In this document: piece by piece, positions 1-49,616 of the stretch
Layout: every line of letters starts with the position of its first letter
How positions within the stretch are numbered: position 1 is the first letter of the stretch
Source of the DNA: a virus
Virus record (IMG/VR): IMGVR_UViG_3300025132_000059
Span: 1-49,616 of that record
Direction: 5' to 3' (one strand)
DNA length: 49,616 nt
Translations under genes and position numbers: made by a program
The notes under the pieces: model-generated
What the model saw: the letters and a program-made list of their open reading frames with translations, nothing else
Database searches by the model: none
What the model was told of the DNA's origin: nothing

Positions 1-54
1 TCCGAGGATCTGTTGGTTTGATCCTTGGAATTTTCTCTTGTCGTTCTTAGGCAT
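1..54 (-). CDS. Partial hypothetical protein (N-terminus only)
   Basis: An ATG on the minus strand at 52-54 opens 18 codons that run off the left edge without a stop. The visible N-terminus is Lys/Gln/Asn-rich and begins MPKNDKRKFQG. It starts 3 nt after the stop of the 315-aa gene, which fits the tight packing of the leftward operon. Too little is visible for a function. Confidence 0.5.
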   Translation of the reverse strand, partial: MPKNDKRKFQGSNQQILG

Positions 55-57
55 GGT

Positions 58-1005
58 TCAGTCCTTGTCGAAGTTTACGTAAATAGGTTCGAACCATTTA
101 AGGGTCCGCTCTTGGCGATTTTTACCGTGGCAAACAGTATGGTAATGTCCTCTTCGCCAGTGAGCTTGCATCACTGTGCCCTTGTTCACATCTTTGTTCT
201 TGTTCACGCCAACACACCGCTGGACACCGGGCGTGTAATTCCTTCCAAGAATTCTGACAGGCATTCGATTTGAATCTGTCTTGCTTCTCTTTTTAGGACG
301 CGCAAAGAATTCTTCGTAAACTAAATCTGGCCTCATATTGTAGATGAGAATTAGATTTTTATAAAAGGCATGAGCCGTTTGTTGTATATCGGCCATGAAT
401 TCATCGCCAATACTAATTCGACCCTCGCCATTTTGAGCTTTAATTTTTAGCTCACCACTCTGTTGTTTTTCTACTGGTTGGACTCCCTTGGTTGATTCAT
501 ACCAGTTCAAAAGAGTTGTTACCCAAAACATCATGCCTTTTCGATACACGAGTCCGTGGCCTGCCAAAACATTGTTGCCGTTTGGCAGCAGTGTTTCAGC
601 TATAAGAATACAGGCTAGTTTCTCACCATTTTTCCCTTGCCTGTAAAGGCCATCTGGAACCATAACCAAGAAAGATTTAAAAGGTAGCTTTGGAGGATCT
701 TTAATTTCAGGTACGTCAGTGCGAAAAAGAGCTTTAGCTAATTTCTTATCTAAGTAAATTACCGGGGATTTATTTGTGATGAAATTATAAACAGCTAGAG
801 CATCATGCAAAGCTTTAAAGGTGTCGGGATCTGCTTTCGGGGTAGCTTTAATATGTCTCTCCAAACTTTGTCCCCAAAATTTAAATCCAGATTCAAGGGA
901 TTGCCAGCTTGTAAAGCCAATTGGCGATATATGTCTTCCTTTAAAGCTTTCTCTGAAAGAGGAATTGAAAGTTTCGAAATTTGGTTGTAAATCAATGTGT
1001 GGCAT
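58..1005 (-). CDS. Hypothetical protein, 315 aa, with C-terminal HWRRGH motif
   Basis: Long open frame ending in a Trp/His/Arg-rich segment (HWRRGHYH, then LKWFEPIYVN) of a type I associate with conserved phage and plasmid proteins of unknown function. The middle is mixed alpha/beta with no catalytic motif I recognise. It is the only long gene at this end and is visibly more AT-rich than the small genes upstream of it, suggesting separate acquisition. It lies last but one in the leftward operon, 3 nt after the 59-aa gene. No function can be assigned. Confidence 0.85.
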   Translation of the reverse strand: MPHIDLQPNFETFNSSFRESFKGRHISPIGFTSWQSLESGFKFWGQSLERHIKATPKADPDTFKALHDALAVYNFITNKSPVIYLDKKLAKALFRTDVPEIKDPPKLPFKSFLVMVPDGLYRQGKNGEKLACILIAETLLPNGNNVLAGHGLVYRKGMMFWVTTLLNWYESTKGVQPVEKQQSGELKIKAQNGEGRISIGDEFMADIQQTAHAFYKNLILIYNMRPDLVYEEFFARPKKRSKTDSNRMPVRILGRNYTPGVQRCVGVNKNKDVNKGTVMQAHWRRGHYHTVCHGKNRQERTLKWFEPIYVNFDKD

Positions 1006-1008
1006 GAT

Positions 1009-1188
1009 TCATTGCTCCTTATTGTCTTTCATCATTTCACCAGCGATGCGGTCCAGCTCGTCCTCGGCTTCCTTCATCTTGTGGAGCCAGTAGTTACCAT
1101 TGTCTGGATCAGTCTTGATCCCTCGTTCGGCTTCATGGAGAAAGCTGTTCGCTCGGTCGAGCGGCGTCTTGTGTGGTCGCTGTGGCAT
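1009..1188 (-). CDS. Small acidic helical protein, 59 aa
   Basis: ATG at 1186-1188 to TGA at 1009-1011, starting MPQRPHKTPLDRANSF and rich in Glu, Asp and Lys, predicted to be helical throughout. It ends 3 nt before the start of the 315-aa gene, so the two are probably translationally linked. Three other frames over the same bases are open but have implausible composition. Function unknown. Confidence 0.6.
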   Translation of the reverse strand: MPQRPHKTPLDRANSFLHEAERGIKTDPDNGNYWLHKMKEAEDELDRIAGEMMKDNKEQ

Positions 1189-1224
1189 GAGTAGAAACTG
1201 TGAGGGGTTTGATTTGAGGGGGAC

Positions 1225-1395
1225 TTACGAGCACACGCTTGATGCAGACCTGTGCGGCCCATCTTGTAGGCCTCGGCGCCATCTGCATTCCTCGACGGGA
1301 CCCTGAATTCCAGGAAGAGGCTGATACAGATCCACCACATGGTCCGAGTAGTGGTCAGCGTTCCAAGGGAGCGTGATTGACGGGGAGACTTGCAC
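1225..1395 (-). CDS. Possible small protein with GTG start, 56 aa
   Basis: A GTG at 1393-1395 with a GGAG 5-6 nt upstream opens a 56-codon frame whose first two thirds look protein-like (VQVSPSITLPWNADHYSDHV). It is in the same frame as, and directly downstream of, the TAA stop of the 117-aa gene, so it could also be a former C-terminal extension cut off by a stop codon. The last 15 residues look unstructured. Uncertain; it otherwise fills a gap of about 220 nt in a very compact operon. Confidence 0.35.
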   Translation of the reverse strand: MQVSPSITLPWNADHYSDHVVDLYQPLPGIQGPVEECRWRRGLQDGPHRSASSVCS

Positions 1396-1413
1396 CCGAG
1401 CTCCGCCCCGGTG

Positions 1414-1767
1414 TTATGGGTTAGGAATGTCGAACGCTGCGCCCCAGAACTCAAGGCTGGGGTCACCGTCGTGGCTGAAGCGAACAGCCCATGTAAACCG
1501 TTCGCCGTCTGGAGTACGGGCGCTGATTGTTCCCGTACCCACCTCACAGTCTTCCCATGCGAAGGCTTTCCATTCAGACCAGTACTGTGGCTTCATTGGA
1601 GTGAAGGTGTACCTGGTGTCTTTCGACGGATCGTCTTCGTCTTTGAATGGCAGACCCTTGCGGGTGACCTCAAAGATTGGGTGGTAAGGACAGAGGAAGA
1701 TCTGTGGTGATGGATGACCAGTGGGTGCTGGTAAGTCACCCACGGCTCCGAACTTGATGCGTTTCAT
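1414..1767 (-). CDS. Hypothetical protein, 117 aa
   Basis: Starts at the ATG at 1765-1767 (MKRIKFGAVGD), which overlaps the upstream stop as ATGA. A longer in-frame start at 1812 would lie inside the upstream gene and is less likely. Beta-rich, with many Trp and Phe (YWSEWKAFAWEDCE) and a C-terminal SLEFWGAAFDIPNP, so probably a small globular beta protein. No family recognised. Confidence 0.7.
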   Translation of the reverse strand: MKRIKFGAVGDLPAPTGHPSPQIFLCPYHPIFEVTRKGLPFKDEDDPSKDTRYTFTPMKPQYWSEWKAFAWEDCEVGTGTISARTPDGERFTWAVRFSHDGDPSLEFWGAAFDIPNP

Positions 1768-1916
1768 AGTGACTTCTTGATGGCCTCCGTGACTTTGTAG
1801 AACACCTGCCAAGGGTCAATCTTGGAGGCGGGAACCCCCATGTGCCCCATGTGATACTCAAGTTCCTCTTGCAGAACCTTCCACTCTTTTCGTGGCATGT
1901 CGAGTTCGAGTTTCAT
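1764..1916 (-). CDS. Small hypothetical protein, 50 aa
   Basis: ATG at 1914-1916, stop TGA at 1764-1766. Sequence starts MKLELDMPRKEWKV and is helical with a Met/His patch (YHMGHMG). Its start overlaps the stop of the 60-aa gene, and its stop overlaps the start of the 117-aa gene, both as ATGA. The two couplings are the main evidence that it is real. Function unknown. Confidence 0.65.
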   Translation of the reverse strand: MKLELDMPRKEWKVLQEELEYHMGHMGVPASKIDPWQVFYKVTEAIKKSL

Positions 1917-2095
1917 TCCTCGTCCTCCACTTGTGCTTTGGGCATAAGTGTCAGGATCTTGCCTTGAAGGGTGTGGAGGACACCGATGTCACCTCGTACT
2001 GCATCCCAGTTACCGCGCATCGCATAGTCGACACGGTCACGCAACAGGTCGTAGAGGAGATCGAGCTCGAACTCAGTGAAGGTGATGTCGTTCAT
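1913..2095 (-). CDS. Small acidic protein, 60 aa
   Basis: Short helical protein starting MNDITFTEFELDLLYDLL, with an acidic C-terminus (QVEDEE). Coupled by ATGA overlaps to the genes on either side. The amphipathic start followed by RDRVDYAMRG resembles many small phage early proteins but matches no family I recognise. Confidence 0.7.
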   Translation of the reverse strand: MNDITFTEFELDLLYDLLRDRVDYAMRGNWDAVRGDIGVLHTLQGKILTLMPKAQVEDEE

Positions 2096-2583
2096 TTTGC
2101 GGCTGCCTCCTTCTTTTCTGCTGCTTTCATTTCTGCGATCCTTCTAGCTGAGGCATCAAGTTCTGCTTGGCGCTTTGCTTCTTGCTTAGCCCTGTGTGCT
2201 TTCTTGTATGCCGCCTTAGCTTCTTTAAGCAACTTGAGTTCAGCAGTAACATCGCACTCCTTATCCTTTGCCTCCAAAGTGTTTTTCAGATCAGCCAGGA
2301 TGTTGAACCCGCAATCGACGTAATCATCTTTAGATTGATACGTGAATGATGGTGCAAAATTTTCTGAGTAATGATCAACTTCTTGTAGAGCTTTTCTGTC
2401 TTCATCAGTCCAATCTTGAGGCAGCTTTTCAACGTTGATTGATATCTCCTCATGAGCGAGACTGATGATGCCCCATGGCAGACACTGCCAAATCAGGTGC
2501 TCAACGGTCCTCATGTTCTCTTCTGCAATGAGCTCCAGGTAGTGAGCTTGCTTGTCAGTGAGGCGGAAGGAAATAGTTTTCAT
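2092..2583 (-). CDS. Ribbon-helix-helix-like N-terminus with long charged coiled-coil tail, 163 aa
   Basis: Residues 1-35 (MKTISFRLTDKQAHYLELIA) have the beta strand plus helix pattern of ribbon-helix-helix DNA-binding proteins. Residues about 105-163 are a continuous Ala/Lys/Glu helix rich in AKRQAE-type repeats, likely a coiled coil. A DNA-binding or scaffolding role is inferred from this. It lies between the HTH protein and small ORFs in the same operon, overlapping both by 4 nt. Confidence 0.75.
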   Translation of the reverse strand: MKTISFRLTDKQAHYLELIAEENMRTVEHLIWQCLPWGIISLAHEEISINVEKLPQDWTDEDRKALQEVDHYSENFAPSFTYQSKDDYVDCGFNILADLKNTLEAKDKECDVTAELKLLKEAKAAYKKAHRAKQEAKRQAELDASARRIAEMKAAEKKEAAAK

Positions 2584-3074
2584 TGGTCTTGATCGGTAGA
2601 TGGGTCATTGATACGGATGGAGAGCCTTTCGAAACCCTCCTGGATCCTGCGCTCCTGTTCCTCCTTGAAGATTGCTGAGCGTGGGATCTTGCCAAGCGAT
2701 GTGGCTGAAGCAGCCTCGACGAACGCCTGCTCCCAGTCGCGCATCGGATCGATGTGTGCGATCTGCTTGAGATGGTTCACCATGGCTTTGGATGCACCAA
2801 CCTGAGCCGAGATGTTCCCGGCTTCCTTGGCGTCCATGCGGTCCTGCTGTAGGCAGGCCAGGACCTGAGAGAACATCGCTGCTCTGTCTTGTGGAGCTAC
2901 TGCCTCGACCAGCAGTTCCCTGCCGCGCCGGACGTAGGTGCGTGCCTGCTGCGGAGACACGTCGTACTTGTCGGCCAGTGTCTTGACGACATGTCGGCTG
3001 GGCCAGCCTTCAGACAGAAGGTCGGCAGCCTCTTCAACCCTGGCGTCGACTTCAACATCCGGGGAACGTGTCAT
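2580..3074 (-). CDS. Helix-turn-helix DNA-binding protein, 164 aa
   Basis: Residues about 10-55 hold a helix-turn-helix-like segment (LADKYDVSPQQARTYVRRG). The rest is helical, with an Arg/Glu-rich segment near the end. The layout, an N-terminal HTH followed by helices, resembles some small terminase subunits, but the gene sits about 15 kb from terL on the opposite strand and a better-placed candidate exists at 16439-16924. A phage regulator is the simpler reading. Overlaps both neighbours by 4 nt. Confidence 0.75.
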   Translation of the reverse strand: MTRSPDVEVDARVEEAADLLSEGWPSRHVVKTLADKYDVSPQQARTYVRRGRELLVEAVAPQDRAAMFSQVLACLQQDRMDAKEAGNISAQVGASKAMVNHLKQIAHIDPMRDWEQAFVEAASATSLGKIPRSAIFKEEQERRIQEGFERLSIRINDPSTDQDQ

Positions 3075-3502
3075 GCCTTGGCCCTCCCGTCGATGTAGAC
3101 GCTCTCCTTGGCCTGGGCGATGCCTGTCTCCTGCTCGGTCTTCTTGTCAGCGTTGATCCGATTGATCAGTGAGGTCAGGTCGTCGGAGTAGGTCCAGGTT
3201 GGCCGTACCTTGAGCGACACGCTGTAGCTGCCATCCTGCAGGACGTACTTGGTTTCGCCGCTGGCATACAGGAACCGCTTGAGCTTCTCAGCCAGCTCCT
3301 TCCTTTGTTCGTTGATGGCCTTCTCTTCGGCCTGCAGCTTGCGGTAGGTGTCAACCAATGCCTCGATGGGATCACCGGCAGGGACAGCAGCAGGTGTAGC
3401 TTTGGGCGGACGACCGCGACGCCGTGTTGGTGTTGAAACTGTTGTTTGAACAACCTTGTTGACCAAGGTGCTGGGCTTCTTTGTGACTGGTTTGTTGGAC
3501 AT
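3071..3502 (-). CDS. AT-hook-containing helical protein, 143 aa
   Basis: A basic, disordered N-terminus contains RRGRPPK (residues about 28-34), a textbook AT-hook for binding the minor groove of AT-rich DNA. A Gln/Glu/Lys helix follows (about 48-80), then a beta segment with QDGSYSVSLKVRPTW. The whole resembles Gp157/Gam-like phage nucleoid proteins in layout only. It is followed by a 54-nt gap before the ArdC-like gene. Probably a DNA-binding protein; exact role unknown. Confidence 0.75.
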   Translation of the reverse strand: MSNKPVTKKPSTLVNKVVQTTVSTPTRRRGRPPKATPAAVPAGDPIEALVDTYRKLQAEEKAINEQRKELAEKLKRFLYASGETKYVLQDGSYSVSLKVRPTWTYSDDLTSLINRINADKKTEQETGIAQAKESVYIDGRAKA

Positions 3503-3556
3503 GATGAGTCTCTGTATATATGGACTTAGGTGGAAGTGGTGTGACCCTTTTGTGAG

Positions 3557-4606
3557 TTACATGTTCACCTCCACCTGCTGGTCAAGATCTTTGCAGATAA
3601 GTCCTGCTGCTTTCGATGCGTCAGATAGTGCAAGGCGAAGAGCATCAGGTCTCTGTTGCAAGACCTCGATCCAGTGCTTCAAGTATGCAGCGTGATTCAA
3701 TTCATCAGAACAGATCTGTAACTTGTTGCAAATTAAGAATGCACCTAGTTCAGCCACCAGTTCCTCTCTGGCGTAGACCAATGTGTCTGGTCCCATGTCT
3801 CGATTGAGCCGTGACTCATGACCTGTGGAGTGGACCTGTTCATGTGCCCACGTTGAATACATTCCTTCCATAGTTTGGAATAGTTTCTTGGCAGGCATTG
3901 TGATGCGATCTTCTCTTGTCTGATAGAACGCTCGGTCACCTTGCCAGGTTGTTTCAACAGGCCATGCACCTAGAACCTTCTCTGCTGTGTTCAAGCGTTC
4001 GTAGATACTCTCAGGCTTGAAGGCATCCATCTCGATCTCGATCTGGTCCTGGAGCTCGGCATGTGATTCTTCGGTCGCGCCCTGTAGGTCTGCGACGTTG
4101 AAGATCTTTTGGTATCTGAACGCGGTGTAACCCACCTTGATGGGTTTGCCATTCTCATCCCGAAGTTCCTTGCCATCGTCTCCCTTCTTGTTGTACTCAA
4201 CACGGTATGGACGCATGATCGCGCAGCCCTTGGATCCCTTGCGGGGGAACCAGCCTTGCTGCTTAGCCTGGCCTACGCCGAGCCATAAGGGTGTGCTGAA
4301 GCAGCGGAGCGCTGTCCACATCTCAAGCACTGCAGGGTTGGCACCTCGGTAGGCGTGACCAGTCACCAGGTTGCGGTGTGATCCCTTGTTCTGGTAGGTC
4401 GTCCAGTCCCTACGCCATGGGTTGATGTTCTGTGCCATCAGGTTGATCATGTGCTGAGTCAGTTCCTCATCACCGCGAGCTAAAGCTTGTTGCTGCGTCT
4501 CGTTCGAGCTTCTTGAAGTACGCCTGGAGCTTTGGCGCGAGGACTTCGGTGTCGTAGACGCTGAGCTCTGGGTTTTCGCGTTGCATTTGCCGGATGAAGT
4601 CGTCAT
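3557..4606 (-). CDS. ArdC-like antirestriction protein with zincin metallopeptidase domain
   Basis: Two-part layout of ArdC proteins. An N-terminal ssDNA-binding domain (about 45-140) carries INPWRRDW, RNLVTGHAYRG and RKGSKG. The C-terminal zincin domain has HEQVH at residues 255-259 and a downstream EELVAELGA that would supply the third zinc ligand. The family blocks host restriction and protects incoming DNA, as known from plasmids. The 349-aa form starts at 4606, inside the upstream gene, and its first 35 residues are Ser/Thr/Arg-rich and may not be translated. The next in-frame ATG is at 4448-4450 (MINLMAQN) but would trim part of a conserved first helix, so the true start is open. Confidence 0.85.
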   Translation of the reverse strand: MTTSSGKCNAKTQSSASTTPKSSRQSSRRTSRSSNETQQQALARGDEELTQHMINLMAQNINPWRRDWTTYQNKGSHRNLVTGHAYRGANPAVLEMWTALRCFSTPLWLGVGQAKQQGWFPRKGSKGCAIMRPYRVEYNKKGDDGKELRDENGKPIKVGYTAFRYQKIFNVADLQGATEESHAELQDQIEIEMDAFKPESIYERLNTAEKVLGAWPVETTWQGDRAFYQTREDRITMPAKKLFQTMEGMYSTWAHEQVHSTGHESRLNRDMGPDTLVYAREELVAELGAFLICNKLQICSDELNHAAYLKHWIEVLQQRPDALRLALSDASKAAGLICKDLDQQVEVNM

Positions 4607-5006
4607 GGGTCAGTCTCAGAACTTGGTTGGCGTAGGTGATTGCAGCTGTCCTGATGAATTCTTCAGTGTCAGCTTCAAGTTGGAGGGCACATTGAGAGGC
4701 AAGTTTGATTAATGCCATCTCGTTTACTTTGAACTCGACTCGGACTTCGCGTCCGCCACCTTTGGGTTTCTTCTCCCTGTCGTATTGAGGATTGTCCTTG
4801 AGCCACTGGTCGAACTCATCACGTCTCCACAGGTGGTACGGATAGTCCAGACCTTCGACAGGAGGTACAGGCATGACCATGGACTTCTCTTTGAGCTTCC
4901 GGAAAAGGGTGTAGCGAGAGAAGGTCACCAGGTCGAGGATGTCCTGTCTGGTGTAGTACTTGTTAGCACCTGGGCGTTGACGGAAGGGGACAGCAGGTCT
5001 GGGCAT
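4470..5006 (-). CDS. Excisionase/AlpA-like HTH protein, 178 aa
   Basis: Residues 17-70 (YYTRQDILDLVTFSRYTLFR, then LWRRDEFDQWLKDNP) match the winged-helix layout of AlpA/excisionase-type regulators. A second part (REVRVEFKVNEMALIKLAS and the following helix) resembles a ribbon-helix-helix or its helical extension. The C-terminus is a charged helix. Its 3' end overlaps the long form of the ArdC-like gene by 137 nt. Probably a transcriptional regulator; a role in excision would need an integrase, and none is visible in the window. Confidence 0.75.
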   Translation of the reverse strand: MPRPAVPFRQRPGANKYYTRQDILDLVTFSRYTLFRKLKEKSMVMPVPPVEGLDYPYHLWRRDEFDQWLKDNPQYDREKKPKGGGREVRVEFKVNEMALIKLASQCALQLEADTEEFIRTAAITYANQVLRLTHDDFIRQMQRENPELSVYDTEVLAPKLQAYFKKLERDAATSFSSR

Positions 5007-5008
5007 TG

Positions 5009-5203
5009 TCAGGCGGGGATGGCTTGCTCGCTGATGCTGAGAACCTTATCTAAATCGGGAAGGATGTTGTTCTCGATTAAGTCCATCTGTTCATCAGTGA
5101 AATGGTCCAGTTGGTCGCGCTTGATACGAAGCCGCAGTTGTGATTGGAAGACATAGAGCAGGGACTCAGCATCCATGGTCAGAAAGTTGTGGGAGGAGAT
5201 CAT
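5009..5203 (-). CDS. Small helical protein, 64 aa
   Basis: Helical throughout, with an acidic C-terminal half (FTDEQMDLIENNILPDLDKV). A second possible start is the ATG at 5174-5176 (MDAESLLYVF), giving 55 aa. It ends 2 nt before the HTH gene and follows its upstream neighbour by 9 nt. Function unknown. Confidence 0.65.
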   Translation of the reverse strand: MISSHNFLTMDAESLLYVFQSQLRLRIKRDQLDHFTDEQMDLIENNILPDLDKVLSISEQAIPA

Positions 5204-5212
5204 GGGACAGGG

Positions 5213-5545
5213 TTAGATACGATCAGGTTTTTCAATGCATTTTGAAAATGCATAATCTTTGGCGTCTTTGTCTGTATTGAGGACAACCAATCCCATGGTC
5301 GTCTCACGGTTTCTCCATACATGTGCAGTGCATGCATAGGTTGTCCCGCTGATGTCAATGACTACCGGGTAAATGCCCTGTGTCGCATCAGGCCCTGTGG
5401 TTGATACAAGCAAATCGAAACCAGCTTGTTGTTCGATCTCACCGTGTAGGTAGATTCGATCTAAACAAAACCACTTGCTGTCACTTGGGTGTTCCGGAGC
5501 AGTGGCCTCAGCAAACCAAAGGGGGAGGGATTGAGTGACTGTCAT
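5213..5545 (-). CDS. Hypothetical protein, 110 aa
   Basis: Mixed beta-rich protein with MTVTQSLPLWFAEATAPE at the start and TYACTAHVWRNRE in the middle, ending in KCIEKPDRI. The start overlaps the stop of the 96-aa gene as ATGA. Composition is ordinary for a soluble globular protein. I recognise no family. Confidence 0.7.
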   Translation of the reverse strand: MTVTQSLPLWFAEATAPEHPSDSKWFCLDRIYLHGEIEQQAGFDLLVSTTGPDATQGIYPVVIDISGTTYACTAHVWRNRETTMGLVVLNTDKDAKDYAFSKCIEKPDRI

Positions 5546-5832
5546 CGTTTGTCGACCTTGCCGTTATAGAGAGAGGTGTAGATGGTGCCGTCGTCCACGA
5601 AGACCAGGTCGACCCAAGCGTTGGGGTAGGTCTCAGATGTGAGGAAGGCTTCGTTGATGATGCGGTTGGTGTCGTAGCCGGAGGTGTTGTTCCAAGGGCA
5701 GGCGTGGCATTGGACACCGATCCTGGTGTCTGGGTATTCGTCGCGGGTGTAGCGGCGGAGGCGGGCTTGTTCCCCGAAGGCTTCTTCAAGGAGATCTTTC
5801 AGATGGTCGAGCATGTGAGAGGCGGAGATCAT
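5542..5832 (-). CDS. Hypothetical protein, 96 aa
   Basis: Starts MISASHMLDHLKDLLEEAF with an amphipathic helix, followed by a Cys pair in VQCHACPWNN and a beta-rich C-terminal half (WVDLVFVDDGTIYTSLYNG). The CHAC pair could bind metal, but only two cysteines are visible. Coupled by ATGA overlaps to both neighbours. Function unknown. Confidence 0.7.
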   Translation of the reverse strand: MISASHMLDHLKDLLEEAFGEQARLRRYTRDEYPDTRIGVQCHACPWNNTSGYDTNRIINEAFLTSETYPNAWVDLVFVDDGTIYTSLYNGKVDKR

Positions 5833-5975
5833 GCGGACTTCTTGAGCTTGAGTTCCTTCTGTATGGCGTCCTTCTCATGACGCAGTCGATCCTTGGTGCC
5901 AGAGTCGAGCTTCTGATTGAGAAGTCTGTCGATCTGCGAGAGTGTCTCTTGAAGCTTCTGGTGTCGGGAAGTCAT
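5829..5975 (-). CDS. Small charged coiled-coil protein, 48 aa
   Basis: ATG at 5973-5975, TGA at 5829-5831. Entirely helical and Lys/Gln/Glu-rich (starts MTSRHQKLQETLSQIDRLL, ends KKSA), as expected for a short coiled coil. Its stop overlaps the start of the 96-aa gene as ATGA. Its first 101 nt lie inside the frame of the 70-aa membrane protein, so one of the two may be shorter than drawn. Confidence 0.5.
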   Translation of the reverse strand: MTSRHQKLQETLSQIDRLLNQKLDSGTKDRLRHEKDAIQKELKLKKSA

Positions 5976-6087
5976 CGAGCTGAGGTAGTGGCGGCGGGAC
6001 AGGTGTGGATAGGGCGAAAGCAGTCAGGATGAAGGCGAAGGTGATAGCACCGATGAAGAGGGTGCTGAGGGTGTCTGATCCGTCCAT
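5875..6087 (-). CDS. Small single-pass membrane protein, 70 aa
   Basis: ATG at 6085-6087. A hydrophobic segment of about 20 residues (TLFIGAITFAFILTAFALST, residues 8-27) is followed by a Pro-rich linker (PVPPPLPQLDDFP) and a polar tail. This fits a single-pass inner-membrane protein with a soluble tail. It overlaps both the 101-aa gene upstream and the 48-aa gene downstream in other frames. A lysis-related (spanin-like) role is possible but not supported by anything specific. Confidence 0.5.
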   Translation of the reverse strand: MDGSDTLSTLFIGAITFAFILTAFALSTPVPPPLPQLDDFPTPEASRDTLADRQTSQSEARLWHQGSTAS

Positions 6088-6329
6088 CCGAGTTGACTGC
6101 GCTTCTCTGCTAGCTGGTGCGCCCTGCGCTGTTCCTCTTGCTTCACCAACCGTGATCTGCGTGCTGCTGCTCTGCGTTGCTTGCGCTTCAGCTTGCGCTC
6201 CTCGGATGTTTGGGAGTCGGCAGCCATCAGTCCGTGGTTGTTGCCTTCGCTGTCGATCTGTGCTGCTAGTGATCGTGCGAAGGCGCCACGCGGCTGGGGT
6301 TTGAACGTTCGATCTGGTCGGGGTGACAT
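6024..6329 (-). CDS. Basic Arg/Ala-rich protein, 101 aa
   Basis: Start taken at the ATG at 6327-6329 (MSPRPDRTFKPQPRGAFARS); an upstream in-frame ATG at 6380 would extend it by 17 residues. The middle is a strongly basic helix (ERKLKRKQRRAAARRSRLVK) that could bind nucleic acid, and the tail is Ser/Pro-rich. Overlaps the 70-aa membrane protein gene by 64 nt. Function unknown. Confidence 0.55.
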   Translation of the reverse strand: MSPRPDRTFKPQPRGAFARSLAAQIDSEGNNHGLMAADSQTSEERKLKRKQRRAAARRSRLVKQEEQRRAHQLAEKRSQLGWTDQTPSAPSSSVLSPSPSS

Positions 6330-6392
6330 CGTTGTAGGTAGATGTGCTGTGAAGATGCCGCATGGTTTTGGAAGATGCAAGGGCTGTGAGGA

Positions 6393-6650
6393 TCAGATGA
6401 CATCGATTGATTCGTAGTGCATCAGATCGCCGTCATCAAAGGGTTTTGCTGTAGGGGTGACGAAGTCGACGTGGCACCACCGCATGGGTTCACCACCTTT
6501 AGGGAGGCGCCACACCTCGTAGGCTCCCTCTCGTTTCTGTGCACAGTTGACGGCGTGCTGATACGCTTCCTTATAGGTTGCGAATGGTGTGGCCTCAAAC
6601 CAGTCGTATTCACGGCGGTGTGCTGGCTGTGTGCCCCAGGTTGCTTTCAT
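6393..6650 (-). CDS. Hypothetical protein, 85 aa
   Basis: Start set at the ATG at 6648-6650 (MKATWGTQPAHRREYDW), which overlaps the stop of the 45-aa gene as ATGA; an in-frame ATG 7 codons upstream is the alternative. Contains YKEAYQHAVNCAQKREG (helix) and a beta C-terminus with EVWRLPKGGEPMRWCHVDF. Small alpha/beta protein, no family recognised. Confidence 0.65.
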   Translation of the reverse strand: MKATWGTQPAHRREYDWFEATPFATYKEAYQHAVNCAQKREGAYEVWRLPKGGEPMRWCHVDFVTPTAKPFDDGDLMHYESIDVI

Positions 6651-6784
6651 TGGTTTGACAGTTGCCTCCAAAGCTGATTGATTTGACGGGTGAGGGAGTC
6701 ACGTTCTTCGCTGGTGTCAGCACCTTGCAGGCAGACCTGAAGGAGCTTGATGCGTGACCTGATGCGGTCTTCGAGGGTGTGCAT
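6647..6784 (-). CDS. Small helical protein, 45 aa
   Basis: ATG at 6782-6784, TGA at 6647-6649. Helical and charged, starting MHTLEDRIRSRIKLLQVC and ending QLWRQLSNQ. Coupled to the 85-aa gene by an ATGA overlap and 3 nt after the 31-aa membrane protein gene. Chosen over an overlapping Ser/Pro-rich frame because of its composition and couplings. Function unknown. Confidence 0.55.
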   Translation of the reverse strand: MHTLEDRIRSRIKLLQVCLQGADTSEERDSLTRQINQLWRQLSNQ

Positions 6785-6787
6785 TGG

Positions 6788-6883
6788 TCAGCCTCCAGCG
6801 GCAAAGGTGAACAGGATTAGAACGGACATGAGCATGGCGGGGGACAGCAGAAGGATCACTGTCCCGAGATCATCAGGTGTCAT
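6788..6883 (-). CDS. Tiny single-pass membrane protein, 31 aa
   Basis: ATG at 6881-6883, TGA at 6788-6790. Six polar residues (MTPDDLG) lead into a transmembrane segment of about 22 residues (TVILLLSPAMLMSVLILFTF) that ends AAGG. Size and layout resemble the tiny single-helix subunits of photosynthetic and respiratory complexes, but also tiny phage membrane toxins or holin partners; I cannot tell which. Its start codon overlaps the upstream stop as ATGA, supporting translation. Confidence 0.55.
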   Translation of the reverse strand: MTPDDLGTVILLLSPAMLMSVLILFTFAAGG

Positions 6884-7122
6884 CACTTGTAGTGGGTTTG
6901 GCGGATGTAGTAGTCGACCTGTTGCATGTTCCAGGTGCAGTCAGGGCTAGCGACCAGCTCATCCTGGAGTCGATCGACCTGGTCCCAGGGTCCACCGTTG
7001 TTCAGTGCATTGATCACTGCCTCATCGAGACGGCGGAGCAGGGAGCTGAACTTGACAGGCGTGGTGGGGAGGGGCCGAGCCTTGGCCTGGTACTGTTCGA
7101 GGATGGTGTCAGGGGTTTCCAT
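6883..7122 (-). CDS. Hypothetical protein, 79 aa
   Basis: Starts METPDTILEQYQAKARPL, then an Arg/Leu helix (SSLLRRLDEAVINALNNG) and a C-terminus with a conserved-looking CTWNMQQVDYYIRQTHY. Soluble helical protein. It is coupled to the 70-aa gene upstream by a 1-nt overlap and to the 31-aa gene downstream by ATGA. No family recognised. Confidence 0.65.
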   Translation of the reverse strand: METPDTILEQYQAKARPLPTTPVKFSSLLRRLDEAVINALNNGGPWDQVDRLQDELVASPDCTWNMQQVDYYIRQTHYK

Positions 7123-7334
7123 TAGTCTGCGGGGGTGTTCAGGGCAGGGACGGAGTCAAAGAACTCCTGGGCGCTGGGCTGGTGTTGGATGCTGATCAGG
7201 AACTCGCCCGTTCTAGATGTGGTGGCCCATTTGTCAAGGGCGTGTTTCAGATCATCAGCGAAAATCGTTGTGAACTTGCGGCCCTCGTCTCCGTTAGGGA
7301 GTCGGACCTGGAAGACTGCTACGAAGCGTTTCAT
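7122..7334 (-). CDS. Hypothetical protein, 70 aa
   Basis: Start set at the ATG at 7332-7334 (MKRFVAVFQVRLPNGDEG), overlapping the stop of the 73-aa gene as ATGA; the frame stays open further upstream but with poor composition. Beta strand, turn, then a helix (FADDLKHALDKWATTS) and another strand (GEFLISIQHQP), a small alpha/beta fold. Function unknown. Confidence 0.65.
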   Translation of the reverse strand: MKRFVAVFQVRLPNGDEGRKFTTIFADDLKHALDKWATTSRTGEFLISIQHQPSAQEFFDSVPALNTPAD

Positions 7335-7552
7335 CGTTTGCACCTTTCGAGGTTGGCTGTGTGGGCGTTGCCGTTGCGGCTGTCGCTGAAGTAACGGTGA
7401 TCCCACCTGATGTGGGCCATCTGACCGTCTCCTCCCCAGAACCCGGTGATGGTTCCCCGGGCCTGGGGTGTGGTTCCCGTGTAGGCACAGGTGCTTTGCA
7501 GGAACTGGCGGTTGAATCGGACGCGGTCGCCGATCTCGAAGGAAGACTTCAT
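7331..7552 (-). CDS. Small SH3/KOW-like beta-barrel protein, 73 aa
   Basis: Start set at the ATG at 7550-7552 (MKSSFEIGDRVRFNRQF). The pattern FEIGDRVRFNRQ, then ARGTITGFWGG, then HIRWDH resembles a small SH3/KOW-type barrel, as in many short phage proteins that contact nucleic acid or protein partners. A much longer in-frame extension upstream is Arg/His/Ser-rich and lies over other genes, so it was rejected. Coupled by ATGA to both neighbours. Confidence 0.65.
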   Translation of the reverse strand: MKSSFEIGDRVRFNRQFLQSTCAYTGTTPQARGTITGFWGGDGQMAHIRWDHRYFSDSRNGNAHTANLERCKR

Positions 7553-7725
7553 TGACACTTCTCCTGGTGAAGGGTTTCGATGGCGTTGCAGAGGAGAGCA
7601 GAGGCTAGGCCGGTGGTGGTGATGGGCATCGAGAGCCACTCCTCTAGGTCTTCGAGCATCCTGACGTGCTTGGCTTCGAGCCTGCACCGGACGGTGGGAC
7701 TGGTGAGCTGAGTCGAGAGGGACAT
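7549..7725 (-). CDS. Small helical protein, 58 aa
   Basis: Start set at the ATG at 7723-7725 (MSLSTQLTSPTVRCRLEA); an in-frame ATG 4 codons earlier overlaps the previous gene's stop. The body is helical (HVRMLEDLEEWLSM, then ASALLCNAIETLH). The small strand plus helices layout is loosely like ribbon-helix-helix proteins, but I cannot confirm it. Confidence 0.6.
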   Translation of the reverse strand: MSLSTQLTSPTVRCRLEAKHVRMLEDLEEWLSMPITTTGLASALLCNAIETLHQEKCQ

Positions 7726-7727
7726 GA

Positions 7728-8135
7728 TCAGAACCAAACAGGGGAGGGATTGAAGCCAACGGCCTGGAGCTTGTCGTGCAGTGCGACCATGGATCTCCTG
7801 AGTCTGCTGACTGCCAGGGGATCGTCAATCCACTCGTCTGTCATCCGGTCGATGGTGCTGCCCTCCCAACAATCCATCAGGGCGAGGCGCCCTAGGTTGC
7901 TGAGAGTGCTGACGTTGATTCGTTCTGGCTTGTAGACGTACTGGCCTGCCTCATAGGTCTCCCCAAAGCTGCGTTTAATGCTGGCAACTTCAAAGGCGAT
8001 AGAGTCGGCGGTCTCGTCATCGAGCGGGACGCCTGGCTCAGCAATCGCGTTAGCTAGGCTTTCCTCAATGCAACAGTCAGGGCGATCAGCCAGGATGCTG
8101 GCCTGATACGGACTGAGCTTTAGAAATGTCGGCAT
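7728..8135 (-). CDS. Hypothetical protein, 135 aa
   Basis: Starts MPTFLKLSPYQASILADRPD. A Cys pair (DCCIEES) and several acidic helices follow (DDETADSIAFEVASI and RMTDEWIDDPLAVSRLRR). Predominantly helical, soluble, and no motif I recognise. A 53-nt gap separates it from the 90-aa gene upstream, so it may have its own ribosome binding site; none with good SD identity is seen. Confidence 0.7.
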   Translation of the reverse strand: MPTFLKLSPYQASILADRPDCCIEESLANAIAEPGVPLDDETADSIAFEVASIKRSFGETYEAGQYVYKPERINVSTLSNLGRLALMDCWEGSTIDRMTDEWIDDPLAVSRLRRSMVALHDKLQAVGFNPSPVWF

Positions 8136-8188
8136 GGGTCAAAGGTCGTTCGGTACAAATAAGAATGAAGAAAAAATCGGTGTTGTGC

Positions 8189-8461
8189 TCAGGCCTTCTG
8201 CCATGGGGCAGGCGGGAACACCAGATCGGCGATGGCCTGCATCGTGGCCTCGCTTTCCTCGGCCTCAGCCTCAGCCTCTCGGATCTGGCCCTTAAGGTCG
8301 CTGATCATCTCTTCCAACTGGCCTGACCGGGGCTGGATCGCCTCATCAAGGGCAGCCATCAGGCTGTGGAGTTGATCGTATGCCTCAAAAATGTCATCCG
8401 ATTCCCATACCGGGTGAAGGAAGCCGATCTCATCAAGTCGGTTCAGTGTGAAGCGTGCCAT
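8189..8461 (-). CDS. Acidic coiled-coil protein, 90 aa
   Basis: Starts MARFTLNRLDEIGFLHPVWE. Residues about 45-75 are a strongly acidic helix (DLKGQIREAEAEAEESEATM) that is very likely a coiled coil. The 5' leader ends in CCATCAGCACC directly before the ATG, the same string that precedes the 100-aa gene at 8793. Function unknown. Confidence 0.65.
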   Translation of the reverse strand: MARFTLNRLDEIGFLHPVWESDDIFEAYDQLHSLMAALDEAIQPRSGQLEEMISDLKGQIREAEAEAEESEATMQAIADLVFPPAPWQKA

Positions 8462-8490
8462 GGTGCTGATGGAGATAGAGGGTCAGGGGT

Positions 8491-8793
8491 TCAGGCGATG
8501 GCCTGTTCTTGCTTTGCTTTCTTGACGAGAGCCATGATCTGGTCGACGTCCATGTTCCAGCCCTCCCGCTTGGCAAGAGCGCAGGTCTCTATGTAGTGCG
8601 GGTCCAGTCGTTCGGTCATGCTCCGGAGCTCCCGTGCGAGAACCATGTCGGACCCATAGGCCCATGCCACGGTCTCGTCCCTGTCGAGATCAACCTGAGC
8701 CAGGTGTTGAAGCCAGGAGAGCTCAGCCCCTGATAGGGTCAGGGTGACGGTCAGTCGGTTGCGCTTGGTCAGGGATGCAGAATCGATGTTCAT
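8491..8793 (-). CDS. Hypothetical protein, 100 aa, ribbon-helix-helix-like
   Basis: Start set at the ATG at 8791-8793 (MNIDSASLTKRNRLTVTLTL); the frame is open further upstream but with poor composition. The strand RLTVTLTLSGAE followed by helix LSWLQHLAQVD resembles a ribbon-helix-helix DNA-binding unit, and the C-terminal half is helical (MDVDQIMALVKKAKQEQ). Probably a small phage regulator by this similarity. Shares its leader string with the 90-aa gene downstream. Confidence 0.6.
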   Translation of the reverse strand: MNIDSASLTKRNRLTVTLTLSGAELSWLQHLAQVDLDRDETVAWAYGSDMVLARELRSMTERLDPHYIETCALAKREGWNMDVDQIMALVKKAKQEQAIA

Positions 8794-8824
8794 GGTGCTG
8801 ATGGGATGATGGGACAAGGGATGA

Positions 8825-9532
8825 TCACTGGCCTTTGAAGTGCTTTGCACCAGAGCCATGGGCCTCAACGAACACGTCAAGCTTGGCCCCGTCACACAGT
8901 GCACAGGTCTGGCACTGCGCTGAGGAATTCTCAACGGTGGCCGGGCATTGCTTACCGGAGAATGCAGCCTGTCCCTTAGGGACCACTGCAAATGTCTTCC
9001 AGCCATGGGCGGATGCTTCCAGATAATCCCGCATTCCGTCGCAGGATGCCTGTAGACTGCCTCGGCTCCACTGGGCGAAGGCCTCGCGCCACTGGTGTGT
9101 ATATCCGGTGTGACCTGCCGCAGCGCCGTTCACAGCATGGAAGATCACGGGATCGATGATCGCCGGATCGCCATAGGCTCCCCATCGGATCTTGCGGGTC
9201 TTCAGGTACTTCTCACCATCGGCGACCGTCAGATCCTCCTGATACCCGCCACCCTTGTAGGTACGCCAGACAGACAGCGGAGCTTGTCCCACGTTGACGT
9301 AACAGGATCGGGAGCCGTCAGCCTGTCTCCGGTGCGGGCAGTTGCCGCAGACTGATACATCAGCCCCGGATTTGATCGCGTCGACAGGGGAGACGTCCTC
9401 CCGCAGAATCCAGACCTGGCACATGTTCCCGGTCTTCCGGTTGCCAGATTCGAGAGTGAGAATCGCCACGAACGGTTGCCCGTCAATAGGGGAGACGCCG
9501 CGTTGAAGAATGAAGCCCTTAGGTCTTGCCAT
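8825..9532 (-). CDS. Conserved phage protein of unknown function with CGNCPHR motif, 235 aa
   Basis: Resembles a family widespread in phages and some plasmids, with the signatures ILTLESGNRKTGNMCQVWIL, DVSVCGNCPHR, SCYVNVGQAP, VWRTYKGGGY, GAYGDPAIIDP and HTGYTHQW in that order, and a Cys-rich C-terminus (CPATVENSSAQCQTCALCDG). The conserved Cys pairs suggest metal binding. The function of the family is not known to me. A stem-loop shared with two other genes sits 5 nt before its ATG. Confidence 0.85.
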   Translation of the reverse strand: MARPKGFILQRGVSPIDGQPFVAILTLESGNRKTGNMCQVWILREDVSPVDAIKSGADVSVCGNCPHRRQADGSRSCYVNVGQAPLSVWRTYKGGGYQEDLTVADGEKYLKTRKIRWGAYGDPAIIDPVIFHAVNGAAAGHTGYTHQWREAFAQWSRGSLQASCDGMRDYLEASAHGWKTFAVVPKGQAAFSGKQCPATVENSSAQCQTCALCDGAKLDVFVEAHGSGAKHFKGQ

Positions 9533-9537
9533 GGTGA

Positions 9538-9556
9538 TGATCCTGAGAAGTGATCA
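9538..9556 (-). promoter_or_regulatory. Start-codon-proximal stem-loop, copy 1
   Basis: On the plus strand TGATC, a 9-nt centre CTGAGAAGT, then GATCA. Read on the transcribed minus strand, it forms a 5-bp stem whose base ends exactly 5 nt before the ATG of the 235-aa gene. Copies 2 and 3 have TGAAC/GTTCA arms around a nearly identical centre, so the arms have changed together. Confidence 0.65.
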
Positions 9557-9843
9557 GAAGGCGAAGCGGTTTCCCGGTTTCGCTGTGCTCAAATTAAATC
9601 GGATTGGTCTGGGGGAGAAGGAACAGCAGCGCATTGTTATTAAATGCAACAATTGTTCCTGAAGTAAGGGATGCAGCCGTGGACACGGTGGCCCGTAGTT
9701 TTCCCCAGGGACTTACGCCGCCAATGGGACCCGGGAGTCTCACCAGTAGCCTGGCGATCCGCCGTCCTTGGTATTGAGAATTGCTCGCAATTAGGGGCAG
9801 AATAGGGGGAAAATGGCCTGATTTGACCGATTTTGGCGGTCCA

Positions 9844-9870
9844 GCGTACCTGCATTAAAGACAGGTACGC
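9844..9870. repeat. Perfect 9-bp inverted repeat
   Basis: GCGTACCTG at 9844-9852 and its exact complement CAGGTACGC at 9862-9870, separated by 9 nt. It stands just downstream of the stop of the 63-aa gene side and is followed by AAAA on the plus strand, not by a T-run on the transcribed strand. An operator or an mRNA hairpin is more likely than an intrinsic terminator. Confidence 0.6.
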
Positions 9871-9889
9871 AAAATCTGGACTTAATGGG

Positions 9890-10081
9890 TCAATCCGTGG
9901 CCTCAGTCAGCCAGATGGAGCACTCCCAAATCGGTCCACGGTCCCCACGGTGCCAGGTGTCGCAGTCTGAGACTGTAAAACCGGCGGCCATGGCGTAATC
10001 CCGGAGGTGGGAGACGAGTTCATCTAGGTCCGAGCGCCCAGCGGACGCCCGGATGTGAACTTTGCGGGGCTTTCGGGTCAC
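9890..10081 (-). CDS. Small basic protein, 63 aa
   Basis: Starts MTRKPRKVHIRASAGRSDLD, then a helix (ELVSHLRDYAMAAG) and a strand with FTVSDCDTWHRGD and IWECSIWLTEATD. Small alpha/beta protein with a basic N-terminus. Overlaps the stop of the 79-aa gene by 4 nt. No family recognised. Confidence 0.65.
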   Translation of the reverse strand: MTRKPRKVHIRASAGRSDLDELVSHLRDYAMAAGFTVSDCDTWHRGDRGPIWECSIWLTEATD

Positions 10082-10317
10082 TGGCCGTAGGATTTCAGCA
10101 TTTCCCGGTAGGTACGGGCAGAAATCTCCCGGCGTTCGGCGAAAAATGCATCCGCCCGGAGGGATTCAGGGACACAATTGTGGCCCAGATAGCCCTCATC
10201 CCACACCCAGTGGGTAGTTTCGCCGTCAACCACAGCCGTTCTCACATAGAGGCGCTGGGGATTGCCGTAGTAGTCATTCGGCGCACAGAGATGCGCCATA
10301 TGGGTCGAAATTTTCAT
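10078..10317 (-). CDS. Hypothetical protein, 79 aa
   Basis: Starts MKISTHMAHLCAPNDYYGN, beta-rich first half (RLYVRTAVVDGETTHWVWDE) and a helical C-terminus (REISARTYREMLKSYGQ). Second gene of the leftward operon. Its leader carries the shared stem-loop and a run of eight C on the sense strand, nearly identical to the leader of the 54-aa gene. Function unknown. Confidence 0.65.
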   Translation of the reverse strand: MKISTHMAHLCAPNDYYGNPQRLYVRTAVVDGETTHWVWDEGYLGHNCVPESLRADAFFAERREISARTYREMLKSYGQ

Positions 10318-10320
10318 GAT

Positions 10321-10353
10321 GGTGAACCTTAGAAGTGTTCAGAGAGGGGGGGG
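10321..10353. repeat. Leader direct repeat, copy A
   Basis: This 33-nt block differs at one position from 10536-10568. It comprises the stem-loop plus AGAGA and an eight-G run, so the whole 5' leader of the operon's first two genes looks duplicated. Partner copy: 10536-10568. Confidence 0.7.
10323..10341 (-). promoter_or_regulatory. Start-codon-proximal stem-loop, copy 2
   Basis: TGAAC, a 9-nt centre CTTAGAAGT, then GTTCA on the plus strand. In the minus-strand transcript the stem base ends 5 nt before the ATG of the 79-aa gene. The loop carries only a weak AAGG as a possible Shine-Dalgarno. Confidence 0.65.
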
Positions 10354-10361
10354 ATCCCCCC
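10348..10361. repeat. GC-only 14-bp palindrome
   Basis: Six G, AT, six C: a perfect palindrome right after leader copy A and 7 nt from the stop of the 54-aa gene. It could form a strong hairpin in the operon mRNA. No T-run follows, so a terminator function is doubtful. Confidence 0.5.
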
Positions 10362-10367
10362 TAGAGG

Positions 10368-10532
10368 TTAGCTGGCGTGGCCCAGGCGGATGCACAGGGC
10401 CTCGTAAACCCAGTATTCGCAGACATCGAAGACCACGTCAAGGGCCTTGGGGTTCTTCGTGACGTAGGTCTCGAGCGAGTCGAGTGAGTCACAAAGCGCA
10501 ATGGCGGCGCGGTGATCAGCGGATTTCGTCAT
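10368..10532 (-). CDS. Small helical protein, 54 aa, first gene of the leftward operon
   Basis: ATG at 10530-10532, TAA at 10368-10370. Helical, with MTKSADHRAAIALCDSLDSL at the start and a second helix (VVFDVCEYWVYEALCIRLG). It is the first gene left of the divergent control region, with the shared stem-loop and poly-C run in its leader. Function unknown; first place in an early-type operon suggests an immediate-early role. Confidence 0.65.
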   Translation of the reverse strand: MTKSADHRAAIALCDSLDSLETYVTKNPKALDVVFDVCEYWVYEALCIRLGHAS

Positions 10533-10535
10533 GTA

Positions 10536-10568
10536 GGTGAACTTTAGAAGTGTTCAGAGAGGGGGGGG
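10536..10568. repeat. Leader direct repeat, copy B
   Basis: Second copy of the leader block (see 10321-10353), one difference in 33 nt. It is followed by further G-rich sequence to about 10577, giving the sense strand of the first operon gene a C-rich 5' leader. Confidence 0.7.
10538..10556 (-). promoter_or_regulatory. Start-codon-proximal stem-loop, copy 3
   Basis: TGAAC, a 9-nt centre TTTAGAAGT, then GTTCA on the plus strand, again ending 5 nt before the ATG of the 54-aa gene. Same arms as copy 2, with one change in the centre. Confidence 0.65.
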
Positions 10569-10660
10569 AGGGGGAGGCCCTGCCCCGGTGACTCAACCCT
10601 AGCAAATCGTTTCGGGTTTCGCCAGTTGTGAAATGTCGGCGCTGTTCGTCCGACAAATCC

Positions 10661-10688
10661 AACTTAACCGATCTGCGGCACGTGTCAA
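10661..10688 (-). promoter_or_regulatory. Candidate sigma70-type promoter for the leftward operon
   Basis: On the minus strand TTGACA (10683-10688) is a perfect -35, followed after 16 nt by TAAGTT (10661-10666), a weak -10. It points into the 54-aa gene through a leader of about 120 nt carrying the C-rich block and stem-loop. Confidence 0.35.
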
Positions 10689-10894
10689 GTTCGCCGCAAA
10701 TACATATATAGATGGCGCGAAAATGTAAACGTTTGTAACTAAATATGACGACGCTTCATAAAGAAATGTCACATGAAGCTTCTTTTTTTCCTCTCACGTA
10801 AACTTTTGTGACAGGCCCGCCAGATGTCTCTCCGAATTATTTCCCCAATTTGCCCTAAATATAGGCGGTTTTGGGGGTTTTGGCTACGAAGGAG

Positions 10895-10921
10895 TTGACT
10901 CCACTTAAAATCGTTTATATC
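10895..10921 (+). promoter_or_regulatory. Candidate promoter for the rightward block
   Basis: TTGACT (10895-10900) and TATATC (10916-10921) spaced by 15 nt, 19 nt before the first rightward ATG. The -35 lies within a small inverted repeat GGAGT/ACTCC, and the -10 abuts the palindrome TATCGCGATA, which could be an operator. Both boxes are imperfect. Confidence 0.35.
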
Positions 10922-10940
10922 GCGATAAAAAGGGATAGTT

Positions 10941-12194
10941 ATGGCCGTATCCCCGGCAGATTTCGAGTTTTATTCACGTGTAACTGGTATTCCGATCCCT
11001 AATGATCCGGTAGCCAGGATGCGTATGGCGCCACAGGTTTATGCGATGCGGCGTAGTCCGATGAGCAAAGTTGCAGGTGCTTTAGGCACTGCTGCAAAAG
11101 CTGCATTAGCAGGCGGTGCTGCTGTTGGAGCCGGTCTGTTAGTTAAAGAATTAGCTGGCAGGATGGGCGAATCGGGTGAAACAAAAGAAACTGCTGAAAA
11201 AACACCGGAAATGGCTGTTTCGGCACCATCAGCGCGTGATGCAGCAGAAAGTTTCGTTGAATCAGTAACTCACGGGTTCAAACAGGATTCTGGCGAGGAA
11301 TTAGTTGGTCGGGCTGCTACTCCTGAGGAAGTTGCTGCATTTAGGCAACGTATTTCGCATCAAACCGAGGTTCCCCAGGCAGATCCAAATCTGGCGAACG
11401 AAAGTTTTGATGCACAACGGGCTTCGGTGAGTGAACCCGTCGAATCCTTGACAACGGGCAGGCCAGTACAGGCGGCCCCTGGTTTAGAAGATGCAGTTGC
11501 CCAAGCTGAAGAGTTTTTTGAAGGAGGCGGCAGAGGAATCAGCCCATTTCAGGCCGGTGGCGCTATGCCCGAGCTTGCGAGTCAGCGTCGTGTTGTAGAT
11601 GCAACTGTTGGAGATTTCCCGAAGAGCATCCAGGGTGACGTTGCGCGTTTTCTTAGTAACTTAGGTTCAGCTCCTTCTGAGAGTGCAGTTTCTGCGCCTG
11701 CTCAGTCTGAAGCTCAAGAATTCCGCCAACAATTAGGACGCATGAGCGAAAGAGATCAAGTCCAGTATCAGGGTGGCCTTGCTGGTGGCAAACCTCAAGG
11801 TATTCACGGCGCCCTTGAAAATACAGCTGATGCAATGGGAGATGCTCCCCTCGGTGGCATCGAGGCTTCTAAGTCAATGATGGGCGAGATGCTTCAACGC
11901 GGAAACGTTCTTCCGAATGCTGGTGAAATCATGAGCGGTATGGGTAGTGCTCCTGCTCCCACCCCAGTTGATCCTTTGACTGGTGATTATCGTGCTTTTG
12001 TCTCTGACAAAGGTGTCGAGATTGGTAATCTTCTGAAGCAATCACAGGAGAAGAAATCAGCCCCTGCAATGGATCCCCGTCGCCAAGAAATCACCGACAC
12101 AATTAGAAAGTATCGGGCAAATCTTCCTCGTGCTGAGCAGGATGCTTTGATCGATAAACTGTACGGAATGACCGATAAAGGTGATCGGTTTTGA
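10941..12194 (+). CDS. Putative internal virion/ejection protein, 417 aa
   Basis: First gene of the rightward block. An Ala/Gly-rich hydrophobic segment (residues about 43-67, AGALGTAAKAALAGGAAVGA) that could enter a membrane is followed by long, low-complexity Ala/Ser/Glu/Pro sequence and a short helical C-terminus. Glycine-zipper-like segments of this kind occur in phage proteins that are ejected with the DNA. It lies with five more Ala/Gly-rich genes upstream of terL. No enzyme motif is seen; the ejection role is inferred from composition and position. Confidence 0.7.
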   Translation: MAVSPADFEFYSRVTGIPIPNDPVARMRMAPQVYAMRRSPMSKVAGALGTAAKAALAGGAAVGAGLLVKELAGRMGESGETKETAEKTPEMAVSAPSARDAAESFVESVTHGFKQDSGEELVGRAATPEEVAAFRQRISHQTEVPQADPNLANESFDAQRASVSEPVESLTTGRPVQAAPGLEDAVAQAEEFFEGGGRGISPFQAGGAMPELASQRRVVDATVGDFPKSIQGDVARFLSNLGSAPSESAVSAPAQSEAQEFRQQLGRMSERDQVQYQGGLAGGKPQGIHGALENTADAMGDAPLGGIEASKSMMGEMLQRGNVLPNAGEIMSGMGSAPAPTPVDPLTGDYRAFVSDKGVEIGNLLKQSQEKKSAPAMDPRRQEITDTIRKYRANLPRAEQDALIDKLYGMTDKGDRF

Positions 12195-12224
12195 TGTAAG
12201 ATAGTTGTATATAACTCTCTTACC

Positions 12225-12620
12225 ATGACCTTCCTCGAACCGGTTATTGCCTCTGCTTTAGGCGCAGCGGTCACCGCACTTGTGGTGTTCCTGAAGAAGA
12301 ACATGGCGGCCAATAAGATTCTTGCTTATGGCCCATTGATGCAAAAGGCATACGACATCATCGACCCTGTGCTGGATAAAAACATCCACAACTGGGACGG
12401 ATCCAAGGTTGATAAAGCGTTTGAGTTAGCCGTCGAATCTGTGGCCGATGGTGAACTCTCCGCTTCTGAAGTAAAAGAACTCGCTATCCATATGGCTGAG
12501 TCTTGGCTTCCTGCAGCAGCTGCCAACAAAGTGCGTCTGCTTGAGAAGTCTGGTATGCCTCTGGAGCAACGCCAAGCCGCAGAAGAACTGACCGCTAAGG
12601 TCAATACAACTGCTGCTTGA
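12225..12620 (+). CDS. Membrane-anchored structural or internal protein, 131 aa
   Basis: N-terminal hydrophobic segment (IASALGAAVTALVVFLKKN, residues 8-26) followed by helices with YDIIDPVLDKNIHNWDG and an acidic helix (DGELSASEVKELAIHMAESW). One predicted membrane pass and a soluble helical domain. Ends in tandem in-frame stops TGA-TAA. Could be an internal virion protein or a membrane accessory protein; the neighbours favour the first. Confidence 0.65.
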   Translation: MTFLEPVIASALGAAVTALVVFLKKNMAANKILAYGPLMQKAYDIIDPVLDKNIHNWDGSKVDKAFELAVESVADGELSASEVKELAIHMAESWLPAAAANKVRLLEKSGMPLEQRQAAEELTAKVNTTAA

Positions 12621-12622
12621 TA

Positions 12623-13069
12623 ATGGCAACATTCAAACGCCGCACTGATAATCGCGAAGAAAATTATTTACAGGGAAAAGCCCCTTATTCAGGGACTTTG
12701 GGGAGAACTGGGCAGATCAACCCGTTGGATAAGTTTGCTGCAGACATGCAGGATCGGAATCCAGGGTATGAGGAGTTTCAAACTGACGGGAGAACTTTTC
12801 AGGAAATAGCTCCTCTTTCTCAGGCAAAGTTTGATCGCGCTGCTTCAACGTCTATGCCTGCATTCCGCGATGATGTAGACAATGCCCATGCAATTAATTT
12901 TCTGAATAACTATCAACTAAGTGTTCAGAAAGGTTTGATTAGTGAGGACGATAGGGTAGGCCCAGATAAAATAGCTAATATCGCAACACAGCCTGCGACT
13001 ATGGCTTCTAACGAAAGTAGCCCTGAAACAGCAGGCAAATTCCCTGGCGCCAGTGGAGTGAAGATTTAA
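12623..13069 (+). CDS. Hypothetical virion-associated protein, 148 aa
   Basis: Start set at the ATG at 12623 (MATFKRRTDNREENYLQG), within the tandem stops of the previous gene; a TTG two codons upstream is the alternative. Polar, low in hydrophobic residues, with GKAPYSGTLGRTGQINPLDK. Likely partly disordered. Ends directly next to the start of the 201-aa gene. Confidence 0.65.
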   Translation: MATFKRRTDNREENYLQGKAPYSGTLGRTGQINPLDKFAADMQDRNPGYEEFQTDGRTFQEIAPLSQAKFDRAASTSMPAFRDDVDNAHAINFLNNYQLSVQKGLISEDDRVGPDKIANIATQPATMASNESSPETAGKFPGASGVKI

Positions 13070-13675
13070 ATGAATAAAGTTACAGGCCGAATGGCTGGCA
13101 AGGCTTTAGGTGTTTTTTTAGATGCTATTGGTTCGGCGGCTGCAACTAAAGCCACTGATTATGTAGCGTCAAAAATTGCAGGTTCAGAGCTTGCTGATAA
13201 AACTGACGCACCTGGCCTACGTGGCGACATTCTTCGTGGAGCTCCTCAAGCTGCAGGTGAAATCGCAAGATACGGAGCACCTATCGCTACTGCCGCTGCT
13301 GGTGGAGCACTCTTGGCAGGAGGGACTGCCTTAGTACAGGGCATCGGACCTGGCGAAAAACCTCGTTCTGACTACTACGTCGGAATGGGTAGCCCGATTG
13401 ATCAGATGGCAATGCGCCAACAGGGAGCAGTTGACCAGTTGATGATGCGTCAACAAGGTTCAGCCGAAAGCATCGAGCAGAAGTTAATGGCCGACCTGGT
13501 CCGGACTCAGGCACACGCTGCACTTGCAGACCGTAAGTTTGAACATCAAATGGCGTTACAACAGCATCGCCAAGATGCGATGACACCGCGTAATCAGCCG
13601 ATGTCAGGTGGCGGTGATTTAAACTATGTATTCAGGCAGGGCTACGACAACCTCAGTCGTAATTACAGCTATTAA
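13070..13675 (+). CDS. Putative internal virion protein, 201 aa
   Basis: Ala/Gly-rich hydrophobic segment at about 68-92 (APIATAAAGGALLAGGTALV), then a Met/Gln-rich region with two related copies (QMAMRQQGAVDQL and LMMRQQGSAESIE) and a helical C-terminus ending in RNYSY. The mix of glycine-zipper segment and Gln-rich helix repeats matches its neighbours and suggests an ejected or internal protein. Confidence 0.65.
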   Translation: MNKVTGRMAGKALGVFLDAIGSAAATKATDYVASKIAGSELADKTDAPGLRGDILRGAPQAAGEIARYGAPIATAAAGGALLAGGTALVQGIGPGEKPRSDYYVGMGSPIDQMAMRQQGAVDQLMMRQQGSAESIEQKLMADLVRTQAHAALADRKFEHQMALQQHRQDAMTPRNQPMSGGGDLNYVFRQGYDNLSRNYSY

Positions 13676-13683
13676 TTAGAAAA

Positions 13684-14226
13684 ATGCCAAATCCATATTT
13701 CAATCCGGGCAGAAATCCGTACGACATGGGTACAGCGGTCGACTATGAATTACCTGCAGAAGCCTATCCAACCTTTAAGCCTGATCCTGGCACTACTTTT
13801 AACTGGGCAGATCAAGAAGAAAAAGAGCCGACTTTTGGTGAACGTTTTTCCGATGCACTCAAAGAAAACATTGGTTCATACACGAAACGATTTGCAGGCG
13901 CTGGTGAAAAAACAGGAGGAAATATAACAAGCGTCAGAGCAGCCGGAGATACAGTAGCCGATTTAGGCGGTGGAAATACTTTGTTTGCCCCTGACACCAC
14001 TACAGCGATGCGGATGGCTCAAGCTGGTCAGCAGCAAAGCAGTGGCGGCTTTGGTCGTATGGCTGGCTCAGCCATTGGTGGATCCATTGGTTCAGCCTTA
14101 GGTACTTCAATGATTGCTAAAGCTGGCGGTGCAGCTGCGGCAGGATTAGGCACCACAGTAGGTGCTGCAGCTCTCGGCCCAATTGGTGCAATTGGTGGCG
14201 CTCTAATAGGTGGTCTGTTCGGGTAA
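13684..14226 (+). CDS. Putative internal virion protein with C-terminal glycine-zipper, 180 aa
   Basis: The N-terminal 60 residues are polar and acidic. Residues about 118-180 are almost only Gly, Ala, Ile and Leu, in GxxxG patterns (GSAIGGSIGSALGTSMIAKA and on), as in pore-forming glycine-zipper segments. Such a segment could insert in the host envelope during DNA entry. Inference from composition only. Confidence 0.65.
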   Translation: MPNPYFNPGRNPYDMGTAVDYELPAEAYPTFKPDPGTTFNWADQEEKEPTFGERFSDALKENIGSYTKRFAGAGEKTGGNITSVRAAGDTVADLGGGNTLFAPDTTTAMRMAQAGQQQSSGGFGRMAGSAIGGSIGSALGTSMIAKAGGAAAAGLGTTVGAAALGPIGAIGGALIGGLFG

Positions 14227-14272
14227 AGGGTTACACAATTTAAAATAAATAGCATAAGAAGAAGTATTAAGC

Positions 14273-15052
14273 ATGGGCCTTCCTTTAGCAGCTCTTTTAC
14301 CTATCGGTGGCGCCGTGCTCGGCGGCGTTGAAGGTTACAAAAAGTCAGGTGGTGATGTTGGTGCTGCTCTACTTGGCTCAGGTTTAGGCGCACTTGGTGG
14401 CGGGGGTTTGCGGATGGCCGGAATGGGTCTAGCCGGAACTGCATTAGCAAATAACGCTCTTTATAAAACTTTGGCTCAAAAGGCTGCAAAAGGTACTATT
14501 ACCGCAGCAGAAGCTGGCACGCTTCAAGCAATCACTAAAGGAGCAGGACTTGCAGGTACGGGCGTTGGTTTAGCCGCACTGCCCCTGGCCAGTGGTGTAG
14601 CAGGTAATGTTGCAGGCGGCCTTAAGGGTCCTGCGCAAGGAGCAGCTCAAGTCGCAGGTGGCGTGATCGGTTACACCGCAGAGGGTGCACCGGTCTACGG
14701 CAATGTTGGTGGTGCAGCTGTTCCTCCGGTTGGTCGCTATGGCGGAATGGCTCCGTATGGCGGACCGCTTGACGTCCTCGGACCTGCTGGTATGGGCCAA
14801 CGTCTTCAGACCATTAAAGATGCTGAGACCATGCGCGATGCGATGCGCCTGCTGAATCCTGAAATCCTTGCTGCATCTGAAGCTCGCTCTAAGAAAGAGT
14901 TCGAACGCAACATGGCTGCTGCTGGTATCCGCCAGAACATTGCAACTCGCGCTGCCATGATTCAGAAAGCACAGCAAGCTGGATTGCAAGCTGGCTTAAC
15001 GGCTGCTGAGCAATCAGGCCGGGCCTTGACCCAACAATATCAATATCAGTGA
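14273..15052 (+). CDS. Putative internal virion protein, Ala/Gly-rich N-terminus, 259 aa
   Basis: Starts directly with hydrophobic Gly/Ala sequence (MGLPLAALLPIGGAVLGGVE), continues as several glycine-zipper stretches to about residue 130, then a Pro/Gly/Tyr region (YGGMAPYGGPLDVLGP) and a C-terminal helix rich in Gln and Arg. Same general plan as its neighbours. A role in genome delivery is inferred. Confidence 0.65.
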   Translation: MGLPLAALLPIGGAVLGGVEGYKKSGGDVGAALLGSGLGALGGGGLRMAGMGLAGTALANNALYKTLAQKAAKGTITAAEAGTLQAITKGAGLAGTGVGLAALPLASGVAGNVAGGLKGPAQGAAQVAGGVIGYTAEGAPVYGNVGGAAVPPVGRYGGMAPYGGPLDVLGPAGMGQRLQTIKDAETMRDAMRLLNPEILAASEARSKKEFERNMAAAGIRQNIATRAAMIQKAQQAGLQAGLTAAEQSGRALTQQYQYQ

Positions 15053-15053
15053 T

Positions 15054-15701
15054 ATGACAAAAGAGCAGTACGAACTTTTAGTCAAACAGAATCTCTTGGC
15101 ACGACAACGTGCTGCCGAGATGGGACAAGTCGTATCTACAGGTGGCATTGATTTAAGCACTGGGCAAAGACCCGCGTTTAAGTTTGGTCCCATTGAAATT
15201 GGGGATGCAACAGATTACGGTCAGCTTTCTGATTCTGTGCTAGCTGATACTGCTGCGATCAACCGATCTTTGATCGAGGCTGGTGAAGCAAAAGCCGAGG
15301 AGGAGCGCAAGACTTCAGATCAGCGTATGGCAGACCTGATCAAACAGACAAGCACCGGCAATATCCAAGACAGTCTTGAAGCGCTCAGGCAGTATCGTCT
15401 CAATACTCGGGATTTAGATCGGCAAGAAGCGGACGAAGCAGTTAATCGTTCCGTTGTTCAGAGCCAGATGCAAATGGCTGCAGCAATGCCTTTCTTGGAC
15501 ATGGCAGGGCAACGTGCAACTGAGCGTAATTTAAATGCAAGCCAGAGGTTCCTTGCTTTCAAAGAAGGTCAGCCTACCGCTATCCAAAATCGTATGTTGA
15601 TGAGCTCTTCTGCATACGCACAGAACCTCAATGCTGTAGCCAATGCAGCCACTGCAGCTGCAAACATGGCAAGGTCTGGAACTGGTCGTCGATTCGGCTA
15701 G
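15054..15701 (+). CDS. Putative internal virion protein, Gln-rich helical, 215 aa
   Basis: Starts 1 nt after the previous stop. Helical throughout, with a charged stretch (EAGEAKAEEERKTSDQRMAD) and a Met/Ala/Gln-rich part (RSVVQSQMQMAAAMPFLDMA). Ends in three consecutive in-frame stops TAG-TGA-TAA. The TGATAAAAT formed after the stop is also an extended -10-like string. No family recognised. Confidence 0.65.
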   Translation: MTKEQYELLVKQNLLARQRAAEMGQVVSTGGIDLSTGQRPAFKFGPIEIGDATDYGQLSDSVLADTAAINRSLIEAGEAKAEEERKTSDQRMADLIKQTSTGNIQDSLEALRQYRLNTRDLDRQEADEAVNRSVVQSQMQMAAAMPFLDMAGQRATERNLNASQRFLAFKEGQPTAIQNRMLMSSSAYAQNLNAVANAATAAANMARSGTGRRFG

Positions 15702-15731
15702 TGATAAAATTTTAAAAAGGAGGCATTAGAA

Positions 15732-16442
15732 ATGGGTTCAGGCGGCGGCGGTTCAAGCACAGAAGTTAAATACGTGGATATCGACCCAAAGGTCGTCACG
15801 ACTCCGACTGATGCTTTTCGGCAGCAACTCATGTTAGGTCAAATTGCACAAAAGCAGAATGAGAACAACATGCGACTTGGTGCGCAGTTGGATCGCACTA
15901 ATGCCGAGTTTTTCCAGACTCAGAACTTACGTGGTATCCGCGCTCAAGGTGCAGAGACCAGAATGAATATTGCAGCTCAGGGTCAGCAGACGCGCTTAAA
16001 TATCGGCGCTCAAGGCGTACAGACTCGCCTGAATATTGGCAAACAAGGTGAGGAGACACGAGCCACTCGCCGGGTTGAGGGTGAAGAGCAGCGGAAAGGT
16101 ATCGTCACCACTGGTGAACAGACTCGACTCACTAGACAGGAAGAGGGCAGGCAGCAGCGTCTTGGTATTCAAGAGCAGACGAAAGGGACTGTCACTATCC
16201 GCAGAGCTGAAGGCGAAGAGCAACGTGCAGGCATCAGAACTACCGGGGGTGAGACACGCTCCACACGTCGGGTTGAAGGTGAAGAGCAACGCGCCGGAAT
16301 CAAGGTCACAGGTGGTGAACAGCGAGCAACTGTTCGTACCACGGGCGAAGAAACTCGGGCAACTGAGTTGCAACGTGAGCAGTTCCGTCGCTATAAAGAG
16401 AACAGGGACTACGAGCAGGCACAACGCCAGGCAAGAGCATGA
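15732..16442 (+). CDS. Hendecad-repeat protein (13 x 11 residues), putative internal virion protein, 236 aa
   Basis: Preceded by a strong GGAGG Shine-Dalgarno. After a Gly-rich start (MGSGGGGSSTEVKYVD) and a Gln-rich helix, residues 67-209 consist of 13 uninterrupted 11-residue units with consensus xxIxxxGExxR; Gly is at unit position 7 in 12 of the 13 and Arg ends 12 of the 13. Eleven residues make three helical turns, so a very long regular amphipathic helix is expected, as in hendecad coiled coils and in 11-mer lipid-binding helices. With the neighbouring genes, a role in a genome-delivery conduit is possible. Overlaps the next gene by 4 nt. Confidence 0.75.
   Translation: MGSGGGGSSTEVKYVDIDPKVVTTPTDAFRQQLMLGQIAQKQNENNMRLGAQLDRTNAEFFQTQNLRGIRAQGAETRMNIAAQGQQTRLNIGAQGVQTRLNIGKQGEETRATRRVEGEEQRKGIVTTGEQTRLTRQEEGRQQRLGIQEQTKGTVTIRRAEGEEQRAGIRTTGGETRSTRRVEGEEQRAGIKVTGGEQRATVRTTGEETRATELQREQFRRYKENRDYEQAQRQARA
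15930..16358 (+). repeat. Thirteen tandem 33-nt coding repeats
   Basis: Exact 33-nt period for 429 nt. The first four units are of the type NIGAQGxQTR; the later ones alternate two types (RRVEGEEQR and AGIxxTGGETR), giving a 66-nt higher-order repeat. Codons differ between units, so the protein pattern is kept while the DNA has diverged. Confidence 0.8.
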
Positions 16443-16924
16443 CGGAATGGATTCACGAACTAACTGATAAAGACCGTGAATCCTTCTTAGCTTTCTGCAA
16501 AAAGTCAACAAGTCCGATACAGATGTACCTGTATGCCAGGTTTCTTGGCTTTCAGGGTTCTATCGTGGATTGTGATACTTGGTCTCAAGAGACTTACAAG
16601 AAGCGGAACTTCGCTGCTGTCTTGGAAATGGAGATCGATGCGATGACGCAGGACATCTCGAAGCTACGTGATGCTATCGATATGGGCATGGTCAAGCAGG
16701 ATATGGGCACAGCGCGTATTGCCATGTTGCAGAAAGAGCTCCGTGGTGCGATCAAGCAGCTTCAGGATGAAAAGGTGTTGATGGATAAGCAAGGTTTGAT
16801 TCTTGCTGGTGCAGACCGAGCACTGCGTGAGATGATGACTATCTTCCGTGATGACCCGATCGAGGGCCCACTCCAGGAAGCATCGATGGGCGTGTGGACA
16901 AAGATCTTGCAAGAAGAGTCTTGA
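16439..16924 (+). CDS. Candidate terminase small subunit, 161 aa
   Basis: Helical protein: N-terminal helices with DRESFLAFCKKSTSPIQMYL and YARFLGFQGSIVDCDTW (possible DNA-binding part), a central charged helix (ISKLRDAIDMGMVKQDMG, MLQKELRGAIKQLQDEKVLM) fit for oligomerisation. Length and its place just upstream of terL with only two tiny genes between match a small terminase subunit, which recognises the packaging site. The sequence alone does not prove it. Ends in tandem stops TGA-TAA. Confidence 0.5.
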   Translation: MTEWIHELTDKDRESFLAFCKKSTSPIQMYLYARFLGFQGSIVDCDTWSQETYKKRNFAAVLEMEIDAMTQDISKLRDAIDMGMVKQDMGTARIAMLQKELRGAIKQLQDEKVLMDKQGLILAGADRALREMMTIFRDDPIEGPLQEASMGVWTKILQEES

Positions 16925-16954
16925 TAAAATTGTTTTACAAAGCTTGTAATAAAT

Positions 16955-17383
16955 ATGTCGGCTTTACCTAAAAGAACTTTACGGTCTCTCGTAGAAAATA
17001 GGCCTAATAGATATCCAGACATTATGGACGAGATTCCTCGTACCTACGAACCAGACTTTCGCACATTACCTCATTATCCTGAAGGAAGAACGAGACGTGG
17101 GCTTCCAGGGATTTTTGATGATTTTCCAGGAGTGCCGAGCGGTCTTCCAGGCCGTAAAAAAGAGACTTACGAAGAGTGCCAAAGTCGACAAGATCCTGGT
17201 GTGATGCACATCATGGATCCTTGCCAAGGATTGCCACATGGTGGATTTAAGTTACCTGATTTAGGTGCAGATTCAAAGGGTTACCCAAGCATTCCACAAG
17301 GTCCCAGTGTGGGGGAGGAGTTAGGTAAATTAGCTGGTATGTTCTTAGGTCAATTCATCCAAGACCGCCTTGGTGGACGCTAG
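16955..17383 (+). CDS. Small Pro/Gly-rich protein with ETYEEC motif, 142 aa
   Basis: Largely disordered (LPGIFDDFPGVPSGLPGRKK), with the motif ETYEEC, then DPC about 14 residues later and GLP. The same spaced motif recurs in the next gene. The C-terminus is a short helix (EELGKLAGMFLGQFIQ). The Cys pair may form a disulfide or bind metal. Unknown function; position suggests a packaging or virion accessory role. Confidence 0.6.
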   Translation: MSALPKRTLRSLVENRPNRYPDIMDEIPRTYEPDFRTLPHYPEGRTRRGLPGIFDDFPGVPSGLPGRKKETYEECQSRQDPGVMHIMDPCQGLPHGGFKLPDLGADSKGYPSIPQGPSVGEELGKLAGMFLGQFIQDRLGGR

Positions 17384-17385
17384 TA

Positions 17386-17655
17386 ATGCTTAAAGAACTA
17401 AATGTATCGCTGCCTACGTCGAGCTACGACTTTAGTAATGTCCGTGAAGAGACCTACGAAGAGTGTGTGATGCGGAATGCAGGTTCTGGTGGCACTGGCC
17501 CCGAAGACCCTTGCAAAGGCAAGCCGCGTCAGAAGTTTGGATTACCGGAAGAGCGTGTCCAGTACTTCCTTAATAATCCAGAAGAGGCGATGCCAAAGTC
17601 CAACGGCAATGGAGCTGCTTTTTTAAATGGATACATAGAAAGCAACCTTAAGTAA
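17386..17655 (+). CDS. Small protein with ETYEEC motif, 89 aa
   Basis: Carries EETYEEC, then EDPCKGKP and FGLPEE, matching the preceding 142-aa protein in order and spacing, so the two are probably related. The rest is polar. Starts 2 nt after the preceding stop and ends TAA-TAA. Function unknown. Confidence 0.6.
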   Translation: MLKELNVSLPTSSYDFSNVREETYEECVMRNAGSGGTGPEDPCKGKPRQKFGLPEERVQYFLNNPEEAMPKSNGNGAAFLNGYIESNLK

Positions 17656-17679
17656 TAATTACTGCGCTATGCTTTCAGC

Positions 17680-19203
17680 ATGGCAGGAACAAGTATTTAT
17701 AGCGTATATCGACGGACTGCACGGGCTGCTGCACAGCAACGTGTCGTAAAGAAAACGTCGTCGATTGACGTAGAAAAAGCAAGGACAGATTTTGCATATT
17801 TTTGTGAGGTAGTAGGTGATAAACCACCTGCCGCCCATCACTTGGAATGGCATAAGTACCTGTGCACCGGGGAGGACTCTGAATGCTTAATCGGAATCGG
17901 TGGCCCTAACATCGACATCCTTGCACCACGGGGTAGCGCAAAGTCCACGATCTTAGGTCTTTATACCGCCTGGTCCATCGGCATCCATGCACTGGCGAAG
18001 AAACCTTTGAAGATCCTCTACATCTCCTATACGGTCGATGTGGCGCGACCTAAGAGTGCAGCAATCAAACGGATCATCGAGGAGAGTAAAACATACAAAG
18101 AGATTTTCCCTACCGTAAAAATCGCAAAAGGAATCAACTCTAACGAGTACTGGAGTATTGACTGGAAGTTTGCAGGTATCAAGTCAACGGGTGAGGAAGA
18201 ATTTACTGTTTGTTGTGCAGGTCTTAAAGGTGCAGTGACCTCCAAACGTTCACACCTCTGCATCATTGATGACGCCATCAAGAGTGCGGATGACATCAAA
18301 AACCGGGACATCCGTCAGGCGATGGAAGATAACTGGAACTCAGTTATTGTTCCGACCATGTTTGAGGGTGGCAGGGCGATCTGTCTAGGCACCCGCTTCC
18401 GCCATGACGACATTCATAACTCCACGTTCATCCCTGCCAATGATTGGGTGCAGATCATCCAGTCTGCTATCACGGTCGATGACAACGGAGATGAAATCTC
18501 GTATTGGCCGGACATGTGGTCGCTTGATTACCTACGTGACCGTCGCCGTCAGGCCCCTGTTGCTTTTAGCTTCCAGTACCAGAATCAGGTCGTCCAAACC
18601 AGTGAGCTTTCGCTGTCCCCTGATCTAATCATCAAGGGAACCATCGACATGCAGTTCGAAACCTTAGGAGTCGGGGTTGATTTATCAGCGGGCGTTCGTG
18701 AACGGAACGACTACACGGTCTTCGTGATGGGAGGGCGCGTGGGAGGGAAGATTCACATCATTGATTGCAAGAGACTTCGTATCATGGGTAACCTTGAGAA
18801 GCTCGAAGCATTAATGGAGATGATGGAAGAATGGGGTGTCATAAGTAAAGATAACGATCAGTACTTCCCAACCGGCAGCGGGATCGAAATCTGGTCAGAA
18901 GCCGTGGCTTACCAGGCATCTTTGGAAGCTGACTTCAAGCGAATCTGTCTCGGAGAACACGGTCTGTATAACATGCATTGGCATCCAGTCAAAGGTTTTA
19001 GAGGAGATAAAGTTGCTAGATTCCGGGGCATCATGGGCATGTTCGAGCAAAGGAAAATAGTATTTAATAAATATCGCAAGTTTCAGGCGTTGACCGACGA
19101 GATTGTCAATTTTGGAGTCAGCTCTCATGATGACTGTGTCGATGCACTCGTCTGGCTTTGCAACGGTCTGATGACCAGAGGAAAACTAGAGTTAGAGTAT
19201 TGA
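17680..19203 (+). CDS. terL: Terminase large subunit
   Basis: ATP-driven DNA packaging motor. Walker A LAPRGSAKST at residues 81-90, Walker B LCIIDD at 193-198 with its second acidic residue, and a coupling segment in between. The C-terminal RNase H-fold nuclease shows D334 in GVDLSAGVRERNDYTV and D484/D485/D488 in HDDCVDALVW. At 507 aa the length is normal. GCTATGCT stands 6-13 nt before the ATG, a variant of the motif before other genes here. The downstream genes, AbrB-like and portal, complete a head-gene block. Confidence 0.93.
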   Translation: MAGTSIYSVYRRTARAAAQQRVVKKTSSIDVEKARTDFAYFCEVVGDKPPAAHHLEWHKYLCTGEDSECLIGIGGPNIDILAPRGSAKSTILGLYTAWSIGIHALAKKPLKILYISYTVDVARPKSAAIKRIIEESKTYKEIFPTVKIAKGINSNEYWSIDWKFAGIKSTGEEEFTVCCAGLKGAVTSKRSHLCIIDDAIKSADDIKNRDIRQAMEDNWNSVIVPTMFEGGRAICLGTRFRHDDIHNSTFIPANDWVQIIQSAITVDDNGDEISYWPDMWSLDYLRDRRRQAPVAFSFQYQNQVVQTSELSLSPDLIIKGTIDMQFETLGVGVDLSAGVRERNDYTVFVMGGRVGGKIHIIDCKRLRIMGNLEKLEALMEMMEEWGVISKDNDQYFPTGSGIEIWSEAVAYQASLEADFKRICLGEHGLYNMHWHPVKGFRGDKVARFRGIMGMFEQRKIVFNKYRKFQALTDEIVNFGVSSHDDCVDALVWLCNGLMTRGKLELEY

Positions 19204-19230
19204 CGATTTAAACTATAGATATTCACCGCG

Positions 19231-19413
19231 ATGTCTCCCAGCTACTTTAAAGTAGAGCTTGAGCAAGATGCTTATGGTTCTGCGATTCTTCCCCTACCGG
19301 ATGAATTGTGCCACGATCTAGCACTGCAGCCGAACGAACGATTCGATGTAGAAGCTGAAGATGGTGTGATCACGTTCAAAAGGGTAGAAGCTGGTTACGA
19401 TATTGATCAGTAG
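19231..19413 (+). CDS. Small AbrB/MazE-like (SpoVT-AbrB fold) protein, 60 aa
   Basis: The pattern GSAILPLPDELCHDLALQPN followed by ERFDVEAEDGVITFKRVE matches the swapped-hairpin AbrB/MazE fold (polar strand, L-P-x-E-L helix, GD-x-hydrophobic strand). Such proteins are DNA-binding dimers, used as antitoxins or transition-state regulators. It is unexpectedly placed between terL and portal. No toxin partner is visible next to it. Its C-terminal tail is short and acidic. Confidence 0.6.
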   Translation: MSPSYFKVELEQDAYGSAILPLPDELCHDLALQPNERFDVEAEDGVITFKRVEAGYDIDQ

Positions 19414-19427
19414 ACCTCTTAAACAGA

Positions 19428-21683
19428 ATGGGCGATAGTGCTAAATCACAGCTTGAGGCTATCCTCAAATCGGTAGTCTCACGCAATAGTGAAGGCCCTG
19501 CGGACACCATGCTGGTGAGCGCACACCTCTCCCAAATGAAGATGTTTGGGATCAGGCAGGGTGTGGAGTTCTACCCGTTGCAAGATAATTTGGGTACGCA
19601 GCGCTACGACTTTATCCAGCAAGTCATCAAGTTCAATAAGTTAGATGCACGTTTAGATTCGATTTGGGACCGGTTCCTTGCATACGGCAAAGGTCTTTTT
19701 TATATTCGACCGACTCAAAAGACATATCGCATCTACTGGTTCGATAAAGATTCCTATAGAACTTACTATTCACCAGAAGGTGATTTAGAAGAAGTAATCA
19801 TTATCTATCCTTACAAGGTACGTTCTTCGAAAGGATTTAAAGGTGTTGGTTTAGATACCAATAAGAGGTATATGCGTCTTCGCATTACTGCGGACACAAT
19901 CGAAGAATCTCATAGCGAGCAAGAGATTAACTTCGATAATCCAATGGAGGACGTGCCGTTTAGTAATAAAACGGAAGTCAAAAATACCATGGAGTTCATT
20001 CCATGCGTAGAAGTACTGAACAATCCTGATGCCTTTGGCACTGAAGGCAGTGGTGAGTTTGATTGGATGGCCAACCAGATTGTCGCTCATGATGAGATGG
20101 TTAAGAACATCAGGGCCAACCTCTCCTTCTTTGGTAATCCGACCCTGCTGTCTTCTCGCCCGAAGAATGACATTATCGAGTATGACCAGAATGACCCTGG
20201 TCAGAGACCAAGTATTTCTAGTCAGTCTGGATTCCAATCTGAGTTCAACCTGAGTAGTTCAACTTATAAGCAGGATCCGACAACTCGAAATCAACCAGGG
20301 TATATCGGCAAGCCTGGTTCAGGCATGCGTGTACCTCGTGTGATTGCAAACCTTGAGCCCACCGATCGAGTTGGTTTCATCACACCCAATGCAGTTAGTA
20401 CAGATCAGGCACGTTATGCAGAACAAATGCGTAGCGAGATCCGCCTTGCACTTGGTGGTATTGATGACCTAAGTATCACAAATGTGACGGCTACAGAATA
20501 TAAGTCTGCTTATGGACGTGTAAGTGCAACTGCGAAAAAGAAATGCCTACAGCTTTATACATATGGAATTTGCCGTTGTTTAGAGCTGATTGTTTTCCAA
20601 GAAGAGCAGATTTTCCGTAAATCACTTGCCTATGCATTGAACATTAAGTTCCCTGTCTTGCCTGAAGATCCAGACGATAAGGCACTTGCAAAATACGATA
20701 AAGCAAAAGCACGCTACGAACAAAAACTAGAAGCTGCTATTCAAGAAGCAGCCGAGACCAGGGAGATCCCACCGGGTGTCCTTGGCCTCGCGCCAGACGG
20801 TGATAGAACCATTGAATGGCGTTGGTTGGGTCCTGTGTATGAAGATACAACACAGGATAAACTCAACCAGTCTATCTTCACCAGGAACTTGCAAGAGTTA
20901 GGTGTTGATAGCATTGAAGCACTGAAGTATCTATTCCCTTCTAAAACGGATGACGAAATCGCGAGCATGCTCTCAGGTTTCCCATTCCGGGTGGTAGGGG
21001 AAGTACAGAGGGCTTATTCCGCGTTCATTGATCTAATCAATCAAGAAATGCGGACACCACATCCGCAGCAACCGAATCTTCCGATGTCTGCGGATCCGAG
21101 ATTAGATCTCACCCCCTTCCTTTACCGCACACTTGAAAGCCTACAAAAAGAGGTAACTTATGCAGGCCGATACCGCAATGCCGACCCAGTCAGCACCCCA
21201 AGTATCCCCGACCCAACCGAGCAGCTACGCGGCTCCAGCCCAGACGGCGGCGCAGGCTCCATCGGTGGCAACGACCCAGCAGTGGGTGGCGCCTTACCAG
21301 CAGGTGACGGCCCCAGCCCCGCAAATGCAGGCCCAGATGGCGGCCCAGCCACAGGCATCAACCCCTACTCAGTACGCCCCCCAGCAGTACCAGGCACCCC
21401 AACAAACGGAGAATCCTTACAAGGAGGCATTCAACCGAGTGGTGGGGCTCCTGAGTTCGCCCGTCCAATTCCCGTCCCTGGGTCAACAGTCGACTCAGAG
21501 CCAGACCGTCGATCCGGCCAGCTACCCTTCCCAGCAGGGTCTCCAATTCAGCAATTTGGCGACGCAGACCTCTACGCCTTCGACCAACAGCAACCCGGCA
21601 TATTCCAACGGCTCTTCCCAAACCTCTCTGGAGATCAGCCCGGAGCAGCTTCAGGCAGCCGGAGTAAGCGAAGCAAGCGTTGA
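19428..21683 (+). CDS. Portal protein
   Basis: Forms the dodecameric ring that DNA passes through and that holds the terminase during packaging. Portal-like features are FIPCVEVLNNPDAFGTEGSG, then IRANLSFFGNPTLL and RYAEQMRSEIRLALGG in that order (residues about 185-350), with a long helical C-terminal half. At 751 aa it is large. The last ~170 residues are Pro/Gly-rich with FGDADLYAFDQQQPG and a basic end (SGSRSKRSKR); their 524 nt overlap the scaffold gene in another frame. Confidence 0.85.
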   Translation: MGDSAKSQLEAILKSVVSRNSEGPADTMLVSAHLSQMKMFGIRQGVEFYPLQDNLGTQRYDFIQQVIKFNKLDARLDSIWDRFLAYGKGLFYIRPTQKTYRIYWFDKDSYRTYYSPEGDLEEVIIIYPYKVRSSKGFKGVGLDTNKRYMRLRITADTIEESHSEQEINFDNPMEDVPFSNKTEVKNTMEFIPCVEVLNNPDAFGTEGSGEFDWMANQIVAHDEMVKNIRANLSFFGNPTLLSSRPKNDIIEYDQNDPGQRPSISSQSGFQSEFNLSSSTYKQDPTTRNQPGYIGKPGSGMRVPRVIANLEPTDRVGFITPNAVSTDQARYAEQMRSEIRLALGGIDDLSITNVTATEYKSAYGRVSATAKKKCLQLYTYGICRCLELIVFQEEQIFRKSLAYALNIKFPVLPEDPDDKALAKYDKAKARYEQKLEAAIQEAAETREIPPGVLGLAPDGDRTIEWRWLGPVYEDTTQDKLNQSIFTRNLQELGVDSIEALKYLFPSKTDDEIASMLSGFPFRVVGEVQRAYSAFIDLINQEMRTPHPQQPNLPMSADPRLDLTPFLYRTLESLQKEVTYAGRYRNADPVSTPSIPDPTEQLRGSSPDGGAGSIGGNDPAVGGALPAGDGPSPANAGPDGGPATGINPYSVRPPAVPGTPTNGESLQGGIQPSGGAPEFARPIPVPGSTVDSEPDRRSGQLPFPAGSPIQQFGDADLYAFDQQQPGIFQRLFPNLSGDQPGAASGSRSKRSKR

Positions 21684-22152
21684 GGTTCTTAATCACTTTG
21701 GGGCAGATGCGCCTCAGATTCTTAACAACTACGCCTGTCAGATCGAAGACGCGCTGATCACTACTAATCAGCAACTCAACGAGGCCGTCAACCTGCTTCA
21801 GGATCTTTCCAATGAGCACAAAGCTTATGAAGCCATCCTGACGGATCCCGACATCCTTGCAGACTATACCTGTGAGTTCTTCGGTGAGAACGGTCCTCAT
21901 CCCGTCGCAGACGAAGCTCCTGCAGCTCCCCAAGGCATGCAGGTTGGACAACAACTGCAACAGCAAGCTGTGGCACCTGAGCGTCCTTCTATGCCTGTCC
22001 CTCCTCAGCCCCAGCAACCCGCTAACGCAGGTGACTTCTGGAACAACTTCGGCAATGTCGCCGACCGCGATCCTCAGAATGCTTGGCGCTATCTGAACTC
22101 TGCTCAGCAGAATCCTCAGATCTTCCGGGACAAGCTTCTGGTTATGGAGTGA
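21160..22152 (+). CDS. Putative scaffold/capsid assembly protein, 330 aa
   Basis: Gln/Pro/Ala-rich N-terminus, then helices from about residue 150 (LEISPEQLQAAGVSEASVEV and QIEDALITTNQQLNEAVNLL) and a short C-terminus (FWNNFGNVADRDPQNAWRYL). Composition and place, between portal and capsid, fit a scaffold. ATG at 21160 has a GAGG 7 nt upstream, a good ribosome binding site. The first 174 codons lie over the portal gene in a second frame. Ends TGA-TAA, followed by a terminator. Confidence 0.75.
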   Translation: MQADTAMPTQSAPQVSPTQPSSYAAPAQTAAQAPSVATTQQWVAPYQQVTAPAPQMQAQMAAQPQASTPTQYAPQQYQAPQQTENPYKEAFNRVVGLLSSPVQFPSLGQQSTQSQTVDPASYPSQQGLQFSNLATQTSTPSTNSNPAYSNGSSQTSLEISPEQLQAAGVSEASVEVLNHFGADAPQILNNYACQIEDALITTNQQLNEAVNLLQDLSNEHKAYEAILTDPDILADYTCEFFGENGPHPVADEAPAAPQGMQVGQQLQQQAVAPERPSMPVPPQPQQPANAGDFWNNFGNVADRDPQNAWRYLNSAQQNPQIFRDKLLVME

Positions 22153-22180
22153 TAACGAAACTTAATTAGTTTTAGAATAA

Positions 22181-22213
22181 GGGGGTAGTAAAACTGCCCC
22201 CATATTTTTTATT
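22181..22213 (+). terminator. Intrinsic terminator after the scaffold gene
   Basis: Stem GGGGGTAG / CTGCCCCC (one G-T pair) with loop TAAAA, followed by ATATTTTTTATTT. A classical rho-independent terminator 28 nt after the stop codon of the scaffold gene, ending the packaging/portal transcript before the capsid genes. Confidence 0.85.
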
Positions 22214-22218
22214 TGATC

Positions 22219-22650
22219 ATGGCAAAGAAAAAGGCAGGAGCTAGAAAACGCGCTGAAGATTTTATTCAGGCAATCGGCACTGCCGGTGGAGCTCTCGGTG
22301 CTCCTGGTCTCGTACAGTTTGGTGCAGGTGATATTCAACGTCAGGTCGCTTTAGGCCAGACTGATGAATACTCTGGATATCGTGCCCAGGACATGGAAGC
22401 TGGTGTTGGAAGCCCTAATACACCTACACCGCCCATGCCAAGAGATTTGGACAGTGCGTATTTAAAGCTGAACTTACCAGGTTCACCGCTTCCGCAAAAC
22501 GCAATGTTTATGCCAAACAACATGGCTGTAGCTGAATTTCAGCAGGAGCAGATTGCGGCTAGTGCTCAGCAATTCCTGATGCAACGTCTCCCTATGACCG
22601 GCCAGTTACCCATGGGTGTAATGCAACCCAAATCTAAAAAAGGATCTTGA
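22219..22650 (+). CDS. Hypothetical head-cluster protein, 143 aa
   Basis: Start set at the ATG at 22219 (MAKKKAGARKRAEDFIQ); a TTG two codons earlier is possible. Basic N-terminus, Gly/Pro-rich middle and a Met/Gln-rich helix near the end (FLMQRLPMTGQLPMGVM). It follows the terminator, so it needs its own promoter; TAGAAT at 22173 is a weak candidate. Overlaps the next start codon as TGATGATG. Confidence 0.6.
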   Translation: MAKKKAGARKRAEDFIQAIGTAGGALGAPGLVQFGAGDIQRQVALGQTDEYSGYRAQDMEAGVGSPNTPTPPMPRDLDSAYLKLNLPGSPLPQNAMFMPNNMAVAEFQQEQIAASAQQFLMQRLPMTGQLPMGVMQPKSKKGS

Positions 22651-22886
22651 TGATGGACAACTCTAAAGCAAAAGAAGCCTTAAAAAAAGCCATGATGGCT
22701 AAAGCCATGGCGTCTATTGATCCAGAAGTTCAGGGTCAAATGTCAGCCATGCAACCTGCAGATGGCCTTATCAATCCCTATGGACGCATCGGCACTGTTG
22801 GCGCTAACACTTATAACCCTGGAAACATGGTGGATGGTTCACCTATTGGCGAAGCTCGCGCAGTAGGCCGCCAATTAATGCCTTAA
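22650..22886 (+). CDS. Small Met/Ala/Gly-rich protein, 78 aa
   Basis: ATG at 22650 or 22653. Starts with a Lys/Ala/Met helix (SKAKEALKKAMMAKAMASID), then a Gly/Asn region with NPYGRIGTVGANTYNPG. It sits just before the capsid promoter. Could be a head accessory or disordered linker protein; function unknown. Confidence 0.6.
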   Translation: MMDNSKAKEALKKAMMAKAMASIDPEVQGQMSAMQPADGLINPYGRIGTVGANTYNPGNMVDGSPIGEARAVGRQLMP

Positions 22887-22908
22887 ATAATCCGGGTTGA
22901 TAAATTGT

Positions 22909-22917
22909 TGCTATAAT
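22909..22917 (+). promoter_or_regulatory. Extended -10 promoter of the capsid transcript
   Basis: TGCTATAAT, a perfect extended -10 (TGnTATAAT). No -35 with normal spacing, as is usual for this class. Predicted start of transcription is near 22924, at the foot of the first 5'-UTR hairpin. Confidence 0.65.
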
Positions 22918-22925
22918 TTTTTGTA

Positions 22926-22963
22926 ATGGAATGAAAATTTCCATATAGAGGATATGTGTCCTC
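22926..22963 (+). promoter_or_regulatory. Two tandem 5'-UTR hairpins before the major capsid gene
   Basis: ATGGAA (22926-22931) pairs with TTCCAT (22939-22944), and GAGGAT (22948-22953) pairs with GTCCTC (22958-22963, one G-T pair). The first stem would lie at the very 5' end of the predicted transcript, 57 nt ahead of the next signal, the capsid ATG. 5'-terminal stems protect highly expressed mRNAs from decay. Confidence 0.55.
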
Positions 22964-23000
22964 AAGTATCAGCGTACTAAAACTCTGCTGAGAAATTCCT

Positions 23001-24143
23001 ATGTTCATCGATAACGACTTTCCCAAGCTGTTGGGTGCGGAACTGTACCGCCCCCATCCGGCTTATGTCGTGGAGATGGCCTGCGAGCCTGTAGTTGTCC
23101 ACGACTTCACCAAGCAGCCTGGTCAAACCGTGCAGCTGGATCGTTACCGCTTCTTCGGTAACCCCGGCACGAAGACCAGCCGCGAGCGTACCCAAGACCA
23201 AACGATCGGAACCGCTAACAGCCGTTCTATCGTCAAAGACAAAGTTCTGGTGTCACTCCGTGAGTACACCGGTCCTGCCGATCCGAATAACACCAGCCTC
23301 CCGAGCACCTTCAAGATTGCCCGCGAGACTCTGATGACCGCGCAGCGTCTGCTGCTGGACACCGGGAACCTCAACATGTTCCACCAGTCCATCGGTTCTT
23401 TGACTCTGCTGGACGACTATCGCCGCTGGCGCGACCGTGTATTCTTGGACGAGCTGTTCAAGTCCGAGTCACGTGGTCAGTCTTCTGACAGCCAAGGTGG
23501 TTACTACTACCCTAACGACCATTCCAAGACTGGTGCAACCGTTGCAGCTTACACCGCTACCGAGTATGCCTCTGAGCGCTTTAAGTTCAACGTCAAGACC
23601 GACCTTCTGAACGTCGTCAAGAGCCTGCGTAAGCGTAACGTTCCTGTGTTCCAGGACGGCTACTACCGCTGTATCGCTGATCCCTCCTTCATGAAGGATC
23701 TGCGTGCTGATCAAGGCTTCCGCGAAGTGGCTCGTTACCCTGGCATGGGTCAGCCCAACCCGCTGATGGGTATGTCTTCGCCTAACGCTGCTCTGTATCA
23801 GGGCGGTCAGTACGGCCAAGCACAATTCGTGGCTGGCGAGCCTATTATGCCTTCTGGATTCGTCTTCGAGGGTGTCCGCTTCTTCGAGTCCACCAACTTC
23901 CCCGACAAGACCGCTACCGTCGACATTGGCGATGGCAACGGTGCTTCAAGCCGAACTACCCCTGCTGGTCTGTTCTTCGGTCCTCAGGCTGTTGGCGTTG
24001 GTATCGGTGGCCCTAATGCTCAGGTACTGATTAATAACAACGACGATTTCAGTCGCTTCATTATTCTTATCTGGCAACTTTATGCTGGTTTCGCGAACCT
24101 GAATAAGGACTTCGTGACCACCGCCTTCACCGTTACTGAGTGA
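23001..24143 (+). CDS. Major capsid protein
   Basis: 380 aa, a normal length for a phage capsid subunit, placed after portal and scaffold, GC-rich with strongly biased codons and its own promoter and 5' UTR. Starts MFIDNDFPKLLGAELYRPHP; includes QPGQTVQLDRYRFFGNP, an Arg-rich segment (TKTSRERTQDQT) and a C-terminal half with VARYPGMGQPNPLMG. The fold is presumably HK97-like but I cannot confirm that from sequence alone. No strong Shine-Dalgarno is seen before the ATG. Ends TGA-TAA. Confidence 0.85.
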   Translation: MFIDNDFPKLLGAELYRPHPAYVVEMACEPVVVHDFTKQPGQTVQLDRYRFFGNPGTKTSRERTQDQTIGTANSRSIVKDKVLVSLREYTGPADPNNTSLPSTFKIARETLMTAQRLLLDTGNLNMFHQSIGSLTLLDDYRRWRDRVFLDELFKSESRGQSSDSQGGYYYPNDHSKTGATVAAYTATEYASERFKFNVKTDLLNVVKSLRKRNVPVFQDGYYRCIADPSFMKDLRADQGFREVARYPGMGQPNPLMGMSSPNAALYQGGQYGQAQFVAGEPIMPSGFVFEGVRFFESTNFPDKTATVDIGDGNGASSRTTPAGLFFGPQAVGVGIGGPNAQVLINNNDDFSRFIILIWQLYAGFANLNKDFVTTAFTVTE

Positions 24144-24162
24144 TAAAGGAGGTACTTAACTA

Positions 24163-24978
24163 ATGGCATCTTACAAAGCTGAAGCCGGTGCTATTCTTCA
24201 ACCCGGTAATCAAATCTCTCGCCTGTCCTCCTATAACACCGAAGGTGTTTATGGTCTGCCCGGCGTGGAAGCTTATGAGCTGATCGGCTACGTTAAAATC
24301 AATAACGCATCTGCCGATAAAGCTAGCTACAAGAGCTTCAACATCACCATCCCTTCTCCCGACCGCCGTCCTGATGACCGCGTTCGTGACGATCGGACTT
24401 CCATGGTTGTCCAAGCCGACGCTACCCGCCCTAGTTATATCTATGGCGCGTCTCTGGCTCTGGCTCAGGACATCCCTGCAGGTGGTCTCGCGACCTTCCC
24501 TGCTTCCCCTGTCACTGCTGACCTGGAAGGCACCAACACCGAGGTGCTGCTCCTGGGTCCCGACAACTCCGGTAACCCCCTGGGTATCCCCGGTACTCAG
24601 CTCAACGGCCTTGCCGCTGCTAGCTCCAGCCTGACCATTGGTGCCTCTGGCATCGCTCAGGGTACTAGCGACGTCACCGCTGCTGACCTGCCCTTCTGGA
24701 CCTCTGTGACCTCCACCATCGCAGCTGGCGACGCCGCCAACTCGATGATGTACAAGGTGACTGCTGACACCACCATGAAGGTGTACAACCTCAACGCTGT
24801 TGCAAACACCACCATCACTGGTGACGGTGTGAACATCAGCGCTGCTGACATCACCGCTGGCAAGGCTGCCTACCTGGTCTGCCGCGTCAACTACCTGCGT
24901 CCTGCTGCAGCTGCTAGCTGGAACGACATTCAGGGCCTGGTTGACTTCGCTTCTCAGGTCGGCGGTAGCGACTCCTGA
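24163..24978 (+). CDS. Abundant head protein, candidate decoration protein, 271 aa
   Basis: Preceded by a strong AAAGGAGG. Beta-rich, Ala/Thr/Ser-rich, with few charged residues and highly biased GC-rich codons like the capsid gene, so probably very highly expressed. YGLPGVEAYELIGYVKI near the start, then long beta segments (TAADLPFWTSVTSTIAAGD). A capsid decoration or second head protein is the most likely role. A strong terminator follows. Confidence 0.65.
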   Translation: MASYKAEAGAILQPGNQISRLSSYNTEGVYGLPGVEAYELIGYVKINNASADKASYKSFNITIPSPDRRPDDRVRDDRTSMVVQADATRPSYIYGASLALAQDIPAGGLATFPASPVTADLEGTNTEVLLLGPDNSGNPLGIPGTQLNGLAAASSSLTIGASGIAQGTSDVTAADLPFWTSVTSTIAAGDAANSMMYKVTADTTMKVYNLNAVANTTITGDGVNISAADITAGKAAYLVCRVNYLRPAAAASWNDIQGLVDFASQVGGSDS

Positions 24979-25000
24979 TCTTTTAATCAGATATCTATAT

Positions 25001-25027
25001 GGCGGGTCCTTGAGGCCCGCTTTTTTA
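25001..25027 (+). terminator. Intrinsic terminator after the capsid unit
   Basis: Stem GCGGGTC / GGCCCGC (one G-T pair) with loop CTTGA, followed by TTTTTT and ATT. Closes the two-gene capsid transcript. Confidence 0.9.
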
Positions 25028-25051
25028 TTGCCTCAAAAGTTAATTTTGTTA

Positions 25052-25060
25052 TGCTATAGC
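25052..25060 (+). promoter_or_regulatory. Candidate extended -10 promoter
   Basis: TGCTATAGC, 25 nt after the terminator and 18 nt before the ATG of the HhH gene. Four of six -10 positions match and the TG extension is present. Confidence 0.5.
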
Positions 25061-25077
25061 TGTGAACTAATGTCTTT

Positions 25078-25518
25078 ATGCTGTACCAAAACAAAGTAAC
25101 TGGTGGACTTGTCGAAGTCATCTCACAGCATGGTGAGGGCATCAAGATGTGTCTCGATGCTAATGAAGAAGTCCTGTACCTCAATGACGAGGATCTAGTG
25201 CCCCATTTGGAGGCGACGACCCAGCAAATTAAGGATGAAGAGCGATTGACTGAGTCTCTTGCATCTGAAGGTGTCCGTCCTGCGAAACCCACCAAAAAAG
25301 AGACATTCCCTGTTGACACACGGGTAAATCTGAACCTTGCATCAGCTCGTCAAATCGCTGATTCTTTACCTGGTGTAGGGCTTAAAACTGCACGAGATAT
25401 CAAGGACTTGCAGCTGTCACTCCCTGGTGAACGCTTTTCTCGTCTTGAGCAACTCAAGAGCATCAAGCGTGTCGACTGGGATGAGATCTTCAAAGAGAAT
25501 CTGGTGCGCGTAGAGTAA
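25078..25518 (+). CDS. Helix-hairpin-helix protein, 146 aa
   Basis: Beta-rich N-terminus (LYQNKVTGGLVEVISQHGEG) and a C-terminal helix-hairpin-helix unit at about 82-146: VNLNLASARQIADSLPGVGL, TARDIKDL, ERFSRLEQLKSIKRV. The ASA...LPGVG..TA..I pattern is that of ComEA-type HhH domains, which bind DNA non-specifically. Sitting right after the capsid genes, it may be a head-completion protein touching packaged DNA, or a packaging/recombination factor. Confidence 0.75.
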   Translation: MLYQNKVTGGLVEVISQHGEGIKMCLDANEEVLYLNDEDLVPHLEATTQQIKDEERLTESLASEGVRPAKPTKKETFPVDTRVNLNLASARQIADSLPGVGLKTARDIKDLQLSLPGERFSRLEQLKSIKRVDWDEIFKENLVRVE

Positions 25519-25582
25519 TTATTGGCGCGTGTTAGTCTGTTATTGGTGCATAAAATTCTGCACAATAGCAGTGGTCTGGTAA

Positions 25583-26062
25583 ATGCAGCTAGATAGTTTC
25601 ATACAATCAAAGGTACGTTGGCACCTCGGTTACAACTTAACCTCAATCCCTGCTGGTGACTTAGCGCGATTGCAAGAGGCATTAGATAATGTCCAGGACT
25701 CTTTTTGGGTCAGCAAGATTGTCGAGCAGGTCAATCGTTGCGACGAGGCTGAAAAGCGTACTGATATGACCGGGACCATGAATAATTCAACGGTCCCTCG
25801 CGGTCGTATCGAGTCAATCGCAGGTGACGTTGACCGGACAATTGCGACCACAGACTTCAAGGAAACACTGAAAACGTGGACACAGATATACTTGTACGAA
25901 ACAGATAGATTAGCGTTGCATTTATATGTACCGAATTATCGCAACCCTGAGCAAGCGCGGTATCGCTTCAATAGGGAAGGGGCTGAATTCATTCAGGCTT
26001 TACCTGGGCCTGCTGATGTTGCTGTTGGCACCCGCATTCATTTCGAAACCAATTTCCGCTGA
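25583..26062 (+). CDS. Putative head-tail adaptor, 159 aa
   Basis: Helical N-terminus (MQLDSFIQSKVRWHLGYNLT, LARLQEALDNVQDSFWVS), then a beta-rich C-terminal part. Position between head and tail genes and size suit a head-tail connector or completion protein; the sequence does not prove it. The C-terminal 137 nt are also open in the frame of the lytic transglycosylase, see that entry. Confidence 0.6.
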   Translation: MQLDSFIQSKVRWHLGYNLTSIPAGDLARLQEALDNVQDSFWVSKIVEQVNRCDEAEKRTDMTGTMNNSTVPRGRIESIAGDVDRTIATTDFKETLKTWTQIYLYETDRLALHLYVPNYRNPEQARYRFNREGAEFIQALPGPADVAVGTRIHFETNFR

Positions 26063-26066
26063 GACG

Positions 26067-26702
26067 ATGAGTCTTTCAATTAAACAGACCGCAAGCATTC
26101 TCAAAAAAGCGGGATTTAAGGATGCAGATATTCCGATCATGGTTGCGATCGGTATAGGGGAATCTGGACTGAACCCTAAAGCACATAATCCGACGTACCC
26201 AGACGATTCATTCGGTCTTTTTCAGATCAATATGCTGGATGATGCAAGGAATGACTATTTTCTTGGAGCAGAGAGACGTGCGCGTTACGGTCTCAAATCT
26301 AATGAAGAATTAAAAGATCCGCTGACAAACGCCAAGGCTGCTCTTGACATTAGAAATACCCAAGGTCTAGATGCTTGGTCCGTTCATAAACATGGTATCG
26401 CCGACAAGCACCTTCCCCGGGTGCTTAAGGAGTTGTCAGGCGGGATTCCTGATGCACCCGCCTCGACAGAGTTTGCACAGGACTACGCCAAAAAGGTCCA
26501 AGGTAAGGATCCTGTCAATGTCCTTGCATTAAAAGATGGCGTCCAGGGTGTTCTAGACAAGACGTCAGGTAAATTCACTGCAAAAGATTTTACGGATGCC
26601 GAAGCTCTTCGCTATGAGCGGTACGGCGGCAAGATCCCTGAAGAAAATAAAAACGTGCTTGAAAAGACACAGGACTTTGTCAAGAGCTATTTCTTACGAT
26701 GA
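26067..26702 (+). CDS. Lytic transglycosylase (SLT/lysozyme-like), virion-associated, 211 aa
   Basis: Cleaves peptidoglycan glycan strands, typically helping the phage cross the cell wall at infection. Shows the SLT signature IPIMVAIGIGESGLNP with catalytic E32, then SFGLFQIN at 48-55 and a helical remainder (DPLTNAKAALDIRNTQG, WSVHK). Start set at 26067, 5 nt after the previous stop. An in-frame ATG at 25926 would add a hydrophobic segment (LYLGLLMLLLAPAFIS) inside the previous gene, which would make it a secreted form; open question. Overlaps the next gene by 4 nt. Confidence 0.75.
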   Translation: MSLSIKQTASILKKAGFKDADIPIMVAIGIGESGLNPKAHNPTYPDDSFGLFQINMLDDARNDYFLGAERRARYGLKSNEELKDPLTNAKAALDIRNTQGLDAWSVHKHGIADKHLPRVLKELSGGIPDAPASTEFAQDYAKKVQGKDPVNVLALKDGVQGVLDKTSGKFTAKDFTDAEALRYERYGGKIPEENKNVLEKTQDFVKSYFLR

Positions 26703-26998
26703 GATTTGCTCAAGTCCCTGGTTATAGCCAAGCATTTCCTGTCACCTACAGGAATATGTATAACGACTATTCAATGGTAAGTGCTGGGTTGAGCGATCCT
26801 TTCCAACCTGGTAAGAAAGAAAAGCACACTCCCTGCAATTTCGTTGTTTCTTACACAGGTGAGAACGATCCTCGCTTTCAGCTAAATAATCCTGCTTACA
26901 TGCGTGAGGTCACAAGGTCTTATGCAGACAACATTCCCCAAGTTGTTCTTAACAAAAAGCCCGTACAAGCGACATGGTCAAACCAACCACAGAACTAG
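26699..26998 (+). CDS. Hypothetical tail-cluster protein, 99 aa
   Basis: Starts MRFAQVPGYSQAFPVTYRNM; polar, Asn/Pro/Tyr-rich, with one Cys. Coupled to the previous gene by ATGA, and its last 25 nt overlap the next one. Probably a small virion component, no family recognised. Confidence 0.6.
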   Translation: MRFAQVPGYSQAFPVTYRNMYNDYSMVSAGLSDPFQPGKKEKHTPCNFVVSYTGENDPRFQLNNPAYMREVTRSYADNIPQVVLNKKPVQATWSNQPQN

Positions 26999-27207
26999 GT
27001 TATATGTACGGCATTCGTAGGAATGCAGTACCAAGAGAGCGCTCTGGACCGAGCAACTCGGGTAAATTCTTTTATGGACAGAGAGGACGTATGGCTGGAG
27101 AAAGACTTCAGTTAGACTTATTACAACCTGAAGAACTTCCGAATCCTTACACTAAAGGCGATCGTCTCGCAAAAAGATTCCAAGACTTTAGTGATTCTTT
27201 GATCTAA
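26974..27207 (+). CDS. Hypothetical basic protein, 77 aa
   Basis: Starts MVKPTTELGYMYGIRRNAVP; Arg/Gly-rich first half (RERSGPSNSGKFFYGQRGRM), acidic Leu-rich second half. Its start overlaps the 3' end of the previous gene in another frame by 25 nt. Function unknown. Confidence 0.6.
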   Translation: MVKPTTELGYMYGIRRNAVPRERSGPSNSGKFFYGQRGRMAGERLQLDLLQPEELPNPYTKGDRLAKRFQDFSDSLI

Positions 27208-27212
27208 TTACC

Positions 27213-27362
27213 ATGGCTGACAAGAAAATGCCTCCTGAGCTTCTTGCTCACTTTAAGAAAAAAGCTGAAGGCAAGGAAGACGATAAAAAGTCTGACAAAG
27301 ATAAGCGTAAGGAAGCCCTTGAAAAGGCCAAGGGTCGCATGAAAGAAAAGAAAAAGGGTTAA
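27213..27362 (+). CDS. Small Lys/Glu-rich protein, 49 aa
   Basis: ATG at 27213, TAA at 27360-27362. MADKKMPPELLAHFKKKAEG and then almost only Lys, Asp, Glu and Ala. Highly charged and probably disordered or helical when bound; could bind nucleic acid. Found 5 nt after the previous stop, before a promoter. Confidence 0.6.
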   Translation: MADKKMPPELLAHFKKKAEGKEDDKKSDKDKRKEALEKAKGRMKEKKKG

Positions 27363-27373
27363 TCCAATACCGC

Positions 27374-27379
27374 TATAAT
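27374..27379 (+). promoter_or_regulatory. Candidate -10 box (TATAAT)
   Basis: Perfect TATAAT within GCTATAAT, 27 nt before the GTG start of the next gene. No matching -35 at normal spacing. It matches the GCTATAnT pattern before other late genes. Confidence 0.5.
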
Positions 27380-27406
27380 ACAGTTAACGTAACCCGCTGA
27401 ATAAAC

Positions 27407-28195
27407 GTGTCGAGCAGTAGTTCTAATAAGCAGCCGATGATGATCGATCGGCCAGCGACGACATCGACCTTATTGACTGTAGCTTCGGGCCAGGACTTTT
27501 CGACAAGCCTTGTCCCTACTGCAGTTGGTAACGCCACTAAGGTGTTTGATGTCGACTCTGCCGCTACGGACACGTCTATTTCCGGTGCATATATTGATGA
27601 GATTTTCCTACAGTACACGAAGCGTGTAATTGAGAAGATCGATGCTAAGAGTGCGGTAGCCGGAACCTATTCAGCGAATGGCACATCGATTACGGTGACT
27701 ATTACTGCCGGACACAATGTTCAGGTAGGTCAAAAAGTTTTCTTAGATATCACGACTCGTAGCTCTGGTACTGATCCTATTGACCAGGAAGCAACGGTCA
27801 CAGCAGTCACGCCTACGACTTTTGTTGCGACCATTGGTTCAATCAGCGGCACCATCACCGGCAATGTCAGCTGCTTCTTACCAATTGATATTTGTTTTTA
27901 CCTTGTAAACGTTGGTACTGTCAGTAACACCAACCAGTTCTTCCCTCTTTTTGTCGCCAGCATTCCTGCGACTTACGAGAACACCAATTACAGCCTGACT
28001 GTTAACGAGGTGCTCCCTCTAATTAATCACCCTGTGGTGCAGGCCGGTGCGAATTTCACAGGAGCCAATAGCAAGGTCTCTCCTAAGCTCCGTGGCTTGA
28101 TGCTGAATCGTGGTCAAGCTCTTTATGCAGCTGCCAGCGGCGCATCTGCCCTTACAAACGGCTTCTATGTTGGCGTCCAGGGCGGTTACTATTGA
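27407..28195 (+). CDS. Tail protein with one beta-repeat domain, 262 aa
   Basis: GTG start at 27407 (MSSSSSNKQPMMIDRPATTS). Beta-rich. Residues about 84-155 match the beta-repeat of the following protein: GTYSANGTSITVTI, then VQVGQKVFLDITTRSSGTD, then TPTTFVATI. Adjacent to the large tail protein, it is likely its partner in the tail tube or baseplate; the exact role is not certain. Confidence 0.7.
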   Translation: MSSSSSNKQPMMIDRPATTSTLLTVASGQDFSTSLVPTAVGNATKVFDVDSAATDTSISGAYIDEIFLQYTKRVIEKIDAKSAVAGTYSANGTSITVTITAGHNVQVGQKVFLDITTRSSGTDPIDQEATVTAVTPTTFVATIGSISGTITGNVSCFLPIDICFYLVNVGTVSNTNQFFPLFVASIPATYENTNYSLTVNEVLPLINHPVVQAGANFTGANSKVSPKLRGLMLNRGQALYAAASGASALTNGFYVGVQGGYY

Positions 28196-28204
28196 TTGTC
28201 AACC

Positions 28205-30505
28205 ATGCCTTTCGAAGTCAGCGGGTTTGGAGACTCCTCGAACGGTGGGTTTGATTCTAAATTTACAAAAAAGTTCGATAAGCTAACTGATTTTGGTTCT
28301 AAAAAACCAAAACCCTTTGTCCCGCGTGCTTTTAATTTTGAGCCTGCTGACGCAGAAAGCGATAGTGAGACAAAGTTCTACAACCGAGACGCACTTTGGA
28401 ACCGCTGGCGTCGTGGCTACGATCTTTACAGCATCACGCAGACGTATCTAGGTTCTAATTCGAGGGAAAGAAACACCAGAGGTGATTTTCGGATGTACTG
28501 CTCATTTCAGCAGTTCCCTGGTGTGTTTATTCCAGCAAGAATTTTTACATTTCCAAGTAGTAGTACTGAAATTGATGAGCAGATTGTCGCTATTCGCGAT
28601 ACGGACAGCTTCAATTGTTACGAGTTTGGGTTGCCCATTGAACAGGTTAGGTATTTAGGACCGGTTATTGAGGGTACATACAGTCAATCAGGCACTTCTA
28701 TAACAATTTCAAAGTCAGATCATGGTTTTTTGATCAATGAAAACGTTGCATTGGTCATTGAAACGGGTTCAGGAATCAGTGAGACACTGACTATCTCTGC
28801 TGTTACACAAAATACTTTTACTTGCACAGCTTCGACAAGTCTCACGACAAGCGGTAACTTAGATTTCAGACTGTCTACAACCTTCAATGACTTACGTTGG
28901 ACGCAAATGCGTGCGAAAGTACGTTTTATTCCGCCTACTGGTAACTTTTTAAAGAATGAAAGAATGACAGATCGGGTCATTGAGCGTGACCCAGGTTTGG
29001 ATGCTACATATTCACAATCAACGACGACAATTACAGTGACATGTTCTCAGGATCACGGCCTAAGTACAGGCAATAAGGTGTTTCTGGAGGTGTCTACAGG
29101 CTCAGCGGTTACAAATTTATACGATGTAACCGTAATAAATTCAACTCGATTCACTGTCACTTCTCTTACAAGTGCTACAACCTCTGGTAACGCCAAGGTA
29201 TTCAGGCGTATTCGAGGGTTTGACTATAACGATTATGTAGGATATACGTGCACAGGCATTGATACACAGAGCGAGGAGATTTTATTTCAGCGAGCTGATA
29301 GCTATGCAACAAAAATCGTGAATGATCGCCCGACTACGATTACCCCTGCACATAGAGGATTTACTGTCGGGCGTTTTTTATCTACTGAGATTCGTTATCA
29401 GTGCAGCTGCTCTGATTTCATGCGTCGTGAGCGATTTAATCTTTACAAAGAGGCAACAAGGCGTCAATTTCCATCAACGACTATCAACAATGTTAAGCCT
29501 GGACAAAGACAAGACCGTGATGGCAATGTTATTAACACGAGGGACGACGTTGGTGTCTATAGTGACTTTGGTTACGTTGCTGTAAACAACTTTTATAATC
29601 TTCCTACCTATGAGGACAGCACTGAGTTCTCATACCCGAATCTTTTATACTATCAAGCACGTTGGTGTAAGCATATTTATGCTGCAATGTGGTCAGTAGT
29701 ACATGATGAAGGCAATAATCCAATTGATATTACGGCTAGTTACACACAAAATGGGCCGTTAATTACCGTATCCGCTCCAAACCACGGTTTGAGTGTCAAT
29801 ACACGTGTCCGTTTTGAGATCACCAGTGGCAATGTTTTAGATGGGGAGTACACAGTATCATCTGTACCAGACCCAAACACGTTTACTGTCATTTATCCAT
29901 TTTCACAAACGGCAATTCTCGGTTATTGCGTAGTCAAAAGCTTGAAAAAACACGAATATGTTGGCGCGTGGCTACGAGAGCCTAGTGACCAGCCTCTTGG
30001 CATCGCTTTAGAACGTTTTTATGACAATTTGGAAAAAGAAAACAGCAGGGTAAGAGAATCTGCAGAGCGTTTATCTACATATGGTTACGGATTGCCCTGG
30101 AGTGGTACTAAAGAGGTCATTGGTAATCGTAATCAGCCGGAAATTGTTGGTAATTTCGATGACAATATTGTCAGCATGCTAGTTACTGACAGTATTAGAC
30201 GAAATCAGAATGACGATGTCGACAGAGATGGCGTCACGAAGAACACAACCACCAACTTGGTTCTTATGATGCAAAAAGTCTTCAATATTGACGTTGACTT
30301 AGTGCAAGACACCCGAATGGGGATGTTAGACCAGCCTTTGACGGAATATACGTCTGAATTTCAGTTTGGAGAGGTTGATGGTGGCCGTTATATTAGTTCT
30401 GTGCTTGTGGACGAGGGCACTGAGAGTAAACTGGACTGTAAAACGTATAATCCAGTGGTCGAGCAAGTTATTTTTGTTGATTCTGGTCTTTACATCAATA
30501 CTTAG
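28205..30505 (+). CDS. Large tail protein with three beta-repeats and a SWIM-like CxC...CxH motif, 766 aa
   Basis: Starts at the ATG at 28205 (MPFEVSGFG); a TTG three codons upstream is possible. Beta-repeats at about 156-222, 266-332 and 510-572 share the pattern YSQSGTxIT, HGLxxGxxVxL and TxTTFTV. Between repeats two and three, QCSCSDFMRRERF (C400, C402) and RWCKHIYAAMW (C488, H490) form the C-x-C and C-x-H parts of a SWIM-type zinc motif, with about 85 residues between them, longer than usual. Probably a tail tube or baseplate protein. Confidence 0.75.
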   Translation: MPFEVSGFGDSSNGGFDSKFTKKFDKLTDFGSKKPKPFVPRAFNFEPADAESDSETKFYNRDALWNRWRRGYDLYSITQTYLGSNSRERNTRGDFRMYCSFQQFPGVFIPARIFTFPSSSTEIDEQIVAIRDTDSFNCYEFGLPIEQVRYLGPVIEGTYSQSGTSITISKSDHGFLINENVALVIETGSGISETLTISAVTQNTFTCTASTSLTTSGNLDFRLSTTFNDLRWTQMRAKVRFIPPTGNFLKNERMTDRVIERDPGLDATYSQSTTTITVTCSQDHGLSTGNKVFLEVSTGSAVTNLYDVTVINSTRFTVTSLTSATTSGNAKVFRRIRGFDYNDYVGYTCTGIDTQSEEILFQRADSYATKIVNDRPTTITPAHRGFTVGRFLSTEIRYQCSCSDFMRRERFNLYKEATRRQFPSTTINNVKPGQRQDRDGNVINTRDDVGVYSDFGYVAVNNFYNLPTYEDSTEFSYPNLLYYQARWCKHIYAAMWSVVHDEGNNPIDITASYTQNGPLITVSAPNHGLSVNTRVRFEITSGNVLDGEYTVSSVPDPNTFTVIYPFSQTAILGYCVVKSLKKHEYVGAWLREPSDQPLGIALERFYDNLEKENSRVRESAERLSTYGYGLPWSGTKEVIGNRNQPEIVGNFDDNIVSMLVTDSIRRNQNDDVDRDGVTKNTTTNLVLMMQKVFNIDVDLVQDTRMGMLDQPLTEYTSEFQFGEVDGGRYISSVLVDEGTESKLDCKTYNPVVEQVIFVDSGLYINT

Positions 30506-30507
30506 AC

Positions 30508-30933
30508 ATGTCAATTCAAATTTTGAGCCGCCGCTCGACAGTTTTACATGATCGTCCTAATCCGCTCCGGATCGGTGCTGGTGAACTTTGTGTAAATACG
30601 AATCCAAATGATCCTGGCCTGTATTTTGCAGACAGCACTGCTTCACCTTCGACAGGATTGATAAAAGCTGGCCCAACTTTTGTTGGAGCTACCGCACCCA
30701 ACACCCCAGCCGCAGGTTTCGCTACTTCGAGTAAAGGAGAGTCTTGGCTTGATACTGCAAGCACGCACATTCTGAAGATACACGACGGTTCAAATTTTCA
30801 AACTGTAAAAGCAGTTGCTTCAAACAGTGCAGGCAAACCAAGCAATCCTGTGGATGGACAGCTTCATTACGATAAAACTGCTAACGACTTATTCATGTAT
30901 GACGCTACCGGCGCCAACTGGATAGCAGTTTAG
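30508..30933 (+). CDS. Tail fibre-like protein with MTD-type N-terminal domain, 141 aa
   Basis: The N-terminus (MSIQILSRRSTVLHDRPNPL, then RIGAGELCVNTNPNDPGLYF) matches the fold known from major-tropism-determinant-like phage fibre proteins, with a second half of the type VDGQLHYDKTANDLFMYDAT. These domains anchor or form short fibres. Starts 2 nt after the previous stop. Its 3' end overlaps the antisense 80-aa gene by 4 nt. Confidence 0.7.
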   Translation: MSIQILSRRSTVLHDRPNPLRIGAGELCVNTNPNDPGLYFADSTASPSTGLIKAGPTFVGATAPNTPAAGFATSSKGESWLDTASTHILKIHDGSNFQTVKAVASNSAGKPSNPVDGQLHYDKTANDLFMYDATGANWIAV

Positions 30934-31172
30934 TGGCTTATTAAATGATCTAAGATCCTGTCTAGTTTTGAATGCACTGATTCCATTTCCCTCAAGAAAT
31001 CTTCTTTCAAAACATAATTAGCAGTTAAACGATCTTCCAGATCATCCAAGTCGTCCTCGACACGCTCAAAACGGCGTTCTATTTTATTATTAAAAGAGGT
31101 TAAGGCACGTGATAGGCCAGCAAAGGCTCCCATGCCACCTGTAATCACAGCGGTAATCATTTCAGGCGTCAC
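30930..31172 (-). CDS. Small antisense membrane protein with coiled coil, 80 aa
   Basis: Minus-strand gene within the rightward fibre block. N-terminal hydrophobic segment (ITAVITGGMGAFAGLSRAL, residues 6-24), then a charged coiled coil (FERVEDDLDDLEDRLTANYV and ESVHSKLDRILDHL). One membrane pass with a cytoplasmic or periplasmic coiled coil is characteristic of several conserved cyanophage proteins of unknown function. A holin or lysis-accessory role is possible but unproven. Confidence 0.65.
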   Translation of the reverse strand: MTPEMITAVITGGMGAFAGLSRALTSFNNKIERRFERVEDDLDDLEDRLTANYVLKEDFLREMESVHSKLDRILDHLISH

Positions 31173-31244
31173 TTTGCCTACAGCTCTATCTTCTTATTCT
31201 AGGGGATTTAACAAATTAGAATGATTATACGACTTTAGAATAAT

Positions 31245-31772
31245 ATGGCAACGGGATACGAGCCCAATATTGAGGGTGCTTTGACAGTACTCGTTGATCT
31301 AATGAATGCAAACGCATTCACAATGACTCGTCAACCGTATGAGCCCAATTATAGAGGCTTGGTTGATGCGCTTATTGATCTAAAAGAAGGTTTTCCTGTC
31401 TTTTCTCCTGAACGGGTTGGCTTTGACGTAACGACTTTTGAAGATGTGGCTGATGGAGATGCGCTTTATCTTAGGGCTAGCGATGGTAAAGCAGGGAAAG
31501 CATTAGCCAATGGGACGCTTGATCAGGCTACGGTAGTGGGTTTTGCTGATACCGCTGCATCGTCGGGTGATGCCGTAAAATGCCTTGTTGCGGGCGTTCT
31601 TGACTATCCGTCTGCAATTGACGCTGGCGACATTCATTTCCTTGCTACAACAGCAGGTGCTGTCACTACTACGGCTCCATCAGGGTCGGGTCAGTACGTT
31701 ACTCGTGTAGGAGAGGGTGCCACGGCTAGTGAATTAAGTATTCAAATCGAACCACCTATATTACTTGTGTAA
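31245..31772 (+). CDS. Fibre-associated protein, paralogue A, 175 aa
   Basis: The core resembles the next protein: FEDVADGDALYLRASDGKAG, then GTLDQATVVGFADTA and a shared end IEPPILL. Beta-rich, in the style of phage head-fibre or tail-fibre domains. Probably the older or longer copy of a tandem duplication. Two TAGAAT boxes stand in front of it, at 31217 and 31236. Confidence 0.65.
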   Translation: MATGYEPNIEGALTVLVDLMNANAFTMTRQPYEPNYRGLVDALIDLKEGFPVFSPERVGFDVTTFEDVADGDALYLRASDGKAGKALANGTLDQATVVGFADTAASSGDAVKCLVAGVLDYPSAIDAGDIHFLATTAGAVTTTAPSGSGQYVTRVGEGATASELSIQIEPPILLV

Positions 31773-32224
31773 TGAGTACTAATTACGAACCATATTCACA
31801 GAATACGGAAGGCTTGAAAGAGGTTTTAATTGACCTGAAATCAACATTGTCCGGAAGAACTGTCTACTCTGTAGCAGGATTTGGTGCTATTGCATTTGAG
31901 GATGTTTCGCAAGGTGATGCAGTTTACGCTCGCGCAAGTGACGGGCGCGTCGGCAAGGCATCTAATAATGGAACACTAGATCAAGCGACTTGCGTTGGTT
32001 TTGTACAGACCTCAAAATCAGCAGGACAAGAAGCACGTGTTTTAATTGTTGGCATATTAGCTAAAAACGGTCTTGACGCAGGCGATACACATTACTTAGG
32101 GGTAAATGGTGGTCTAGTATCGACACCACCTACTGGACCGAATAAATACTTGGTTCGCCTTGGTGAAGGCATAAGCACTACCAACCTAGCAATCCATATT
32201 GAGCCACCTATCCTCTTAACTTAA
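31772..32224 (+). CDS. Fibre-associated protein, paralogue B, 150 aa
   Basis: FEDVSQGDAVYARASDGRVG and GTLDQATCVGFVQTSKSAG, ending IHIEPPILLT: clearly a paralogue of the 175-aa protein immediately upstream, with a 1-nt overlap. The N-terminus (MSTNYEPYSQNTEG) also matches in outline. Tandem duplication of a virion protein gene. Confidence 0.65.
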   Translation: MSTNYEPYSQNTEGLKEVLIDLKSTLSGRTVYSVAGFGAIAFEDVSQGDAVYARASDGRVGKASNNGTLDQATCVGFVQTSKSAGQEARVLIVGILAKNGLDAGDTHYLGVNGGLVSTPPTGPNKYLVRLGEGISTTNLAIHIEPPILLT

Positions 32225-32251
32225 GTACGTGCGATAGGATGGTTCAATAGA

Positions 32252-32280
32252 CAGTTTAATTACGCAATGTTTTTAAACTG
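32252..32280 (+). repeat. Inverted repeat before a fibre gene
   Basis: CAGTTTAA and its complement TTAAACTG flank 13 nt, ending 14 nt before the ATG at 32295. It is AT-rich with no T-run after it. Could be a weak terminator, an operator, or an mRNA hairpin. Confidence 0.4.
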
Positions 32281-32294
32281 AAAGGGAATTACAA

Positions 32295-33476
32295 ATGGCA
32301 ACAAAAAAGTCACTTATTCTCAATGCTGGTCTCTTACAGGAGCTTAATTCTTCTGCAGATAAACTTGACCTGGCAGGTAATAGTACGTCTGATTTATCAG
32401 AGGGTACAAATCAGTATTTCACTAACGCCCGCTCTCGGGGAGCTGTAAGTGTTACAGACTCTGGCGGATTAGGTTCACTTGCCTATAACTCGACCTCTGG
32501 AGTTATTACTTACACTGGGCCGAGCAGCTCAGATGTACGTGGTGAAATCTCGGTAGCATCCGGATCAGGACTGTCATACGACAGTAGTACTGGTGAAATC
32601 GGCACGAGTGCGATACCAAACTCGCAGTTAGCTAATTCCAGTCTGACTATCGGTTCGACTGCAGTTGCTTTGGGCGCTACTGCATCGACCATTGCAGGAC
32701 TAACAAGTCTGACATCGGCCACCGTAGTTGCAAGCACCACACTGAATATCGGTGCTGATGGTGCTGCAAACAGCATCAAAATTGCCTCCGGTGGGATTAC
32801 CTATGAAGGCTCAGGTGTAGACGCACATGAGACTACCGTTTCAGTTGTAAACCCGACGGGTGATCGCACCATCAATTTCCCAGATGCTAGTGGAACGGTT
32901 GCACTATTAGGTTCTCTAAGTGCAGCCAACAGTGGCACCGGATTCGGCTCTCTCGCCTACAACTCTGGAACCGGAGCATACACTTTTACTGTCGTAACAG
33001 CAGCCAATATTAGGGCGCAGGTATCAGTCACTGATTCTGGCGGCGACGGTTCATTAGCCTATAACAACTCGACAGGCGTTCTTACCTACACCGGACCGAG
33101 TGCCGCTGAAGCCCGTGCACACGTTAGCGTTGCAGCTGGCTCAGGACTTACATACAACAGCAGCAGTGGTGAGTTCGGGACTAATGCCATACCTAATGCA
33201 CAGTTAGCAAATAGCTCGATTACTATCGGATCGACTGGTATTGCGCTCGGTACGACAGCTACAACCCTAGCTGGTCTCACTTCGTTTACTTGTAACGCAA
33301 TCGTCACTAATGACGATGGATTTAGGGTCCGCGATAATAGTGATAATACTAAGCAGCTTGCATTCGAATTATCCGGTGTAAGTTCAGGCACCACTCGTAC
33401 TCTGACTGTTCCTAACGTCAATGGGACAATCGCAGACGAAGGATTTGCTACAGCAATTGCAGTTGCATTAGGATAA
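32295..33476 (+). CDS. Tail fibre with two long repeats, 393 aa
   Basis: Two copies of a repeat of about 130 residues: VSVTDSGGLGSLAYNSTSGV, ITYTGPSSSDVRG, VASGSGLSYDSSTGEIGTSA, IPNSQLANSSLTIGSTAVAL, then again VSVTDSGGDGSLAYNNSTGV and so on. Ser/Thr/Gly-rich beta sequence, typical of trimeric phage fibres. Preceded by AAAGGGAATTACAA. Likely contacts the host surface or forms a shaft. Confidence 0.75.
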   Translation: MATKKSLILNAGLLQELNSSADKLDLAGNSTSDLSEGTNQYFTNARSRGAVSVTDSGGLGSLAYNSTSGVITYTGPSSSDVRGEISVASGSGLSYDSSTGEIGTSAIPNSQLANSSLTIGSTAVALGATASTIAGLTSLTSATVVASTTLNIGADGAANSIKIASGGITYEGSGVDAHETTVSVVNPTGDRTINFPDASGTVALLGSLSAANSGTGFGSLAYNSGTGAYTFTVVTAANIRAQVSVTDSGGDGSLAYNNSTGVLTYTGPSAAEARAHVSVAAGSGLTYNSSSGEFGTNAIPNAQLANSSITIGSTGIALGTTATTLAGLTSFTCNAIVTNDDGFRVRDNSDNTKQLAFELSGVSSGTTRTLTVPNVNGTIADEGFATAIAVALG

Positions 33477-33480
33477 CGTT

Positions 33481-33879
33481 ATGGCAACCCAAGTACAATT
33501 CCGCAGAGGCACATCTGCTCAGCACCAGACTTTCAAAGGTGCTCTCGGCGAGATTACAGTTGACACCACAAAGAGTTCATGCGTTGTTCATGATGCAGTG
33601 ACAACGGGAGGATTTCCTCTTTTACGTGAAGACGGAACAAACTCCTCCTTTGCTCTTGGATCACTATCAAGCTGTGCACTTAAATTTGCGTCTGATGCAA
33701 ACACAGGCATCATTAGCCCTGGACCCGATCAACTTAGTTTAGTGACCGGAGGAGTTGCTAGACTTACAATAGACTCAGCAGGCGCTGTAACCATTCCAGG
33801 CAACGTTTCTATCGCAGGTGATCTAAACGTGTCTGGAGCTCAGAACTCTAACATTGCATTAATTGTTGCTCTAGGCTGA
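33481..33879 (+). CDS. Tail fibre component with MTD-type N-terminus, 132 aa
   Basis: MATQVQFRRGTSAQHQTFKG followed by ALGEITVDTTKSSCVVHD is the typical start of fibre proteins with the major-tropism-determinant N-terminal domain. C-terminal beta segment TIDSAGAVTIPGNVSIAGDL is shaft-like. Short stand-alone version. Starts 4 nt after the previous stop. Confidence 0.75.
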   Translation: MATQVQFRRGTSAQHQTFKGALGEITVDTTKSSCVVHDAVTTGGFPLLREDGTNSSFALGSLSSCALKFASDANTGIISPGPDQLSLVTGGVARLTIDSAGAVTIPGNVSIAGDLNVSGAQNSNIALIVALG

Positions 33880-33880
33880 T

Positions 33881-34222
33881 ATGGCAAACACTTTTAAGAT
33901 CAACACGAAATCCAGCCTTGTCACAGATGCTGTTTCGAGTGCTAACACTAATGTCTTATCAGCAGGTGGTAGTGCCACTCTTGTCATCTTGAGTGTGCTG
34001 GTTTCTAACAAAGGCGCGTCTGCAGCTGATGTCGATGTCTACCTAGTGACGAATACAGGAGACGATGTATATATCATTCGCAATGCCCCAGTCCCCTCAG
34101 GGTCGTCTCTTGAGTTGATCTCAGGTTCTAAGATCATTATGGAGTCCAGTGATATTTTACGCGCACGCTCAGATACAGCGACAACATTAGATATTTCAGT
34201 TAGCTACCTTGAGCAGACTTGA
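33881..34222 (+). CDS. Small beta-rich tail protein, 113 aa
   Basis: MANTFKINTKSSLVTDAVSS, TLVILSVLVSNKGASAADVD, YIIRNAPVPSGSSLELISGS: an all-beta layout often found in small phage tail proteins of cyanophages. Ends TGA-TAA. Role within the fibre or tail tip unknown. Confidence 0.65.
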   Translation: MANTFKINTKSSLVTDAVSSANTNVLSAGGSATLVILSVLVSNKGASAADVDVYLVTNTGDDVYIIRNAPVPSGSSLELISGSKIIMESSDILRARSDTATTLDISVSYLEQT

Positions 34223-34228
34223 TAAAGC

Positions 34229-34546
34229 ATGGCACTTACGTCAATTGCAACGATCTCTAATTACCATGAATTAGAGGCTAAGATAGCTTCTCTTGAGGCG
34301 AAAGTAGAGAAGCTATTGACTCCTGAAAAGGTTCTGGAAAAAGCTGACGAAACTTGGGATATTGTTCGTGAGAAGCGTGATTATTTACTGACCAGCACTG
34401 ACTGGACTATGACACCAGGTGCTTCTGTTGATCAAGCCCAATGGGCGGCATATAGACAGGCTCTGAGAGACCTTCCGCAGACATATAGCTCCGCTAGATT
34501 AGAAGATATTACATGGCCCGTCCAGCCTAGTTCTACACCTGCTTGA
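34229..34546 (+). CDS. Tail fibre assembly-like protein, 105 aa
   Basis: A coiled-coil N-terminus (YHELEAKIASLEAKVEKLLT) and a C-terminus with the signature KRDYLLTSTDWTMTPGASVD and WAAYRQALRDLPQTY, typical of phage tail-fibre-assembly-type domains (R-D-x-L-L-x-x-T-D-W, A-Y-R-Q-A-L-R-D-x-P). These proteins help fold or fit fibres. Lies next to the fibre genes. Ends TGA-TAA. Confidence 0.75.
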   Translation: MALTSIATISNYHELEAKIASLEAKVEKLLTPEKVLEKADETWDIVREKRDYLLTSTDWTMTPGASVDQAQWAAYRQALRDLPQTYSSARLEDITWPVQPSSTPA

Positions 34547-34552
34547 TAAAAA

Positions 34553-35368
34553 ATGTCTTATATCGGTAATGATCTTCAAGTAGCTGCTAGCCGCTATCGA
34601 ATTATTGATGATATTAGCTCGGGATTTAATGGAAGTGAGACGAGTTTCGCGCTTCAAATTGGTGGAGTAGCGCCTACACCTTTTCCTGTAAATGCTCAGC
34701 AGTGTTTGATTTCAGTAAACGGCGTTATTCAGGAACCTGATCCATCAGGTTCTGCAGGTTTTAACTTAGTTGGAACAAATATTGTTTTCAGCTCTGCTCC
34801 AACCAATGGCCACGCCTTCTTCGGTGTTGTTTTGGCTGGTGCCGATTATGTGACAGCTGGAAGCAAATTTCCAGACGGAAGCAATACCGCACCATCGGTC
34901 ACTTTCACCAGTGATAGTGATACAGGACTGTACCGCGCTTCATCAGGTGAAGTAGGACTAGCTAAAAACGGTGTTGCACGCTCCTTCCAAACTCTAGAAG
35001 AAGCACAGACAATCACAGGAGTAAAGACATACAACGCTGCTGCAATTGCAGAAGTTACAACTTTGAGTAACGCCTCTAGCACTGTAGCTGTTGATCTTTC
35101 TCTTTCAAATAATTTTACGCTTACTTTGAACGGCACTGTCAACACTATCGGTGCACCAACAAATGCAGTGGCTGGACAAAGCGGTTCTATTTTTCTAGTG
35201 CAGGATTCGACCGGCTCTCGTACTACTGGTTGGCATAATAATTGGAAATTTGCCGGAGGGACCGTGCCAACTTTAACAACTACCGCGAGTGCCGTTGATC
35301 GCGTAGATTACATTTGTAAAAGTAGTACTGAAATACACGCCGTTGCTACACTGAATTATACGCGATAG
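34553..35368 (+). CDS. Tail fibre protein, module copy 1 first gene, 271 aa
   Basis: MSYIGNDLQVAASRYRIIDD, then SSGFNGSETSFAL, CLISVNGVIQEPD and FFGVVLAG match the N-terminus of the 249-aa gene at 38850. The C-terminal part is a fibre tip or shaft domain with DSDTGLYRASSGEVGLAKNG. First half of a two-gene module that is repeated 4 kb downstream. Confidence 0.75.
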   Translation: MSYIGNDLQVAASRYRIIDDISSGFNGSETSFALQIGGVAPTPFPVNAQQCLISVNGVIQEPDPSGSAGFNLVGTNIVFSSAPTNGHAFFGVVLAGADYVTAGSKFPDGSNTAPSVTFTSDSDTGLYRASSGEVGLAKNGVARSFQTLEEAQTITGVKTYNAAAIAEVTTLSNASSTVAVDLSLSNNFTLTLNGTVNTIGAPTNAVAGQSGSIFLVQDSTGSRTTGWHNNWKFAGGTVPTLTTTASAVDRVDYICKSSTEIHAVATLNYTR

Positions 35369-35372
35369 GTAG

Positions 35373-37745
35373 ATGGCACATTTTCATAATAATGCTCTTA
35401 TCGGCGCGTCGGGCGCTGGCGGTGCTGGAGAATTCAGGATTGAACGTAGCTTGCGGTTTGATCAAACTGCAACGGCCCATTTGAGTCGCACTCCGTCTGC
35501 TAATGGAAATAAAAAAAAGTGGACCTGGAGCGGATGGGTGAAAAGGTGTACGAATGGAAACAGGGATGGCCTGTTTGAGGCTGAGGCTAACGGAAATTAC
35601 ACGCTTTTACGGATAAGAGACGATAACGACAAAATTAGCCTTGACCAGTACGGAGGAGGCAATTTTTACGTCTTAACCGATGCTGTATTTCGCGATAATT
35701 CTTCTTGGTATCACATTGTTTGCGCTGTAGATACAACTCAATCCACTGACTCAAATAGGGTCAAAATTTATGTTAATGGTGTTCAACAAACGCTAACAGC
35801 AGGTACAAGTTGGCCCAGTCAAAATCAAGACACACGCTTTAACGACACTTCTTATGCAATGAGAATCAGTGGAGTTAATGGCGGTACGCAATTTGACGGC
35901 TATATGGCCGAGGTTCATATTGTCGACGGTCAAGCACTTACTCCGACTGACTTCGGTGAATTTGACTCCGACACTGGTGTTTGGAATCCGATTGAATACT
36001 CTGGATCACACGGGACCAACGGCGCCCACCTCGATTTTTCAGACAACAGCAGTACATCTGCTCTTGGTAACGATGCAGCTGGTAGCAATAATTTCACGGC
36101 TAATAATTTTTCTGTTGCATCAGGCGAAGGAAACGACAGCCTGCTCGACACGCCGATGAATTATGAGGCAGATACTGGCAACAATGGTGGCAACTATTGT
36201 GTTTGGAACCGTCTATCTAGTAATGGCGGAGTTACGATCAAAAATGGAAACTTAGACACTGTAAATACGGGCTCATCATATGACAATCCCCGTGCCACTT
36301 TTGGTATGTCGTCTGGTAAATGGTACTGGGAAGTTAAACTTACGTCCTTTGCGGGTGGCTTTCACGTTGGTTTAGCATTGCCAAATGCAGCAAATTCAAG
36401 TTATCTCGGAGCAACATCGGGCACTTGGGCTTATGGGGATTCCGGGCAAAAGTATGATCAAGGGAGTAGTTCGAGTTACGGAGCATCCTTTACTACTGTT
36501 GGCGACGTAATTAGCTGCGCTTTCGATGCTGATGCAGGGTCAGTTGTTTTTTACAAAAACGGAGTTTCTCAAGGGACAGCTTTCACTGGACTAACAAATG
36601 GTCCATACCTTCCTGCTTTGTACGCACGGGTGAACAGCACTGGAGGCAGTTGGAACTTTGGCCAACGTCCCTTCACTTATACTCCTCCCAGTAATCACAA
36701 AGCACTTTGCACGACTAATCTTACCGACCCAACGATTGCCGACGGTTCGACGGCGTTTGATGTAATTACGGCAACAGCTACTGCTGCGGATAGAACATTC
36801 ACAATGCCTGGCGGTTTTGGCCCTGATTTTGTATGGGCCAAACAGCGGAATGCAGATAATAATAATGCGCTGTTTGACGCCGTGCGGGGCGCTACCAAGC
36901 GCTTGGTTTCAAACTCAACGCAAGCTGAAGACACTCAAGCTAATCAGCTGAAAGCTTTTACTAGCACTGGTTTTACCTACGGTTCTGATATTCCTAACAA
37001 TAGTGGTGCAACAGGTGTTTATTGGTGCTGGGACGCTGGAACGTCAACGGTCAGCAACACTAACGGCAACATCACATCTAGTGTCCGCGCCAATACATCT
37101 GCTGGGTTCTCAATTGTTACTTGGTCAGGAAACAGTCAAAACGCGACTGTAGGCCACGGCTTAGGGGCTACGCCAGAAATGATTTGGCATAAAAGAAGGA
37201 ATGGCTCTGCTTCTTGGGTTGTTTACCACAAGGATGTAGGCAACAACAAGTTCCTGCAGTTAAACGCTATTGATGGTGAAAACCAGGGATCTTATTTTGA
37301 CAATAAGAGCCCTACATCAACCATTTTCAATGTTTCAGATTTTGATGAAATTAACAGGAGTGGTAGCAATTATGTAGCCTTCTGCTTTGCACCTGTCGCA
37401 GGCTATAGCGCGTTTGGTTCGTACAGCGGCAACAATAATGCTAATGGTCCGTTTATTTTTACCGGATTTAGACCTGCTTGGCTTCTAATTAAGCGAAAAA
37501 ATGGTAGCGCAAACTGGTACTTAGTTGATAATGCGAGAGACCCTGACAATGATGTCCATAAGTACCTCAAGCCTAATACGAATAGTGCAGAGATTGATAC
37601 AAACTCAGAAAGCACAAAAAATAATTTGGATTTTCTTTCCAATGGATTCAAATTGAGGGGCACGGAAATCAGCACAAATGCTTCACAGGACTACATCTAC
37701 GCCGCCTTCGCTGAGCATCCCTTCAAAACCGCCCGTGCGCGGTAA
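35373..37745 (+). CDS. Large fibre: LamG-like + SPRY-like + conserved C-terminal domain, module copy 1, 790 aa
   Basis: LamG/concanavalin-like domain (about 25-205: RSLRFDQTATAHLSRTPSAN, WTWSGWVKRC, YHIVCAVDTTQSTDSNRVKI), a SPRY-like domain (about 315-445: ATFGMSSGKWYWEVKLTSF, SCAFDADAGSVVFYKNGVSQ), and a C-terminal domain (about 460-790) ending AAFAEHPFKTARAR. LamG and SPRY bind glycans or proteins, so this is probably a host-recognition fibre. Paralogue of the 813-aa protein at 39599. Confidence 0.8.
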   Translation: MAHFHNNALIGASGAGGAGEFRIERSLRFDQTATAHLSRTPSANGNKKKWTWSGWVKRCTNGNRDGLFEAEANGNYTLLRIRDDNDKISLDQYGGGNFYVLTDAVFRDNSSWYHIVCAVDTTQSTDSNRVKIYVNGVQQTLTAGTSWPSQNQDTRFNDTSYAMRISGVNGGTQFDGYMAEVHIVDGQALTPTDFGEFDSDTGVWNPIEYSGSHGTNGAHLDFSDNSSTSALGNDAAGSNNFTANNFSVASGEGNDSLLDTPMNYEADTGNNGGNYCVWNRLSSNGGVTIKNGNLDTVNTGSSYDNPRATFGMSSGKWYWEVKLTSFAGGFHVGLALPNAANSSYLGATSGTWAYGDSGQKYDQGSSSSYGASFTTVGDVISCAFDADAGSVVFYKNGVSQGTAFTGLTNGPYLPALYARVNSTGGSWNFGQRPFTYTPPSNHKALCTTNLTDPTIADGSTAFDVITATATAADRTFTMPGGFGPDFVWAKQRNADNNNALFDAVRGATKRLVSNSTQAEDTQANQLKAFTSTGFTYGSDIPNNSGATGVYWCWDAGTSTVSNTNGNITSSVRANTSAGFSIVTWSGNSQNATVGHGLGATPEMIWHKRRNGSASWVVYHKDVGNNKFLQLNAIDGENQGSYFDNKSPTSTIFNVSDFDEINRSGSNYVAFCFAPVAGYSAFGSYSGNNNANGPFIFTGFRPAWLLIKRKNGSANWYLVDNARDPDNDVHKYLKPNTNSAEIDTNSESTKNNLDFLSNGFKLRGTEISTNASQDYIYAAFAEHPFKTARAR

Positions 37746-37783
37746 ATTTCCTTGATTTAGATTACTAAAAAAGCAACTAAATA

Positions 37784-38284
37784 ATGTACGTACTCGACGG
37801 CAAACGATTAAGGTATGACATTCCATTTACCGTAGGAGACGTAACGTACCCTGCAAATTGGCTACGTCTGTCTACCTCAGAGCAAAGAGAAGCTCTCGGT
37901 ATTACGGAAAGACCTGAAATTGTTGAAGCCTATTATGATCAACGTTTCTTTTGGGCTGTAGACAATCCTAAGCTTTTAGAAGATACTCCAGTATTGGATG
38001 CGGAGGAAAACGAAACAGGTGAAACCCGAGCTGGTTTAAAAACATTGTGGGTGCAGACACAGAAAGATGCGGCTGCCAATCTTCTTCTCTTGACGGACTG
38101 GTATGTGACACGTAAGTCCGAAACGGGTGTAGCAATCCCAGATGAAATCATAGCTGCACGTTCAGCTATTCGTGCTGCATGCGAACAACGTGAGACTCAA
38201 ATCGGTGACTGCACAACAACAGAAGAACTAGCTACACTAATCTCAGAGGGAGGACTAACTCCGTGGCCCGGAAGTGGTAACTAA
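37784..38284 (+). CDS. Fibre-accessory protein, paralogue 1, 166 aa
   Basis: MYVLDGKRLRYDIPFTVGDV, YPANWLRLSTSEQREALGIT and ENETGETRAGLKTLWVQTQK, then a C-terminal helical part with LLLTDWYVTRKSETGVAIPD. Resembles the next protein over its full length. Such proteins commonly follow cyanophage fibre genes and share the T-D-W-Y pattern of fibre assembly domains. Confidence 0.7.
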   Translation: MYVLDGKRLRYDIPFTVGDVTYPANWLRLSTSEQREALGITERPEIVEAYYDQRFFWAVDNPKLLEDTPVLDAEENETGETRAGLKTLWVQTQKDAAANLLLLTDWYVTRKSETGVAIPDEIIAARSAIRAACEQRETQIGDCTTTEELATLISEGGLTPWPGSGN

Positions 38285-38320
38285 TCTTCTGCATTAGAAT
38301 ACAAACATTAGTCAGGCATT

Positions 38321-38806
38321 ATGTACATTCTTAACGGCTCTCCACTTCCGCTTGATACTGCTTTTGAGGCAAAGGGTATCAGCTATCCTTCCAACTGGTT
38401 ACGCCAGTCCACAAAAGTACAGCGAGCTGCGCTTGAGATTACGTGGGAGCCTGACCCTGCTCCGACACATGATCAAAGATTCCGTTGGTCAGAAGATATT
38501 GTCAAGCAATTTGCTGATGTAGTGTTGGAGGATGAAGAAGGTAATGCTACGGGAGAGGTCATAAAAGGACTTAAAAGCCAGTGGCTTGACGAGCAGAAAA
38601 TGACGTGCAATCTTTTATTGGCGCCTACTGACTGGCACGTGATTCGCAAAGCCGAGCGTGACGTTGCAATTCCGGAAGCAGTCACTACTTATCGGAACAG
38701 CGTCCTGACTGCATGCACAGCAAGAGAGGCTGAGATTAATGCCTGCACTACGACTGAAGAGCTTCAAACGTTAATTACTGAGACAGGCCTCACGGACTGG
38801 CCATAA
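38321..38806 (+). CDS. Fibre-accessory protein, paralogue 2, 161 aa
   Basis: MYILNGSPLPLDTAFEAKGI, YPSNWLRQSTKVQRAALEIT and LLAPTDWHVIRKAERDVAIP match the upstream paralogue in order and spacing. Contains the same C-terminal ACTAREAEINACTTTEELQT repeat-like end. A TAGAAT box lies at 38295-38300. Likely a fibre assembly or tip-attached protein. Confidence 0.7.
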   Translation: MYILNGSPLPLDTAFEAKGISYPSNWLRQSTKVQRAALEITWEPDPAPTHDQRFRWSEDIVKQFADVVLEDEEGNATGEVIKGLKSQWLDEQKMTCNLLLAPTDWHVIRKAERDVAIPEAVTTYRNSVLTACTAREAEINACTTTEELQTLITETGLTDWP

Positions 38807-38849
38807 GAGTAATTCATTTAGAATGATTCTATCTAGGCGGTAATAAACA

Positions 38850-39599
38850 GTGCCATACATTGGTCGGCAAATTGCTCGTGGTCAGAACCGTAAAATCGAT
38901 GATGTGTCGAGTAGCTTTAACGGCGGTACGGCCACGTTTAACCTACGTGCTTCAGGTGATCCGGTTTATCCAGCAACCACTAACCAATTATTCGTTTCTG
39001 TTGGTGGTGTGATGCAGGACCCAGGTACGGACTTTACCGTAGCTGGTGATCAGGTAACCTTTACGACAGCTCCAGCAGCTGGATTAAGCTTTTTCGCCTT
39101 AATGCAAGGCGATGCTGTGGATATAAACACACCGGGTGACGGGACGGTCACAAGCTCGAAAATTGGTAATGACCAGGTAACGACTGCGAAAATCGGCGAT
39201 GACCAGGTCACCGGAGCTAAATTAGCCGATAATATTACGATCTCTTCAACCAGCACAATAACTGGTAGCGTTGTTTCAGATACATCAGGCAATCTCCGCG
39301 ACATTCCACAAAACGCAAAGACCAGTGCGTATGTCTTAGTAATTGGAGATGCAGGCAAACACATCAGTATCACTACTGGTGGTGTTACTGTCAATTCAGG
39401 CATCTTCTCAGCAGGGGATGCCGTAAGTATTTATAACAACAGTTCAAGCGCACAGACGATTACGCAAGGTAGTTCAGTCACTATTCGACTCGCTGGCGTT
39501 GGAACAGCAGGAAATAAAACACTTGCCGCATATGGGTTAGTGACCTTACTATGCATTGCAAGTAACGAATTCGTAATCGCTGGTACTGGAGTTACCTAA
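38850..39599 (+). CDS. Tail fibre protein, module copy 2 first gene, 249 aa
   Basis: GTG start (MPYIGRQIARGQNRKIDDVS). The N-terminal domain parallels the 271-aa protein at 34553: SSFNGGTATFNL, FVSVGGVMQDPG, FTTAPAAGLSFFALMQG. Residues about 85-110 hold short repeats (SSKIGNDQVTTAKIGDDQVT) followed by a beta shaft. Overlaps the next gene's ATG by 1 nt. Forms, with the next gene, the second copy of the module. Confidence 0.75.
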   Translation: MPYIGRQIARGQNRKIDDVSSSFNGGTATFNLRASGDPVYPATTNQLFVSVGGVMQDPGTDFTVAGDQVTFTTAPAAGLSFFALMQGDAVDINTPGDGTVTSSKIGNDQVTTAKIGDDQVTGAKLADNITISSTSTITGSVVSDTSGNLRDIPQNAKTSAYVLVIGDAGKHISITTGGVTVNSGIFSAGDAVSIYNNSSSAQTITQGSSVTIRLAGVGTAGNKTLAAYGLVTLLCIASNEFVIAGTGVT

Positions 39600-42040
39600 T
39601 GGGAATGCATCAAATGCTAGGACCGATCGGAGGCGGTGCTAGCGATTACGTGATTGAGCGCAGCTTGCGATTCAATCCAGCAGACAGTGCTAATCTCACA
39701 AGAACTTTTTCTAGTGGAAACAGGAGAACATTTACTTTATCCTACTGGATTAAAGAGTGCGGCAAAGGTTTGTCACCCTCTAACAATCCCCATATCCTGT
39801 GGTCAGGGCCTGATGTAAATACGAGGGGCGGGATTGTCCATAGAGGTACAGGGTCAGACGCAAATGAACTGTATATCTTTAACCAAGCAGGTGGTACAAC
39901 AAATTGCCAAGTTTGGACTAATTCTCTGCACCGAGACTTTGGCGCCTGGAAGCATATTATTTGGGCAATAGATACCACCCAGTCAACTGCGACATATAGG
40001 GTGAGGGTCTACATTAATGGAGTAGAGGAAACGCTGAATTTTGCGACCACGCCTGCCCAAAATCTTGAGTTACAAATTAACGTAAATCAAGAGCATCGAA
40101 TTGGTAGAGGAACTCCCGATGATTATGGTAACTATTACTTAGCTGAGACGCATTTCATCGATGGTCAACAACTTACACCGACCAGTTTTGGTGAGTACGA
40201 TGACGATAATAACTGGATACCAAAAAGATTTACTGGAACATACGGTACAAATGGGTTCTTTTTAAACTTTGAAGACGCAACAAATACTACGACAATCGCA
40301 GAAGACAGTAGTGGAAATAGTAATGACTTTACGGCAAACAATTTTAGCGTTACTGCGGGAAAAACCAATGACAGCCTGCTTGATTCACCATCGAACGGAT
40401 CGCAGTCAGACACTGGTGCGGGTGGAGAAGTAAGCGGAAATTGGGCCGTTTGGAATCCGGTTTCTAGTCGTGGATTTGATAATACAAGCTCTTTGAAGAA
40501 TGGAAACCTAGATGTGCAAAATACAACTACCACATATGACAACCTTGTGGCGACCTTTGGGATGCCATCTAATACTGGTTCTTATTACTGGGAATTTGAA
40601 GTTACAGATAACAGCGGTAATTTTCACATTGGAGTTGCTAAAACAAGCGCCAACTTAGATGGCAGTGTTTTTGTAGGCGGTGTTGCTGGCACTTGGGGTT
40701 TTGGCAATAGTGGTTATAGATGGTCGGAGGGCACATTTGCTACCGGAGGTGCTGGCTTTGCGACAAACGGAATGATTGTCAGCATTGTTTTTAACTCAAA
40801 TACCGGCGTTATGAGTCTTTATCGAAACGGAACTCTTGACGTAAGTATCACAGGAATTACAGATGATGCAATTTACATGCCCGCTGTCTACACACGAAGT
40901 AGCGGAGGGGCAAGTTTTAATTTTGGGCAACGTCCTTTCCAGCAAAGCGGTGCTGTTCCTTCTGGCGCAAAATTACTTTGCTCAGCACTTCTTTCGGCCC
41001 CTACAATTGCCGAGGGTTCACAATACTTCGACGCAAAGTTGTGGACTGGAAATAGTTCGAACAATAGAACGATTAGCGGCTACAATTTCTCTCCAGACCT
41101 TGTTTATATCAAGCGTCGTAGTGCAAACTACGGCGGCATAATGATGGACACTGTGCGTGGATTAAACAACGGGCACGCTGGCACGCTTTACACAAACTCG
41201 ACTGCCGCTGAAGACACAGGTTCAACAAGCTCGATCTTATCTTTCAACTCCGACGGGTTTAATCTTGGAACGGATGGAGGTATTAATTACAGCGGATCCA
41301 CCTACGTTGGCTGGAGTTGGGATGCCGGATCATCAACGTCTACCAACTATGACGGCAGCATCAACTCTCAAGTCAGAGTAAATCAATCTTCTGGTTTTTC
41401 TATTACTGCCTATACCGGAAATGGATCTAGCAGTGGTTCAACGGTAGGCCATGGACTTGGAGCAGTTCCAGACCTTTTAATTATTAAGTCAAGGGGAACA
41501 AGCTACAGCTGGATTGTTTGGCACAATTCTTTTACGGCAAAACAACTTCTTTATCTGAACCATAATTACGCAATTCAGAACAACAAGGATGATCATTTCA
41601 ACAATACTTTGCCGACAAACCAAGTCTTTAGCTTGAGAGAATCGCCAGCAGTTAACTCAAATGGCACCAATTTTATTTGCTATGCCTTCAGCATGATTCC
41701 AGGCTATAGCGCGACCGGTACATACACTGGTAACGGCAACAACAACCGAGGTCCCTTTATATATCTTGGTTTCCGTCCTGCATTTTTGATGGTTAAGAGC
41801 TATACTCATGCTGAAAATTGGGTTATTTATGACTCCATACGCGGTCCTATCAACCCAATTAACAACGTTTTAAGGCCGAACACAGACAATCAAGAAACTT
41901 CTACCGATGAGAGAAAGATTGATTTCTTGTCGAATGGATTTAACATAAGAGGCACTGATGGGAATGTGAACGCATCCAGTAAATCTTACTTCTATGTGGC
42001 CTTTGCCGAACATCCCTTTAAAACCGCCCGTGCACGTTAA
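39599..42040 (+). CDS. Large fibre: LamG-like + SPRY-like + conserved C-terminal domain, module copy 2, 813 aa
   Basis: Same layout as the 790-aa fibre: RSLRFNPADSANLTRTFSSG, HIIWAIDTTQSTATYRVRVY, then ATFGMPSNTGSYYWEFEV, SIVFNSNTGVMSLYRNGTLD, and AFAEHPFKTARAR at the end. The two proteins are clearly paralogous but much diverged, with most divergence in the loops of the recognition domains. Probably a second receptor-binding fibre. Confidence 0.8.
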   Translation: MGMHQMLGPIGGGASDYVIERSLRFNPADSANLTRTFSSGNRRTFTLSYWIKECGKGLSPSNNPHILWSGPDVNTRGGIVHRGTGSDANELYIFNQAGGTTNCQVWTNSLHRDFGAWKHIIWAIDTTQSTATYRVRVYINGVEETLNFATTPAQNLELQINVNQEHRIGRGTPDDYGNYYLAETHFIDGQQLTPTSFGEYDDDNNWIPKRFTGTYGTNGFFLNFEDATNTTTIAEDSSGNSNDFTANNFSVTAGKTNDSLLDSPSNGSQSDTGAGGEVSGNWAVWNPVSSRGFDNTSSLKNGNLDVQNTTTTYDNLVATFGMPSNTGSYYWEFEVTDNSGNFHIGVAKTSANLDGSVFVGGVAGTWGFGNSGYRWSEGTFATGGAGFATNGMIVSIVFNSNTGVMSLYRNGTLDVSITGITDDAIYMPAVYTRSSGGASFNFGQRPFQQSGAVPSGAKLLCSALLSAPTIAEGSQYFDAKLWTGNSSNNRTISGYNFSPDLVYIKRRSANYGGIMMDTVRGLNNGHAGTLYTNSTAAEDTGSTSSILSFNSDGFNLGTDGGINYSGSTYVGWSWDAGSSTSTNYDGSINSQVRVNQSSGFSITAYTGNGSSSGSTVGHGLGAVPDLLIIKSRGTSYSWIVWHNSFTAKQLLYLNHNYAIQNNKDDHFNNTLPTNQVFSLRESPAVNSNGTNFICYAFSMIPGYSATGTYTGNGNNNRGPFIYLGFRPAFLMVKSYTHAENWVIYDSIRGPINPINNVLRPNTDNQETSTDERKIDFLSNGFNIRGTDGNVNASSKSYFYVAFAEHPFKTARAR

Positions 42041-42043
42041 GCC

Positions 42044-42325
42044 ATGGTTTTCAAAATTCTGATCACAGTTTTAGCCCTTGCTCCAAACCTTTTGATCGGT
42101 TACTTGTTTCTCAATAAAGACGCAATTATTGAGAAGCAAAAAAAGGCTTTATTAGGTGCTCTCTCTGGTCAGGTTGCAGGGCAGTTGAGTAAGCAGACTG
42201 ACGCAATCAAAGGCAACATGGACTCGATGTTCACTGATACTATTAAACCTGAGATCAAGGCAGGTGATAAGAAGACTCTTGACGCCATTCCTAACACCAC
42301 GGGTCCCGCGTTACCCTTCAAGTAA
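42044..42325 (+). CDS. Small membrane protein with charged tail, 93 aa
   Basis: Signal-anchor-like N-terminus (MVFKILITVLALAPNLLIGY) and a polar helix with repeats of the type KKALLGALSGQVAGQLSKQT. One membrane pass, the rest in cytoplasm or periplasm. The stop overlaps the next start by 1 nt. Role unknown; a holin or membrane factor is possible. Confidence 0.65.
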   Translation: MVFKILITVLALAPNLLIGYLFLNKDAIIEKQKKALLGALSGQVAGQLSKQTDAIKGNMDSMFTDTIKPEIKAGDKKTLDAIPNTTGPALPFK

Positions 42326-43101
42326 TGCCTTCAATACCTGATCTTACAGTCAGGCCTTTACGTGATACGTCGATTCAGCCGATACACGGTTGGGTTGACG
42401 TGCCGCCAGTCGTTAATGCGGTTTCTCCGCCGGTGACACTGAACCTTGGCACTCCAATTATACAAATACCTGGGTGCGTAAAAGCGCATCCAGGTTCGGA
42501 TAAATCAAATCAAATTAAAGTTGATGATCCGAAAGGGGTAAGAGTTTATTGTGATGCGAATCAACCAACGTTTACACCTCTTGATTACACACCTGAAAAT
42601 TTAATTTATCAAAGACCTGCTGGTTTTGCTGGTTATAAAGGACCAAAGCCGAAGCCAACTGTTGATAAGGACTTAGCGCCTTCCAGACCGCCTGTTACCC
42701 CGCCCGATGATACGATAGGTTCCGCTGGTGATGAAAAGGATAAAGAAGAAGAAACCGTACCAATCTGTGGTGAAGGGTATAATTTAGTCGATAGTGAATG
42801 TGTAGAAATAGTCGGAGATGTAAAAGCCGAAATATCTTTTGTTGAGAAATATTTACCCACTCTTCCACAAACTACAACCACTGCGACCATAGCTGTTGTG
42901 GCCACAACATCCGCGTTGATGGCAAAACCTTTGGCCGATTTACTTTTAAAGCTTATAAAACCTACGGTGAAGAAGATAATGAAGAAGATTGCTGCGTTGA
43001 AAGGACAGAGCCCGAAGGCAGAGAGTGTCTCGCAGCGTCGCCTTGCTCAGCGTGATCGGAATCGTGCGCTTCGTGCTCTTCGTAAGGCTCTAAAGAAATA
43101 G
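42325..43101 (+). CDS. Conserved cyanophage-type structural/membrane protein, 258 aa
   Basis: Pro-rich N-terminus (IPGCVKAHPGSDKSNQIKVD, GVRVYCDANQPTFTPLDYTP) of a type I associate with cyanophage proteins, a disordered acidic region (PPDDTIGSAGDEKDKEEETV), a Cys pair (PICGEGYNLVDSECVEI), one hydrophobic segment (TATIAVVATTSALMAKPLAD) and a very basic tail. It converges on a minus-strand gene and overlaps its 3' end by 140 nt. Confidence 0.7.
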   Translation: MPSIPDLTVRPLRDTSIQPIHGWVDVPPVVNAVSPPVTLNLGTPIIQIPGCVKAHPGSDKSNQIKVDDPKGVRVYCDANQPTFTPLDYTPENLIYQRPAGFAGYKGPKPKPTVDKDLAPSRPPVTPPDDTIGSAGDEKDKEEETVPICGEGYNLVDSECVEIVGDVKAEISFVEKYLPTLPQTTTTATIAVVATTSALMAKPLADLLLKLIKPTVKKIMKKIAALKGQSPKAESVSQRRLAQRDRNRALRALRKALKK

Positions 43102-43888
43102 GGTGATAATGAGGAACTAATGTATCACCAGGGAGCTTAACAACTACGTCTTTACAGACGTCAAAATAAGGTGATTTTGGGTGAAAAGTAATTCCATTTT
43201 TTGCTAGCTCACCGCAATTTTTCAGTCTTGCGATTTCGAAATCTAATCGACGATTTGCAAGTACCTGTTGCTGAAGGGCTATTTGGGTGTCTACAGCTTT
43301 TTTGCACCTATCTTGAAGACTTCGATCTAAAGGTACAGATATTGTTGCTGACAAACCACCATTGATGCTGTGATTATTTTTTTGACCAGTCCTGACATCT
43401 TTCCAGTATAAAATTGAACCCGGATTATCAATAACCCCATCTCCATCTACATCGCTTGTATCATAAACAGGATCTTGATAATGTGATTCAAATGGCTTTT
43501 GATATGAGTTGCTATTTGTAATGAAAGGTGTGAGGTTAAATGTAGGCCCTTGACACTGAATACCAGCTCCGTAAGTGTTTGTAATATAAGGACCTTGTAA
43601 TACCTGAATAGCTTGATTAGTTACTGAACCACTACTTGTCGCTACAGGGTTTGCTGTGGCGCTGACACCACCAACATCGGCAGCCATTGCCGGAGACGCA
43701 AAAGCAGTGAGTGCAGTTATTGAGAGAATATAGACGTGCTTTCTGTGACGCTGTGAATTTCGGTTGTTCTTTGAATTACAGTTTGGTTGGAAAGGCCAGG
43801 TCCATTCATGGTTTCCGTGAACTGAAATGCTGCCCCGGGTTTGACTATCTCCCACCTGGGCTTGTTTGCAGTGTCCAGAGTTGTCCAT
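42962..43888 (-). CDS. Secreted protein, third gene of the leftward island; start codon uncertain
   Basis: Open from 43888, but the biological start is probably near 43729, because the signal peptide (YILSITALTAFASPAMA, cleaved before ADVGG) begins there. Only ATT or ATA codons are available at that point; ATG choices are 43888, with 50 extra residues over the upstream gene, or inside the signal peptide at 43687. Residues after the signal resemble cyanophage secreted proteins (IQVLQGPYITNTYGAGIQCQ, DFEIARLKNCGELAKNG). The 3' end overlaps the convergent gene by 140 nt. Confidence 0.65.
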   Translation of the reverse strand: MDNSGHCKQAQVGDSQTRGSISVHGNHEWTWPFQPNCNSKNNRNSQRHRKHVYILSITALTAFASPAMAADVGGVSATANPVATSSGSVTNQAIQVLQGPYITNTYGAGIQCQGPTFNLTPFITNSNSYQKPFESHYQDPVYDTSDVDGDGVIDNPGSILYWKDVRTGQKNNHSINGGLSATISVPLDRSLQDRCKKAVDTQIALQQQVLANRRLDFEIARLKNCGELAKNGITFHPKSPYFDVCKDVVVKLPGDTLVPHYHPISLEPYEEHEAHDSDHAEQGDAARHSLPSGSVLSTQQSSSLSSSP

Positions 43889-44172
43889 GTACTTGTGACT
43901 CCGTTGACCGTGTTGGAGGTCGAGTCGGTAGCATTTGGCGCAAGACTGCCGCCAGTGTTTTTGATATTACTACCAGTCACAGAGTACTGGTAACCAGTGT
44001 TGTAGTCAATTGAATTTATTGTTTCAGTGACCACTGATGTTGTTTCAGTCTTCGACTGTAAGCTACCTTGAGTAAAATTTGGTACCACTGGAACTGAGTA
44101 CGCAGCTTGCGAAAGGCCGTGCAAAATTCCTAGGCAGAAACCTAGTACAAGCGAATCGCGAAGGTTATACAT
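43717..44172 (-). CDS. Secreted protein, second gene of the leftward island, 151 aa
   Basis: Start set at the ATG at 44170-44172, 1 nt after the upstream stop; a longer in-frame start exists. Signal peptide MYNLRDSLVLGFCLGILHGL, cleaved near SQAAYS. The mature part is Thr/Ser/Asn-rich (TTSVVTETINSIDYNTGYQY, SVTGSNIKNTGGSLAPNA) and beta-like. Shares the SVTGSN/SVSGSN string with the first gene. Probably exported to periplasm or surface. Confidence 0.65.
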   Translation of the reverse strand: MYNLRDSLVLGFCLGILHGLSQAAYSVPVVPNFTQGSLQSKTETTSVVTETINSIDYNTGYQYSVTGSNIKNTGGSLAPNATDSTSNTVNGVTSTWTTLDTANKPRWEIVKPGAAFQFTETMNGPGLSNQTVIQRTTEIHSVTESTSIFSQ

Positions 44173-44173
44173 C

Positions 44174-44665
44174 TCAACGCACAGTGACCTCGCTGACGTG
44201 TTGTCCGGTGGCCGTAGTTCCTGCCCCACCAGCCGTGATCGTCATCGCACCATCCGTAGCGATTGTTCCAGCCAAGCTGCCTGCAAGGCCGCCCGAGCTG
44301 GTTGTCGTGGAGCCGAGCATAGGAAGGGAAGGAACAACTCCAGATGTCACTGTTGTTCCGCTGGTCACATCATCACCTTCGATGAACGACTCGCTGAATG
44401 TAAACGCATCACCCGCAGTAGTGATTTCTGCGCCCATAGGGGTGTATCCGACTGCTGTGCCAGATGAAAGAGCACCTAGGCCACCAAAAGAGCTCCCTGA
44501 TTTAACAGAGACATTTGAGCCACTTACGGAATAAGTGCTTCCAATGCGTGTTGCCTGGCTGGCTGCGCCATCAACTGTGAGCTGCACTGAGCTCTGGAGT
44601 TTATGAATAATATCTGCACGTGCGCCCCCTGCAAATAAAATAATCAATGCGAAGATACGGAGCAT
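44174..44665 (-). CDS. Secreted protein, first gene of the leftward island, 163 aa
   Basis: Signal peptide MLRIFALIILFAGGARA, cleaved before DIIHKL. The mature part has SSVQLTVDGAASQATRIGST and YSVSGSNVSVKSGSSFGG, a pattern I associate with proteins of marine cyanophages, with Thr/Gly/Ser-rich beta sequence after it. Divergent from the membrane protein gene at 44720; the 54-nt gap must hold both promoters. Confidence 0.7.
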   Translation of the reverse strand: MLRIFALIILFAGGARADIIHKLQSSVQLTVDGAASQATRIGSTYSVSGSNVSVKSGSSFGGLGALSSGTAVGYTPMGAEITTAGDAFTFSESFIEGDDVTSGTTVTSGVVPSLPMLGSTTTSSGGLAGSLAGTIATDGAMTITAGGAGTTATGQHVSEVTVR

Positions 44666-44719
44666 GGTTTTATCTACACTACTCTGATATTAAACGGAGG
44701 AAACACAGTATGATATTAA

Positions 44720-45178
44720 ATGAAAGTGATTGTACCCATGGCTGAAGTTGTAAAAGAAGACTCTCAAGAACCTAAAAAGAAGAGTGTGTTTACAAAGCTG
44801 AAGGAGAAAGCAGGTGATAGCGAGGAACATCTTGCAATTCTTTCAAACTTTGTCCGGCTAGGTGTTTTAATCTGGAGTGGCGGAATCCTCACTTTAAATT
44901 ATGTGACCATTCCCGGACTGGCCCAACAAAAAATCGATCCAACTTTCATTGCCAGCGTCTTTACAGGCGTTTTGGCTTCTTATGGCGTACAAACAGCTAA
45001 AAAATCAGGTGATGGCACCATGAAAATGAAAGATGGTGGTTCAGGTATTACAAAAGCAGATATTGAAAGATTAATTGAGAAAGCTGCTCAGACAGCCCCT
45101 GCCCAGGTCATCCGAGTCGAGCAAGCTCCGCTCAAAATTACGACCACTACAGAAAAAGACGACACTTACAAGATGTAA
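44720..45178 (+). CDS. Membrane protein with two hydrophobic segments, 152 aa
   Basis: Starts at 44720 (MKVIVPMAEVV) or at the ATG at 44738. A charged N-terminus (EPKKKSVFTKLKEKAGDSEE), two hydrophobic segments (FVRLGVLIWSGGILTLNYV and IASVFTGVLASYGVQTAKKS), then a charged C-terminal helix. Two-pass membrane protein of the size and shape of a holin, but no proof. A GGAGGAAACACAGT ribosome site actually serves an ATG at 44710 that encodes a 12-codon minimal frame overlapping the start. Confidence 0.7.
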   Translation: MKVIVPMAEVVKEDSQEPKKKSVFTKLKEKAGDSEEHLAILSNFVRLGVLIWSGGILTLNYVTIPGLAQQKIDPTFIASVFTGVLASYGVQTAKKSGDGTMKMKDGGSGITKADIERLIEKAAQTAPAQVIRVEQAPLKITTTTEKDDTYKM

Positions 45179-45180
45179 AA

Positions 45181-45786
45181 ATGAACTTAAAATCAATTGC
45201 TATCGGCGCAGCCACGGTTATCGGCGTTGCCCATCTCGGTGTGCTGGGTCATTTGATTCAAGTGCTCAGAGAGGACAGCCGAGTAATAATGCCGTCAATC
45301 AACTTACCCACTGGGCCATATTCCTCGTACAAAGTCAACGTAAATAAGCAGGGGTATCAGCTGCAGTACAACGCAAATGATCCAAAAGTACTGAGATCCA
45401 AGCGAGTTCTCGATTTAGATCAAACTCACTCCAGTAAAGGCGGTTTCTTAAAACCTGCAGAGATGTTAATTGAGGATCGGAAGGAATACGAAACTCATGA
45501 ATACACGATGGAAGGGTATCGCAATTCAGGTGAGGGTGGTCCTGTTGGCACGGGAAAGCCCGGAGAGCTGACTGCGAAACAATTAGAGTGTATAAAGGCG
45601 GCAGGGTCTGGAGAGAGCACAGGTGCGATGGTAGGCGCTGGCGTAGCAAGTAGTTTCGCTCCTGCTTTGACTTCCATTCCATATGTGGGGTGGCTCGCAA
45701 GTGGTTGGGCTGTTATGTTTGGACAAGATAAAGGAGCTGAGATTGGTGGCACAGTTGCTACTGCTCTGAAAGATTGCGATGCCTAA
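45181..45786 (+). CDS. Conserved cyanophage-type membrane protein, 201 aa
   Basis: N-terminal signal-anchor (IAIGAATVIGVAHLGVLGHL), central soluble part with YSSYKVNVNKQGYQLQYNAN, and a C-terminal hydrophobic segment (MVGAGVASSFAPALTSIPYV, then GWLASGWAVMFGQDKG). Starts 2 nt after the previous stop. Possibly a two-pass envelope protein. I associate the family with marine cyanophages but know no function. Confidence 0.7.
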   Translation: MNLKSIAIGAATVIGVAHLGVLGHLIQVLREDSRVIMPSINLPTGPYSSYKVNVNKQGYQLQYNANDPKVLRSKRVLDLDQTHSSKGGFLKPAEMLIEDRKEYETHEYTMEGYRNSGEGGPVGTGKPGELTAKQLECIKAAGSGESTGAMVGAGVASSFAPALTSIPYVGWLASGWAVMFGQDKGAEIGGTVATALKDCDA

Positions 45787-45988
45787 ATCTGATGATGAAG
45801 ACGATATTTATCTGACGATTGAATTTCATCAAAGTGATATTGCACAGCTAGCCGAGTCTGTTGACTTTCACTGGCAAATGTGGCCTGGTAGTCCAGCGAG
45901 GCCCGTTGAGGAGCAGGAGCGTCTTTATCGCTTAAGGGCAATATTACGTGTCGCCATGCTTGAAATTATGTATCATAAGAAAGAATAG
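45779..45988 (+). CDS. Small acidic protein, 69 aa
   Basis: Starts inside the end of the previous gene (8-nt overlap). MPKSDDEDDIYLTIEFHQSD, then FHWQMWPGSPARPVEEQERL and a helical end. Soluble, acidic at the front. No family recognised. Confidence 0.65.
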   Translation: MPKSDDEDDIYLTIEFHQSDIAQLAESVDFHWQMWPGSPARPVEEQERLYRLRAILRVAMLEIMYHKKE

Positions 45989-45996
45989 AATTTTTT

Positions 45997-46773
45997 ATGA
46001 CACGGGAAGTAAGCATTAGGGCTGTAGTAAATACTAATTTTGTAGTCCTCTCCGATAATGATAAGCAAGGAGAGTTTCTTAAAGATCGTCGAATACCGAG
46101 TTGCAAGCTTTTAGAGGAGCTTGAGTCATCGCTTGTAGTCGATTCTCCTCTGGGCACTTGGCTTTTAGTTAAAGACGACTGGGTAATTGAACAAGACGAA
46201 GTAATTGAAAAACCTTATAAAGAAAAAAACGGTTTTCGTTATCTAGAAGGATACCCTTATTTCCATCTGCCCCTCGAAAAAGAGCATGACCATAGGAAGG
46301 GCCTGATTTATAGCACTGCAAGTGCATTGATAGGCTTAAATATAGGTCCTATTAAGAGCCTTGATGATTACTTAGCAGCAGTCTATAAGCATGGGACGGG
46401 CACTTATAAGTCTAATAATCGTGCAGGTCTTTCAGAGATTGGCGTGGGCTGTACAGTTTCTCACACGATCGGCCCTGAAGAGATTGAAGACGAGATTGAC
46501 GAAGGTCGGCCTGTAGTGTTGGCGATCGTCGCCAAAGGGACGTATAGAAAACCTTTTGGCTTGACCTATTACGTTTGTGTTTATGGTTATAGCAGCGACT
46601 CTTGGCTACTGCACGATCCCTGTGGACGCCTTGATCTAAAGGACGGCCTTTGGGAGTCGACTGTAGATGGTGCGGGTAAAGGTATTACGTATGACAGGGA
46701 GATGTCGCAGAAGAGAATTTTTTATGGAGGCGGTGCTAGCGGCTGGGGTTTTATTAGATTCCATGAATTTTGA
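45997..46773 (+). CDS. SH3-like + Peptidase C39-like protein lacking visible catalytic residues, 258 aa
   Basis: Residues 1-78 look like an SH3-type beta domain. Residues about 84-225 follow the C39_2-like papain layout: YPYFHLPL, a helix with YSTASALIGL (105-114) where the family has Cys-x-x-A-S, then EGRPVVLAIVAKG-type strand, GLTYYVCVYGYSSDSWLLHD at 188-207 where the family has Gly-His-x-V, and HDPCG. Neither the catalytic Cys nor the His is in its expected place, so it may be a non-catalytic binding protein. Role in lysis or adsorption unknown. Confidence 0.6.
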   Translation: MTREVSIRAVVNTNFVVLSDNDKQGEFLKDRRIPSCKLLEELESSLVVDSPLGTWLLVKDDWVIEQDEVIEKPYKEKNGFRYLEGYPYFHLPLEKEHDHRKGLIYSTASALIGLNIGPIKSLDDYLAAVYKHGTGTYKSNNRAGLSEIGVGCTVSHTIGPEEIEDEIDEGRPVVLAIVAKGTYRKPFGLTYYVCVYGYSSDSWLLHDPCGRLDLKDGLWESTVDGAGKGITYDREMSQKRIFYGGGASGWGFIRFHEF

Positions 46774-46793
46774 GCTATACTGATTCCAAATCA

Positions 46794-47003
46794 ATGGAAG
46801 TAATGGAAGAAATCCTTGCAGATACAGAGGAAAAGCTCCTTATCCAACAGCAAGACCTTGCCGACAAGATTCGCAACGCTGAGGATTCGTTGATGCGAGA
46901 CAAAGAGCTGTACCTCAAAGTCACTGGTGCCATCGAAGGCATTTCAATTGTCAAACAACGCATGGCGCCTAAGCTGGCCGAGGCGATTACTGAGGATGAT
47001 TGA
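46794..47003 (+). CDS. Small coiled-coil protein, 69 aa
   Basis: Start set at the ATG at 46794 (MEVMEEILADTEEKLLIQQQ); a TTG eight codons upstream is the alternative. Almost all helix, heptad-like (DLADKIRNAEDSLMRDKELY, IVKQRMAPKLAEA). A GCTATACT, one mismatch from the late-promoter motif, lies 5-12 nt before it. Probably an oligomeric structural or accessory protein. Confidence 0.65.
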   Translation: MEVMEEILADTEEKLLIQQQDLADKIRNAEDSLMRDKELYLKVTGAIEGISIVKQRMAPKLAEAITEDD

Positions 47004-47238
47004 GATGATGGAAGGCCTCACGAAGAGTCGCTATAAGGCGCTAGAAACAGTTGCTGAGCACCTGTCACCTCCGTCACGCGAGATGCGTTTAGAGGCGATT
47101 ATAAAGGACATCCCAGAAGAAGATTTGCGCTGGGTCGTCGACAAATTGCACTATTTTATTCTTAAAATTTTAGAAGACGCTGAGCTTGATCCAGCGGAGG
47201 AAGACTGCGATTTTTTATCGCCTGGATTGACTGACTAA
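46996..47238 (+). CDS. Small acidic helical protein, 80 aa
   Basis: Start set at the ATG at 46996 (MIEMMEGLTKSRYKALETVA), overlapping the previous stop by 8 nt. Several helices with acidic patches (DIPEEDLRWVVDKLHYFILK, DAELDPAEEDCDF). Ends TAA-TAG and abuts the tRNA gene on the opposite strand. Function unknown. Confidence 0.6.
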   Translation: MIEMMEGLTKSRYKALETVAEHLSPPSREMRLEAIIKDIPEEDLRWVVDKLHYFILKILEDAELDPAEEDCDFLSPGLTD

Positions 47239-47323
47239 TAGGAGCGGAGGGGGTCGAACCCTCACGACCGCTGTGGTCTCAGGATTTTAAGTCCTGTGTG
47301 TCTACCGATTCCACCACGCTCCC
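47239..47323 (-). tRNA. trnL-UAA: tRNA-Leu(UAA)
   Basis: Complete class II tRNA read on the minus strand. Acceptor stem GGGAGCG / CGCTCCT (one G-T pair at the end), D-arm GTGG...CAC, anticodon loop CTTAAAA with anticodon TAA, long variable arm with GACC/GGTC, T-arm GAGGG TTCGACC CCCTC, discriminator A. CCA is not encoded. No group I intron interrupts the anticodon loop, unlike tRNA-Leu(UAA) of many cyanobacteria. It is antisense to the phage genes on both sides, which is a common setting for a phage attachment site. Confidence 0.93.
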
Positions 47324-47351
47324 GGTGTTGCAAGCATAACGCACAGCACAA

Positions 47352-47804
47352 GTGTGTGCAGCCTACAGTTTTGACATAGCTGGAATACCAAAAGTGTTTC
47401 ATTGCGAGCAGGACTTACTGGTTAATTTAATTGTTTTAAGCCCAAAGGCTGCTCGTCGAAAATTTAGAAGCTTTATCTTCGAGAGCTGGGATTGGGAGTG
47501 TGCGTATTGTGGTAAAAAATTAACTCCTGATACTGCAACAATTGATCACATCCTGCCAAAACACAAAGGTGGGCATAATATTAGATCGAATATGGCGTGT
47601 TGTTGCTCCAGCTGTAATAGAGCAAAGGGTTCAACATTACTAAATGATTGGTACACCGATGCGCTGCCTTATTTTACAGAAGAAAGGTTTGATAGAATTA
47701 CTGCATGGGTTGAGCAGAAATCATGCTCAATAAAGCTACCCAGCACAGAATTAGCTCAAGCGTACATTGACGATGACATCTCCATCAGCTGGGTCGCAAT
47801 CTAA
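47352..47804 (+). CDS. HNH endonuclease
   Basis: GTG start at 47352 (a later GTG at 47391 is possible). CAYCG with C50 and C53, then ATIDHILPKHKGGHNIRSN with D65-H66 as the HNH core and N80, and CCSSCNRAKG with C85 and C88 as the second metal-binding pair. These are the DHI...N...C-x-x-C parts of a CxxC-HNH domain. A stand-alone homing-type or packaging nuclease; next to a tRNA, homing is plausible. Overlaps the 57-aa gene. Confidence 0.85.
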   Translation: MCAAYSFDIAGIPKVFHCEQDLLVNLIVLSPKAARRKFRSFIFESWDWECAYCGKKLTPDTATIDHILPKHKGGHNIRSNMACCCSSCNRAKGSTLLNDWYTDALPYFTEERFDRITAWVEQKSCSIKLPSTELAQAYIDDDISISWVAI

Positions 47805-47946
47805 CGATAAGGAAAAAGAGTTTCTCGGCGGATTTATTGAAAAGCTGAAAAAAGAGCGTATTCCCGAAGACGGAGATCGTGCCCTGCGGGGAGAAGTTGG
47901 TGACGACGTGTCGGGCAAAATGGACCGAGGTGTCTTGAAGGTGTGA
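47773..47946 (+). CDS. Small charged protein, 57 aa
   Basis: ATG at 47773, TGA at 47944-47946. MTSPSAGSQSNDKEKEFLGG, then FIEKLKKERIPEDGDRALRG and a polar end GVLKV. Soluble and charged. It overlaps the 3' end of the HNH gene by 32 nt in another frame and ends 1 nt before the next start. Function unknown. Confidence 0.6.
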   Translation: MTSPSAGSQSNDKEKEFLGGFIEKLKKERIPEDGDRALRGEVGDDVSGKMDRGVLKV

Positions 47947-47947
47947 A

Positions 47948-48235
47948 ATGGCTGACCGTAAGAAAGCAAAACGTTTAGCCAAGGAGCACATGAAGTGCAA
48001 CAAGCCCAAGAGAACTCCTGGGCACGCTACCAAGAGCCACGTGGTCAAAGCGTGTAAAGACGGTAAGGAAAAAATCATTCGTTTTGGTCAGCAGGGCGTC
48101 AAGGGTGCGGGGAAGAACCCAAAGACTGCTAAAGAAAAGGCTAGAAGGGCCTCTTACTACGCACGACACAACGCACAAGACAGCAAACCAGATAAAATGT
48201 CTGCACGTTATTGGTCCCACAAAGTCAAGTGGTGA
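47948..48235 (+). CDS. Conserved basic phage protein, 95 aa
   Basis: Highly basic: MADRKKAKRLAKEHMKCNKP, KRTPGHATKSHVVKACKDGK, FGQQGVKGAGKN, ARRASYYARHNAQDSKPDKM, SARYWSHKVKW. This resembles a protein kept in many phages with the FGDxG/RHxxxxxKxxxSARYWS-type end. Its function is not known to me; nucleic acid or nucleoprotein binding is likely from its charge. Confidence 0.75.
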   Translation: MADRKKAKRLAKEHMKCNKPKRTPGHATKSHVVKACKDGKEKIIRFGQQGVKGAGKNPKTAKEKARRASYYARHNAQDSKPDKMSARYWSHKVKW

Positions 48236-48252
48236 CCTCTGCATAGAGAGAA

Positions 48253-48375
48253 ATGCCGATCATTATTAGCTTTTTGACTCTATTCACCGTTGCGTATCTT
48301 TCAGGGATACTGTTTTTGGTGCAGGCTAGGAGTGAGAGGAGTCGTAGACGTAAGCGTAGAAGTCGATCTAATTGA
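48253..48375 (+). CDS. Tiny single-pass membrane protein, 40 aa
   Basis: ATG at 48253, TGA at 48373-48375. Transmembrane segment (IIISFLTLFTVAYLSGILFL, residues 3-22) followed by a very basic tail (RSRRRKRRSRS). A positive-inside tail puts the C-terminus in the cytoplasm. Could be a holin-like or membrane-tethering peptide. AGAGAGAA precedes the start. Confidence 0.55.
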   Translation: MPIIISFLTLFTVAYLSGILFLVQARSERSRRRKRRSRSN

Positions 48376-48421
48376 CCAACAATTTAATGCTGGTAGGATA
48401 GATCCAAGGTAAAGGCTGAAA

Positions 48422-48637
48422 ATGGATGCATTAGGACTCCCGGTGGATGTTGAATTTCAAATCCACGCAGCGTCACTAGCCATTCAGGGCATGGATCGAG
48501 ACGAATTAGAAGAAGCATTCGTTGAGATGCTTCATCAAAAAGCTCACGATCGCCAGATGTTCCTATCTATCCTCAAAGATCACGGCATAGATGCCGAAGT
48601 CACCTTTAATTACCAAACCTTCGGTCAAATCTCCTAA
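48422..48637 (+). CDS. nblA: NblA-like phycobilisome degradation adaptor, 71 aa
   Basis: LPVDVEFQIHAASLAIQGMD, then RDELEEAFVEMLHQKAHDRQ and MFLSILKDHGID follow the NblA pattern: an L-x-x-E-F opening, a helix, an R/D-E-x-x-x-F-V-x-x-x turn, and a second helix with R-D/Q-x-x-x-x-x-L-L-K. The Leu and Lys near the end that serve phycobiliprotein binding in known NblA are present (ILK). NblA links phycobilisomes to Clp protease; phage copies may free amino acids for the phage. Slightly longer than host NblA. Ends TAA-TAA. Confidence 0.7.
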   Translation: MDALGLPVDVEFQIHAASLAIQGMDRDELEEAFVEMLHQKAHDRQMFLSILKDHGIDAEVTFNYQTFGQIS

Positions 48638-48642
48638 TAACA

Positions 48643-49026
48643 ATGGCAACTCGTACCGTTCAAGGAACCCTTGATACCTTTTCTGTTAACACAGGCTCCG
48701 ATGTGACCTATGAAGGTGCTGGTGCTGGCAACGACAGGAGCCAGAATACACGTGCATTCAAGGTGAACCCTGGCTCTACAGGAGACATTACTGTCTCTTT
48801 GAATCAGTCCTTCGGTGTTATTGGCATGGAGATTTTCCAAGAGGATGATCACTCTGCCGCCAGTGCCCCAACTGGTTACAAGAAAGCCTTCAACGTTGCA
48901 CAAGCAGGCAAGGGCAAAGGTGCAGTCGGTGTGACTGTTACCAATGCTGCGAAAGACTACATTGTCCTGCTGACCTTAGATGGTTATTCTGAGGTGAGCT
49001 ATACCGCTACTGTTGAAGTCCCGTAA
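48643..49026 (+). CDS. Beta-rich hypothetical protein, 127 aa
   Basis: MATRTVQGTLDTFSVNTGSD, AFKVNPGSTGDITVSLNQSF and KDYIVLLTLDGYSEVSYTAT: an all-beta Thr/Ser/Val-rich sequence with GKGAVGVTVTNAAK. No signal peptide. Could be a small virion decoration or fibre-associated protein. Its last 14 nt overlap the TTG start of the following gene. Confidence 0.65.
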   Translation: MATRTVQGTLDTFSVNTGSDVTYEGAGAGNDRSQNTRAFKVNPGSTGDITVSLNQSFGVIGMEIFQEDDHSAASAPTGYKKAFNVAQAGKGKGAVGVTVTNAAKDYIVLLTLDGYSEVSYTATVEVP

Positions 49027-49616
49027 GAAGCAGCAGTCTTGGAAGGACTACCCCTTTCTTACAGATATTGGTATTGAACTAATCAAGTTTCACGACACGC
49101 CTCGTACCTACATAGGTATGGGGCGTTTTGCTGCGTATAAAGACTTTGGCGAGGCAAATTGGCGGATTGGTTACAACAGTCTAAAACTGGGCAAGAGGCG
49201 TGTTGCGTACAATGAAAAAGCTGAAAGGGCAGATATAGAGAAGCAGCTAGTTGAGGACCTAAAAGAATTTTCAAAGGAAGTGGCCCAATATGTTTATGTA
49301 CCTTTGAACAGGCACAAAAAGGGCGCTCTCCTGAGTTTCGCCAGAAGCCTTGGCATTCTTGGGTTTAAAAATTCCAGACTGTTGGAACTCATAAACAGTC
49401 ACGCCTCTAAAAAGCAGATTATTTCAGAGTGGAGCCCTTACATAAACAGGTACTGGCTTTGCGGTGGAGACAGGATGCGAGACAGGAGAAGGGCAGAGTT
49501 GAATACGTTTCTATCCGCCGACAAAGAAATACCGACATTCACAAAACATAATTGTCAAACATCGGTATGCCTGCTAAATCTGGCAGAGACATACAACGGC
49601 GCACCGAACCAAGTGA
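49013..49616 (+). CDS. GH24 lysozyme-like protein, partial at right edge (201 aa seen)
   Basis: TTG start at 49013-49015, because the frame is closed upstream by TGA and no ATG fits. Follows the GH24 phage lysozyme layout: GIELIKFHD (22-28 region), AAYKDFGEANWRIGYNSL, EKQLVEDL helix, then YVPLNRHKKGALLSFARSLG, FKNSRLLELIN, ISEWSPYI and DRMRDRRRAELNTFLS. The catalytic Asp is kept in YKD (D44), but Glu in the FEG position is His27, and Thr in TIGYG is Arg51. About 10 residues are inserted before YKD. It may be inactive or use altered chemistry. The frame is still open at the window end. Confidence 0.7.
   Translation, partial: MKSRKKQQSWKDYPFLTDIGIELIKFHDTPRTYIGMGRFAAYKDFGEANWRIGYNSLKLGKRRVAYNEKAERADIEKQLVEDLKEFSKEVAQYVYVPLNRHKKGALLSFARSLGILGFKNSRLLELINSHASKKQIISEWSPYINRYWLCGGDRMRDRRRAELNTFLSADKEIPTFTKHNCQTSVCLLNLAETYNGAPNQV

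Follow-up and report, generated by a model that had tools for sequence, protein, structure and literature searches.

Why should three nearly identical stem-loops stand at one short distance before three start codons of the same phage? The question is raised by a viral record of 49,616 nucleotides (IMGVR_UViG_3300025132_000059), which was analysed at its full length and is called the window below. Its plus strand carries genes for a terminase, a major head protein and other virion proteins. The terminase is 65% identical to that of Synechococcus phage S-EIVl, and from this kinship we infer a cyanobacterial host. On the minus strand, positions 3557-4606 encode an ArdC N-terminal domain joined to a zincin-like metallopeptidase domain, which is likely a phage anti-restriction protein.

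A first-pass annotation of the window had described the three stem-loops and had placed each exactly 5 nt before a minus-strand ATG. All three, each 19 nt long, are indeed found there on the minus strand, and the spacing is exact in every case (Table 1). Covarying arms had also been claimed. Copies A and B have long flanks in common, including a C-rich one, and probably arose by duplication; the window by itself therefore offers a single compensatory change (A-T versus T-A). The weight of the case for a hairpin comes from relatives, not from the window. Further copies elsewhere in the 49.6-kb record, which the annotation had proposed to look for, did not turn up: neither the exact pattern nor one with up to 2 mismatches gave any, and the reversed control pattern gave none either. 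A loose search with 3 mismatches found 4 against 1.72 expected, which is not significant. Rfam 15 (E <= 1) had no match in window positions 8800-11000.

Table 1. Stem-loop copies in the window and the features around them
Feature	Positions	Strand	Observations
Copy A, TGAAC-ACTTCTAAA-GTTCA	10538..10556	-	5 nt before ATG at 10532; 19.6 bits under model R1
Copy B, TGAAC-ACTTCTAAG-GTTCA	10323..10341	-	5 nt before ATG at 10317; 16.5 bits
Copy C, TGATC-ACTTCTCAG-GATCA	9538..9556	-	5 nt before ATG at 9532; 17.7 bits
54-codon ORF opened by the ATG behind copy A, function unknown	10368..10532	-	92% identical homologue in L120, likewise behind a copy
79-codon ORF opened by the ATG behind copy B, function unknown	10078..10317	-	homologues in L065, L093, L104 and L196 behind a copy
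235-codon ORF opened by the ATG behind copy C, phrog_2554 (function unknown)	8825..9532	-	homologues behind a copy too
63-codon ORF between copies B and C	9890-10081	-	conserved GDxGP motif in homologues
Promoter-like TTGACA-16-TAAGTT upstream of leader A	10661..10688	-	read directly; failed consensus scan
GC-rich hairpin upstream in leader A, GGGGCAGGGCCTCCCC region	10563..10586 (limits approximate)	-	folding z = -1.02
GC-rich hairpin upstream in leader B, GGGGGGATCCCCCC	10345..10362 (limits approximate)	-	folding z = -1.54
Hairpin upstream in leader C, GCGAA-AC-CGG-GAAA-CCG-C-TTCGC	9561..9583	-	folding z = -1.49

Upstream of copy C there is also a non-coding inverted repeat, ATTGTT-GCATTTAAT-AACAAT, with a 9-nt spacer (9633-9653, minus strand) and no evident gene behind it.

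Stem covariation and loop conservation in relatives

Hairpins with a similar 9-nt loop on other stems are found in more distant relatives, in leaders of the same genes and of further ones. Examples are AAACC-ACTTCGCTA-GGTTT in contig L120, CCGAC-ACCTAGCAA-GTCGG in L135, GCGGC-GCTTCGCCA-GCCGC in L122 and TCGC-TCTTAGAAC-GCGATG in L139; in the GCGATG class the last stem base is the A of the AUG. A first scan, which asked for a stem, yielded 58 distinct matches ahead of start codons; 40 permuted loop patterns yielded 10-52, with a median of about 20. Most candidates were later chosen by loop and start codon with no stem required, and the alignment of 62 copies, A4, consists of this set plus a few copies first found by their stem.

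The 62 copies define an element with a closing C-G pair, a 9-nt loop NCYTMGMAA and a 4-bp stem (consensus CNCYTMGMNNG). When copies selected by loop and start are considered, pairs 2, 3 and 4 far exceed 2000 shuffles and pairs 5 and beyond do not; hence the stem is the closing pair and three more. The 5-bp arms of the first-pass annotation do pair in the window copies, but only 4 bp are conserved across relatives. All four Watson-Crick types are seen at the three stem pairs. In the loop-aligned set of 62, pair 2 is CG in 44 copies, GC in 11, AU in 3 and UA in 3; pair 3 is UA in 20, AU in 10, CG in 7, GC in 5 and UG in 1; pair 4 is AU in 12, CG in 12, UA in 7, GC in 5 and UG in 2. Under a shuffle control that ignores relatedness (it is not tree-aware), paired cells in A4 amount to 82.3% against 58.0%, double-change cells to 65 against 20.1±3.9, and the covariation score to 0.520 against 0.114±0.024; slid partners reach at most 0.157. 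Compensatory changes therefore go beyond both the shuffled and the slid controls, which is the covariation of a structured RNA.

Because shuffling ignores relatedness, homologous leaders were compared directly. Window copy B and its counterpart in L120 (upstream identity 0.85) differ by two fully compensated pairs, A-T to C-G and G-C to A-T. One compensated pair separates L124 from L135 (G-C to A-T, upstream flank identity 0.93), and another L362 from L224 (T-A to A-T, upstream identity 0.87). Between window copy C and the near relative L093 (0.97) the stem is the same and the loop is altered to CCTTCTAAA. If the window were all that we had, the long flanks common to copies A and B might suggest that three similar sequences arose by chance or recent duplication. 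The relatives refute this by their covariation, by model matches at starts and by compensation in homologous leaders, and its probability is negligible.

The arms themselves carry little information (0.1-0.8 bits per column), and they vary even within one contig: G002 has TCGC/GCGA, CTCC/GGAG and ATCC/GGAG. The invariant columns are the closing C7-G17 and loop positions C9 and T11, with G13 in 58 of 62 copies; C7, C9, T11 and G17 were fixed by the search pattern, so that their invariance is partly by construction. Pair 3 is open in 19 of the 62 copies and pair 4 in 24. In copies whose 3' part resembles GGAG these two pairs are often broken, which means that not every copy requires the full stem.

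These properties bear on what kind of site this is. A DNA operator read by a dimeric repressor would be a dyad, and the window taken alone does have dyad-symmetric arms. Such arms should be conserved among the sites of one genome; those found here vary freely, even in one genome, and what is conserved is an asymmetric centre that always faces the gene. Moreover, many copies lie within operons with no obvious promoter. A DNA operator is thus very improbable. Arms that vary and a loop that is conserved across relatives bear out the RNA hairpin already favoured in the first-pass annotation and are at odds with a plain DNA operator.

Position before start codons and the genes served

A covariance model was run on 16 contigs of relatives, with E-values that are rough for so short a model. 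From this search 57 copies were checked, on 15 of the 16 relatives, some 16 of them outside the training set. Two listed matches were left out: one in G020, which is cut by the contig end, and a weak one on the plus strand of G013. Every one of the 57 directly precedes a start codon that opens an ORF of 40 codons or more, compared with 15% of random positions, and the distance to the start codon is normally 2-10 nt. The first-pass annotation had looked to relatives for further covarying copies, and there are many, at a near-constant distance from the start and with strong covariation of the arms.

Genomes carry several copies in their early regions. The numbers per contig are lower bounds, because the model search missed three known copies near the end of G013, where with a loose first look it listed one weak match; the contigs are also fragments. 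There are at least 8 copies in G002, 7 in G003, 6 in G019 and 5 in each of G001, G004, G006 and G016. Within G002 and within G003, the copies all share a strand and lie in the non-structural region.

Unrelated genes are preceded by the same type of leader. Homologues of the 235-codon ORF stand behind a copy in L122, L135, L139, L214, L115, L124, L196 and L243-L247. In L065 (731-749, minus strand) the copy-C leader precedes a GTG-started gene of the GP88 family instead of the 235-aa gene, meaning that the leader was kept and the gene behind it exchanged. Copies are found inside operons and also behind promoter-like sequences, and a string closely resembling the one upstream of leader A is present in L115 and L122.

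Just upstream of the element there is usually a GC-rich hairpin (mean folding z -1.08, with 33 of 62 below -1). Its sequence is variable and it is not 17 bp long, as in GGGGGCTTCGGCCCCC, CCGAGCCGAGAGGTTCGG and GGGCCCGGCAACGGGCCC, or GGGGGGATCCCCCC and GCGAAACCGGGAAACCGCTTCGC in the window. As a part of the element it is frequent, but less certain.

Two further suggestions can be made for such a two-hairpin leader. If a ribonuclease cut or protected it, each early cistron would receive a defined, protected 5' end. The adjoining GC-rich hairpin at many intergenic positions would suit a role in RNA processing or stability, as would the occurrence of copies both behind promoter-like sequences and within operons. 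Yet a hairpin could protect without a conserved loop, and cleavage would not demand the short, near-constant distance to the AUG that is observed; we regard this as decidedly improbable. The leader might instead be a put- or nut-type site for transcription antitermination, where an RNA of two hairpins near early promoters modifies RNA polymerase, and in several phages it does lie near early promoter-like sequences. The distance, however, is fixed relative to the start codon and not to the promoter, and copies recur before individual genes within operons, which makes antitermination very unlikely.

A putative translational operator

The hairpin is predicted to have low stability (means of -1.5 kcal/mol in the stem and -2.8 for the MFE), so regulation would need a binder. 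Since the loop is conserved on a stem of almost any sequence, recognition of the RNA would be through the loop. We can picture a trans-acting factor, most likely a phage RNA-binding protein, that reads the loop of the weak hairpin. Once bound, the factor would stabilise the hairpin over the ribosome-binding site, within the footprint of the ribosome, and hairpins stabilised in this way would set the translation of the early genes together.

We lean slightly towards reading the element as a multi-gene translational operator: a small structured RNA that lies where translation of the early genes of S-EIV-like cyanophages is initiated. We infer this function; it fits the position and the anatomy of the element. 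The more specific suggestion, that the conserved loop on its free-to-vary stem is the site of a cyanophage RNA-binding regulator which controls translation of an early-gene regulon, is one that we make tentatively, as quite possible but rather doubtful still.

The main rival is a purely cis-acting role in initiation. If the element has no dedicated regulator, it might present a Shine-Dalgarno-like or ribosome-contact sequence and raise or tune the initiation of early genes. It occupies the place of a ribosome-binding site, its hairpin is weak, and a Shine-Dalgarno-like 4-mer is found in the 3' half of 35 of the 62 copies, so ordinary ribosome binding may account for some of the conservation. 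Nevertheless, the best conserved bases, C7, C9 and T11, are not Shine-Dalgarno bases, and copies that lack the 4-mer retain the loop, window copy A and the GCGATG class among them. Stems of at least 4 bp occur in 18 of 27 copies without it, against 15 of 35 with it. A simple Shine-Dalgarno reading is insufficient, because the bases with the highest conservation are outside the Shine-Dalgarno-like sequence, and a cis-acting role in general seems to us unlikely.

Returning to an operator with a binder, one candidate was examined, the 63-aa protein encoded between copies B and C. Its homologues occur in several element-bearing phages, and AlphaFold predicts a confident beta-alpha-beta-beta fold (pLDDT 88.7). 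The predicted fold had no significant match among PDB or viral folds (E <= 0.001) and the protein no match in Pfam. It may be regarded as a weak lead, and no regulator was identified.

Known systems and distribution of the element

To our knowledge, no mechanism has been established for phage start-associated sequences since 2011. They are the closest known kind of element, in the form of the start-associated sequence (SAS) and its extended form (ESAS) of Cluster K mycobacteriophages; the cyanophage element is of the same kind, though not of the same family. Both are short, conserved, asymmetric sequences with symmetric outer ends, lie a few nucleotides before starts of non-structural genes and recur several times per genome (here all 57 checked matches are so placed, with up to 8 per contig), and about half of the Cluster K copies have an inverted repeat upstream. 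The Cluster K sequence, GGGATAGGAGCCC, belongs to phages of other hosts, and CNCYTMGMNNG does not match it within 2 deviations. SAS contains AGGAG, whereas the cyanophage element is conserved at C-Y-U-M-G in the loop, and the upstream repeats of ESAS are imperfect and 17 bp long; the hairpin that usually stands upstream of the cyanophage element is the variable one described above. For the ESAS repeats, RNA pairing found little support and DNA-binding sites were preferred (PMC3203893), whereas the cyanophage stem covaries. Later work placed putative promoters in ESAS, and the role of SAS and ESAS was still ill-defined in 2024 (PMC11373665). Sequences of the SAS type are also present in Microbacterium phages of Cluster EF (PMC7302621).

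Two systems of T4-like phages can be compared as well. The gp43 operator of T4 and RB69 is an mRNA hairpin recognised chiefly by bases in its loop (PMC3014915). It resembles the cyanophage element as a hairpin operator with a conserved loop, but it is one site for one autoregulated gene with its hairpin some 40 nt upstream, whereas the cyanophage element serves many genes and adjoins the start codon. In T4, RegA is a single factor that controls about 30 mRNAs at the AUG (PMC3014915); its sites are A+U-rich and unstructured, in contrast to the structured cyanophage elements. No title or abstract retrieved in literature searches on S-EIV1 and on cyanophage start-codon stem-loops mentions the element.

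Strong hairpin covariation is thus seen in an initiation region, although RNA structure had been doubted for start-associated inverted repeats, and through the cyanophage family the mechanism of start-associated sequences becomes testable. The element points to an unrecognised switch for the timing of early-gene translation, and it could supply cyanobacterial genetics with a natural, portable part for translational control.

How widely is the element distributed? The S-EIVl isolate has no copy and no comparable family of leader hairpins, so the element is confined to part of the S-EIV-like group. The exact motif is restricted to the two nearest relatives (L065; L088/L093/L177); other exact matches in viral contigs, beyond L065 and L088, resemble coincidences in coding regions. 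Matches of the 14-mer CCACCTAGCAAGGA in bacterial genomes are scattered over unrelated phyla, which fits chance. Other phage groups with the 235-aa protein (L004-L012, L014-L043 and most of L248-L281) lack the element, which thus follows the S-EIV-like group and not the gene. A variant is found in L610 (G015), at about 411-653 and at 1110-1132 on the minus strand: GCC-CACCTCGCAAC-GGC, in at least 3 copies before ATGs, has C-C in place of the closing C-G, inside a 3-bp stem.

The S-EIV-like cyanophage group is environmentally frequent. Its members in IMG/VR, gathered in searches that used the terminase and one virion structural protein, run to hundreds, with at least 599 in the terminase scan, and an S-EIV-type structural protein is present on 15 of the 16 contigs searched with the covariance model, the sixteenth (G018) being short. 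Two large virion proteins of the window (35373-37745 and 39599-42040, plus strand) both match phrog_19943, phrog_24898 and phrog_27411 and are apparently paralogues. The window's 751-aa virion structural protein has a homologue in L224 (G022; 8454-10700) that contains one in-frame TAA.
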